NCBI GenBank assembly: GCA_000499405.2
Contig: HG738138.1
Location: 930,001 to 994,000, forward strand
DNA from: Onchocerca volvulus
Taxonomy: Eukaryota; Nematoda; Chromadorea; Rhabditida; Onchocercidae
DNA: 64,000 nucleotides
Direction: 5' to 3'
A program made the position numbers and the translations under genes. The notes under the pieces are model-generated. The model was not told the origin of the DNA. It did no database searches and saw only the letters and a list, made by a program, of their open reading frames with translations. The stretch's first letter is position 1; each line of letters starts with the position of its first letter. Of this stretch, positions 1-64,000 are shown one piece after another.

Positions 1-360
1 TATGCTATATTTTGTGAAATAAAAATTAAGATCAAGTTTACTATTTATATAAAATAGAATTACCGATATTAGTTCAATATGAAATGGAATGGCTATATTA
101 AAAATATGAAATCCTATTTTCCATAAACAATAAATACTTTAATTTTACTGAGGTAAAAATTTATTGCCATATTTGTTGATTAATTCAATATCAATAAATT
201 TTGATATTTGTAAAAAAAAAATATCCAAATCTTGAAAATTGTTGAAATCTGTTTCAAAAGTTTTTTTTTTTTGAATTAATATAATAAAAGGACAAGCAAT
301 TTCAATCTTCTAACTATTGCAATTTTAGCTTTCATTAAAATTTGAATTTTAAAATTTCAG

Positions 361-2204
361 GGCTTAGCAATCGTAGTATTTGTCTACGTGAAAACACAGA
401 CGACACCAATTTTTCCAGTTAGTTGTTATCTTAATGTTCTCATTATATTGGATCGTTCCGATTCTGTCAAAGGTGGATTTAATCGAAGTCGGAATTTTGT
501 TGTTAATGTTTCGGATGAACTCGATATCGGTCCTGCTACACACAGGGTTAGCTTCTGTGAAAGATTTTAAGCAAATAATCAGATTAGTAATTGATGAAAT
601 TCATTTCATATAATTTAATTAATCTAATTAACAAAAGCCTTTCTTTCTCCGCTAAATTGGCAAAGTTTTCTCAGTTGTGATTTTATTATAATTTGTACAA
701 TAATTTAATTTTTGACGAATAATAAATTGGCTAAATAAATTTATTGATTTGAATTATTATTCTAAGAATTGCGTGTTTTTCTATTGTTTAGTAACGTTAA
801 TTATGTTGATTGCTTAAATAATCTCATTGGAAAAGTTTAATTTTAGAAATTTTTCTTATGGAAATGATGACGGGAGATCGATCGCTGAATGTTCGCTTAA
901 ATTATGCAAGTTTTTACAAATTTTTGTGAAAATTCAGTATTTTTTCGTTTTCAGGTAGCAATGATCTTGTATTCTGGACTCAGTTATCGCCGTGAAGTAT
1001 TCAAATGGAATTTTGCTAAAAACAATCAAGAATTTAAAAAAACTGTGCTTGGATTAAGAGCTATCGGTGGTACAACAAATACGAGGTTTGAAAAATTTCC
1101 ATTTTAAATCGAAGTTTCTTACTTACTAGGATTTTAAACTTTAATTTCAAATTTTAATCTGACTGTATTCATTGAAAAATCGTTTTGATTTTTTAGTTCT
1201 TAAATTTGCTTCTTCTCGTTTCTGAATTTATCTTTAAAAAAAGGAAAAAGAAAAGACATTTTTTTTTATTTCTTTAGATGATAAAATCGACAGATTAATT
1301 TCCTGTTCAAATGAATATTTACTTCTCGAAAATATTTACACTTATGCTAAGTTTATCCATTGGTATATCAAAAATGATAAGAAGCACAGTAATCGATACC
1401 GATCAATAAATCCATTCTTCCTGTTTGATAAAAGACAATCAGTTTGGAATTTAAATGAAAAAAAAAAAGACTGCTTTTTCATATCAATCTTTTTGTTCAG
1501 GAAAGCACTGGAAATTGGGCTTGAATTAATGGAAACACGTAACAAATCAATTCCAACTCTTATTATGGTGGTTACGGATGGCCGAAGTGCGGATGATCCG
1601 AAAATTCCGGCTGAACAACTTCAGCGAATTCCGAATACATGGGTTTTTGCGGCAGCAACCGGAAATCCAGAAGCTGTTGACAAGTAAAATTCCATTTTCT
1701 GTTTTTTTTTTATTCGTTGAAAAGTTTAAAACACTTGAGAAAGTCGATCTTTTTTTTCAGTAATTCTGATTGATTAATTAAGTTGTAGAAATTAAAATCG
1801 TTTTAGATACATAAATCGAAATGTTGAATATTTTGAAATATTTTAAAAATAAATTCTGGAATTTCTTTTAATAGATAAAATGAGTAGATAATCTGAAAAG
1901 AGAATTCCATGATTCAAAAATTTCCAAAAACCCTTGCGGATTTTTTTTTTTTTTTTTTTTTTTCATTACATCGATGATCTCTTCATTCGATTTATTTGAA
2001 AATTTATCACTGATTATTATCTCGTTACTTAACACTTTACATCTCAGTCTTTTCCATTTGTTTTGGTCATTATAATCAATTTGAACTTGTCACTGATATT
2101 TCGTTGTATCATAGGGAGAAATCCATTTTATTCATATTTAAATTGCTCTCAGGAGAAGTAAGGGAAGTAAGGGAATTGCAATAAAGTTTTCATAATGGCT
2201 ATAA
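361..2204 (+). other. First vWA domain region and following intron
   Basis: Exons 361-546, 955-1085 and 1501-1683 carry the three metal-site loops of vWA domain 1: DRSDS, GGTTNT and VVTDG. All five classical coordinating positions (D-x-S-x-S, T, D) are present, so this domain looks metal-binding competent. Exon phases are 0, 2, 2. The domain's last helix is in the next exon at 2740. The rest of the interval is intron, including a 23-nt T run near 1941. Confidence 0.8.
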
Positions 2205-3946
2205 AATGATTTGAAACATTCGCAAACATATGAAAATGAAAATTCAAATTTGTATTTAAGTAATGACGCTGAATATTTGAATTTTATCTTATAAATGTAA
2301 ATTACGTTAAATAATTAAATATATGTATGTAAATTTTTTCACTTCATAGAAAATAACAAGAATGATGATCAATGAGAGGAGTAAAATTTCAAATTGGTTT
2401 ATAATTCATGGATTTTATTTCTCAATTGAGTTTCTTTTTTTTCTAATTTTTGATAGTTGCTAACAATGAGTTTAATTTTAATTTTCATTTTTTGTGCGAT
2501 TTTTTGTATGAAAAAAAAAAAATCGTGCATTTTTTCATAGTTGAAACTAATTCTAAAAGAAGCTTTTGAAGTGAAATTTTCGTCATTTTAACTAATCATC
2601 TCAATAATTAACATTTTCGTTGTGATATTTTCTATGTAAAACAAAGGAATAGTAAAATTATTAGAAATAATATTAAATTGGCAAAATTTTATATGATAAA
2701 ACAGATCATTGATAAGTTTGAAATTAAATTTTTTTCTAGAAAAGAACTGCTTCAAATAACTGGTAACATCAATCATGTTATTTTACAAAGTGGTCGAGAA
2801 TTAGCGGCTGATATTACGCGTAACTTACTTCGAAAAGCACAGGAAAAATGTCGCACAACAACGACGACAACAACAACAACCACAACAACCACAACAGCTA
2901 CCACGACTACAACAAATCCAATTTCAGGTATTTATATTTTATAATTAATTAATAAATAAATGATTCAGTCGGATAATCGGAGGAGTTGATTTAATTAATT
3001 AGTGAAATCAATCGCCAACTATAAGTTGGAAAAAGATTGCGACTACAAATCTGACACCAAAAGATAAGCTTATTTGCTAGCTAATTAAAAAGTTAAAACG
3101 ATATTGAATATGGACTAAATGCGCGTTTCAACCGATTTCACCTTAATTTGATTGAATTTACAGTCCAAAATTTCTATAAGCCATAATTACTGACAACTTA
3201 GCCGAATGGATTAATTAAGTTAGTATCTGATATCGTATTGTTTTTGGTGTATGATTTTAATATCAGTACGAAATGATGTACTTACTATTTTAAATGATAT
3301 TTCGTGCTATCCTTGAAAATTTATGATAATTTCAAAATAAAATTATAGGTTGTGAGCAAGATGTGGTACTTGTCATGGATTTGTCAACAACAACAAATCC
3401 TGTTTACCGGAAATACATAGAAATGGCTGAGGAACTAATCAATAGGCTTTTAATTGGCCGACGATTTAGTCGAGTAGCATTAATAACATTTAGTTCAGTG
3501 GGTAAAACACGTGCACAATTCAATTTGGACAGGTCAAAATTTTCTCATGAATTTGAATTACAAATTTCGAAAAATTTATAAAATGAAAACGAAAAATTAA
3601 ATTGAATTTCTTTTTTTTGTTTTATGAGTTTAACATCTTGATTATCTTAAGATTTTTTAAAATTAATTGTGCTTTCTGAATGAATGCCAAGTCCAAAAAA
3701 AAAGATGCAATTTAATCGATTGGCCGGTTTTACGCGAATTAATAATTCTTGAAAATAAAGAAAGGAAATGGATGATGGATAGATAGTTTGCTGATTTTGC
3801 CATTTCTTTTTTTTTTTAATTTTAATTTGCTCTTCTTTTTTATTTCAATCAATAACAAATTGAGCTTCTGGCAATTTCGATGCACACAAAATCAAATTTT
3901 TATGATTGAAATTTATAGAAATTTCCCGCATTTCATGATCAATAAA

Positions 3947-4012
<66 letters not shown>

Positions 4013-5337
4013 AAAGAAAAGTGGAATAGAATGAAAACTTCCATAAACATCATTTCTTTGTTTCTCATAATGAATTTTAATATGCCTAAATTTCTTGCCA
4101 TTAATGAATATATTTTGGATATTAGCCATATCGGAATATATAGTATTATTTACCAAATAGATTTGGAAAAAAAAAGTTTTATGCATTTTGCAAACACAAT
4201 TTCACATTGTTTTTCAGTCTTCATTTTTGTAAACATGAAACAAAAGTTGCAGTTAATTAATTAATGAACTTAGGTATTTCGATGGAAAAGATATCGTAAC
4301 TGCAATCCGAAGATTGGAATCCACAGGTGGCACAACTGCTGTTGGTTCGTTTTAACTTTTTTTTTATTAAATTTTTATAGATAACATTCTGCTTTTCTTT
4401 TGATATGACTTAAAAAAAAAAAAAAAGAAAAAAAAAAGGAAACGAATGAAACATTAATTGTTGAAAATTAAAAAAAAATTTCTTTGGATATTTTCGAATT
4501 TCATGCGGCAAAAAGAAATGTTTTAATCAATTATTGCAAATGAATAATATCAAATAATCTGAAATAAGTAATGATTCGTAATAAGGTTACAAATTTAATT
4601 ATTGTGATACATGGAAATTAATGAATTTTATAGGTGAGGGGATACGACTCGGAACTGAGCAACAGGATGAGAAACATGGCGGTCGACCGTTGAAAATCGC
4701 GAAAAAGGCCATGCTTGTATTTACGGATGGATGGAGTAATAAAGGACCGGATGTTGAAGAAATGAGTAGTCATGCTAAGGGAGCTGGATTCACTCTCTAT
4801 ACCGTAGTTTACGAGGTTTCTTTGCTTTTCCGGATTCATTGAAAGGGGGTATAATAGTTCTGATCTATGCATACAAAGCATTTCTTGAAACTTTATTAAA
4901 CTGAGAAAAAGCAATTAAGTAATGAGTTAAATAAATTTCCTTTCTTTCTCAGACTCAAAAATCGAATACTTATTTCAAACTTCAAATATTCAGTTCTAAT
5001 TGTCAGAGCCAAAAAATGATCTGACGATTAAGGCAAAACTGTGAATCGTTCCCAGCAGATCATATCCGTCATATAGCTGCACAGTTAATTATTGGAAGGT
5101 ACCAGAGCGAGCTAAATCATCAAGATGATTTCGATGATTGAATTCCAATAAATCTCGAGAAAAAACAAACTCTAAAATGATGTTTTATAGGGTGATGGAC
5201 GAGTTAATGCGGATACTCCTGGACTGAATCTTTATACCATTGAGGCGGTAGCAAATGATCAAAGACACATTTATAGTGAGCATAATTTCACGCAACTTGT
5301 TCAAGAACTCAGAAAACGTAACTTGCCATGCATATAA
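361..5337 (+). CDS. Secreted two-vWA-domain protein, 5' end missing
   Basis: Eight exons join in phase: 361-546, 955-1085, 1501-1683, 2740-2927, 3349-3532, 4274-4344, 4634-4815 and 5191-5337, giving 423 residues and a TAA stop. All introns are GT-AG. The first exon opens at an acceptor with a hydrophobic run (GLAIVVFVYV), probably the end of a signal peptide; no in-phase start exon is visible in bases 1-345, so the start lies to the left. Domain 1 (about residues 22-204) has the metal-site motif DRSDS (31-35), then GGTTNT and VVTDG. A Thr-rich linker follows. Domain 2 (231-422) has DLSTT (240-244), GGTTAV and VFTDG. Each domain is bracketed by cysteines (C22/C204, C231/C422), as is common in vWA folds. 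Such proteins usually bind ligands or matrix through a divalent metal. I cannot name an orthologue. Confidence 0.85.
2740..2927 (+). CDS. vWA exon 4: end of domain 1 plus Thr-rich linker
   Basis: The acceptor TTTTCTAG precedes the exon. It encodes the last helices of domain 1 (ITGNINHVILQSGRELAADI), ends that domain at C204, then runs into about 20 residues that are almost all threonine with one alanine, closing with NPISG. The tract is ACA/ACG/ACC/ACT repeats, so it should be length-polymorphic. Dense threonine suggests an O-glycosylated, mucin-like spacer that holds the two vWA domains apart. Confidence 0.85.
3349..5337 (+). other. Second vWA domain exons and C-terminus
   Basis: Exons 3349-3532, 4274-4344, 4634-4815 and 5191-5337 encode vWA domain 2. 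It opens GCEQDVVLVMDLSTT, so the first metal loop is D-L-S-T-T, with Thr in place of the final Ser. GGTTAV and VFTDGWSNKG follow. The protein ends in KRNLPCI. The penultimate cysteine probably pairs with C231 at the domain start. The 63-A run at 3948 lies in the intron between the first two of these exons. Confidence 0.8.
3948..4010. repeat. Poly(A) tract, 63 nt
   Basis: Uninterrupted A run inside an intron of the vWA gene, followed by A-rich GAAAAGAAAA. It is the longest homopolymer in the window and likely variable in length and error-prone in assembly. Confidence 0.95.
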
Positions 5338-6592
5338 TTATGTTACTGATATTCCAAACTTATTTCCTAATTTTGACGATAAGCAAAAGTAGTTTGAATG
5401 TTAACAGAAAAGTCTAAAATAGCAAGGGATTCTAACTTGTGACCTTTGATCCCTTCGATAATGAAGATGTTCACTGACCTCCTAATTGTTGAACATAATA
5501 TGTATATATTTCGGTAATCTTTCGATCTTGATATAATTATAGAAGTAAACTAAAAAATCTTATTTCCCGCGGTGTTATACTTAATTTCATTACACAGCTA
5601 CAGAGGTCATGAACCTCATTCTGTGAAGTATATTCTACTTTGCTAATTAATCATTGCATGGTACTCGATTCATCCCGATTTTGCATAAAGCCTTTCTTTG
5701 CTTTGATTTATTCCACTCATTTGTTGGTTTGGTAATCAAAGATTTACAAAACCTAATATCAAGTTGTCTAGAAAAGTTCCAGTACACAAAAATATCAGAA
5801 TAGCGCATATATTGCCTCAATTCATCCCTATTCTTTAAACAAGCCTCATTTACCTGAATCTACTCTGGCCTCTTTTTTATCACTTGAAACAATCTTTCAA
5901 AACACTTCTCTTAACGTTCAATACTTTCAAAATCTGCTAATTCTATCAACGCATACTTGTTTTCTTATATGTGTATTAATACACGCTTCCAATAATGATG
6001 GTACTTTCTTTACTTCCTCAAACATTTAATTTGCAAGAACTGCTACTGTCATATTTTTATCATCGTTATCAACTGCTCCTCTATTATTAGATATTTTCCA
6101 TCAAATCAAATATATATATATATATTTTTTTTTTTGCGTATTTTTAATCAAATCTTTTGAAATAAAAAGAAACAAAAGTATAAAGCTATTGAAAAACCAT
6201 TACAAAACACCATTTTTCAAAAAAAAAAGCAGTATTTGTCATCTTGTGAATCATTAAGGTACTGCAAATATATCATTCCATTTTAATTGAAAATATTGAA
6301 AATTAACAAACACTGCAATCAGAACTAAGCATCAAATATTTAAATATTCATTCACGTCTTTCGATCAGCCATGGTCTACAATTTCCGTTGTCATTAAATA
6401 ACCTTTCAGACTTTAGTATCACAGAAACCAGTGGTAATCTCTGCTCACAAAGAATACCATAGTTCACTGAAGTCGTAACCAGTAAGTGACATACGACATA
6501 TCTACTATGTATCCAATAAAAATTTACAATGAAATTTCAAAAAACCAAATTATATGTAATGTTTTTTATTTTTCACGTCGAAATATAGAAAT

Positions 6593-6595
<3 letters not shown>

Positions 6596-6635
<40 letters not shown>
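6596..6635. repeat. Poly(A) tract, about 40 nt
   Basis: Uninterrupted A run in the intergenic space. Confidence 0.95.
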
Positions 6636-6636
<1 letters not shown>

Positions 6637-7745
6637 AAAAAGACACATGAAGCGTAAGTTCATTCCCGGAATTTCTAATTATCCAATAAGCATATGTAGA
6701 TAAGTTTAACAAAACCGTAAATGAAATATCCGCAGAGAATTTGGAAAAAGAAAAAAAGGAACGCTTCAGTGTTGTCGAACAAAGCCCGAACCTAACGACT
6801 ATTATCATTTTTTGAACAACATACTCAGTGAATGAAAAAAACAAAACACTGACATGAACATTTTGGATTTAAAACATCAAGCGGTAATATCTCAAACAAA
6901 AAATTTGTAAACAAAATAAAAAGGCGAAAGTTCATAAATCACGAAAAGAAAAAAATTCAACAACTTGGCAGCGTAATCATTGCAGAGTGCATGGGATGGT
7001 GAATGCATTTCATTATCGGCCTAATATGTTTCAATTTTCTGATACACTTAACGAACCTGGCCTCGATTTAATGCCGAAATAAATAGCCAATTGGTCGAAA
7101 TTCGATCAAATTATTAATGCAATCGATTATTTTAAAGTTTAACTATATATGCATACACCTAATAGTGTATGTGAATGTGAATGTAACACTAGATATTGAC
7201 AAAGATTTGATTTTTTTTCGTTTCGAAAAAAAAAAAAAAAAAACTAAGACAAGAAAAAAAATCAAAATTTAAACTTGAGCCTATAATTTTATGATGGCAG
7301 CATTGTTTGAATAACAGTAATACAAGTAACAGTTACTGTAGCAATTCTCATACTAGTATACTATATTCAATCGAAACCAGGTTAATATCAAAATGATATA
7401 CATAAAAATTCCGAATAAGTTGCTATCAATGGGATGATAATACGAAATTTATCTGAATTTTACAGCATAATAACCGGAATATTTTCTAGAAAAGCAGGAT
7501 TAGAGAATTTTTCTTTTTCTGTTTGTATACAGTTTTGAAAATATTATGCAAATAAAAATTTCTAGAGAAAAAAACTTTTGGAGCTATGTTCATTTATATC
7601 ATAATAATTTATATGGGTACAGTATTTTCAAAAGACAAAATTTACATCACGATTTCATCCATTTTTTTCGTCGCTTTTCTTTAAATCACATAATTATTCT
7701 AAAGTATGCTATGTATTCAGGCATTTTTTTTCACTACTACTATGG

Positions 7746-7769
7746 TATATATATATATATATATATATA
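7746..7769. repeat. (TA)n microsatellite
   Basis: About 12 TA units in intergenic DNA. Confidence 0.9.
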
Positions 7770-9189
7770 CAATGGTATTCAATCATAGAACACAAGAACC
7801 AAACAAAACTTTTTTTTTTCATTATTTTTCCATCAACAATAGCAGCAACAGCAGTAACATCTAATCATCTTATTCGACATTTAGTATAACATAAAATTAT
7901 AAAATGAGGCCAAAATCTGTCGTTAACTTCTAGAAAAAATGCTGATAAGCACATACATTTAACAACCAACCTGTATATGGAAGGAGAAAAAAAGAAAACA
8001 AATAAGCAGCTAAGAATGGTAATATCATAATTTCATTTTTTTTTCCCACCAAAAAAGTGAAAATTTTCTCATTCTAGCAGTATTTGTTACTGAAATGCGG
8101 TGAAAAAGTAACAATAATATCAAACAAAAGCGCTCATTAGGAAAAAAAAAAGTGGACGGTATAATATTCCGTTGATAGAACTTACAAACAAATAACAAAC
8201 GAGTAGCAAACAAGGAGAAAAAATTCAATTTCTTGAGCGTTTCTTAAATTTTCTAAAGCAAATTACAGGAGAGGAAAATGGGAGCCTTTCCTGAAATCTG
8301 ATTTGAAAACAAAAAAAAAGGAACAATTAAATCTCATTGAAATTCATAAAATTCGTAAAAAATTCGCAACAGACTTTTTCATTCTCTACATAAATAACAT
8401 AAAAAGAATTTCTGAAATTGTAAAAAGGAAATTTGCATGATAAATGGCCGCTGACCCCATATACCTCTAAAACAGTAAATGCTTGAAGAAAGTTAAAGGA
8501 GAAATGAAGCAGGGCAATGAATTCGATGAAAGAATATTGGCAATAAGTGCCATCATTTAAAGCAAAAGAAAAGGAAACAAGTTCATAGTAATGTAATAAT
8601 TGTAATGAAGTTACCACTGTACAGTTCACCGTTAAGGGGCAGATGGCATTTCACAGAGCAGAGTGTAAGAGATGAAGAAAAAGAAAAAAAATGTTCAAAA
8701 TAAATTTGAGTAACTATCATCCTTTGACAGTATAGTTACCTGAAACAAAATTGGAAGAAAAAAACTAAATTGTATCGATAAAGCTGGGAGAATAAATGAT
8801 GGAATGTTCGGGTGATTAAACAAATGCACCTTTTATAAATGTACCACACCCTCCTATAATCTCTCAGCTTAAAACAAAAAAGAGAGAAAGCAAGTAATAT
8901 GGAAATTATTTCGGCTGTTCTGAAAAATTCTCGAAAAAACTTGATCAGAGAATTCGAAAATTCCAAACAGGGGAAAAAAATAATCCCATATTTTTGATTG
9001 CGTAATTATGGAGAAATTCGAGAATTTCGCCTAATTTCATTCTTGAAAAAATAAATTAACTGTGAGTTTAAAATTGGTATAACAAGAGATCAAATGTTGC
9101 ACAGAAACTGGGAGCACAAAGTAGTAGTTCCCGTAAAGGTAACACAAAAAAATAAGAAAAACAATTTTTCGTCATGTAAAGAAACCCGC

Positions 9190-9240
9190 GACACACACAC
9201 AGACACACACACACAGACACACACATACAGATACATACAC
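9190..9240. repeat. (CA)n/(CAGA) microsatellite
   Basis: Interrupted ACACAC/AGAC repeat, about 50 nt, in the presumed sax-7 3' flank. Confidence 0.9.
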
Positions 9241-9585
9241 GCACAACATCAGATGTAGTGGGAAAGCTTCAGGATGTGCTGTTTTTATGGAATTAGGAAG
9301 AACATTTACAGCAATTACATGTGAATTAAAGTAGCAGGAAGAGCGTCGGACTTTATTTTCCTGTCAGATTATCACAGGAACATTAGTAATAACGGCAGTA
9401 TCATATAACTATTCTCTATTATTATTGCTTTTTTTTTGCTGTCATTTTGGTAAATTTACTGTAAAAATGAACTACATTATAACAGGAAAACATTCAGAAA
9501 AAAAAAATTCTTCAAAATGGAACATTAAGAAGCCACATCCACAAAGCTTTCCCACAATCACCGGCTAATTTAATAATAGGCTTCT

Positions 9586-9591
9586 TTTATT
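9586..9591 (-). terminator. Possible poly(A) signal of sax-7
   Basis: AATAAA on the minus strand, 33 nt after the sax-7 stop codon and following a T run. A second AATAAA lies at 9352-9357. Either could direct cleavage; the first would give a very short 3' UTR. Confidence 0.4.
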
Positions 9592-9623
9592 AATTCGAAA
9601 AAAAAAAAAAAAAAAACGACTAA

Positions 9624-10366
9624 TCAAACAAACGTCGAAGCACAATCCCTGCCAGGTTTGTCGTTTATGGTACTCACTAATGTTTTGTTCGGCACATATT
9701 GTCCTGCAAAAAAATTTTTTCATTTTAATAGTAACACAGAAATCCAACTACAGTTATCTTTATTCTGATGATTTACATATTAATCTGCAAGTACCAATTT
9801 TACCTATAAAAGAACCGTCTTCTGTAAATCGTCCAGGGTCTGTGTCAGCATATTCTGCCATTGAATCGGTTTCTGAATCCGCTTTACTGCCTGTTAATGA
9901 TCGTTTCTCATCATCTTCTCTGGAAAATCTTAAACATTATATTCAATCTCTCCCTCCTTTTCATGTTTTATCCTAGAAAATAATTGGAAAAAAATTAAAA
10001 AAAAAAAATCAAAATTGTTAAACGAACTGAATACGATATTTTTTTAAAATACAAACATAATGTGAATCTTATCTATCCCATTGTTTCCATTTATTAAAGT
10101 TCTTGCAGTATTTCATATTTAATAGCTGAATTTCAATTCAAGAGTATTACAAAATCTAAAAACTTACGGTTTAATATATTCACCAAATCCCCTCTCTTTG
10201 ATGCCAGGTAATATGGGCTGCCTGCCTTGTTGTCTTTCCTTCTCCGATACAGGATATTTTGCGCCACGTTGTCGAGCTGCCATACATACGATACAGAGAA
10301 TGATAAGTAATAAGAGTATTACCAGTAAAATGATAATTAACCACCAAATTCGTGCACTTTGTGGTG
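9624..10366 (-). other. sax-7: SAX-7 membrane helix and cytoplasmic tail exons
   Basis: Exon 10168-10366 encodes APQSARI, then a 23-residue hydrophobic helix (about 1212-1234, ending LCIVCM) and the basic juxtamembrane [15 protein letters not shown], which matches the FERM-binding region of L1 proteins, then GFGEY. Exon 9804-9919 encodes the near-invariant [17 protein letters not shown] block and [13 protein letters not shown]. The final exon 9624-9703 completes FIGQY (1309-1313), the ankyrin-binding motif whose tyrosine phosphorylation is known to release ankyrin in this family, and ends in STFV, a class I PDZ ligand. All three docking motifs known for nematode SAX-7 are therefore intact. 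Confidence 0.95.
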
Positions 10367-13300
10367 CTGTAAAAAAGACAAATTTTCAAATCTCAATCAT
10401 TTTTTATATAAAAATTTAAAAGAAAAACGTATTAAAGTCAAGAAAATCCAAGTTCTTGCTGAAATGATCTCTCAATTTTTCCATATAATTATTATATATT
10501 TCAAAAGCTATCCATGAGAAAAAATCGATTGGAAAAAAAATCTGCAAATTTCACAAAAACAAGCAGTTTCTCAGTTCAGTGAAATTACCACAATACAATC
10601 TTTAGGATATTACAGTTCAAAAAAACAGTTAATAAATTCTATAAAAGGAGAACAATCAGAAAACCAACCACTTCCAGTGGTACTAATATGTGAGACAGTT
10701 GATTCCGTTTCCCGGATATTCCCGGATTGATCCCGTTGCTTTGATATAACGACCACATCGTATGTCGTTCCTGGCTCCAAATCGCCAATGTGAACATTAA
10801 GATCATCGCCTAAAAGCCTTCAGTACTAAATTTTAACGTCAAAAAAATGATAATTTCAAGCAAAATCCATTTTTTATATGAAAACGAACCAGTAAAGTAC
10901 CGTAAAGTGAATTATTCGTCATTGCTATTGCTCTACGATTATCTTTCCGAGGTAATACAAACATCGCAACAAAGTGAATCAATGATGAAGATAATGGAAA
11001 TATCTTATATTCATTATTCCAAATAAATGGTAAACCTGAACCATTTGCCACAAATATTTTGCTTAAATAGATCAGTTAATCTATTTCAAACAATCAATTT
11101 ACCAACTGCCTATTTCAAGTAGTTTTAAAATCTCATGCTTATGAAGAATATTTATATGCTTGAAATTGAAGTTAGGATTGATCCATGGAATTATCACTAA
11201 AAAAAATAACTAAATGATGAAATATTCAAGTGCTTGAAATATCAATTAATTAATTTCTAACATAAGCATCAGCAAGAAGACACATGAAATCACGAAAACA
11301 TTGTCTAGCAATGATGCTGAGTAATTCCTAAACAATCTATTACCATTTATGAAACTAGCACCACTTCTCAGTCTAATGCGATAATCTTCTCACATAAACA
11401 AATCGAAGCAAAATCAATTAAGACAGGCTAGGCAAATAGGAGTAAACTATTAATTTTCTTCAGCTAAAACGACGTAAACAAACGCAACACGTCTATGAAA
11501 ACCTCGAGTATATTGGAAATTTTCCGAATAATTTAATATTATGAAAAAATTAAATGATCGTTGAAGAACTATTCGAAACATTTCATCCCAAACGATTTGT
11601 ATACTGTGAACAACAAAGAGATACAATTCATTTCTATATAAGGGATCTTGTGAGAAGACGATATCAACTGTTAAACTATTCCACTAACAAATCACTCATT
11701 AAAGTATTATATTTCGAAATTCAAGGTAAAGAAATAGAACTCTGACAAAATGATAAAAAACAGTCCTTTTTTAATCATTTTCTACCTCTGTTCAGTTCGT
11801 TTTAAACTATGCCGAAATGTTAAGCTATTTAGTAATTAATTGATTATGAAAAGATGAGAAAGAAGACTGAAAAATATACCTTTTGGTTCTGCAATTCCCC
11901 ATTCATCTTCGCCGGCTTTTCGATATTTAACATACAAATCACTACCAACTGGTCGTCCTTCATTTTTGTCAAATTCACCTGGTGTCAGTGTTATATTGAT
12001 GAAATCATCACCAACACCGCTCTCTTCCAAATGTGGCCGTACCGGATCCACTGCAGCGAAAAACAAAAAAAAAAAATGTAAACTTACAATTTTGAAAGTT
12101 CAAAAAAGAAAAAAAAATTCTTAATAGTATATGATATACCCCCTCCATTTCTAGCAAGGACTAATTTTCATGAAAAAGAATTAATTTTTGAGCAATACTA
12201 TCAAGAAATTAGTTTATAACCGGCAACAAATTTCACCATTATTTTATGACAATGTTACTTCCGCAATTTGCAATGCTCAAAATTATGAAGAATCAGTCCA
12301 AAAAAAAGAAAAAAAAAAAAAAAAGAACTGCTAGTATAATGCAGAGCAGCAAAATAACATTTTAAAAAAAAAAAGCATCGAGTGTTATTTATTCCACTTA
12401 AACGTCTTTATCATTTTTTTTTTTTTTTTGTGACAATGATTAAAATATAGAAAAGAAAAAAATGTAAATACCATTAAAAATTTCCGCCCAAACGTAGCAT
12501 GGCTGAATGAATACAATCATAATCGTAATAAATAATGTCATTAATGATTGGAGCTTTTAGAAAATTCTTTATGTCAAGAAAGGAAAATCGATAAGCAGAC
12601 TGGACTGAATTGACCAGCTCTATGTGAATAATTTCAAACCTATTATATATATATATATATATGGTAGATTTTTGGAATAGTATTACTGTTTTATTCAGTC
12701 GCTAAATATATTTATAGCTAAATCTGAATGAAACATTGACGTGAAAGAAGCTATATTGTTTACAGCTTGGTTCACTTGGAAATAAAGTGAAGGGTGTAAT
12801 ATGGTCTAAAAGCCTTACTCATTTGACACCGTTATAACACTCTCGATAAACCAACAAGGTCGTTTCATCATTTTCAAGAGGTTATCAAAAATGAGAGCAA
12901 AGACAACGATGGTAGAGCATTGATAAAAGGCATATATTTTATATTTAGATATCTATACAATAGGACTGGCCTGCCAACTATCGATCCTATCATTCTAAAG
13001 CCATATCGTTAAAAGATATTTTGATGATGCAAATGAATTCACACTGTCTACTACTAATACTACTCACTGAAACGACAAAGATAAAACTTTTATTTTGTGG
13101 TTTCATTTCGAGTTCTTAAAATTAATTTCTCCTATCCACTCCCTCAATCTCCTTTCATTTTTATCTCTTATATTCAAATATATTTCTTACATTGATTTCA
13201 GTCTAATCTATTCCTCCACCTCTACCTCTTATATATATCCAGTCATTTCTGAAAGTTTCCATACATTATATCTTATAATATAATATTATGCCAATTTTCC

Positions 13301-16300
13301 TAATTTGTATCTCTTCCTTTAAATTGGAAATTACATCTTTCGCTTATTGATTGTTGCCTACCATTCTCATAATACTTTCTTCTTCATTTACTCCCTCTGA
13401 AAAGAGTCCAAGTGTGAGTGAATACAGCCTCTCATTATTTTAATAACCATTAATGACAATCATCTCGGCCTCTTCTCCTACCTCTACTCACCTCAGCTCA
13501 TCTTTCACCTTTACTCATTCTCCTTCTTCCTTTCCCATTTTCCTTCGATTTCTACTTCTTGCTTTAATGCCCAAGCAATTCATATTTACATATTCCTTTA
13601 ATTTAACTACAATGTTTCTACCAAACAATCCATTCACACAAGTCGAAGAATTCAGATAAATTCTTGAAAAAATTTCCAAATCAACATTAATACCCAGAGA
13701 CCATCAAAAATATCATATAACAATTTGCCGCAATTAAGCGATCAATATATGATGCCAGCCGTACATAACTAATCCACAACTAAAAAGACAAGTGGTGTAA
13801 TCTAACTCATTAATTATTACTGCTAAATAGATGAATTAAAATAGCAACCAAAAAATGCATACAAACACGAATTGACTTATCCAGCGGGAGATTCCATGCA
13901 AAAAATTAATCTAACATTTCCACTGAAATAACCGTTTACATTAAAAATTCTACAATCAATGGAAAATTTAACTTCCTTCAGGATCATCAAAAAAAAGCTG
14001 GTCATCAAGCGCATCACTTCTAATGCGATGACACGACTGTCGGATGAAACCCTGGACCAGTATTCTCAGAAAGATTCACAATATTCAGCTTTTATCTAAT
14101 CTTAATCACGATATTTGCAACAGTTCGACTATTATCGACGGCTAACATGTACATTATTGCTCTTTCGAATTGCTTCGGAAAAGCTTCTTGACGGTTTCGC
14201 AGGAGGATTATCATTTAGAGATAACTGAATTTGATGAGGAACAGAAAATAAGCGACAAAACAATGAACAAATTTTTTGCTTTTTGCATATGCATTTTGAA
14301 AACGGTTTTCTCTATTCCACAAAAGTATATATAGAAATTCTTTTTATTCTTGCTTTTCTTATTCTTCACTCATTTTAAATTTTATTTTCAAAAATTTTTT
14401 CATATTTCGCTAGAATAGAAATTATCCAACAAACAACCATGTTACTTCCAGTTTTTTTGTTTTTTTTTTTATGAATACGAAAAATATGAAATTTTGAAAA
14501 GAACTGCAACTAAAAAAATGATTACACACTTCACCCTAGTTTCTCGTAATTTTCTTATCGTGTTGTCCATCTTTCAAAATAAGTCTGGCAATCTGCTAAT
14601 CTTTGTAGTTATGACGGGAATGCATAAACCCGATGCACGGGCACGAAATTTACATGTCACTATTACTGTCCGTCATTTTTTGTCATCGAAATACTATGCG
14701 ATTTCCTCGCAACAACTTATTCATAATTTCGGATAGTAAAACTTACGATATAATTTTACATCCTCAGGTAAGGTCACGATATCTTTCGAATTTGGATCGC
14801 CCCGACCAGCATTTGTGTTTCCATAAACAATAAATCGATATTTACTATCATTTTCCAAATTCGATATCCTCAGGAACCGTTCTTTCGGTTTCGTTTTTCT
14901 AAAAACATTTTTCACTATTTCGAATGTTCCATATATCAACTGGAAACTAAATAAAGAAATTCGTATTAACTTGATCGGACAGCTTTCTCTTTGCTCCATA
15001 ATACCATCTGGTTTTACAGCACATATCTCAACCGAATATCCGGTTAAACGACCATTGTAATATCGTGGCTTATCCCATCGTATAGCAACAACACCACTTT
15101 CTCGCTCATCACGTCCATTCATAGGATATGCTTCCAAATTTCGTACCGGAGTTGGCACTATAAAGTAATTTACAAATAAAATTCAAAATGTTTTCCGAAA
15201 CCAAAACTTGCAGAAGTGTAATGTGTGTAAGGATTTTTATATTTCGAAACTCAGAAATGTAATACAAAGCGAAGTTACCACCAGTATATGTCGCAGTTTG
15301 GAAATTCTTGTAAAAATCACAAGATTTTTTCAACTTTCTAACTCACCAAACGACTCCTCAACTTTCAGTTCGAACTTCGATAAAGGATAAAAAGAGAGAG
15401 AGAGGATGGTCATACTCATACAAGAAATAGATTAAGCTTTCTCGGCATAGTCGCAAAATTTACCTCCTTCTTTTGTTCGGAATGAAATTGGACTGGACGG
15501 TGTGCCATCATTTTGTCCATTCATTACCGCAATTTGTGCATAATTAACACTGTTCGGCTGCAGACCAAATATTGTTGCGCTTGTTTTATCCGGTGCAATA
15601 ATAACGGTGCGCCTGTCACCATATACACTCATCTGTGAAGTCGAAACTTCACGCTTCAATCGCCTCAACTATAAAAAAAGAAAACCAAGTTGCGTTTGGA
15701 ACCGACATTTGTAACTTAATATTATGAAAGTTATTACAGGTTAGGGCGATATTATAATTCGACTGTGAAATCTAGAATTTTAAAAAAGGGGGGGGGGAAA
15801 AAATGCAAAGAAACATACCTCCGAATATCTCTTTGATCGTGCAGTATCCTCCTCTTCCAACTCAGCTTCTTCGTTTTCACCCTCATCTTCATCAGGCCAA
15901 AAGATAATCTGTAATCGAAGCTCCTTATATTTTAAAATTTCAAAATTATGATTCCGACAAAAAGGGTTAAAATTTAAAAAATGAAATAAATAACCTTTAA
16001 TCCGGTGAAATTTCCTTGCACTTGTTGTGGATCAATTGGATCCCACTCGAAAGTTGCCGATGTTGAATCCGATGCGATGAATTTGAACCCGGTTGGGATA
16101 AAACCGGGATCACCTTCACCTGTTCTTCCTTCTACGGTCTGCGGTGAAACATTAGATGTTCCATTCTCATTTGCAGCACGAACCTATAATATTCAATAAT
16201 TTTTGAAAATTGTTACCAGATTTAAATATCTTCTCAAATTTTTGCATTCTTAAGTTTCACAGCAGAGAGAGCTTTGAATTTCCACCTGGACTTCATATGG

Positions 16301-19300
16301 TCGGAATGGTTCTTCGACTGATAGTTCAATGGTATGGCGATCACTGTATGGATCCTCTACTATCTCTTCCTTCCATTCAGCATCCGATCCAGCCTGAATA
16401 AATTCAAGACTTAGGATAAGCATAGTTTGTTAGTAATGCAAATTTTTTTATATACATACTATGAACAGATATCTGATTATTTACGAAATTCACGAATTTT
16501 GGCTTTTGGCTCCTGGCTGTTCAGTTTTAGAGAAGAAAATTTACCGGTCGATATCGAATAATATAATGAAAATTGCGTCCATTCCAATCTTCCCTTGCCA
16601 TTGGTTTCCAGAAAACAATTAAATTTTCTGGTCGTGTCCCAGTCGCGGAAACACCTTCTGGATTTTTATCAGGTACTCGAGCTGGCGTTATACAACCGCC
16701 ATTTACATTTGTTGGTGCTCCGTCACCGAAATCATTGCGACCAAAAACGCGAAAACGATACTGAAATCTTGTTTTGATTGATCACAAGAACATCAGTTTT
16801 TGGACTATAAAAAAAAAAAACTACATAGCATAAGCAATTTCGATGTAAATAAACTGCTATTTCAATTTAAAATTTGCCTTAAGAATAACTCCATTTAAAA
16901 ACTAAACAACACACACCTTGCCGAATGGCCGAAGCGATACATCGATCGTACCTTTAACCGTACGTTGGTTATCATCTATCGTTTGCAAAGAATCGGCTAA
17001 AGCAGGATGGGGATGTGTTAGCCAAACCACACCATCAGTTTCTTCATCAATTTGATATTGTGCCCTAAAATTCCAGATTTTGCACAGAAATCATGATTCC
17101 TCGGAAAATTTTTTCAATTTCCATTTGAAGTACCAAGAGTTTAGTATGAAAAGTAATGCGAATCAAATATAAGGATAAAAAGTTGTATTTAAGTAGCAAT
17201 TTAAAATTTCTAGAATTATAATTAAAGCATATACCAGATTTCTTTTATTGGAGCACTGAAATCAATATCTTCCATGTATTCAAAATTAATGGACGCAATT
17301 TGGGCAGTATCGTCACATTTCGTCAGAAATGCCATATGAACTGGATTTGGAACATCTAAAATCAGGAACTTCTCTTAAATTTTTTGTCAAAAATTTCGCA
17401 ATAGAAAACATGGAATTATTTAAGCCTAAGCTATATTTTTATTTATTTAAGCCATGATTGAAATTATAATCGCGTATTTTCCTTCTGAATCGAACTTATG
17501 TAAATCCGACCTTTTCCAAAAGCAGAAATTTTTTTAGAATTCATATCCAAATTCGATGATACATTTTTTTTTTCTTTCATTTATTCGTTCATTGCATCAG
17601 TAATCTGACCTTCCTATATGTTAAATACAATACGTATGTAGCCTAGCAAACCTATGACACTAACTGCCGAATAGGATCAATCCAATCTTTAGTGGCTTGG
17701 TTTTTGAAGGTTAATATACGGTGATTCCCCTCTTTTATCATGCCTTCACACTGTCCTAATAGATCATCATTTTTGCACTGTTATTATGCCTTTTGGTACG
17801 TACCATCAACTCCAACTTGAACTGACTTCTCTACTGAATCCAATGCAGTCTTCGCAATGCAAGTATACGTGGCAGCATCATATCGTGCAGGATTTGTAAT
17901 AATCAATGAATTTTTATCGGTAATGAGATAATGACCAGACTGGATGTACTGTTCCAATAAGGGCTATAATGACACCTTTTTATAGCAATGTAAATATATA
18001 CAAATGTAAACTGTAAACTTTTAATAGCTGAATTAGAAAAATTATCAAGAAACCATCTGAAATTCGTCAGTATTTTTTTTTTTTGTTTTACTTATGTTTA
18101 CTAATTTAAGTAATACATTTTTAAATAGGAATGGAATTATTACATTGTGATTTTCTTAAAATATCTGATAGCCCTTGTTTATACGAATCTAACAATAGGT
18201 GTACTTTATTTCATTTCAGTGGTCTTCAACGGATAGCTGAGGAAAGTTTTCCGCCTTTTTCGTTCAATTTTTCTATTCGAATTGATGTCTGGAATACTCA
18301 GCAACGGCGCAACTAGCAACAATGTGGAAGCCGTACAATTTAAATTAGTATTTCAAATCATTCTGTTTTTATTACCTTTCCATTAACACGCCATTCATAA
18401 GAAACTTCGAGATTTTCGTCATGTTCAGCTTCGCATGGCAGTTCAAGTCGTTGACCAGCAAGAACTTTTTCTAAAGGCCTTTCAAATGGTGCTAGTCGCG
18501 TCGCTTCTAAAAAAAAAAAAATTTTTTTTCTTTCAGAGAGAATTTAGAACTGTCGTTATCTTTCACAGTATTTGTGCATATCTCTCGCGTTTGCATATTA
18601 CAGTGGTCAAAGGGATTATATCAGCTCTTCGTCTTCTTTAGTAAACTTAATTAATATTAGTCATAGCGTAATAAATACGAGATGGAAATGAAACTAGAAA
18701 TAATTACATTTTACTCATATTAAAATACAAACTTTGTCCTCTCACGACAGAAAATATTCTCTCGCTTTTAATTAAGCTCTACGCTAATAATCCAGGAGGA
18801 TGACTTAAGTCATTCATTTTGGAAACTTAATTCGTTCATTCATTTCATACTCTTCTCATTTTCTCCTTTCCTTCGCAGCATTCGAGTCTCTTGAAGGCAA
18901 TGTATTTATCTAACCGCGTATAATTAGGTGTGCTGTTCCTTTTTCTGTACCATGTTTATTCGTCCCAATACATGTGTATTCACCTTCCGCATCTCGTCCA
19001 ACCGCTGCAAACGAAATTTCGTTAGTTCAACCACAGTATTTATTATCGAATACTAATAGTACCAAATACAATTTCACTATCTTTCCATGACAAAAAAAGC
19101 AATAAAAGCAATTTAGCTTTATTTATTTCAATTTTTTTAAAGGAAGATAAATAAGAAAACAAAAGAGCAACTTCGAAAAAATTTACAACATATAGAACGG
19201 CTATTAGAAGTATCTGAAAATTGACAAACCATCAATAATAAGTTTTCCTTCTCCATCAGCATCTGCTGGTACGACATGATGTCGCAAACCGTGCAGTACA

Positions 19301-21453
19301 GCACTATCCCATGTAATATTGACGTTCGGTGAAGCAAAAAATTTGCACGATAATGTTACATTTTGACCAATTACAGCTTCAATTTCACCCGGATCAGATA
19401 GAAGTTCTGGTTTGAAAGCTTAAAAAGTCAACGAAATCAGATATCGTCAAATTAATGCATGGAAATGAACACTGTTATTTAGAATAGCCATCTAGATTTA
19501 TTGCTAACTAGCTCCAAAGTTTTTAGGACAAGAAAATTTAAAATAAATAAGACTCCGGAAATTTCGGCTTAAATACTTATAAAAATTTTGGGTCATTCTC
19601 ATTTCTTCTTTTTTTTTTTTGAAAAACATTCAATAATACATACCAAGAAGATTGAGGTAGAAATTGGCCCACAAGTATCCGTGTTTGTTTTCTGCTTTGC
19701 ATTGGTAAACAGCATTATCACCGCTACCAGCAACACCTTTTTTAACGTTCCTCAATATTAGGACATTTCCTGTTATTTCCCAATTCCTACTGCTGTCATC
19801 ATCCCTTGGTTTCATCTCTAAGCATGAAAATTATTCAGGCATATACTTCACAAAGGCATCTCAGAATACAATCATCACACTGCTGATAGTTTATGTACGA
19901 ACTTGACAAAAAATATATAATGAAACTGAAGAATAATCCACAGCGCAATTTTGAAAAAGTTAATTTTGTTGCGAGAAATTATAATACAGAATAACAAAAG
20001 AAAAACAAACAGTCTTTGAATGAAACGATTTTTCTGAAAATTTAGGGACTAACCAACGCCATTTTTGAAAAATGAAATAGCAGGAGTCGGCTTTCCGTAA
20101 GCACCACAATCAAACGTTACGTCCTCTCCTTCGCTTGTCCGTTTATTTGGCGGTGGACCTGTTGTCCAATAAGGTGCAGCTGCAAAAAATAAACAGTGAT
20201 AAGAACATAGACAAAGTTTCTGCAAAAATCTACTATTTTAAACCTTGTCTTCAGGAACATCTTGAATTAATAGTTGGAAACAATGTATTTCACGAAGATA
20301 TTGATAATCAGTTCTAGTGCCGATCAATCTATCCTTATAATCCTCTTCCATAATGACCAAATTCTAACCATATTCGACAATAATAAATAGATGATTTGAC
20401 AATTATCTTTCAATGCTAATAAACTTCAAAATCATTTCATAAATTTGAACGACCTTCAACGATAACATCGAATCTGCGATCCAAATTGGGATGAGCTTTA
20501 AAAATGCATTCATATGCGCCTTCTGATCCTGCGCTAACATTGAAAACCAATGTTTTTCCATATGCTTCATAGGTATAACGTGAGTCATCCTCCGAAATAT
20601 CAACACCATTGTATCGCCATATCGGTTTCGGTTCCGGACTAAAATTATTTTAAAAATTAACAAATCTTTCTATAATCAAATACGAAATTTCCTTCTCTTA
20701 TTCTCTCTCTCTCTCTCCGTCCCTCTTCCCATTTTTTTTTGGATTAATTTGAATGATTTTAGCAATCAATTACATTAATATATATAAACTAAAAACAACA
20801 AGAAACCAAACCTGTATAGGAAAAGTAGGTAAACAGAGAAGGCAATTAGAAAAATAAGAATCATCGTTATATCGACAACATAGCTATGTGTACAATAAAT
20901 GATATGTTTTTCAGAAATGTAATTAAAAACAGAAGAACAAAATTATAAATTAAAAGTCTAATTTAATAAGCAAAAATAAAAATAGAAACCAAGTAAAGGC
21001 AGAATTTTTTGAAACAAAACATATGGGAAAAATATTAGATGGAAAAACCTTGCTTTTATTCTTTCCTTTTTGATATATCGAATTAATTTCTAGGCATCTT
21101 TCTTCGGGAACGAAGAATAAATTTCCAAATGAAAATCAAATTGGAAATGAAAAAAAAAAAAAAAATGAAAATTTCCTTATTTGAATTCCTAGCTTCCTCA
21201 ATTTTCTGAACATTAATTTCAATAAAAACTGTATGTAATATGTTCTTGCATGAATCCTAATTTCCTTTTTTTTTTTTTTTTTTTTAGTGAAGAAATAAAA
21301 GGAATGATTTGCGGTTTAAAATCAACTATTCGGAAGTTTGGTCATCTATAGAGAGAAGACAAGAAAAGAAAAAAGACAGTTGCGTTATAATTAAGCTTTA
21401 GTTCATTTTAAAATTTAATTTCCATACTTCATCGTTTGTAACATTTTTTTGAG

Positions 21454-21485
<32 letters not shown>

Positions 21486-24400
21486 AAATCGAGAGCAGAA
21501 AGAATTCAGCAACGTTAAGGCTGCATTACAGCATTCTCATCCTAGAATTACAACTGCCTGAGTGTAACTTCAACAAGAAGTTTTTATTTAAATTATACAT
21601 GTATTAAAATTTAAATAAAAAATTCATATTTGAAATTGCTTGAAATTTCATCGAGAGAGAAAGAGAGAGAGAGAAATAAAATTATAGCGATCCCTTGCAA
21701 CAATTTAAAAACGCGAAAACAAAAAAAAAAAAAAAAAAAAAACTAAGAAAGAATGTGAAGGATTTAAAAACAAGAATTAATTTAAAAGTGCTAAAAATTA
21801 TAAACATAATTCTAATAATGTTTACAAAATCATTTTCAAAAATAACAGAAAGGAGTAATTTGGAATGTAATAGAACAACAGATTCTAATAAAATCAAAAT
21901 ATTTTGCTTCCCCTTCTTCTTCCTTGTTTTTATGTTGCAATTCAAAAACTAATAAATTTCATATTCAAAGTTCAATTTAATAAATGCCCAAAATTTTTAT
22001 AAATGTAATACTTCAAATTTCCATAATTGCAATAGACACTATTTTTTACAAATTTGCCACAAGCATAATTTTCTTTTTCAATTTTCGAAAAATCAATACA
22101 CCACCATAATAAAATTCCAGAATACTCTCAAAAAAAAAAAAAAAAAAAACTTCGGCTGTGATCAGATAGCCAAATAAAATTGTACTAATGTATGCCTTGA
22201 TGCAAATTCATAACGCACAAATTCCATTTATTATTGCGATATATCCCGAAATGCATCTACTTTTGACTCACAAAGTTTTCCTCAATTATCCCATATATCT
22301 CTTTTCTATTCCTCATCCGATGAGTGTATGCAACTTAGAAAACCAAAACTTCAAATTATAAAACCACCATATTGTTACAAAAAAAACCTTTAATATAGCT
22401 CAATTTGTCTATATTTCTTATAACTATTTTCGAAGATTTAATGTTTACTATCATAAAAAATAACAATATCAGAAAGCAAAAGCAAGCGACCAAACAAGAA
22501 TTGTTTACGGGCAGCAAATTGACAATAAATCATAAAACATGAGATAAAAATGGAATCACAGAGAAAAACTGAAATAAATGCTCAGATATTTACGATTTTA
22601 AATAATAAGTTAGTCCAAAAATGAACAAAAAAAAATTGCCGAAATTAGTAAAAAAAAACCCATATTGTGAAATTTTTAGCATATTCTATGCTTTTTCATT
22701 ATTACAAATGGTATTTTTTCCCTCAGGAATGATTATTTATGATGGTCTAACCTTTTAGGGCAATTCAAAACAACCAAAAACTTACTATCCACTGAAGAAG
22801 CAATGCAGCTTATGCGTGCTACCTTCCAATGCAACTGGAGAGCTCTGATTTACGTACTGTTCGCCGGGTGGTATCGGTGCAGTCACTGCAATAATTGAAT
22901 ATTTCAGCAATCATACTAACATCTATTGATTGACATGTTATGAATAACTAATGGAAATTTTATTACATATTTCATAGGAAAGGCAATTATAGCATGCTTA
23001 AGATTCCATGTTCGCTACCTTTCTCTCGCTTTCATATACATTTTAGACTTAATTTTCTACACGTCAAAAGCTATGAAGTAATGCTAAAATAACAAATCTC
23101 GATGAAATGAGGAAAAAGAGGAAGATAGTAGTCTGTACCCTTTGGTGCCATTCATAGAATTGCAAAGTAAAATAATTGTTATCCATTGTCACTGTTTTTA
23201 GTGCAACATTTTTACCTCATCAAACTTTTTTCTCTTCGGATCCAAAGTATAGCTAATGAACCCTACTCTCAATACAATGGAAACTACCACCTACATATAA
23301 AATTACAATTTCTATAACTTTCTGTTCTATCTCATCTCTCCTTCTCCGAAAAATGAATTGTGTGGAGATGAAATTATGTAAAATTAAATTACTAAGGACT
23401 GAAACTTAGATTTCAATATTTCAATGAAATTTTTAGTTGATGTATTATGGAACCGACGGCAAATCAATAGTTACTAAAGTACATTAAATTAATCATTTTC
23501 AAATGACATCTGTCATTTTTTTCATCCTTTTCAAAACTGGTAAGAAACAAATAGCTCTTCAACGTAACATACATCAAATAATATTCTCTTCTCTCCAAAA
23601 AAAAAAAAAAAAAACATGTTTCAGTCTTTCTCTCTTCAAACATCCTTCATCAAGCCATCATTACTTTAGAAAAACCAATTATAATACAAAAAAGAGGAAA
23701 AAAACCATTCATACTTGAAATGAACAAATTTTGGAGTTTAAATTCAATAAAAAAAATGATCCTAAAACTATAAAATTGAAAATTAGCATAATGCATTCGC
23801 TGTATGAAAAATATATAACAGTTTGTGAAAATGTAAGGTATTCAGTAAAAGAATATCATTCAAAACGGCGGGATTTACTAAAGATAAAACATGTGAAAAT
23901 GACTGTGTTCAAGTATTTAAAATACTCAATTTTAAATGTTTGAAATACTTAACGTTGAAATGATTCTAAATGAAGCAATTTTGGATCACATTTTTCTCAT
24001 TCCGTAAGTTTTGACGAGTAAAACAGAAAAAAAAAAAAAGAAACAGAACAAAAACATTCAAGTTTATCGAAGAGAAAAACTGAAATGACAAACAATAAAT
24101 CAATGTGGTACTTATATTTTGCGATTATTGATTTTTAACACGATGTTTTGGCATGAAATGAAAAATATTTACATCCTCAAAACCAACAAAGAATTCATCA
24201 GTTTAAAGTATCTTTTGTGTCTTTAAAACAATTGTTCTACTTTTTGTTCTGCATACTCTCATCACGATAATTAGTAAAACCATCCGGAATTTAGTGCAAT
24301 GCAGCTACATGTTTCAATTTCTATAAACAAATTTCGGTAATTCTTCGGAAAGAATTAACAATCATCAAAACTATTATATCTAATTGATTTTCTAATTACG

Positions 24401-27400
24401 AAGTTAATCAAATTATTTAATCTTAGTTAGTTGATTATAATACGATGATTGATTTTTACTTAATCTATCTAAAATTTTTCTACCCAGTATCACTCTATAT
24501 AATCATTACCATTCTACATAACCATGATAAGAATAGTTCAGGTAAGAATTTCACAAAAATTTTAAAAATGATAGAAAAATTTAAAAGAAATTAAAGAAAA
24601 CAAAAAACTTACATGCTCGTCGACGATTTTTTGTAACATCGAGACGAAACTGGTTACCAAATTTGTAATCTCTAAGCTTGGTATTTTCAGCGGTACACGT
24701 GTAGTAACGATTTGGCTTGAAATCAGATTCTTTAATGTGATGAAAATAAATGGTACCCTGAAAATGATGAATAATATGAATGAGAAAAAAATAAGCTTAC
24801 CACAGATATGGTCAATAATATGTACAGTTGAAGGATAAGTGTCATGAGGCAATGAGTTGCTGCTATTGTTGTCGTTTCGTTCTTCTTTTTCACCCAAATC
24901 ATTTATCCAATCCTATTTGATTAGCAAGTTTTGTTTAGCAAGTTTGGTATTATCCTATTTGCTATATTACTGCAGCAAATCGTCTTATTGTTGCTATTGG
25001 ATATCGTTGTGATCTGATGGAAAAGAATTCAGTAATCAGTTTTAAATTTTAAACTTAGAATACGATCAATTTACATGTAACATTAGTATATGTAGAGAAT
25101 AGAATGGAACAGAACAAGACGAGAATAGAGTAATGAGTAAATAAATGAAGATAAACAATCCTATGAGCATATCGTTGTTAAAACAAAACAAAACAAAATC
25201 ATTCTCATGCTTTCAATATTTGCGCTATGAAATTATTTCGCTTGATTTAATTGCCTGATTACCAGTTGGAATGAAATTTAGTTATAAAGTAAACATTCAA
25301 TTTTGTCCAAATATATGCAAATTCCCAGTGTTATAGCTATTATATTACTGCAACAATAGTACCAATACTAAAAGATAAACAAACAATAAACAACAAAACA
25401 ACAACAATACTATCAACTGAGAGAACAAAAGAGTGTCAGATGAGAAAAAAAAAACAAATAAAAAAAAAAAAAAAAAAACAAGTACAGACAAATGTTGTAA
25501 CATTAATAGCATCAGAGAATGATCAGGAAAGTTGAAATTGCTATTTATTAGAGAAGATGAACGAAGAGAACGGAAGAGGAATGAGGAAAAACTAAGAAAT
25601 ATGCGAGGAAAAAGGATGAGGATAAGGAGGACGAGGAGGAAAAGGAAGAGGAAGAGCAAAAGTAAGCAAGAGAGGGATGAAAGAAGGAAAATTCTCGATG
25701 AAAATAAAAGTAAAAAAAGACGAAAATGGAGAAGTATAAGAATAGGAATACAATAAATAATTTTATGAAAATGTCTGGAAAGTTTCATCTATTAGGAAAG
25801 GAAGCAAGTGAGCTATCATAAAAGGTAATAATAAGTACAATCAGTTTACTTATCATATTTAAGTTGTGGAATAACGAAAAAAGAATTGCACGCATTCCGC
25901 ACCAGACAAAACAGAATAAAAATGCGAGAATGAAATGGTTGCGGATTGGAAATTCAGTTTAACTAACGCTGATATTTTCAGAAATGAAGTGGAACAGAAA
26001 GAAGCTCATGCATATATGTAATATGTACATATGTAGATATATAGCAACACAACAACTGAGGCTGGTTGCGGTTACGTTCCGGTCATGTACTATGATGCGA
26101 CGACCGACGCCGTCGCCGTCGCCGTTTCATCGCCCTTTCCTGCCATTGCCATCTATTTGTCAATTACGCGACAAGAGCAGTCCCCAGTAGCATGCATACA
26201 GCAACAATAATCTATATGTTTGATTCAACTCATCTAGCTGCCTACTCTTCCAATTTTCTTAAGTTTCGAGAAAAAACCAGAGAACTTTTTTATTCCAAAA
26301 AAAAAAGTTTGCATTATTTGCAAATTTAGATATTTTTGATGAAAGGAAGAGAGTTAGTGATCAATTAATTATTAATCTGTTATTACAAATTTAATGATAA
26401 ATCAATTTCTTTCTTTCATATGATTGAAGTTTTGTAAAAAATTTCACTTTCTTTCCCTAATGTTATCATCATTTTTATCAAATCATCAGAGATAAGCATC
26501 GTAATAACAAATAATCCTATCTAATTATGATGATAATGACATTTTAAAGATGACAAATTGAAAAGGTAAAATGAAAAAGAGAAAAAGAAATGGAGAGGGA
26601 AGGAGAATGAAAGAAAAGGACGAAAGAGTTCACGATAAGGTCAAATGATATTGATTAAGATGATTTGAATGAATGCACAAATAACCTTCATTATCTTAAA
26701 ATGTACATCTGGTGTGCAAAAATACACACGTATACGTGCACAAGCAAAACAGACAGACAGGCTGAGACAGAGAGACGGATAGACAGACGTGTAGATACAT
26801 ATTGATAATAAACTTTGTAGATGAACTGTTTATACGTATTTCGGTACTTATATGGACTGTTCCACAATAAGCAAGCTGATTAGATAACAAACGTGTGATA
26901 ACAAACTTGTGATAAACAAACCAAATCTTTAATTTTAATTAATTCGATAGACGAGTTGGAATTTATTCAAATTTTCTTGTTTCAATTCTTTATCAAATAC
27001 AGCACGACTAGTTTATATGAAATTTCAAATTTTATTTTACTAATGAATGGCATATTTGAAAATACAACGTTAATAATTAAATATGAACTTCGAAAAAGAA
27101 AAAGAAAAAAAGAAGGGAACTTGAAACCCTTTCCTTTTTTCCAAAGTATAATTGAGAAATTTCATGATTTCTTTCAAGCTTATCGATAATTTTCAATTAT
27201 TCGAAACTTTTATCAATAGGCTTAAAATGATTTGCATGATTTACTAGATCTAGAGATGTGAAGATTGATACACATTAATTGATTAGTTGTATGATAAAAA
27301 TGATGATCGAAAAATTTAATTCTATGAAAGATTAAAAAAAGATCAAATGGAAAATGATTATCACATCGTGTTTCTTCTTCAAATTATCCAAGTGATTTGA

Positions 27401-28440
27401 GAAATGATCATCACAAGATGACCATTACAAAATATTACGAAGCAGAAGTTACACTCAATTATAGTCTCTTTCATCAGATATGTGAAAGATATTGAGCAGC
27501 TTTTAACTAATGTTGCTGGCCTCTCATCCCTAAAGCTTCATTGATTTTGATGAAATTTTCAAAAGCTCTATACTTTCATTCCGCTATCGCTTACCAAAAT
27601 GCTCTCTCTATTTGATTTAATTCAACTTTTTCAGAAAATTTCTTCCTTATCACTTTTTTCTTCCAAAAAAGAAAAAGAAAAAAAGTAAAGACTAAATTAA
27701 ATTTGAAGAAAAAAGAAAAATTTTAAATGAAAAATAGCAAAATTTTTACGGTTTCTCAAAAAAGTCCATTGGAAACTATTTGGAAAGAAAACTGGAAAGA
27801 ATTGACTGACATTTTGCACGATTTCAGAGCAGATTTAATGACCGGTGTTAATAAATGACCGGTATGAAACTTGTAAACAAGCTAATATAAAGTGGGATTA
27901 TTGAAAGAGAAGAGACAGGAGGAAGGGGAGGAGAAAATGGACAGCTGAGTTCAGTATTCAAGGAGAGAATTATAAATTAAGCGGAGGACACTTGGAGGAA
28001 TAATTCACTGGACTTTCCAATGTGATAAGCAAGATATAAATAAAATGAGAGAGACGGGAAGTGAAAAAATGACTAATTAATTAAAATCTCAATTTAACAA
28101 CGATTTTTTCACTTTCTCATAAAATGAAATATTTCTAATTTTCGTCCTGCAAAATCCCATCTCCTTCACTGGGCCAGCAATGCAATTGAATACACGCTAC
28201 AAACGTAACACTAAAACGTCATACGTGATAATACGTTTCTATATTTATTGCCACGTCTATGTTACGAAAAGATATAGCTACATTCATTCACGTAGTGATA
28301 TAAATTAATTAGAAAAAAAAAAGAAAGGAAAAGAAAAAAAGAAGAGAATGAAAAAGCGAAGATGAAACAACAAAACAGACTTCAACAAAATAAGCAAATC
28401 TTAAAAATTAAGCTTAACGTTTGTAAAGATAAGAGAGATG

Positions 28441-28472
<32 letters not shown>

Positions 28473-31400
28473 AAATGAGAATAAAGTGCAAAACTTGGAA
28501 CATTGCGAGACAAAAAAAAAAAAAAAAAGGACTAGTGAGCTACGAGAAGAGGGGGACTAAGGATTCAGAAATCAAAAATAAAAAAAAGTGAAATGAAATA
28601 TTTGTTGATTTAAAACTGATAAATAAAATGGATAATACTATAAGTGTAGGAAATATTTAAAAAAAAAAAATTCATTAAATTAAAAAGTTTTTCATTTTCT
28701 TTTAAGAAAAAAATTTTTTTTTATTTAAATTTTTAATGTGAATTTTTTTTTCTTCGGCAAAAAAAGTAAATAAGCTTCGAAGAACTTTTTTTTCGTTTTT
28801 TTCTTTTAAGAAATAAATTTATTTTGCTATTTCACATATAGTAATAAGCCTAAGTTTTATTCTCTTTCCAATATTCTTCCCTTATTCATTCCTTTCTCAT
28901 TTAACTAAATATTATATCATTTATTATTATTATTATTATTCAATTTATTTATTTCTACTAAACAATTCGAATTTTGCATATATTAAAACAATTAAATTGT
29001 ATTTTTGAACTTGAATAAAGTAGGAAGATATGAATGTAACGGGGTGGATCGGAGGAAGAAAAAGTAATGAAAAGATGAAGGAAAAATTGGGAAAGCGCGG
29101 GAGGCGGGGGAAAAATACGATATTCGGGAGAGGAGGAGGAAGATGATGATGAGTGTTTCAATGAATTAAAATTTAAACACAATCTTTAAATCAAGAATAA
29201 TAAAAGAATGAATTAAGCGAGAAAAGAGAGAAATACGAATATTCAACTTAATCATTTGTCATAAGATAAATAAATTAAGAAACAAACTTCAACAGTCTCT
29301 TTACATTTTCCATTCTATTTTGTTTATCAAAATTGCTCTTACGAAAGGTCGTAAAATGCATCAATTTATCGATAAATAGTGGATGATAATAGGTCTAGGG
29401 AAAGAATAAAAATGCTTCAAATTTCATTTTGAAAACAAAAGCTTCAATATTGCTTTAACTTTCAATGATTTGTTATTTCATGAATTCAACTTACATTTTG
29501 TATCATTTTCCTTCAATCTCAGTACAAAATAAAACGAAAAAAGAAATATTTGCATAGGTTTACTTTAATAATTCTAATCTATAATGATTGAAGCATACAA
29601 CTAATTGCAATATCATTTTGCTAAATTTATTGCTAGAATTAAATTTAATCAATAGAAATTGATGAATGATGATTACACTTATACAAATTTTGAACAAAAT
29701 CTGAATATTCCTGCCAAAGAGGGAGAGAGAGAAAGCAGATTAATAAAAAAAAAAGACACGAAAATCTTAAAATTTTTGGAAAAGAGTAAAAAAAGGAGGG
29801 AGAGGAAAAAAAGGAAAAGAAAAAGAGCAAAGTAATGAAAAATGAAAATGTTAATGAGTTTAGCTATTTTGGGAGGAAATGAAATTCAACATAATATCAT
29901 CAATTTTTAATGGATTTTTGCCCCCAAAAAAAAAGCAGTTAAAAAGAATCTATAAAAAATGAAATAAATACAATTTTAAAAAATAAAACTGACTACAATG
30001 AATAATGATATAGTAGATGGGAAAGGTAAATTATAAATTCTAAAGTGATTACCGATTATTACAGGTATTGACATTTTCTTCATCCCATACTTTGACGGAA
30101 TGGAAAAAAAAGAGAAAAAGTGGATGGAGAGGGCAAATACCAAACTATTCATTCATACCTTGATAGAATTTAAATTGAAAAAAAAAAAAGAAAAAAAAAA
30201 AGGAAGATAGGGGTATCAATTTTATTCATACCTGAATGAATTGAAAAAGGGAAGTTATAAAAAGGGAATGGGAGAAAAACTGTATCGTATTGTTGTCATC
30301 GTTAACTACGATTTCCTTCCATTTTACATTTGCAAGTAATTTTTTTGAGAAAAAAGAACTTTTTCTCGAAAAAATTTGGAAATAAAACAAATTATCATAT
30401 GGGACTAATTAATTGCTTGTATTTGAGAGTTTTATTGTAAGGAATATTTCACATATCAATCAATAATGGGTACTCAACAATGTTACACCACCACATATCG
30501 CCTTGAACCGAAACAATTAATTAAACCCCTAAGAATGTAATTGTAACACTAATTTGTGATAAAATTTAACACGCATACTATCTCATTTTCATTTGAAAAA
30601 TTTCGAGAATTTTAAAGATAACCTGCCGGAGTCACAGTAATGATTACCTAATCAAAAGGCATTATAACAATGTTTGCATATTTCTTCTTATAATTGTAAA
30701 GTTTGAATATTATATATTATAAACTAGAAATAATTACACGACCAATTCCGGGATTAACAAGACTATTCGGATCCTTCTAAGAGATATTTTACAAAATTTC
30801 GAAATACTAAATTTATTCTACTACTTGGCATTTAATTATCAATCTCTGAAAAAGAAAAATAATCTACTTGAAATATGATTTCATTTGCACTACAAAAGTA
30901 TCGAAAAATAATCAGCTCGAGAAAAAAAAGGGATCCAAGTTGATTTATTCCGAAAAAAACAAACTTTTTTCCATCATACTATCTAAAGTTCATTCAATAA
31001 TATTTCATCAGATAATCGAGTTCAATTTTTTAACATTCTTAATATTTTCATCATAATCTTCGAAATAATGCGATAATGGATCGAAAAGTTTCGGAACACA
31101 GAACTTCTAACTCGTTAAATTCAATTACTTGTTCCAAAATAAAAGAATATCTCAGAAATAATATAGTATTCAAAAAGGAATATATATAATCGTTAAATTA
31201 AAGCATATTATCACTGGAATAATTTCTTTCTATCTGCTAAACTCACAACATGAAACATGTTTATCAAAAATATCCTCAAAATATAATCCGTAATAATATT
31301 TATCATTAAATAACAAAATTAAAATTTTTCAAACAAAATACGAAAAAAATTACTAGAATTAGAGTAAAATTTAAATTTATATTTCGAAAATAAAAACAAA

Positions 31401-33613
31401 AACAAAAAAAGGAAAAAGAAAAGATAGCAATAGAAAAAAAAATTTTTTTTTTTTGAAAGGAGAAGAGAAATATAAATAAAATTCTTTAAAAAAAAAAGAT
31501 TAAAAAAAAGGAAAAGGAAGTTTATTGAATGAGTCTACTAAAAAGAAATTCTAAACAGAAAAAAAAAGTATTTTTGAAAAAAAATATATTTATTCGGGAC
31601 ATTTACCATAAAGATGGCACCAAGAGAACGACACCGTATTTGTTTATTGCTCCAAATTGGATATAGATTAAAAAAAAAAAGAAAAAAAAATTTACAATGA
31701 GTTACACATGGGTATAATGTGAAAAGTTTATTGGTTCATCAATTGGAAGAAATAAATAAAAGAGAATATAAAAATATAAATAAAAGGGAATATTTCAAAA
31801 ATAAAATTTAAGATTTTAAAATTTCTGTTAGAACAAATTAATTAATATTTCTTAGTATGTTAATATACCATAAAATGAATTTCTGGTTCATTTTATTACT
31901 TTATAACGGATAAGATTTTAATACGTATTGCAAATACAGCAATAACAAATCCAATGATATCTTTATCATTTGTCATTTCTACATCATTCCTCCTCTCCTT
32001 GTCCGATTAAGCAATACAAGTAATAATTGAAAATTTTTATTTAATTGATCAAATTTATTAAATAATACGAATGACAATCATATTTATTTTATATGATAAA
32101 TTTGGACGAAATTTAATTAAAATTAATTTCGTTCAATTTAACTAAGAACTTTAATTTGGTATCATTCATTAACGTTGTATTGTAAAGTCATTCTAGTTAA
32201 GTCATAATTTTTTTATTTCTTTTTTTTCTTCCAAACTTACCTTTCTTTGCTATTGCCTTTAATTTGATAATGGCAGTAGTGAAAATTCAAATGTTTGAGC
32301 ATTAACATAAAACTTTTACAATGATTTACATTTAAAAGTGCAAAAAATAATGGAAATTTTTCAAATGCCAATAGCGAATATTAACGAATTAAATCAATTC
32401 CATTCCATAATGTTATTCACTTAAACTGTGCATATAAATTATTTGTAAATGAGTTAATAAATATGCATATATTAAATATAAACATATATGAGTGATACTT
32501 ATATATCGATATATCTATAAATGTGTCAATAAAATAAGATAAGGATAGCAAGCATGAACTGAAGGGAATGTCTAGAAGCACTTTTGAAGTGATATTAGGA
32601 TATTGAAGAAAATAATGAAATTTCATAATATTAAAAGCAAGTTATGAACTTTATTAACATTCTAAAATAGTTGCTAATCGTAAACAAAAGGAAAAAAAAG
32701 AAAAAATTTCTTACAATAATCCGTACTTTTTAAGAGAGATAGTAAGGCTTTAAACATCGTAGTAAAATATAAAAGGTAAATATAGATCGATATAGGCTTG
32801 AGAATGAGAAAATGAAAAAAAATTTTTCTATTTTCTTTATGCAAAATAAGAAAAAAAAAAAGAATTTCATTTTGCTGCTACTTTAGCAAAAGAAAAAAAT
32901 GAGAGAAAGTAAAAAAAAAAAAGAGCATTTTCCCAATGGAAATAAATGTGTTAAAGGCTAATTCAGAATCAATAAAATGAGAATCAAATTTTTTTAAACC
33001 ATTCCTTCTTTTTTTTTTCTTCCCTCAACTAGGCTTTTTATCTCGTAGTAATGCCAAAAATGTCCTATCCAGTATCAGTAATAAAATTAGGCCTTCACTC
33101 TTTGTTTGGCTTAAAATAGCTTAATTTCAAGCTTTTCAAAATAAACTTGTTTTACTGGAAACAGGTATGTCCCTCTCTCTACTCTTTTTCTAATTCTCAC
33201 TCCTTTTCCTTTTTATTATTCATTGTAAGAAAATAATCCTTCGAACTTAAAATAATATTAGAAACATCGATGATACTGTTGATAAATACTTTTTTTGATC
33301 AAAGGTCATTTTAAGTTTTAAGATCATCGATGACAATGAGATGTGCCATTCCTTTGCTAAGAGTATAACTATATAACCTAGGCTTGTTTATCAAGTGTTT
33401 CAAATATATAACTATGCCTAAGATGTCAGACTTTACTGGCATAGACTAAAAAAGTACTTTTAGCGGTGTTATGAGCCAAGCTAGTGGAAATAGGACAGAA
33501 TTGTCATATATATATATATACATATCGAAAGGTTATTCTCAAGAGAGAATTACAACAATCTGTTCCCATTCCTTCATTGCTGTAAAGTGTCAATGTCAGA
33601 TCATCTTTGCGGG

Positions 33614-33648
<35 letters not shown>

Positions 33649-35205
33649 GTTTGGAATAATTGGAGACAAATAGAAGAAAATCTTTGGGGAGAATGAATGA
33701 CAGGGAAAAGGAAAACAGGTCATCTTCGTCAATTACTAAAACAATTCGAGAATTACTTCAAAAATAACTGAATTCAAAAATTACTTTAAAGATAACTGAA
33801 TTCATCTTTAAGCAAAATTTACACCCATCTTAATGATGAATAATAACATAAGCCAAATTATTACAATCAAGGAAGTGAACGAAATTCAGCAAATGCTAAT
33901 CATTCAATTAGACAATTTAATATCACTCAAGTACTAACAGATTAATGAGACAATTTCTGATTATTTTAAAAATGGAAAAATCAACCAAAGAGAGGAAGAT
34001 TGGAAATTTAATGCTGAAACTAATTTCATTAAGAAGAAAATTTTTTCTTGAATGACAATAAATAAATATATTTTTCGCAAAATGGAGAGTTCAATGAAAA
34101 AAAAAGAAAAATTGCTTTGTTTAAGAGAAAAATTCTGAAAATAATCTTGATTCGAGAATTTTCAGCAAACAGAATCTATTTATTATGATGATGCTGTAAA
34201 TTCTTCTCTTGCACTATGTAATAGGCACTTCTCCCCCCTGCACGACATATGATTCAATCCAAAAATTAAACTTCGTCAATTAAAGGAAAAAATAAGGAAG
34301 AAAACAATACTAGTTTATTTATAATAGTGATTCACGTATCAAAATGATTTCGGTCATTAATTATGCCAATTTTCAATGATGGCAATCATAGCAAAGTGAT
34401 ATTAAATTAGAAATAATTTTAAAATAATTGATAAACAGAAAAAAAACTGAAACATAATTTTGTAAAGATTGATAAGAACGATGGATAGGACTGGATATAT
34501 CTTGCATGTAAGCGATAAATTTTACATTCAGAAGTAACATTGTGCCTTAATTAACTTTTCTATTTGATCAGATAGATGATCAGATAGAAAAGTGAATTAA
34601 TTAAGACTAATGATTTAATCTTTGATTACTACATATAACTAGTAAGTATTGCATTTGAAATGATTTCAATTTTCCTTTAGCACTAGGCGAAATTTCCTTC
34701 ATCACTAGACATATTTTAATTTATGAACAAAAAAATAAAACTTTTTGCTTCATTCTTAAAATCTAAAACAAATTAGTGAATTTAGATTTCAAAAGAGTTA
34801 TTAAGATGCATTAATTATATTTTAACAACAATTTTTAATCAAATATCGAAAAAATTTGAAAAGTTCTAATAATTATAGTAACAACTGTATCATTAATTAT
34901 TCTATTTTTTGACCAAAAATATTAATTTAAATTTGAATATTTATCCTGTCATATATTTCAATATGTTATGAAGAAGTTACTTCTCATAGTATCTCAAAGA
35001 TTGCGATTTTTCATTCCGTTTACTTATAGAAATAATGCGAAAAGATTTGCGGAGGAAAGAAAGGGCCAAGTAAAGTAAATTATAATAAAAAATTACAGTA
35101 GAAAGTTACAGAATACCTTTCCACAATCGTTCGATTACTTTCACTATATCCTTTCAACTGCACATATGTATTCAATGATAATTACCATCATAGAAAAAGA
35201 AAAAA

Positions 35206-35236
<31 letters not shown>

Positions 35237-37510
35237 GGAAAAAGGAAAAACTAGCCAATTCATTTGTTGAAATATGTGAACTATTGATTGAATCAAATGA
35301 TCCTTCTTCATCACCCTGAAATTTCATCTTTTAAAATCGTTAATTTTATTAAATTCTCCAAAAATTATTGATTTGTTGCTACTGAAATATAAGAAATAAT
35401 TGGTTACAAGATTTCTTTGACGAACAATTGAAATGTTATTATTTGAATTATTAAAAACAAATTTTCCAGCAACAAAACAAGCACATCGGTAATTTAACTA
35501 TAATTATCACCAGCTTTGAAGGAATGATATATTGTATTCAATTTTAATCAGAAATTTATTTGAAATATTTGCAAAGAAATTAAAAGAAAAATGGATGAGA
35601 TAATATAATGAGAAAAACCGTTGCTAATTTCCATTTATATTAACCTGGGTTTTCATCTTGAGAAAATTTTTAATTTGGATCGATAAACTTCACTTTTCTA
35701 TCAGTTTTCCACAAATCCTCTACTTTGGAAAATTCGAAAATGGAATGAAAACTAAACTAGAAAAAAGAAAGAAATAAAAAGTACACCTTAAAAATCCAAT
35801 AAACTCGAGCAGGTGGATTTGATTCGGGTGGCGTGCAATTCCGCTGATATGGATCACCCAAATCGACACGTATAATTTCTGGTTCAGCTTTTGGAAAGTA
35901 TCGTATCCCTGAAATTTTAACTACTATTTTTATGATAAAGATAGTAAAACAAATATGAATGAAGTGAAACAAATAATAGAACGAACAAATCTTCAAATTC
36001 TAATTCCTTCAAATAAACAAAATTGTTTAAAATGGTTTCGCACTAATTATTTCAAATTCTCGTCAATACTTTCTGAATTTAAGTAATATATTGATTAATC
36101 TGAAGCATTTAAAATATCTGACGGAAACAATTTCTATCCAACAATTGATTTCCAAATAGATGATCATCTACCTCATCTCCTTACCGATAAAAATATTTGA
36201 TTTTAGGTTGACAATTTTCTACCGAATAATTAAAATAATCAACAATTATCAGTTATAATTTCAATTTCAATGTCATCGAAATATGCAAGTCTTAAAAAAG
36301 AATAAGTAATTGATAATTTACGGAACTTTTGACTTTTAGTATGACAATAGTAAAGGAATTCGAAGGAACACTAACATGTTTGTTTTAGAGTAATCTTCTC
36401 GGATATAGCAGTACCATTATCATTTGTCGCTTCACACTGATAAACACCTTCATCGGCAGCAGTTAATTTAGAAAAAACAAATGATCCTTCGCTCGGACGT
36501 TGAGCGATACGATCCGAATACATTGCTAAATTGAACGGTTTACCGTTCTTTTTCCATTTATATCTATAAATTAAATCTTTTTTTAATTAAAAATTAATAT
36601 TGTTTTCAACTTTTTTCTCATCTTTCAATTTTTATTACATTCAAATTTCATGTCATCTATTGTAAACTGACCTTGCAAATCTCTTCAAACATTCATATTT
36701 AATTTAGTCCTTTCAACGTATATCAATAATGTATGACTACGTGATACATCCATTTATCATTAGCCGTATATACGTCAAAGGCATGGAAATCTTTTTAATG
36801 CATGTTATATGCAAATTTTTTAATTTAATATTTGTCGGAAAATTTTGAAAGATGTAATTATTGTAAACAAGAGGTGTTAAAGGTCAAGAAGCGCGAAGAT
36901 AATTTCAAAGAGATCAACGAGCCGATAAACATATTTACCGCCAAAACGACAAACATGCTTGCCGCCAAAACGCTCCAGTTAACTAATAAATAAACACGAG
37001 AAGAACTCTTTTCCCCAATATCCGAAAAATAAAAAACATACCCAGGAGATGGATTACCATCAGCAATGCATCGTAGTGTTCGTTCTTTTAAATAATCTAA
37101 ATTAAGGCCATTGGAAGCCTGGGTTGATTCTAACGTAAAATAAATAGTAGGATCGTTAGGCTCGTGAATGAAACGCGGTGGCGCTGGTATTGTGGACCAA
37201 TCAATAATGTTACATTTTACTGAAAAATAAATAAATACATAATTTGAAACATTGACTGATAAATTTTAATACTATCCATATTTATATCTCGCGCATTTCA
37301 AATTAGATATTAGTTTTTCTTTTTTTTTTCTTTTTTCGTATTATTTAAATTTGGTCCAACTCAAATAGAAGATTTCTAGAAGGTTCTAATTTTAAAAAAT
37401 ATCCATGCTATTCATTTGAATATAATAACACTGAAAGAATGTAACTTACCACAGCAAATAAGTATGAAGATCAATAACCTATAACGTATGAACCTCGTTA
37501 TTAATGTCAT
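9624..37510 (-). CDS. sax-7: SAX-7 / L1CAM-family cell adhesion molecule, long form
   Basis: Homophilic neural adhesion receptor of the plasma membrane. It comprises 28 coding exons (5' to 3'): 37450-37510, 37042-37219, 36376-36563, 35787-35908, 30738-30776, 24613-24757, 22786-22885, 20454-20638, 20054-20179, 19644-19817, 19230-19418, 18915-19004, 18376-18506, 17804-17963, 17235-17355, 16917-17064, 16545-16760, 16286-16393, 15995-16183, 15819-15908, 15464-15668, 14971-15157, 14747-14898, 11880-12050, 10669-10809, 10168-10366, 9804-9919, 9624-9703. The total is 4011 nt, 1336 residues; human L1CAM is 1257. Order: signal peptide, Ig 1-6, FnIII 1-5, helix about 1212-1234, tail. Diagnostic tail strings are [33 protein letters not shown] and C-terminal STFV. 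Every splice junction keeps phase. In C. elegans SAX-7 maintains neuronal and dendrite position; function here is inferred from family. The 30738 microexon is the only uncertain coding exon. Confidence 0.95.
10669..12050 (-). other. sax-7: SAX-7 fifth FnIII domain (two exons)
   Basis: Exons 11880-12050 and 10669-10809. The first encodes [20 protein letters not shown] and [16 protein letters not shown], the FnIII B and C strands with the conserved Trp. The second encodes [11 protein letters not shown], the typical F-strand Tyr signature, and a linker to the membrane. The 1070-nt intron between them (10810-11879) shows no other exon. Confidence 0.9.
12051..14746 (-). other. Long sax-7 intron (2.7 kb) before FnIII-5
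   Basis: This region has no coding exon. It holds A-rich runs (12300-12330, 12365), a TA microsatellite at 12643-12662 and a pyrimidine-rich stretch on the plus strand at about 13130-13600. The flanking exons join in phase across it (C|TG). Confidence 0.75.
14747..15157 (-). other. sax-7: SAX-7 fourth FnIII domain, exons 14971-15157 and 14747-14898
   Basis: The domain opens [11 protein letters not shown], then [20 protein letters not shown] (B-C strands, Trp present), and ends [20 protein letters not shown] (E-F strands). A 72-nt GT-AG segment at 14899-14970 splits it. That segment is a multiple of three and stop-free, so retention would insert 24 residues without breaking the frame. I treat it as an intron, because removal gives a continuous FnIII ([12 protein letters not shown]). 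Confidence 0.88.
14899..14970 (-). other. sax-7: 72-nt in-frame intron in FnIII-4
   Basis: Donor GTTAAT, acceptor GTTTTTAG. Length is divisible by three and no stop codon occurs in the sax-7 frame, so retained transcripts would stay translatable. Confidence 0.75.
15464..16183 (-). other. sax-7: SAX-7 third FnIII domain with furin-type cleavage sites
   Basis: Exons 15995-16183 (second half), 15819-15908 and 15464-15668. The middle exon encodes [19 protein letters not shown], a strongly acidic loop, then RSKR (914-917). The next exon begins LRRLKREVS, giving a second R-x-K-R (923-926). L1-family proteins, including nematode SAX-7, are known to be cleaved by a proprotein convertase in this domain into two fragments that stay associated. 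The domain ends [20 protein letters not shown]. Confidence 0.9.
15995..16760 (-). other. sax-7: SAX-7 second FnIII domain exons
   Basis: Second half of 16545-16760, all of 16286-16393, first half of 15995-16183. Key segments are [20 protein letters not shown] (B-C strands with Trp), [25 protein letters not shown] (F-G strands) and [12 protein letters not shown], which matches the conserved end of FnIII-2 in L1 proteins. All introns are phase 0. Confidence 0.92.
16545..17355 (-). other. sax-7: SAX-7 first FnIII domain exons
   Basis: Exons 17235-17355, 16917-17064 and first half of 16545-16760. It begins DVPNPV, typical of the Ig6/FnIII-1 junction, continues [20 protein letters not shown] (C strand) and ends [20 protein letters not shown], a strong FnIII F-G signature shared across L1 proteins. 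Confidence 0.93.
17804..18506 (-). other. sax-7: SAX-7 Ig domain 6 (two exons)
   Basis: Exons 18376-18506 and 17804-17963. The cysteine pair is C557 ([10 protein letters not shown]) and C611 ([11 protein letters not shown]), with Trp in YEWRVNGK between them. Confidence 0.93.
18915..19418 (-). other. sax-7: SAX-7 Ig domain 5 (two exons)
   Basis: Exons 19230-19418 and 18915-19004. The cysteine pair is C464 ([10 protein letters not shown]) and C514 ([14 protein letters not shown]), with W476 in VNITWD. An N-glycosylation sequon (NVT) overlaps the first strand. Confidence 0.93.
19644..20179 (-). other. sax-7: SAX-7 Ig domain 4 (two exons)
   Basis: Exons 20054-20179 and 19644-19817. The cysteine pair is C364 ([10 protein letters not shown]) and C421 ([13 protein letters not shown]). 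In the C strand the usual core Trp is Phe (ISFFKNG, F376), a conservative but uncommon change. Confidence 0.92.
20454..22885 (-). other. sax-7: SAX-7 Ig domain 3 (two exons)
   Basis: Exons 22786-22885 and 20454-20638, joined across a 2.1-kb intron as [16 protein letters not shown]. The cysteine pair is C273 and C322 ([11 protein letters not shown]). The second exon's donor is GTCGTT, weaker than the others, but reading on meets a stop within six codons, so a donor is needed here. Confidence 0.92.
20639..22785 (-). other. sax-7 intron, 2.1 kb
   Basis: No coding exon. It contains several A/T homopolymers (a 38-A run near 21446-21483) and a GA-rich stretch near 21653-21676. Confidence 0.75.
22886..24612 (-). 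other. sax-7 intron, 1.7 kb
   Basis: AT-rich with no supported exon on either strand. Confidence 0.75.
24613..24757 (-). CDS. sax-7: SAX-7 exon: second half of Ig domain 2
   Basis: Starts in phase 0 with [13 protein letters not shown] and gives the second Ig2 cysteine in [20 protein letters not shown] (C217). It ends at a basic linker KNRRRA that leads into Ig3. The acceptor is ATTTTCAG and the donor GTAAGT. Two different upstream exons are phase-compatible: the 30738 microexon (long form) and the 24801 exon (possible short form). Confidence 0.93.
24801..24845 (-). CDS. sax-7: Possible alternative first exon of a short SAX-7 form
   Basis: ATG followed by 14 more codons reads [15 protein letters not shown], a hydrophobic signal-peptide-like start. 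It ends at a good GTAAGC donor. A 43-nt intron ending ATTTTCAG joins it in phase 0 to exon 24613-24757. C. elegans sax-7 is known to make long and short forms that differ at the N terminus, the short one lacking the first two Ig domains. The predicted short form would begin with half of Ig2. The first ATG of the long form also encodes MTLI. The call is inferred from sequence, and no transcript evidence is available. Confidence 0.5.
25532..25745. repeat. Polypurine/polypyrimidine tract, about 200 nt
   Basis: The plus strand is almost entirely A and G (GAGGACGAGGAGGAAAAGGA and similar), so the sax-7 sense strand is pyrimidine. The plus-strand frame translates to a run of Arg, Lys and Glu that I regard as a composition artefact, not a gene. 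Confidence 0.75.
26041..26185. promoter_or_regulatory. GC-rich island with GCCGTC repeats
   Basis: A sharp local rise in GC within very AT-rich intron DNA, centred on GACGCCGTCGCCGTCGCCG. It lies about 1.2 kb upstream of the possible short-isoform first exon, where an internal promoter would be expected. Regulatory function is inferred. Confidence 0.35.
28441..28471. repeat. Poly(A) tract
   Basis: About 31 consecutive A in a sax-7 intron; another 17-A run follows within 80 nt. Confidence 0.9.
30738..30776 (-). CDS. sax-7: Candidate 39-nt microexon in Ig domain 2
   Basis: Acceptor ATCTCTTAG, then AAG through CGT (13 codons, [13 protein letters not shown]), then donor GTAATT. It is phase 0 at both ends and fits between VYWIFK (35787-35908) and GTIYFHH (24613-24757). 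L1 proteins have a similar-length stretch here between the Ig2 Trp and the next strand, so some coding sequence is needed in the 11-kb gap. This is the only in-phase candidate I found by eye; a better one could exist. Confidence 0.55.
33617..33645. repeat. (TA)n microsatellite
   Basis: About 14 TA units; a shorter TA run lies at 33506-33521. Confidence 0.9.
34547..34605. repeat. Inverted repeat / hairpin
   Basis: Arms CTTTTCTATTTGATCA and TGATCAGATAGAAAAG, extended outward by TTAATTAA on one side and TTAATTAAG on the other after a small bulge. The loop is about 6 nt. It lies in a sax-7 intron. Confidence 0.7.
35787..35908 (-). CDS. sax-7: SAX-7 exon: first half of Ig domain 2
   Basis: Encodes [20 protein letters not shown], the first Ig2 cysteine C167 ([18 protein letters not shown]) and the core W180. 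The NPPARVYW motif is characteristic of L1-family Ig2. It ends in phase 0 at donor GTGTAC. Confidence 0.95.
36376..37219 (-). other. sax-7: SAX-7 Ig domain 1 (two exons)
   Basis: Exons 37042-37219 and 36376-36563, joined as [15 protein letters not shown]. The cysteine pair is C71 (RTLRCIADG) and C123 ([13 protein letters not shown]), with core W83. The start [13 protein letters not shown] is typical of L1 N-termini. The intron between contains a 24-nt tandem duplication (36927-36972). Confidence 0.94.
37450..37510 (-). CDS. sax-7: SAX-7 start exon with signal peptide
   Basis: ATG at 37510 opens [20 protein letters not shown], a basic N-region then a hydrophobic core, continuing VKC in the next exon. 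The donor is GTAAGT, phase 1. It is the only signal-like ATG in phase with Ig1. Confidence 0.9.
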
Positions 37511-37530
37511 CACGGCCTGAAAGAAAAATT
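37511..37530 (-). promoter_or_regulatory. 3' splice site just upstream of the sax-7 start codon
   Basis: TTTCTTTCAG followed by GCCGTG and then the ATG. An acceptor 6 nt before a start codon is typical of nematode spliced-leader trans-splicing; a cis-spliced 5' UTR intron is the alternative. Confidence 0.6.
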
Positions 37531-40219
37531 TTTCCGTCATTTACTCTGAATAAACTAACTGAGTATGTAACGTCATAGGCGTCATCACTTGAAAATAATA
37601 TTTATGATTTAAAATTCTCGGTAAATGAAGTACTAACAATATTAAATATCGGTAATTTATTCAAATAAATAGATGGAATTTTATGCAACAATTGGACAAC
37701 AATTTCACGAGAAAGATTTGAACTGACCAATAAAAAATTTTAATAAATAAACAAGAAGAAAAAAAACGTGCATGAAAAGGCTATCATTTCAGTCTACAAA
37801 GAATATCAAGGCTATAAATGATATTTTGGAATAAATTAAAATCTAACATTGATCAAAATAAATGTATTGCTTATCAGTAAATAGATTATGGCAGAAAATT
37901 TGTTTCCCAGATGGAAATTTTCCAGAAGTTTCAATCTTTTTGCAAATCTTCATTATTCTCAAGAAACAAAGTATGCAAAACTATCATTCATCATCAATAT
38001 ATCAGAATTTCGATAAAGCGAAGAAAAAATAATTTAAATTTTGAAATCAATAATGTAAATATATTTCAAATAATATCAAAAGAATGGAATTGAAATTAAT
38101 AAATGCTAATCATAGCTATCCCATATAATAGTTAACAGTTGAACCATTCATGGAAAATCTATCAAGAGATCAATTTCATATAAAAATGCTCTTCTTTCCT
38201 ATATTTTCCCTCTTTTATCATTTCTTTTTTTGCATTTTTTTTTCCCCTCATAGTAAAATATCAAGGACAAAAAATTTCATTCAAGGTAGATAATTTATCA
38301 GATAGTGCGTAAATTTTTCTAATTTGCAATTGAATTTTTGAATTCAAATGAAACATTAATGAAGTAGTATGAAACTGAGAAATACCTGGAAAATTTTTCA
38401 TCAAATCATATAAAATCATTTCGATATTGTATGAAAGAAAATGCAAAAGGAAGCATAAAATCACTGCAGTCAAATTATATTCTTTCTCCTAATTAACTTT
38501 TTTAAATTAACTTGAATGAAATTAGCTTTGCAATCAATTCATTGCAATACAAGAGTTTCAGAATATCAATAAATAGTTCAAATTTTTGTCTGATAGATAT
38601 GCATGCATTAATCGATGATGGAATTTGATCTAGAATTGTTGAAGTATGATGATCAAGAACTACTGACTTAAAAATCAAAAATTTGACAGAACCAAAAAAA
38701 AAAAAAAAAGTGCGACATTACGTTCTGATGAACCATTTTATTTTTTTCTTTTTTTTTTTTTTATTCAATCAATTAGTGATAAAATTGACCAAATAAATGA
38801 TTTAGTCGATATCAATATTTTTTATTTTTTGACATTGGGAGAAAATAAAATCTCGAAGAAAAAAAGAGTAAAAAAATTGGTATAAATTGTTCAAAAATAT
38901 TTATAGCTTTATTCGTTTGCTAATCAATGCTCCTTTCTTTGTGAAAGATAAAAGTTCAACTCTCCCTAAGGGAATTAATATCGCATGAAAAGTTTTAATT
39001 CGTAATAGTTTTTAGCTATGCCTTTTCGAAATTTATTATATGAAATAAAATTACAAGAAATAAATTTAGCTCTATGCACGAATTTCGAAACAAAATGAAT
39101 GAAATATATACAGCATGAAATTAATGTATGTCACGATATTGCGAATTTGATTTCGATGAAATTTTTACATCATTTTCTTTCTAAATTAATAGAGTCTGGC
39201 AAAACTATTCGAAATTCAATTTAATTAATGAATTTCGAAATGTATCAGAAAAAAAATGCAACTATTACTAAAAGAGTTTGCATTTCATAATTTTTGGTAG
39301 TATAGTATGTTTCATTCGAAGAAAATAGCAGTGATGTTAGATGAGATATTTAAATGTAGATTTTAATGAAAAATTAAATTTGGGTTGTATGAAAATTGTT
39401 TTAAAAAAGAAGAATTAAAGTAATCGAAGTTTAACTAAATTCTACATTTTCCTTATAGTAAGGCTAAAAATTGAACAAGAATTATTTGAAATTAGTTTGA
39501 GTTCCAGAAAAATTGCCAAGTTAACTAGTAGTACCGGAAGAATTTGCTATATGAGAATTTTCATTACTTTTTATGATACTTGAATGAACGTTTTTTTTTT
39601 GTGAATACTTCAAAAACATTGTAGGATATTTTCCACTAAATACACTGCAATAAACGGTTTTAAATTGCAAACATTAACATCTTGATATAATAGATACTGA
39701 TAGGATACGAATAACATCAGAGATGAAATCTTGCAAAAGTGTTGTAATTTTGCTTCATCATTTATTTAATTGATTGTTTCGAGGTTTTCCTAAATTTGAT
39801 CTACCAATGAGATAATTTGATGAATTTTTTTGGCCCATTTATAGAATACATTCGAATTTCCCTCCTAAAACTGAACTTTCTAAAGGTACTTCGCTAGAAA
39901 ATATGTCAGCATTAGGAATAGTACTTCAGGATGAAATCTTAGGCGTCCTATGATTGAAAATGGCTACAAGTGTGTGTCATCAATAAGAGCCCTTCAAAAT
40001 CAAATACTTGTAGTATTCGCGTACTTAAGTACCTGGTCGTAATGTAATACTAAAACTCTCAAAAAACTTTTAAAAATGACCGCCAAAAGGATTCATCCGT
40101 TTGTCGGATCGGATTCAACCGCTTTTACTGACTGAAATTCTATGCAAGATTGAATCTAAACTAATTTTAATCTGTAAGTTTGATTAGATTAAAGAATCAA
40201 AGCATGTAAAACAATAAAA

Positions 40220-40402
40220 ATGCCGCTATATCACAAAATTTTAACATTGTTTACGGTTATATCATTCAGTGATAATAACAATAATAATTCACGTAGCATA
40301 AATGATGGCATATATCCCGTCAGCTTGTTGATAGATCGTACAAAATGCGTCAGTAATAAACATTCAAATAGTTGTAAGAAATTTTGCAGTCGTGATAATT
40401 AA
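40220..40402 (+). CDS. Possible small secreted peptide, 60 residues
   Basis: A single open frame begins MPLYHKILTLFTVISFSDN, which resembles a short signal peptide. An Asn run follows, and the C-terminus has three cysteines in KCVSNKHSNSCKKFCSRDN. The composition is more varied than nearby spurious frames. I recognise no family. It may be chance in AT-rich DNA. Confidence 0.25.
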   Translation: MPLYHKILTLFTVISFSDNNNNNSRSINDGIYPVSLLIDRTKCVSNKHSNSCKKFCSRDN

Positions 40403-43400
40403 TCATATCAGCGAATTCGTACGACATTGATGTGTTTCTAGCTTTATTTTGGAAGAACATCCTGAAAACGTAGTAATTCATCTTTCATTATTCTCATATC
40501 TTCTTGTTCACTTTTAATTTTACGCAAGCGTTTTTATGATCATAAAAATTTTAATGCAGAAACGAAACATGTTATTTTCAATACTTGAGAATACCAAACG
40601 AAGAAATGTTGAATGTTAACATGAAGAATCTGAAAAGAAAAAAAGAAAGAATGTATCAAAAAAAAAAATTCAACAAAAAAAAAAAAGTGACCACAATCGA
40701 TGAAGTTAATAGACTGAACGGAAATTTCGACTATTCATTTCAACAAAAAGTTATTTTGAGCGATGCATGGACTAAATTTAAGACATCCCTCCCATCAATT
40801 AATATTTTATTATGATAACATTAAAAAGAGAAGCCACAATTCAGCTAAAATACTATTGGCCAATTGTCCGATTACAAGCCTATCCGGGTACTGATACGAT
40901 TGCGTGACGTAAAATGACCATAAACTCATCAGAAAGAAGCTTTACTATGGCAAGTTGGAAAATTATTTTGTCCAATTAATTTGCATCAGAAATTACGAGA
41001 CTTGTTCGAACAACAACAATCTAAAATTTTTCAATTTCAACTAATTTGATATTAGGATTACTCATATTTGTTTAGATATGTATAAATATCATTCGTAAAT
41101 ACTATGCAATATCTTTCAAATTCGAATTCATACAAATAAAATTTATATAGATTGAAAAGACAATGAGAAAGTTGAAAACAGGAATGAAAAAAGCATGAAA
41201 AGTTTAAATGAAGCAAAAATAAAGATTTTGCTTGCATAAAACTTGAATTCTTTCCCTATTATTTGAAAATGTTTAAATTACAATAATAATTGTAATAATA
41301 ATACAAACGAAAAGTAAGGAATGACAGGAAAATAACAAACAGAAAGAGAAATGTAGGCTAAAACCATTTCAAATTAGGCAAAATTTTTGCCCTTTTTCTG
41401 CCTTTCCATTCAAATTTCACAGATTTTTTTTTTTTTTTTTATATTTGAAAAATGCGTAAACTGTTAAAAGTAGGTGGTAATGATATTTCGAAATGAAGCG
41501 TTTAAAAATACTTCAACTTAAATTTTTTTTCAGATTTTAACTCAAAAATTATTCAAATATACTTTTTTAAAGGCTCATTTTAAATAGTAATAGTAAGAAA
41601 TGTTGAAATAATAGTTGATCGAAATTAAGGTCAATTTAAATTTTAAATTGCTTCCACTCAAAAATTGTGCGCTATTTTTTTTTTTTCAACTTTTCAATCT
41701 TTTATCTATTTAATTATCTTTCCTTCAATCTCAATCATTCATGATGATCTCTTTTTTTTTCCCCCTCCCCCTCCAAACTTTACCCAAAACAAAAAAATCG
41801 ATATTTGAACATTTGTTGCATAAATTCATTTCACTAATTAGCCAAATTCTTAATGCTTTTTTTTTTTTTCTTACATAAATAGTGCTTTGAACCGTATCAT
41901 CACCAACTGTTCCAATTGTATCCGCTTCCGTGTATTTCGCTCGTTACGTTTGACAACAAATACGATTCATTTATTATCGTATTCTGTCCATTTCAATTTC
42001 ATTCCTACTTCTCTCTCAAAATAATACACTTCTTTTTTTTTTTTTTTTTCCTTTAACTGTAAACTTAAGCAATAACAGTTGCTAATTAACCTCGAGATAT
42101 TAATCATTATGGTAAGTAGAGTCAGTTTATTGTGGTAACTATATCTATCATTAAAAGCAAACATTTATATGAGTTTCCAAATTTAAAATTCAGTTTTAAT
42201 TACACATATTACATTATTTGATTATATTTTGATCGTTCTCTTTTGATGATAAATGATAATAACAGTAAAGAAGAGAGTAAAAGTGAAAAAACAAAAAAAA
42301 AAAAAAAAAAAAATAAATAAAAAAACAAAATGAAACGAATGGCAGAATTAGAAAGGAATTATAATCATCATATTGCCAAACAAATCATGGAATGCATTCT
42401 TATAAAATGAAAAGGAATGATATAAGCAACAAAAAGCAGGTAGTTGAAGATGACGATGATGACGATAAGGATGATAAAGATGATGATAAAAATGCTGATG
42501 GAAAAGGAATATTTTCATTTGGACCTATTGTATCGTTTATGTTTGATATTTGAAGAATGAAGAAAAAATGATTGTAAGGGTCGGGAAAGTTTCTTCATAA
42601 TACATGCCATTATTATTAAACTTTTTTTTTTCCTTTTTTAACCTAAATAACTATTCAAAAATAGAAAGATGAAGGTGTGAAATAATTTCGAAATATAAAA
42701 TAAACTAAGATTTGAAAATATAAAGTGAATGAAAATTTGGAAATGTGAAAAATAAAGCAAAATTTGAAAACTGTAAAATATACCAAAATTGGATAAAAAT
42801 TCAAAAATTTTTTCCTCCATTTCATACTTTTTTCCCGCTTGCCTCAGAGAGTAAATTATCTGATAAAAATGATCATTTGATTATTTGAATTTGAAAAAGT
42901 AAAATTTATTATGCAAGATTGAAATTTCAATGTATACATACAATTGCAAAAAACAAGTAAAAAAAAAAAAAAAGCAAAGAAAAAGTTAAGAAAAAGAAAA
43001 AGGGAAGCTTAATAGCGGATATATGATATCAATCTTTTTTAGGGGACATTAATGTCACTTGTAATATTGTCATTTTACAAGATAAGAATTGAGCAGTATA
43101 TTTGATAAGTTCTGAACATATGATGATGATGATGATGGAATTAATCGATAAAATTCGAAATAATAAAGTTGCTATAACATAACGTGATAGCAACATTATA
43201 CAATACAAAATATAGGTCATTTAAGTTAGGAAAATTTATATGTACCAACATAAAAGACAATGAGCGGTTATTCTTTTGATGTTATGCAATTTGCGAGTAT
43301 TAGACACTAATGATTGATTATTTTTAGAAGTAAAAATGAAAAAAGGAAAGATGAAAATTTACAAATGTTCCCAAAGTTCAGCTTATCTATTAAAAATGAT

Positions 43401-44770
43401 GTCAGCAATATCAACGCTAAATGAAATTGGTTTTTTATTAGTTTTGGAAAAATTTGAATTTGAAAATTTTCGAAATATCAAAAATTAAAAAATCCTTAAT
43501 CTTTTTACTGAATTCACTCATTTTTCTTTTCTTTTTAAGTTAATAAAATTTTTATCGAATATTTCTTTTACCATCTGGAAAAAAATTTCCCAATAGTCTG
43601 GACAAGTGATACAATTATAATATTCAATATTGATTTAATATTCCAACATTTGTCATTTTTTAGCAAGATGCTAAGTTGAAAATATCCGTATTAATGAAAT
43701 AAAAACTTGAAATTTATTAATTTAAGTTTTTTGAAAAAAAAACAAGGAAAGATTATTCAAAAATTTGATAAAGAAATTTTAATATAAATTATAAAATTAT
43801 ATTTTATAAAATTTGATGAATTATAAAATTATTTTAGAACAAACAAAACTGAATATTCGTTGCATAGTTTGATGACAATTTTTAGTGATGACATGCATAA
43901 TAACGTTCAAAAATTGAAAATTATAATGCATTTATTTATCAAAAGATATATTCGAGAATATTTTCAACTGTCAAATTTAATCATTTCTCCATTCATTCCA
44001 TCCGCTTGGTAATGAGGATGATAATTAATGATAATTATTGAAATATTTATATGCACATAACCGATTCGGTTTAGGTGAAGGTTATATGTATTTAACATAA
44101 ATTAGGATTTATAATTTTCATTAATGACAACATCAGCAATAATATTGAAAGATTTGAAAGATAAAAACGGAAATATCGTAAATTGGGAAGGGTTATAGTT
44201 CATAGGTCACTCAAATAATAGTATCGATTTGCAAATGAAGCATATGAAAGTCACATCAATGCATCATTTTCACATAAACTATTATTATAAAACAATTCAT
44301 ATTTGGGCGGCAAATCATGAAATCCGAATCAGTTCTTGCCATCTGTTTTCTCGTACCTTCCGTGATACGGTCCAATGAACAATTGAACCGGAATCATTAT
44401 AATTTGAGCATTCATTTTTTTGAGATCAGAAAATAATGGAAAACTGACATCAAGAATGCTAATAATTGGGATCAATAAGGGATCAAGAAAAATAACTGGA
44501 ATTCTAAAAAATAGCCATAAATTTTTAAAAAGTTTTCTTTCCAAAAAAAGAAAAATTGAAAGAAAAATATTTACACCTTATATTTTTGCATAATTCAACA
44601 AATAAAAATATTGCTATAGAATTCTGATTCTAATTCTAATTCTAATTTTTGATCATTAATTTTGATTTCAATTCTTTCAGTAAGAAAAAAAAAAACAAAA
44701 AGAAGACGGTTACAGTATAAAACAGTACATTCATTTGATAATTTGACTACAAATAATTGTAGAAGATTTG

Positions 44771-44842
44771 ATTCAAGTTTTCCGGAAACAGAAATGGTTC
44801 AGACGTTTAACTGAAACATTTCCGTTTCCGGAAAATTTGAAT
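44771..44842. ncRNA. 72-nt hairpin, possible small-RNA precursor
   Basis: Arms of 32 nt (44771-44802 and 44811-44842) match as an inverted repeat with three differences, one of which is a G-U wobble in the RNA of the plus strand. The loop is ACGTTTAA. Size and pairing resemble a microRNA precursor, but a short palindromic repeat is equally possible. The strand of any transcript is unknown. Confidence 0.35.
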
Positions 44843-46517
44843 AATAGTTTAACAAATTTGTATAAAACGAATTATTATTTTTTTTTTTTTTTTTTTGCCT
44901 TTAATTGCTGCGATATGTTTACTAGCAAAGAAGAATAAATAGATCTCAGAAATGCTTGAAAAGGATATCCTGAGAAATTCCGAAATGTAATATACAGTTT
45001 TTTCTTTGCCAGATTACAGTAATTGAAGAAAATTAACAAATCGAAAAGAATCGATTTATTAGGGATTTGAAATGTTTAGAAAAGACTGCCAAAAGCATAA
45101 ATGAGTACGCAAAAGTATCAATCAAACGTGTGAAGAGGGTATTATCAGATGACATGTCGTTACTGATAACAATCATCTGATGACCAGAGATAAGCTTATA
45201 AAAATGGACTGAAATAGGATGATCACCTGGCATTACAAATTTGTACATATAACTTGAGTATTTCACCATTCATTTTTTCATCCAATTTTTTATATTTAAT
45301 GAAATTTCGAAATTTAAATGCTACATTCATTTTGAATATTTGACACTTGTGTAACTTTTTAATTCTCTTCATAGTATAATCATATTAAAAGTATTTCCTA
45401 AAACATTTAACTGAAGTTTCCAGAGACAAAATTTGTTTAAAGACGGATTAAATTAAAAAAGTAAAAGAAAAGTTCTCGAACGATCCATAAACAAGCTTTC
45501 TCGACGGAGATTCAATTTTAAATTTTGCAACGAAAAGAAAGGCAGAAAATCGGACAAATTACAAATGCAACATGTTGATAAACTTGTACTAAACTTCTAT
45601 CATATCATTCAATCATCTATGGTACTTTTTATGAATATTTAGTAGAGTAAAAAATAAAAAAGTATGATATAATTTTATCGTAAGAAATAAAAATACTACC
45701 TTAAAACAGCAAGAATTAGAAGAAAAAAAAAAAAAAAAGGAAAATTATTGCTATTTGTCATATGCAAGAATAATTCACCACTAAATAAAAGTATTACTTC
45801 CAAAAAAAAAATTTTTATCAATAATTTTTATCATTTTTTATCAGTAAGATATAGGAATTTTACTAACAAAATAATATCTATTACATGTTCTCACAAAAAT
45901 TTTTATCAATAATAATAATAATAACGTAATATAATTTTCACAAGAAATTAATGCCTATTATATATTCATTCAAAAATTTTTATCAACAGTGATAAGATGT
46001 TGTAATTCTAACAAGAAATTAATGCCTATTATATGTCCTCTGTCCTCCGTCCTCTATTTTTTTTTTACCTATCCATTCACTCGAAAAAAAAAAAAAAAAG
46101 GAAAAAAAATGAAGTAAATGAGAATGCATATATTTGTAGGTTAGAAAAAAGAAAAAAAAAAGAAAAAAAAAATTGGCAATTATTTGATATGCAAAAGAAG
46201 GAAAAAAAAAAAAGTTTAACGTAATGTTGTCAATTCAAATTGAAGGTCATTTTCAGTTACCGCTCTCGGCTCTATTCAAATACTTCAAAGGCCAAATAAA
46301 CTATCATTTTTCGGGTAAAAGGATAAGAATGAGAAATGTTTTTATTAGAAAATAAAAAAGTAAAAAAAAAAGGAAAAAAAAAACAAAAAATGCTAATAGG
46401 TTTTTTCATACGTTCAGTCAGTCCTGTTCCCGTGAGAATATCGTAGTACAACTCATTAGCTAACATTACGCTATTTTAAGGATAAATTCAGAAAATGAGA
46501 AATTACTGTTCCGGAAA

Positions 46518-46568
46518 AAGAGGAGAAGAAGAAGGAGAAAGAGAAAGAGAGAGAGAGAGAGAGAGGGA
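46518..46568. repeat. (GA)n-rich purine tract
   Basis: AGGAGAAGAAGAAGG running into GAGAGAGAGAGAG. Confidence 0.85.
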
Positions 46569-49500
46569 AAATGTCACTTTGATAAATGAAATATTAAATC
46601 ACCATTATTAAAGCTTTTATCATTTAATGTTATCGTAAAAGAACGTGGAAGAATTGAAATACGTATCAAATACACTGATAGGAGATAAATAGCGTGAACA
46701 GATGATAATGCCATGTTCAATTTCTCTAATGCCATCAACATTTTCATCGGTCACTAAATTAATCATTCGTTTGTCCTTTCGGTCACAATAAACAAAAGCT
46801 ACTCTATTATCAATCATTAATAAGCTTTAATTCATAAAATTTTAATTGAAATAACGAACAACAAGATATTACTAAGATAGAGAAAATTTTGTAATCAAAT
46901 TATTAAAGATATTTGTTGGAAATTGCTATTACAATTATGACAATGATTTAAATTAAAATAATCTTTAAAAAAGAAAGGAAAAAAAAAGGAGGAAAAAATT
47001 GATCGAAGAAGGAAATTCATGAAGTGTGAACGATTTCAATTTTTCTCATTTTTTTGGGGTAAACTTTCAAGGACACATAATAAACATTTGTTTCATTCAA
47101 AATAAGTTTTAACGTTTGCATAAAATTTATCATGAAAAAATCATTTCAAAAATTTGAAATTATAAATTCGTTTTGAATATACACAATGCAATCATTTATT
47201 ATTAAACTGTAAAATTTTGATAAATTTGGCTTATCTAATTCCAATCAAGTTTTAAGGATTACAAAATTTCCGAAAAAATTAGATAATTTGTTACTTTTTT
47301 AGTGGATGGAAGAACGCAATAAGTTAAATTAATTAATGAAATAATTAATTGAATACTCTAGCATAACGTTTGAAACTCAATTAATCATACAAAAAAGCGG
47401 GAAATCTATTAATTAAAAAAAAAAAAGGCAAATGTTAGTGACACTAAATTAAAACATTTTTTCCTATTTTCTATTAAAGAAAAAAAATCAATGAAAAAAA
47501 AGAAAAAGTATGTAAATGAGGTGTGAAATAACCAATGTCCAGAAAAGCTAGTACTTGACCAATCGCATTCTTTCATAATCCTTATTTCATTGATTAGTTT
47601 TCACATAACGAAGCAAAAAAAAAAAGAAAAAGAAAGAACTTTTTTCTTTTTTTTTCAAACGAAACATTTCTAAGTCATTTGAAAGAGAACAGCCATTTTT
47701 GTGCTCCATTTTACGAACAATTTATTTGAAAAAAAAAAAAAAATTGAATGTGTATGTATATGTACATGGAACAGTGATATGAAATAGATAGATATTATCA
47801 GCAAAATGTGATAAAAGATCGAGAAAAAAAAGCAAAAAACTAGGTTACAGAATTATACATTAAAATAAAATTATTATATTTTATGTTAATTTCGTATTTC
47901 CCACACAATATTTCCAATTCTGAACTCCGTTTTACTCCTTCTACCTGAATTGATCGTCGATTTAATATCTTATTATTTAGTCATAGAATGAATGAAATGA
48001 TTTTCTTCCCACTAATGTCATTTTATTAGTTTACTAATTGATTTATTAACTGATAAGAACGATAAATTACTTATTTTAACTCTAAAAATTTCCGGCAAAA
48101 AGAAAAAAGGAAAGATGCAATCATTTAATGCCTTAAATTATGTTATATTATTTTGGATTTTGTGAAAAAGTTATTAAATAAAAAATTTTTAAAGAAATAA
48201 AGCTAATTTTTTCGGAAAAAAAATTAATTATCTAGTATTTTGGAGTAAATTAAGTTGGAAAAAAGGCTTAGTTTTTGCATAAATTTCAAAAAATTGAAAT
48301 AAAAGTTGAATATTTTGAGGAATCCATTTCATTCTACGGTTGAAAATAGGTATGAAAGTTTGACGGAAAACAAGGGACAGGTGCGTGGGAGTAGGAAAAG
48401 AAAGGACACGGATGAATAATGGTATTGATAGACAAAATCATAATTTCGGAACAAAAAAGCGTTAGTGCTAAGTATGGAATTGATACGGATTGCAAGGTCG
48501 CCAACAAAAAAAAAAAAAAAAAAAAGAAAAATAATTGGCAAGGTATAAAGGAAAGAAAAAAAGGGGAGGGAAAAGAAAAAAAGTAAGGGAAGGATGGAGA
48601 AAGAAAGGGTAAAAGAAAAAAAAGAAAGAGAATATGCTCATAAAACTATCAAAAAGTCAGAAATGAATTGAATTACGAAAAGAAAAACGGTTTAATTAAG
48701 ATATTTAAGGTTGAAAAAGAGCAATATAAGCGATTGTCGCTATCATTATCTCTCCCTCTCTCTCTCCTTCCCTTCTTATCTACCTATTTCCCTCTCTCTC
48801 CTCTTTTTTCATTCATCCTTCGAATTTTGGTCATTTTAAATTCTTGATTCTGTTCGAAAATAAAATTTCAATAATAAAAATTTAAATAAAAATGCGATAT
48901 TCTTTTTAAAAACTATGCTAATTTATGAAACACTATCTTAAAACTATAATTCATTAACTTCTAAAACTTAACTTACTTTCGTTTTATCAGAAAAATGATT
49001 GAGAAACTTTATCTATGCAATAGAAACTGAACAAATTATTGATTATTACTTATTAAATTTAAGAATTTAAAGAAAGTGTCAATCCGATAGATTTAATGAT
49101 AAATTTATAAATAGGATTAAATTTTCGAATTTTATTCATATTTTTAATACATCTACAAGTTGTCAAATTAACTTTTGGAAATTCAAATTTTTTCATTATA
49201 AATTCATCCCAATCCCTATTCTCTTTTTTTTTTTCAAGATTTAAACATACCTAATTTCTTGAAAATCCTGATATCAAATGAGTACCAAAATTAGCCCTGA
49301 CAGCTAATAAGCAGCAATCAGAATCACTTAAATAGCAACAAAACTAAAATTAGCCAATTATATAACAGAATGAATACTATTATCACTGATTTTCGGATCA
49401 TCCATTTCATCATTATCAAAAGCATAATTTTTTTTTCTTGCATCCAATAATTCATGAAATTCATCGATCAATTATCATCAATATTTATTCAAGTCATATT

Positions 49501-50799
49501 ATTAGATAAATTATTTGTAAAAGTAATAATATTCTCAAAATTCATAAATTTATTTGCATTTTCGAAAATTTGAAAGAAAGAAAATTTTTGATAATTCACG
49601 GAAAATCTATGATAAATCCCAGAAATGTATGTGTGTATATCAATTAAATTGTAAAAATTCAATTAAAATTTAAAAAGAATAAAATAAATGCGCAACATTT
49701 TCCGAAATAATCCATATGATACACATTTTAATACCAAAAAAAAAAAAAAAAATTAAATGATTTAAAATTTCTTAAATTTTCATATAAATATAATAAGACT
49801 GAGAAGTTCTCATTTATTTTTTTCTTTTCCCCTTAGAAATAAATTGGCGGAAATAAATAAAATTTTTATATAGTTTTTCATAGAGAATATTAAGGCAAAA
49901 ATGAACAAAAATTATGCATGCAATAAAAAATAACGAAAATTAACAATATTCCTTTTTTTAAATGTATATAATTCAACTTTTTCTTTTCCTCATTTTCGCA
50001 TTTCTTGTTCAAATCTTAATCCAGTTTTTCTTTCCTTTTTTTTCTACCTCTTTCTCCTTTTTCATTTTATTCTATTTCCTTCGTAAATAATGTATAAGCT
50101 TTACTATTCCTGTAAATGATCAGCTATTTTGAGAAACTTCAATAACTTTCTTCCAATTTCATCTCTAAAAAATCAATAACTGATTTGCTAAAATATTATC
50201 TACCGATGAAAAGAAAAAAAAAAAAAACTCCCGAAATTTGATATTTTTCATGATAAAGTTTTAAATTTTTTTTTGAGAAAAAAAAAAAAAGATTTGTGTC
50301 ATTTATTATGCACTTTGTGAAATTTCATTCCGGGGAAATCTTCTTACTCGAAATTTCAATCAGGAAAGCTACGAATTTTAAAAAAGTATGATTTAGCGAA
50401 AGAATTTCAGAAAGAAACGAAGGGGAAAAGAAACAAACTTAAAAATGATTCATGGTTAAAGGTCACCAGAGGATATATATAATGGGGATTATTGATGAGC
50501 GGATAAAGTAGCAATGAATGTTTATCGGTTCCAAAACAAACGATTCCATCAAAATCAATGAGAATGATGATAACGATCCGTTTGTTGATGGGTCAAGAGC
50601 CGTTAATTCTGAAGTGTCTATTAATGTTCATACCACAAATCTTCCCCGAACAATAAAATCCTTTCTTTTTGCTCGATCATTACTGTTTCCTATATTCCAA
50701 CAATAACAATTTATGATGATAATAGTAGTGATAATGAATGTAATAACCACAACTGTTCTTACTTCAAAAACAATATTATAGCAGTAACAAACGATAATA

Positions 50800-50957
50800 G
50801 CAACAATAATAACAATAACAATAATAATAATAAAACTAAGAAGAAAAGAAAAAAAATAATATAATGATAATAATAATATGAACATTAGCAAATAACAAAT
50901 AATAGTAATAGCAATGATATGACAGTGCGAATAATAATAATAATAATAATAATAATA
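50800..50957. repeat. (AAT)n/(AAC) trinucleotide repeats
   Basis: Two clusters of AATAATAAT/AATAAC units, at about 50800-50833 and 50930-50957. Confidence 0.85.
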
Positions 50958-51802
50958 GGAAAGTTCACTAATCGCTATTTTTTATTTACTTATTTGTTTT
51001 CTTCTTTTCCTTTCTTTTTTTTTTTTTTGTTTATTTCTTCCTTCATTTTGTTTTTTACAATTTTCTATTTGTTGACTAATTATTTGAGAAAATTAATTAT
51101 TTTACATTTGCTGAGTTGTAGTTTATCGGTATTTTCGAAAGAGCGTCAACTATCGGGTTTTGTTTTCGTTTTTTTTGATATTTAGACTTTCTACTAGTGA
51201 TAAGGAAATATTTGGCATGAATTCAATTATGAAATGAAAATAATCAATTGATATAATAAGATCTGATTGTTTCAATGAGAAATTCCCATTACTTGGGGAG
51301 GATAAATTGTGATAATAATGGATTAGAAATTTACGAAAATTTATGCAAAACATGATTATTTTCTTTTTGTTGATTTCAACTGATAATATGGAAATTTTGA
51401 CGAATGAATGGAGAATTTTGAAATTGATTAAATGATGCTAGGATTACGTGATACATTTAAAGTTACGTGATTCGTGCAAAATGAAAAAAATGAAATGTAC
51501 GAAATGAAAGAATGTCGCTCGCTTGTATTAACATAGGAAAAAAAAAGTAGGAACAATTTCAGGAATTCAATTCAGGTGTCAAAATAAGCTGCGATGGAAG
51601 ATTGTCATGATGAAATAATGAATGAATGCGTGTGAGTGAGTGAGTGACAGAGATTGGAATGGAAAAAATTCGATGAGGGAAGGGAAAAAAAGATTGAAAT
51701 CTTGAAGCTAAACAAAAAAAAAAAAAGAAATTTGATTAAAAGGGGAAGGAATCATCATCATGAAATGTGTACAGGTTGTTAGGCATACTATGCCTGTTGC
51801 AG

Positions 51803-51872
51803 AAGGACAATTCTCAAGCCGATCGGTTGGTGGTACACGGAGCACAAAAGTCATAAATTAAAAAAGACAAAG
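51803..51872 (+). other. Exon-like segment of unknown function
   Basis: Flanked by acceptor CCTGTTGCAG and a strong donor AAAG|GTGAGT, 70 nt apart. One frame is open (KPIGWWYTEHKSHKLKK). No neighbour exon was found. It could be a non-coding exon or chance. Confidence 0.2.
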
Positions 51873-51992
51873 GTGAGTTGCGAATGATTAGTGTGACTTG
51901 GCAATGAAACGAAGAAGGAATGAGAGAAGGTAAAGTATCAAGAGGTAGAAAAGAGAAAAGGGTGGGAAGGAACGGTGGAGAAGGAAGAGTTG

Positions 51993-52040
51993 AATTCGAA
52001 TCCGGTCGAATCGAATCGGATCCGGACGATTCGAATCGAG
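51993..52040. repeat. TCGAATC/GATTCGA cluster
   Basis: Several overlapping copies of TCGAATC on both strands, with CCGG and GATCCGG between. It looks like a tRNA B-box at first sight, but no flanking stem pairs. Confidence 0.6.
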
Positions 52041-54854
52041 TTAAGCGTCCGGAAGACAGACAAAATAAGAAATGATCATGAAAATTTGTTCGTAATAGGA
52101 AAATTTGATAGCCTATTGAACAATTATTATTCATTGATATAAAACTTTGTTGTTTGTTATATTATCGATATCTCTAATTACTCGAGATTGTTATCGAGAA
52201 ATTCTCAATTATGTTTGATAAATTAAAATTGATTGAAATTAAGAAAGAAAAAGGAAAAAAAAAAAAGATTGACTGGATACGTTACCTTTCTGTTGACTCA
52301 ATTACTAACTTGGTAATTCTCAATCTTTTGCTTAAATGAAAAGGAACTTTTACCAAATCGTAGTATGGAAAGAAGAAATTTTTAGCAAATTATAAATTTG
52401 GTTTTAGGAATTTTAATAAAAATTTAATCAACAATTTTTGAATAAGTCAAGAGCAATAACAAAATATGAAATGATTAAGCAAACAAAACAAAACAAAATA
52501 AAATAAAATAAAAAGAGAATGTAAAAATAACATTGAAAATATAAGAAATAAAAGAATTAAATTGACAGAAATAAAAAGGGAAAGTTGAAAGGATAAACTT
52601 CTATGAACAGACCAAAATATTAGCGATTCTCAATTCCCGCTTTTCTCGTCTTGTCATCTTTTCCTTCATCCTATTTGACCTCATCTCATTCAAATCTAAG
52701 CATAAATTAGCGGAAATTGAAAAGATTTTTAAGAAATCTATTAACGAATAATGTCCTTTTTCTTGTCTCATTCTTCAAGTATTAAATATGTCTGTCTGTC
52801 TAATATATATTTAAATATATGTATTTATACAGATACGAATCAATCTGTTTGCATGAATGTGTTACAAATCCAAGATTGAATTATTGAAAGTGAAATAAAT
52901 TTGAATGCACGGTCATCTGTATGAGGATGAGAAAGATAGAAATGACTAGAATGGAATGAATTGAAGCCTAAGCTCTAGATAAGCATCCATTCTTAGTTGC
53001 AAGTATTTAAGGCCCTATTGATAGTTGCATTTGTGATGCATTACGTAATTCTTTCCAATCTTCTTCATTCACTTTAGTGTATTCAATGAAATTGTGTCCA
53101 TTATCCAAGAAAAATTATTTCATTAATCGCCTCTTAAATCATTCGCATTATCTTTTCAAATGATTGCAAAAAAAAAAAAAAAAAAGAAAAAAAAAAAGAA
53201 AAAAGGAAAGAAAAAGAAATGAAAAGAAAAGATATATCTTTGAATTTGATTCAAACATTCAATGATTTTGCGTGCCATTTTTTGGCCTCTTCAACCACTC
53301 ATTCTATCCCATTGTCCTAAGTTTTTGAATCCATAGGGAATCAAGAATTGCAATCCGAAAAAGTAAGCTTTATGCGAGAAGCCCATGCGATTCCCGACGA
53401 GAGACCATGAGATAAATTTTCACTCAAACACCATCATCATGTTATTCACATTTCACAATTCTGAAGCCTAAATTTTCACTAATGAATTTATCAAATTGGA
53501 AAAGAGTGAAAAGTGAAATATAAACATGCAATCGAAATGTGTCTTTCGTTCATTAAATTGTCAACATTAAATTTTGTATTACATTCAATAGAATACGCTA
53601 AATAAATAGTTAACTATCATTCAATCAATGAAATGAAATGAAATTAACTTTAAAAAAATTAACCGAAACTTAAATATAAGAAAATTGAACAGATATAATG
53701 TTTTTTGTTCAAAAATTAAGGTAAATGTCAAAATAGCGAATGGAATTAATGATGAAATTTCAAGGAATAAAGAATATAAGTACAAAGAAATTTTGAGTGA
53801 TAGGATGGGAAAAAAAAGACGAAAAAAAAGGGGCAATAGTAGAATAAAAATTTGTAATAAAAGGATAAAATAACAATAAAAAATAAATATTTCGTACTGA
53901 AAAACAAAAAAAAAAAAAAAAAAAACGAGAAAAAACAGAATGATAAAATTTGAAAAAATTAAGAATTTTCAAATAATTATTTATAAAGAAAAAGGGATGG
54001 ATTTTTGAAATAAAATCATTTAATATCAGTAATACTGATTATAAATTTCATAAAATGCAATAAATCTGATTTTTCCGAATAAATTTCAGATCAATGATGA
54101 ATCACCTACAAGTCATAAAGTTTATTTTGCTATTCACAATTATTCAGATGAAACGAAGAAAAAAAAAACTGTAAATTTAAATTCACAATTAATCAGTTTA
54201 AAGTTAAATCAGGAAATACTTGATGATGGAGTTGGAAATTTAAACTTTCAAGAAATTCAAGCATCAATCAAGTTATCTTTTTCAATTACTCTCAATTGAT
54301 CTTTAATTTTTGCATTGGAGAAAAATAAATCATTGAAAACTGCAAACTTTAAAACTAGTACGAGCCAAAATTCCCAAAAGCAAATCAATTTTTATAAGTT
54401 TGCAAAAATTTCCTTTTTTTCTTTGGTAATCAATTTCTTTTTTTTTTCTTTTTTTTTTTATTCATTCATCATATCAAAGTTAACTTGATGAATATTTGCA
54501 ATTTTTCTAAAGATCAAGAATAATGTCATTTAAAAGAAGAGAGAATGAAAAAAAAAGAAGAAAAATATGAAGTAAAATGAATCAATTTAACGACTTTTTT
54601 TTTTTTTCCATCATCCGCCAATGAAAGATTTCATCTTTAAAATGAAATTTAAGCAATTTAAAATTCTCATCGCTCCATGAATTGTTGCTACAATATGTTT
54701 ATAGATAGAAAAGCAAAATTTCACATCAATAGAAAGAGTAATTTTGATTAGAGCAGATGTCTTTGTTTGTTTCCAATTATAGCAGTAATTAGTGCCATTG
54801 AAGGAAATCTTCTATGACTGCTGAAAATTTTAACTTTTACCCTTTCATCTTGGA

Positions 54855-54890
<36 letters not shown>

Positions 54891-55629
54891 TTTTAAACCC
54901 AATTATTACACTGTATCCATTCACAACAAATGCACATTTTTTTTTTTTTTTTTTTTTTTTGAAGAAACTACTTACATTCAATCAGATTTCATCATAAATG
55001 GAATAGCGTTTAAAAAAATATTAATTCATTATAATTTTTAAAATTTGCTGAATAAAATGAAAATCTCGAAGTCCTCAAATTATTCAAACATATCAAATTT
55101 CAAAATTTTAAATTAATCAAATATATCAAATTTATTCTTACATCATCTCTAATGTTTCTCGCAAAATTTCGAAATTAAATTCATTTGGCAAATAGAAAAA
55201 TGTCCCACAATATATTTACAATTCGATATCAAATATTACCATTATAATTATCATCTATTTATCTTCTTATCATTAATGACTGTATATATGATTAGTCATT
55301 GAATGTGATAAGTAAGTTAAATCGATTTTTTCGTTTTCATAAAATATCATCAAATTTATTCAAAAAGTTTAAATGATGCATTGATGATAAAAAAATTCTC
55401 CAAAACAGCAAGCAATTGTCATGAAGGAAATTGTCAAAGCGTCGAAGTAATGTTTAAACGATTTATTATCTTTTTATTACCTGCAATTAATTCGTCCATT
55501 ATATTTCATTTATCCTTTTCACACACCTCATATCACACATATCAAACTTCTACTATCCCTTCTTTCTCCTCCGGCAAATCACAATTTTTGATGAGTAAAA
55601 AATTTTTGTGGAAAATTAAACTAAAATGA

Positions 55630-55736
55630 AATGATGGTGATGATGTTGATGTTGACGTTGATGGTGACAACAGCAGTAATGATGATATTGATGATGACAA
55701 TGGTAGGTGGGTGATGATGATGATGATGATGATGAC
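55630..55736. repeat. GATGAT/GTTGAT repeat
   Basis: Imperfect GAT-based trinucleotide repeat, purest at 55712-55734. Confidence 0.85.
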
Positions 55737-56829
55737 CGCAAGGAATTACCAATCCAATAATAATATCGGTAACCTTTGAATCCTTCATTTTTATAACCTT
55801 CCTCCTCATTTTCTACCTCCTTCGCTTACTTGATAGAGAATTACCCTTTGTCCACTCCGATTTATGACACCTCCGCCTACCCCTCTCGTCTCTTAAACAT
55901 TACTTCCCCTCAAATTCGATACTTTTATGGAAAGAAAATCTTCCCTTTTTTTTGCTTATTTGTGATTCGTAACATTAATACCTACCTGGATACTTGTAGA
56001 TGATACTGGATTAGCTTTCGGGAATGTTATATTTATTTCATATGCTTCGCTATTTAATATCATGATTTGGTATGTGAAATTTGTAAATTTGAAATTTAAT
56101 AAAATACAGAAATTCAACCAGTATAGGAAGTTAAAAATTGTTGAAATAAAAATTAAATAATTCATCGAAATTCTTTCCTTATTGTATCTTTTCATTTGAT
56201 GATAATGAAGATATCAGTCGTATATTTTGTTATAATTCAAAGAAATAAAAATAAATTCAATTCAATTTCAATGATATCCGGATGAAATGAGCAAAAAAAA
56301 GAAAAGGGAATAAAATGGAATGGAGACATGGAAGAACGACAATTTAAACTATGAATCAATATTGAAGTAAAAGAAGGACCGGAAGTCAATTACGATTGAT
56401 GAATCACAAGCCGTTCAGCATCAACAAGAATAATCAAACATATATTATTGTTGTTGTAAAAAATATGATAATAATAACAATAATAACGTTCGCGTTAATT
56501 TTCAAACTTGCATAATACTTGAAATTTTTGAAATGTATAAATGCGATTAAAAAAAATGATGTAACATTTGAGAGAAAAGTAAATGCTTAAAAATTCCAAG
56601 TACAATCTTACATATCCATCGTTTAATTGATGTATAATTAGATCTATGTAAGTTTTAAGATCATTAAGTACATTATTAAAAGATATAAAGCTTATTCTAT
56701 CATGTTTCTAATAACTGGACATCGTGAAGATAATCCATGACTGTTAAGGATATTTATCGATTAACATGAATAATCTTGGCATTGATAAGCTTAATTGGAT
56801 ATAAATATATAAGTATATTATGCGACAAA

Positions 56830-57060
56830 TGGTATCTGATGAATAATATATGGTAAATATTTTCCAACAAATACTATCTAATAAAATGATAAATGGTTTA
56901 TTTTCTGATCAATACTATTAATACTATCTGATAAATGATAAATATTATCTGTTAAATGACATGCTGATAAGCGATATAGTTTTTGATGAAAACTTTTAAT
57001 ACTATCTGATAAATGATATATTGGTAAATGACGAATGATATACTTTCTGATAATTAGTGT
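56830..57060. repeat. Degenerate minisatellite, unit near AATACTATCTGATAAATGAT
   Basis: Eight or more diverged copies of a TATCTGATAAATGATA-like unit over 230 nt, with irregular spacing. Confidence 0.65.
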
Positions 57061-58779
57061 TAAAATTACCAATATTTGTCAAATAATTAGCATCCTATTA
57101 TTCACGAAAAATCTGTATAAATAAAAATGCAAATGTTCGTTGTTACTTGCCATACAACATTTTAAGTTCTTCACCAATTGATTCGAAATTTTGACATAAC
57201 GCTGCATCCGAATGGGTGTGTGTTTAAAAATTTTCGGATCGCTTCAGCTAGTATTTTAATAAATTTAAAAGTAAAAAAATACTTCAAAAGTTTGAATAAA
57301 AGGAAAAAAAGTTGCAAATTAAATACAATGAAACTGCAGTCTGATACGATTGTAAATGTTAGTAGGAAATGTATACACAAAATGATTTCTCTTCGATCAT
57401 CAAGTCAACATTATCCCATCGTTTGTTTTCCTACTTTTTTCCGTTCCCTCCTCGTGTCCCCGCACCTTCAATCTCTCCCGATATTATCCTTTCAGTCCCC
57501 CCGCCGTGTCAACCCCTCCTCAACCTCTGAATAATTCAAACAAAATTAAATAAAACCACATATCATCTCAAAATGCTTTTATATTTGATTAGCTGAAGTT
57601 TAGCAATCAGAACGGGATATTTCACCATTCTTTGTTTCAGTTAACTTAGTGAAGCACATTGTGACATGCCAATGAATTTCGAGAATTCCAGACCGAGAAA
57701 GATAGAAAAAGCGAAAAAAAAGGAGAGGATAAGCAATGGAATGGATAAAAATGAATAAATCGAAATAATTTAAAAATGAAATAAATTAAAATATATTTGA
57801 GACAAACCAAAAAATATTATGATATGATTATTTGAATAAATTTGCAGCAATATTCTAAAATAACCAAATAAAAATTGGAAGTATTTTCTTGAAAAGAATT
57901 TACGACATTTTCAATTGTTATTGATACATGATAACCTTGAGTGTTGGAAATGGATTATCGGATATAACCAGTAAATCCTAACTGAAAAAAAAAAAAAAAA
58001 GAAGAGAGAGAATATATTATTAAACCAAATTATCGTGTAGCAAGGAAATAGATTCGACTCAAACGGACAATTGTAATAGTAGTAAAGGTAGTAGTAATAG
58101 TAGTAGTAGAAGATACCTGTTTACCTGTAACCAATATCAGCAAACAATTACCTCTTATAAATCCATCGATTTGGCATATTATCTTTGCTCTTCGATGAGC
58201 AAGCAGATTATGCGATTGGAAATTAAACAAATTACTTTATTTTTTTCTAATTAATTAAATGAAATATCAGCAAATTATCGTTTATTTTCGGCAATAAAAT
58301 AACCCGTAGTAGGAAGAAAAACAAAAAAAAGAGGATTCAGGAAAAATAAGTTGAAATTTTGGAATCAAATTGTACCGAATTTTTAAAATTTTATTTTGAA
58401 AAAATTAATAAAAAAGCAAACGATGCTTTTATCTATGTTTACTCTAATTAATTCATTCATACGCTTAATTCCTCGAAAATCACTAATACATCAAATTGTT
58501 GATTTATTAGAACAAAACGTGAAACAATCATACATACTTGAATATCTCATCTTTTCACGTATCACAACCGTCCAACTTAACATAACCGTGTCGGCTTTTT
58601 AATTACTAAAATATTTTTCAAATAATATCCAACTTCTTTTTTTTTTTTTCAAACTTATTGTCGAAATATACCAAATCCCTTCCTTAGAAAGGTAATAAAA
58701 TTCATTCGATTCTTAATATTTATATCAAAACAAAATTGGATTCATAACTTAGGTCCGATGTAAACATGTATATATACAT

Positions 58780-58865
58780 ACTTCCGGAAGTGTATATATA
58801 ACTTCTACGAAGTACTTCTACGAAGTAGAAGTTATATATATATATGTGTATATGTTTCCGGAAGT
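58780..58865. repeat. Palindromic element with TTCCGGAA ends
   Basis: ACTTCCGGAAGT at the left and TTTCCGGAAGT at the right flank a central hairpin, TATATATAACTTCTAC against GTAGAAGTTATATATA, whose loop itself contains GAAGTACTTC. It may be a small foldback element. Confidence 0.7.
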
Positions 58866-59356
58866 CTAACGAATTGCATAAATATCAATTTTAGGAAATA
58901 GAAAATTTATCTATAAGATAATAATCTCCAAATTGCACCACGACACTAATTATTCCATCAAATGAATCCCCAATTTTGCATCATTTTTTATCATCCTAAT
59001 TTGAAATTTTTCAAAAATTAAAAAAATATCATAATACATTTTAAATTACTCATCCTCATCTATCAAGCTAAAATTTTTTTCTCCCTCTCTTTTTGAAGTA
59101 TTTAGAGTATTATAGAGTATTATTGTTAATGAAAATTATTATGATAAACTTATCACCATAAATTAACTTATCATATAAATAATATGACGGGATAAAAATC
59201 TCTCAAAGGAAATATTTCGAAATGGTATTTGGGTTTCGAATGGGAAATGTTAAGATGACAAGCTTCAAGCTTCCATTGTCAAATCATTTGATGTATTTGT
59301 AACATCTGGCATGCGTCATCAATTGTTAACGATGTTCTTCGCATGTTCTCGTCTTC

Positions 59357-59470
59357 GTACAACTGTCCCTCTCTTCGTCTCAGTTCGGTACAATTGTCCC
59401 ATCTTTTCTGGGTACAACTGTCCAACTGTCCCCTCTTTTCGTCCCGGTACAAATGTCCCCTCTTTTCTCT
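59357..59470. repeat. Tandem GTACAACTGTCCC-type repeat
   Basis: Four copies begin GTACAA(C/T/A)TGTCCC or close variants, each followed by a pyrimidine run such as CTCTTTTCGTC. Periods are about 24-35 nt. Confidence 0.75.
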
Positions 59471-60501
59471 TTAACCTTTATTGGGTCAACTCCTTCTCCT
59501 TCCTAGCATTCTTTAACTTCTTAGTCTCCATTCTTGGACACTTCACGATTTGAATAGAAAAACTTCTTCCCTCTTCAGTGTATATACAATTGACCTGAAA
59601 TTTGCCCTGTAACATTTCTTTTTATATCATTTAAAGCTTTAAAATGCTTCTTCCCTTATCTTATCTACTAGGCTGAAATTTGATTTGAATTTAGAATGGA
59701 ATAAATATGAGAAATCAAAAATCAAAAAATCAAGAAGAAAAAAAGATAGGAAATCTTTTTTTTTTTTATTCTTCTCATTTTTCTATTCTTTCCTTTTCTT
59801 AGTTTATCTTTTAATACTTATTCTGTTATAAATTTAAATTTAATTTACGTCTCATAAAATTACTAACTACTTAGAAATATAAAATTCAATTTAAATTTAT
59901 AATAAAATAAATACTAGAGCTACATTTATTTCATAATATATTTGTTGATGATAAGATAGTGATAATGAACCTGAATTTTTCATCCTCAATTATATGCCGA
60001 TTAAAAGTTTTCAGGATCATTTGTAGTGGATAAAAACGTCTAACATCAAATATATTTACATAGCTTACGTTTCGAAGATTATGCTTACTTCTTTTCAATT
60101 CTTATTATTACTACAAATACTACATTCAATTTTTTACTGCAAGCAAGTATAAATAGCAAAATGCACTATTGTGATAATAGTTATCACTTTATCATATACT
60201 GCTTGGATAAAAGCACAGATATTTGTAATGTGATTGCGATTATTTTGAATTATTAAAATTGCATCTGAGTATCACTGTATTCAAATATAATGAAATGACT
60301 CTTTTATCCATTGTATGTTAATTACAAGTTTGATTGATATTGTAAAATGTGAAATTTTCAGCGGAAAACAACTACTAATTTTTTGGCAGCTGTCAGTAGC
60401 GAATCAATCAAATTCGATGATAATCAGATATTGTAAATTTTCGGGTTGCAACGATCCAATACCTGAAATTTCCTGAAGTTTTCTCAGGCATTCTTTTTAT
60501 C

Positions 60502-60591
60502 TTATTTATCACGTGAAAAACGATCCACTTATTTATCACGTGAATAACGTGATATTTTTTATTTTTTATTTATCACGTGAAAAACGATCCA
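60502..60591. repeat. Three copies of TTATTTATCACGTGAA
   Basis: Copies begin at 60502, 60529 and 60566. The first and third share 26 nt through AAAAACGATCCA. Each carries CACGTG, a canonical E-box. Confidence 0.8.
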
Positions 60592-62601
60592 TAAATCTTT
60601 ATCAAGATTTATCATTGTATAAATTCTGAATATCTAGGAACAAATGCAACATAGTGAAGCAATGTAGGAATTGCAATTGTTCAGAATAATCTGGATCAGG
60701 ATTAATAAGTTGATAAAGGATTTCAAGATGAATAGGAGAAAATTTCGAGATGGTAGCATTTGTTCAAGTTTGTAAAACGATTAAAGTTGAAAAAATTGGA
60801 ACGTAGGCAAAATGGGAAAAGAAACTTGTTTGAACGTTAACAACAAATATTTTCTCTTGTTTGTAGATACATGCGCAAATATAAATTAATCGTCCTGAAT
60901 CCCGAAACTCACAATAATAGCAAATTATACAGATTCATATTGCATTCAGGAAATTAATGTTTGATACAAGACGGGAAAAATCTCCCAACTTATTACAACA
61001 CTTTTATCCATTAGTTTCTTCTTGTCGGTTAATTATTATCATCCACTAAAAAAGGAGAAAAAAAAAGGGGACATCTCTGGATCCGATTTCCTCACCATGA
61101 AAGTATCGTATCGAATGTCAACCGTTACTTTTTTCCCACATTCTCTATCATTGTCATTTTTTAAAAATTTTTTTGCCTAAAATTACTTTTCTCTCGGCAA
61201 CATATGTGTCTAATTTTAACTATCCACTCCAAGAATTCTCGATTCCTTTAGCTTTTCATCAAGAATTTAAAAAAGATATTCAAATTTATAATTAACTTAA
61301 AAGCTTTTAAAGAATTACATTGGTAAATATGGCGAGAAAAAAAAAGGAAAGAAAGAAATGTTAGCTGATAGAAGAAATGTTGAACATCAAAACTCAAGAA
61401 TGCAAACAAACGTGAGGGAAATGGATTCAATAGGTAAAAGTAAATAAGTTTAATCGTCGTCTATGTTTTTTCCATGTATAACAACGAGATACGAATTTTA
61501 TTTTCGGGAAATTTTATCCAGTTTTCTGATGTGCAATCATTTCGATTCCATAGAATATATCACATATACTTCAAGATAATGCGACTTCAAAGTTTGTTTA
61601 AAAAAAAAAAAAGGAAAAAAGGAAAAAAAAAAAGCCGATAACTGTTTGAATTGAACACAACTTGAAATCTGCTTGAAATATTCTGCAATCGTTACATTTT
61701 TGAATTTATCTTTACGATCTTATCAAATTTTCTGAGATATTTTCTAACATTATCGACCATTAAGTGATTTTAATCTGTCGTATCAATAACAGCACAGATA
61801 AAAGAAAATCCGATTGAGAAATTTTAAAAGAAATTTAATTGTATCACATTTCACTTTAATGATTACATTAGTTTCATTAATGTCGTATGATATTCAGTTC
61901 ATTCAAGTCTTGATACTGTATATAAATACTTCTGATATTATCATAGCCGTGTTTTTCAGCTAAATTATTACGATCACGTAAAGACGTAGAAATCTTATTA
62001 AAAATACTGGGAATATAAATGGATGGAATATCTTAAAAGGTATCTTAAATTAAAATTCCGATAGAAATTTGTTAAAACGATAAATGTAGAATTCTTGAAA
62101 ATTAATAAAAAAAAAAAAAAAAAAAAAAGAAAAAAAGAAAAAAAGAGGGAAGAAATTCGGCAATGATTAACTTTAGTGATAACTGACAAAAAGGATAATA
62201 AAATAATCGTAATGAAAAGTTTTCCGTTTTGTCAGAAGTGTGGGAAAGGAAAAAATGATAGAGATGTGAAATGTGTGATAACAACAGGCGATTAATTTCA
62301 ATCGGTTAACAAAGAATAAAGCATAGAAAGTATGTGAAAATAAACGGAACGACGAAGAGCATTTTTTAGATTATAGCATATTAATGTGAACGAATAAAAC
62401 GATCATGATAATTGCCTAATTATACAATAGATATGTATCGTAATCATATCATCAATAGCGAGAGAAGAGAATAGTAATCAGTGATTTGTGGAATGCATGA
62501 TCCACAATATTACTGGATGTAACAATCTGATTTTTTTGTTCTTTTTTTTCTTCATGGGAATAGTCCTGCATGAGAAAAAACTTTTCAAATCCTTGAGTAG
62601 A

Positions 62602-62691
62602 ATGGAACACGTAGAATCCTGTTTAGATGTAGGAGTACCATCTCCAAATACTCCTGGACAACCGAAAATGGACAAGTATCGTGAGAGAAAG
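62602..62691 (+). CDS. Possible first coding exon of a gene extending right
   Basis: ATG then 30 codons (MEHVESCLDVGVPSPNTPGQ and PKMDKYRERK) ending at donor AAAG|GTGAAG in phase 0. An acceptor-like TTGAGTAG sits 1 nt before the ATG, as in trans-spliced starts. Composition is richer and less repetitive than its surroundings. No second exon is visible in the remaining 1.3 kb. Confidence 0.3.
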
Positions 62692-64000
62692 GTGAAGAAT
62701 GCATTAATCCGATTTTTCGTTCTTTTTCTTTCCGCCATTGAAATTATTGGATCAGTTGAAAATCAATTTATAATGTATGAGAAATTACTTGAAATGTTCA
62801 GTAAATGGATTCTATATCATATTTAAAAATAGAATATTAATTTTGTCTTTTCAAAACTTGAAACTATCAAAAATCTGTGACCAATAAGTTTAAAGTGGTT
62901 TGAAAAAAAAAAAAAGAAAAAATGAATATGAGGTCATTCATAGATGAGGTCATCGAAAGGTCATTCATTTCATTATGCTTTGGTCGTTTTATCATCAAAT
63001 GAATAATTTGGACCGAAATTGACGATTTGCTTACTTGCATATTCCTCAGTAAACAAATATATACTTTAAACAATAGAAACAATATATCACATTATCATTT
63101 ATTACTTAATTTAGCTTAACAATTAAATGATATAATAACATCTATGAGAGATACCGAAATGATAATTTTTTCGATATGAAATATTTAACAATACTTTGAT
63201 AAATATATACAGTACAATACTATTTAGCATAATATTTATCAGATAGACCATTATTTGTTATTTGATAGGCTGCGTACCAAATAATGCTATGTGGTACTAA
63301 TATCCAGAAAATGTCCATTATTATCGTACTAGAACATTTGATTTCAAATATGACCAACAGATATATATATTTTATCGACAAGTTAATTAATAGGTGGCCT
63401 AGTAATTCAAATTTTCTCTTTTTTTTTTTCTTTGAATTACAACAAAAGCGAAAATTAACGAGTATAAATACATCATAACATTTTGCATTCCGCATATGGA
63501 TAGTAATTTATCAAGCTGTATTATATAAAGTAAAAATAATAGACAAAAAGATTCATTTTAAAAAATGACACTTCAATGTTTGGATAATAATGAACTTTGT
63601 GGAAGAAAGCCTTCATCTACTGAAAAATCTATAAATTGTAAAATTTGAATATTAAAAGTTTAAAATTATTTAATTAATTTAACATTTATAATAGAAATCC
63701 GTCAGTGACAAACAGTTAATTAGTAAGAAGAAATAAAAATAAGTTGAATGATACTAAAGTAAGCAGCATATTCTTGACAACTTCAAGTAAACCGAAAAAT
63801 AATAGTAAACCGGGAAAAGTTAAATCAATCAAATGATTACCTTTTTTGATCAATGACTAAATTATAAAATGATTTTGATAAACCTTTTTTTCCTTTTTTT
63901 TTTTCTCGAAGAATCTATGTTCGGTTATATTCGATGTACTATATGTATCAATTACGCTATATATTATCCAAAAAATGCAATTACATCGAATGATTAAGCT

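What the first reader, a model, noticed from the sequence alone, without database searches (positions are those of the whole stretch)
24801..24845. Internal signal-peptide exon suggesting a short SAX-7 isoform that starts inside Ig2
Seen: an ATG, 15 codons of signal-like sequence, a good donor and a 43-nt intron joining in phase to the second half of Ig2. Known: C. elegans sax-7 makes long and short forms that differ at the N terminus. Inferred: this species uses the same strategy, with the short form starting from an internal promoter in an 11-kb intron region.
Basis: partly seen in the sequence, partly recalled or inferred. Interest (0 to 1): 0.75.

Follow-up and report, generated by a model that had tools for sequence, protein, structure and literature searches.

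The report
Start exon of short SAX-7 protein

Summary
The exon is almost certainly real: the filarial counterpart of the C. elegans sax-7S first exon. The minus strand carries a sax-7 gene, modelled as a 28-exon long form (1343 aa) and a short form (1160 aa). The exon lies at the 3' end of a 10,498-nt intron inside Ig2. Nearly the same leader starts predicted proteins of Dirofilaria, Brugia, Onchocerca flexuosa and Wuchereria. Hydrophobic leaders at the same place occur in ascarids, strongylids, Caenorhabditis and Plectus.

Two corrections. Site strength favours 24757; intron length and deep conservation favour 24715, which I prefer.

No transcript data were available: promoter, splicing and expression are inferred. 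Mostly ordinary. Fresh points: the age of the start exon, conflicting filarial annotations, and a probable GC donor for the long form.

The parts
24801..24902 (-).
   Evidence: similar leaders in P0001, P0002, P0135, P0142, P0144, P0145
24716..24800 (-). 85-nt intron of the short form if the distal acceptor (ttcaag|CCA) is used; preferred here
   Evidence: 14 relatives' models have this junction
24758..24800 (-).
   Evidence: 5 relatives' models have this junction with a leader
24613..24757 (-). Ig2 second-half exon shared by both forms; its first 42 nt ([14 protein letters not shown]) would be skipped in the short form if the distal acceptor is used
24758..35255 (-). 10,498-nt long-form intron that holds the S exon
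35256..35315 (-). Ig2 middle exon [20 protein letters not shown] (long form only), with probable GC donor TTG|GCTAGT
   Evidence: 20 codons, as in the Strongyloides, Steinernema hermaphroditum and C. elegans long forms
35787..35908 (-). Ig2 first-half exon (long form only)
36376..36563 (-). Ig1 second-half exon (long form only)
37042..37219 (-). Ig1 first-half exon (long form only)
37450..37510 (-). Long-form first coding exon with its own hydrophobic leader, [20 protein letters not shown]; acceptor ttctttcag 6 nt before the ATG suggests spliced-leader addition
   Evidence: similar to B. malayi P0125
9624..22885 (-). Shared exons 22885-22786 to 9703-9624: Ig3-Ig6, FN domains, transmembrane segment, tail with FIGQY

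Best explanation
24902-24801 is the first coding exon of the short SAX-7/L1CAM isoform of a filarial nematode close to Onchocerca. An mRNA starting inside the 10.5-kb long-form intron begins with this signal-peptide exon. It is spliced to the middle of Ig2, most likely at the acceptor inside the shared exon (24715). The membrane-anchored product would begin with the last part of Ig2 ([11 protein letters not shown]...), then Ig3-Ig6, the FN domains, the transmembrane segment and the ankyrin-type tail. Shown: gene structure and open frames in the window; the leader and both junction types in relatives' gene models. Inferred: that the exon is transcribed, where its promoter lies, and which acceptor is used. 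Proposed mechanism for acceptor choice: the S donor lies so close to the proximal AG (43 nt here) that the intron would be too short, so splicing goes to the AG 42 nt further on, which keeps the frame, whereas the long-form intron ends at the first, stronger AG.
For: Leader identity to the window, gaps not counted: 32 of 34 aligned residues in O. flexuosa and in D. immitis, 24 of 33 in B. pahangi and in B. malayi, 23 of 34 in W. bancrofti, 24 of 34 in the unnamed P0145, 14 of 27 in Thelazia. The short model matches D. immitis P0001 from end to end, 92.5% over 1165 alignment columns. Of 75 records scanned, 48 have the Ig2 F-strand motif; 14 of these have a hydrophobic leader joined at the distal position: D. 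immitis, B. pahangi, Parascaris, Necator, Aphelenchoides avenae, Steinernema glaseri, C. bovis, Parelaphostrongylus, C. briggsae, Mesorhabditis spiculigera, Nippostrongylus, a C. elegans record, Plectus and a Panagrolaimus (sorted by hand; in S. glaseri and Nippostrongylus the leader lies inside a longer model). The query carried the proximal junction, so it did not favour distal hits. For the distal site: 43 nt would be the shortest of 50 introns, the other 22 of this gene being 72 nt or more and 27 estimated introns in chaperonin genes of this genome 77 nt or more. B. malayi P0135 and P0145 read through the gap in frame, which makes it 39 and 51 nt there. If the distal site is used, [14 protein letters not shown] serves the long form only, yet it is identical in 5 filarial-type records (P0135, P0142, P0144, P0145, P0146) and 11 of 14 in Strongyloides.
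Against: No RNA reads. Relatives' proteins are mostly predicted models, which can copy each other. The distal acceptor is weak: -2.0, below all 27 of the gene's own acceptors (-0.8 to 7.6), while the proximal one scores 6.0 (the matrix was built from those same 27, the proximal one included, so it leans that way). The closest species, O. flexuosa (P0142), and also W. bancrofti, Gongylonema, Thelazia and Panagrellus are modelled with the proximal site. L. sigmodontis (P0003) reads the exon in another frame and Loa (P0146) lacks the hydrophobic part. No acceptor scoring above 2 lies in the 400 nt before ATG 24902, so spliced-leader addition to the short form has no sequence support; but 6 of the gene's own 27 score below 2 too. 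No signal-peptide predictor was run.
Confidence: 0.88

Rival explanations
1. The exon is: the short form uses the proximal acceptor (24757) through a 43-nt intron and keeps [14 protein letters not shown]. (A variant of the best explanation, so the odds overlap with it.)
For: Strong acceptor ttttcag (score 6.0); 5 relatives' models have this junction with a leader, including O. flexuosa and W. bancrofti.
Against: 43 nt would be the shortest of 50 introns examined. Gaps of 39 and 51 nt in P0135 and P0145 are read through rather than spliced in their models. The Caenorhabditis, strongylid, Parascaris and Plectus junction is distal.
Confidence: 0.3
2. The exon is not a separate start. It is a chance open frame, or an internal exon included in long transcripts, as in the S. 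glaseri and Nippostrongylus models.
For: Two models place the leader inside a longer protein (P0018, P0037).
Against: An in-frame TAA sits directly before ATG 24902, so inclusion in the long frame would end it. The leader is conserved as protein across filariae. C. elegans has a sax-7S-specific frameshift allele in its short-form first exon (PMC7252388).
Confidence: 0.05
3. Filariae no longer make a joined long form: the Ig1-Ig2 part is a separate small gene and the short form is the main SAX-7.
For: Loa, B. malayi, Gnathostoma, Dracunculus, Ascaris and others carry the Ig1-Ig2 part as a separate small record. No full-length long filarial protein was among the hits (clusters at 90% identity; members are not shown). 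The Ig2 middle exon lacks a GT donor at the expected place.
Against: A GC donor with good flanks (TTG|GCTAGT) sits at the homologous exon end, and joining there restores a complete Ig2. [14 protein letters not shown] is still conserved. C. bovis and Mesorhabditis show the same split, so it is likely a gene-finder habit.
Confidence: 0.12

Closest known systems
C. elegans sax-7S first exon and SAX-7S isoform (PMC7252388 whole text; PMC3400552 passages)
   Same: Internal first exon coding a signal sequence, specific to the short form; [quoted passage not shown] one gene makes both forms.
   Different: The leaders are not alike outside a hydrophobic core. The window's long form probably uses a GC donor; the C. 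elegans donor was not seen here, nor was the C. elegans SAX-7S protein itself (only long forms and the duplicate P0137).
Filarial database records P0001 (D. immitis), P0002 (B. pahangi), P0135 (BMA-SAX-7 isoform a, B. malayi), P0142 (O. flexuosa), P0144 (W. bancrofti)
   Same: Nearly the same leader joined to the same part of SAX-7.
   Different: They disagree on the junction: distal (P0001, P0002), proximal (P0142, P0144), or gap read through (P0135).
Vertebrate L1 family, e.g. neurofascin (PDB 7ok5, 3p3y)
   Same: Residues 48-429 of a 429-residue Ig1-Ig4 query align (that query still held a wrong Ig2 middle exon).
   Different: No comparable short form was looked for outside nematodes.

Membership tests
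SAX-7/L1CAM (LAD-1) orthologue | Ig domains, FN3 domains and the Bravo_FIGEY tail (FIGQY, ankyrin-binding; that the tail separates it from LAD-2 is recalled) | tested here: met
   Pfam on the long model: Ig_3 5 stretches, I-set 5, fn3 3, Bravo_FIGEY 72.6 bits against a cut-off of 23.8. The C. elegans neuroglian records P0025 and P0026 were among the hits, with a FIGQY-type tail. LAD-2 was not searched for.
SAX-7/L1CAM (LAD-1) orthologue | Exactly six Ig and five FN domains | tested here: inconclusive
   Pfam counts only 5 Ig and 3 fn3 stretches that pass on their own; six Ig were assigned by eye and by alignment to relatives.
SAX-7S-type isoform | Own first exon with ATG and signal peptide, downstream of the Ig1 exons | tested here: met
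   24902-24801, hydrophobic core [11 protein letters not shown] (mean hydropathy 2.45), in-frame stop upstream. No signal-peptide predictor was run.
SAX-7S-type isoform | Can splice in frame so that Ig1 and most of Ig2 are lost and Ig3 onward kept | tested here: met
   Both acceptors keep the frame into the shared exons.
SAX-7S-type isoform | Transcribed in the animal | not testable with these tools
   No RNA data.
SAX-7S-type isoform | More adhesive than the long form | not testable with these tools
   Stated for C. elegans (PMC3400552 passages).

The most novel reading that the evidence does not exclude
In nematodes from Plectus to Caenorhabditis, the long/short choice of SAX-7 is built into splice geometry. 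A start exon sits too close to the normal Ig2 acceptor, so the short transcript is forced onto a weak acceptor inside the exon, within a lysine codon before the F strand. In onchocercids the long form additionally depends on a GC donor followed by a long T-rich tract. The short protein then begins with a half-Ig2 carrying a cysteine without its usual partner, which could link SAX-7S molecules.
Probability: 0.35. Interest if true: 0.5.

Novelty: new member of a known kind. Interest (0 to 1): 0.33.

Why it matters
It extends the SAX-7 long/short pair to filarial parasites and, through the Plectus record, to an early branch of nematodes (branching order recalled). It shows that public filarial models of this exon conflict. 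[quoted passage not shown]

Tried and rejected
I first took 35157-35110 ([16 protein letters not shown]) for the Ig2 middle exon, by analogy with recalled L1 sequence. Rejected when relatives showed [19 protein letters not shown] at 35315-35256. with stricter thresholds gave no candidate.

No AG in 25300-24904 scores above 2. Left as unsupported.

Pfam on the 52-aa piece of the shared Ig2 exon gave no Ig match, only Big_14 at E 0.11, below its cut-off; the whole long model does match. The PDB search with C. briggsae P0034 gave contactins, neurofascin, L1 and others (17 sequences at E 1e-20); no SAX-7 was among the names.

A fold of D. immitis P0001 from 9 sequences had mean pLDDT 64. Residues 1-97, that is leader (helix 22-36), half-Ig2 and linker, are below 50. 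Too weak to decide whether the remnant folds; no second fold or structure search was run.

Rfam found nothing in the window at gathering scores. Literature: searches listed no work on a filarial sax-7 short form (one search lists 30 of 3,905 papers and one search lists 12 of 1,856, so those two saw a part only). PMC9239158 (passages) is about LAD-2. PMC4642636 (passages) names sax-7 among genes upregulated in the D. immitis uterus, isoform not given in the passages. PMC2490688 was seen as the start of an abstract in a listing. The library holds open-licence papers only, so absence there is weak.

Full report
What was checked. The window is 64 kb of contig C3 of a 94.7-Mb, 115-contig genome, 23-35% GC in 2-kb steps. 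On protein identity it is an onchocercid close to Onchocerca: one O. flexuosa record (P0130) is 100% identical over 90 aa, and D. immitis is 93% over 1126 aa. The species is inferred, not given.

Gene. I mapped the minus-strand gene exon by exon from open frames and splice sites, corrected it with relatives, and obtained a long form of 28 coding exons and 1343 aa and a short form of 1160 aa. Boundaries rest on consensus sites and homology, not on RNA. The long form has its own leader exon at 37510-37450, with an acceptor 6 nt before its ATG. Pfam finds Ig, fn3 and the Bravo_FIGEY tail above cut-off, though only 5 Ig and 3 fn3 stretches pass on their own. The gene is sax-7.

The exon. The frame extends to ATG 24902, preceded directly by TAA. 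Close relatives carry the whole leader (37-39 residues). Identity to the window, gaps not counted: O. flexuosa 32 of 34 aligned residues, D. immitis 32 of 34, B. pahangi and B. malayi 24 of 33, W. bancrofti 23 of 34, the unnamed P0145 24 of 34; the more distant Thelazia 14 of 27. So 24902 is the better start.

The junction. I scanned 75 records (P0001-P0048, P0121-P0147; nematode or unnamed); 48 carry the Ig2 F-strand motif and 27 do not. The script sorted the 48 into 18 distal, 11 proximal or read-through, and 19 long. By hand, P0020 and P0022 are long forms, making 21. Of the remaining 27: 14 have a hydrophobic leader joined at the distal site; P0019 joins about three residues later; 5 have a leader at the proximal site (P0006 Thelazia, P0030 Panagrellus, P0138 Gongylonema, P0142 O. 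flexuosa, P0144 W. bancrofti); 3 read through the gap or start in it (P0007, P0135, P0145); and 4 fit neither (P0003 reads the exon in another frame, P0146 lacks the hydrophobic part, P0036 and P0143 are truncated). Plectus (P0139) is among the distal ones. Among filariae alone the models conflict: D. immitis and B. pahangi distal, O. flexuosa and W. bancrofti proximal, B. malayi read-through.

Two measurements pull apart. Site strength, in a matrix built from the gene's own 27 acceptors (the proximal one included, so it is not neutral), gives 6.0 for the proximal site and -2.0 for the distal one, the latter below all 27. Intron length goes the other way: the 22 introns of this gene listed run from 72 to 10,498 nt (one of them, listed at 427, shrinks by 15 nt with the corrected exon), and 27 chaperonin-gene introns in this genome are estimated at 77-473 nt (estimated from profile coordinates of neighbouring matches). 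Forty-three nt would be the shortest of the 50. I favour the distal site at about 0.7; both may be used. The distal AG lies in an AAG lysine codon; AAG makes up 18 of 73 lysine codons in the long model, so its presence is only weak support.

Link to C. elegans. PMC7252388 (whole text) targets the sax-7S first exon with an sgRNA. Placed after an A it reads ATG GGG TTA CGA GAG ACG, MGLRET, in line with the paper's statement that five residues remain before the frameshift. C. briggsae P0034 starts MRLRETMGLGG and joins at SDRYYTC. A 164-aa C. elegans record (P0137) starts MITMGLRETMGRGG and has the same junction; from SDRYY on it is 82% identical over 130 aa to C. elegans P0025, so it looks like a partial duplicate of the sax-7S start. 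[quoted passage not shown]

The long form. The Ig2 middle exon ends at the homologous position with TTG|GCTAGT. Positions 3-6 of this donor score 3.4, where the gene's 25 GT donors run from -2.3 to 4.2 (it was itself in the matrix), and another donor of the gene reads TTG|GTTAGT. A Loa record ends ...NELA (P0124), consistent with GC there too. The nearest downstream GT (35251) would break the frame into GTIYFHH. The start of the abstract of PMC2490688, as listed, says GC donors are enriched in alternatively spliced genes, nematodes included. The Ig1-Ig2 part appears as separate small records in several species, most likely split gene models.

Function, by inference from C. elegans: a more adhesive short form made beside a long form. 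Nothing here tests it. The Ig2 F-strand cysteine is present in both forms; in the short form its usual partner (RNC in the first half of Ig2) is absent. A weak structure model leaves this stretch without a confident fold.

Noticed in passing
35256-35250 (minus strand): Long-form Ig2 middle exon appears to use a GC donor (TTG|GCTAGT), probably shared with Loa loa.
   Followed up: partly
35250-35192 (minus strand): A nearly pure T tract of about 58 nt follows the GC donor directly (A-rich on the plus strand); T-rich tracts after weak donors can promote their use (recalled).
   Followed up: no
P0137 (C. elegans, 164 aa): A C. elegans record that looks like a diverged duplicate of the sax-7S start exon plus half-Ig2 and Ig3 (82% over 130 aa).
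   Followed up: partly
P0121-P0131: The Ig1-Ig2 part of sax-7 is recorded as a separate small protein in several nematodes, probably because gene finders split the gene at the short-form start.
   Followed up: partly
P0135, P0145: B. malayi SAX-7 isoform a and an unnamed record read the short gap in frame (39 and 51 nt), probably annotation errors.
   Followed up: partly
about 1238-4839, plus strand: Open frames resembling von Willebrand factor A domains (by eye), on the strand opposite to sax-7 and beyond its 3' end.
   Followed up: no
37516-37510 (minus strand): Good acceptor (score 4.9) 6 nt before the long-form ATG, a typical place for spliced-leader addition (recalled).
   Followed up: no
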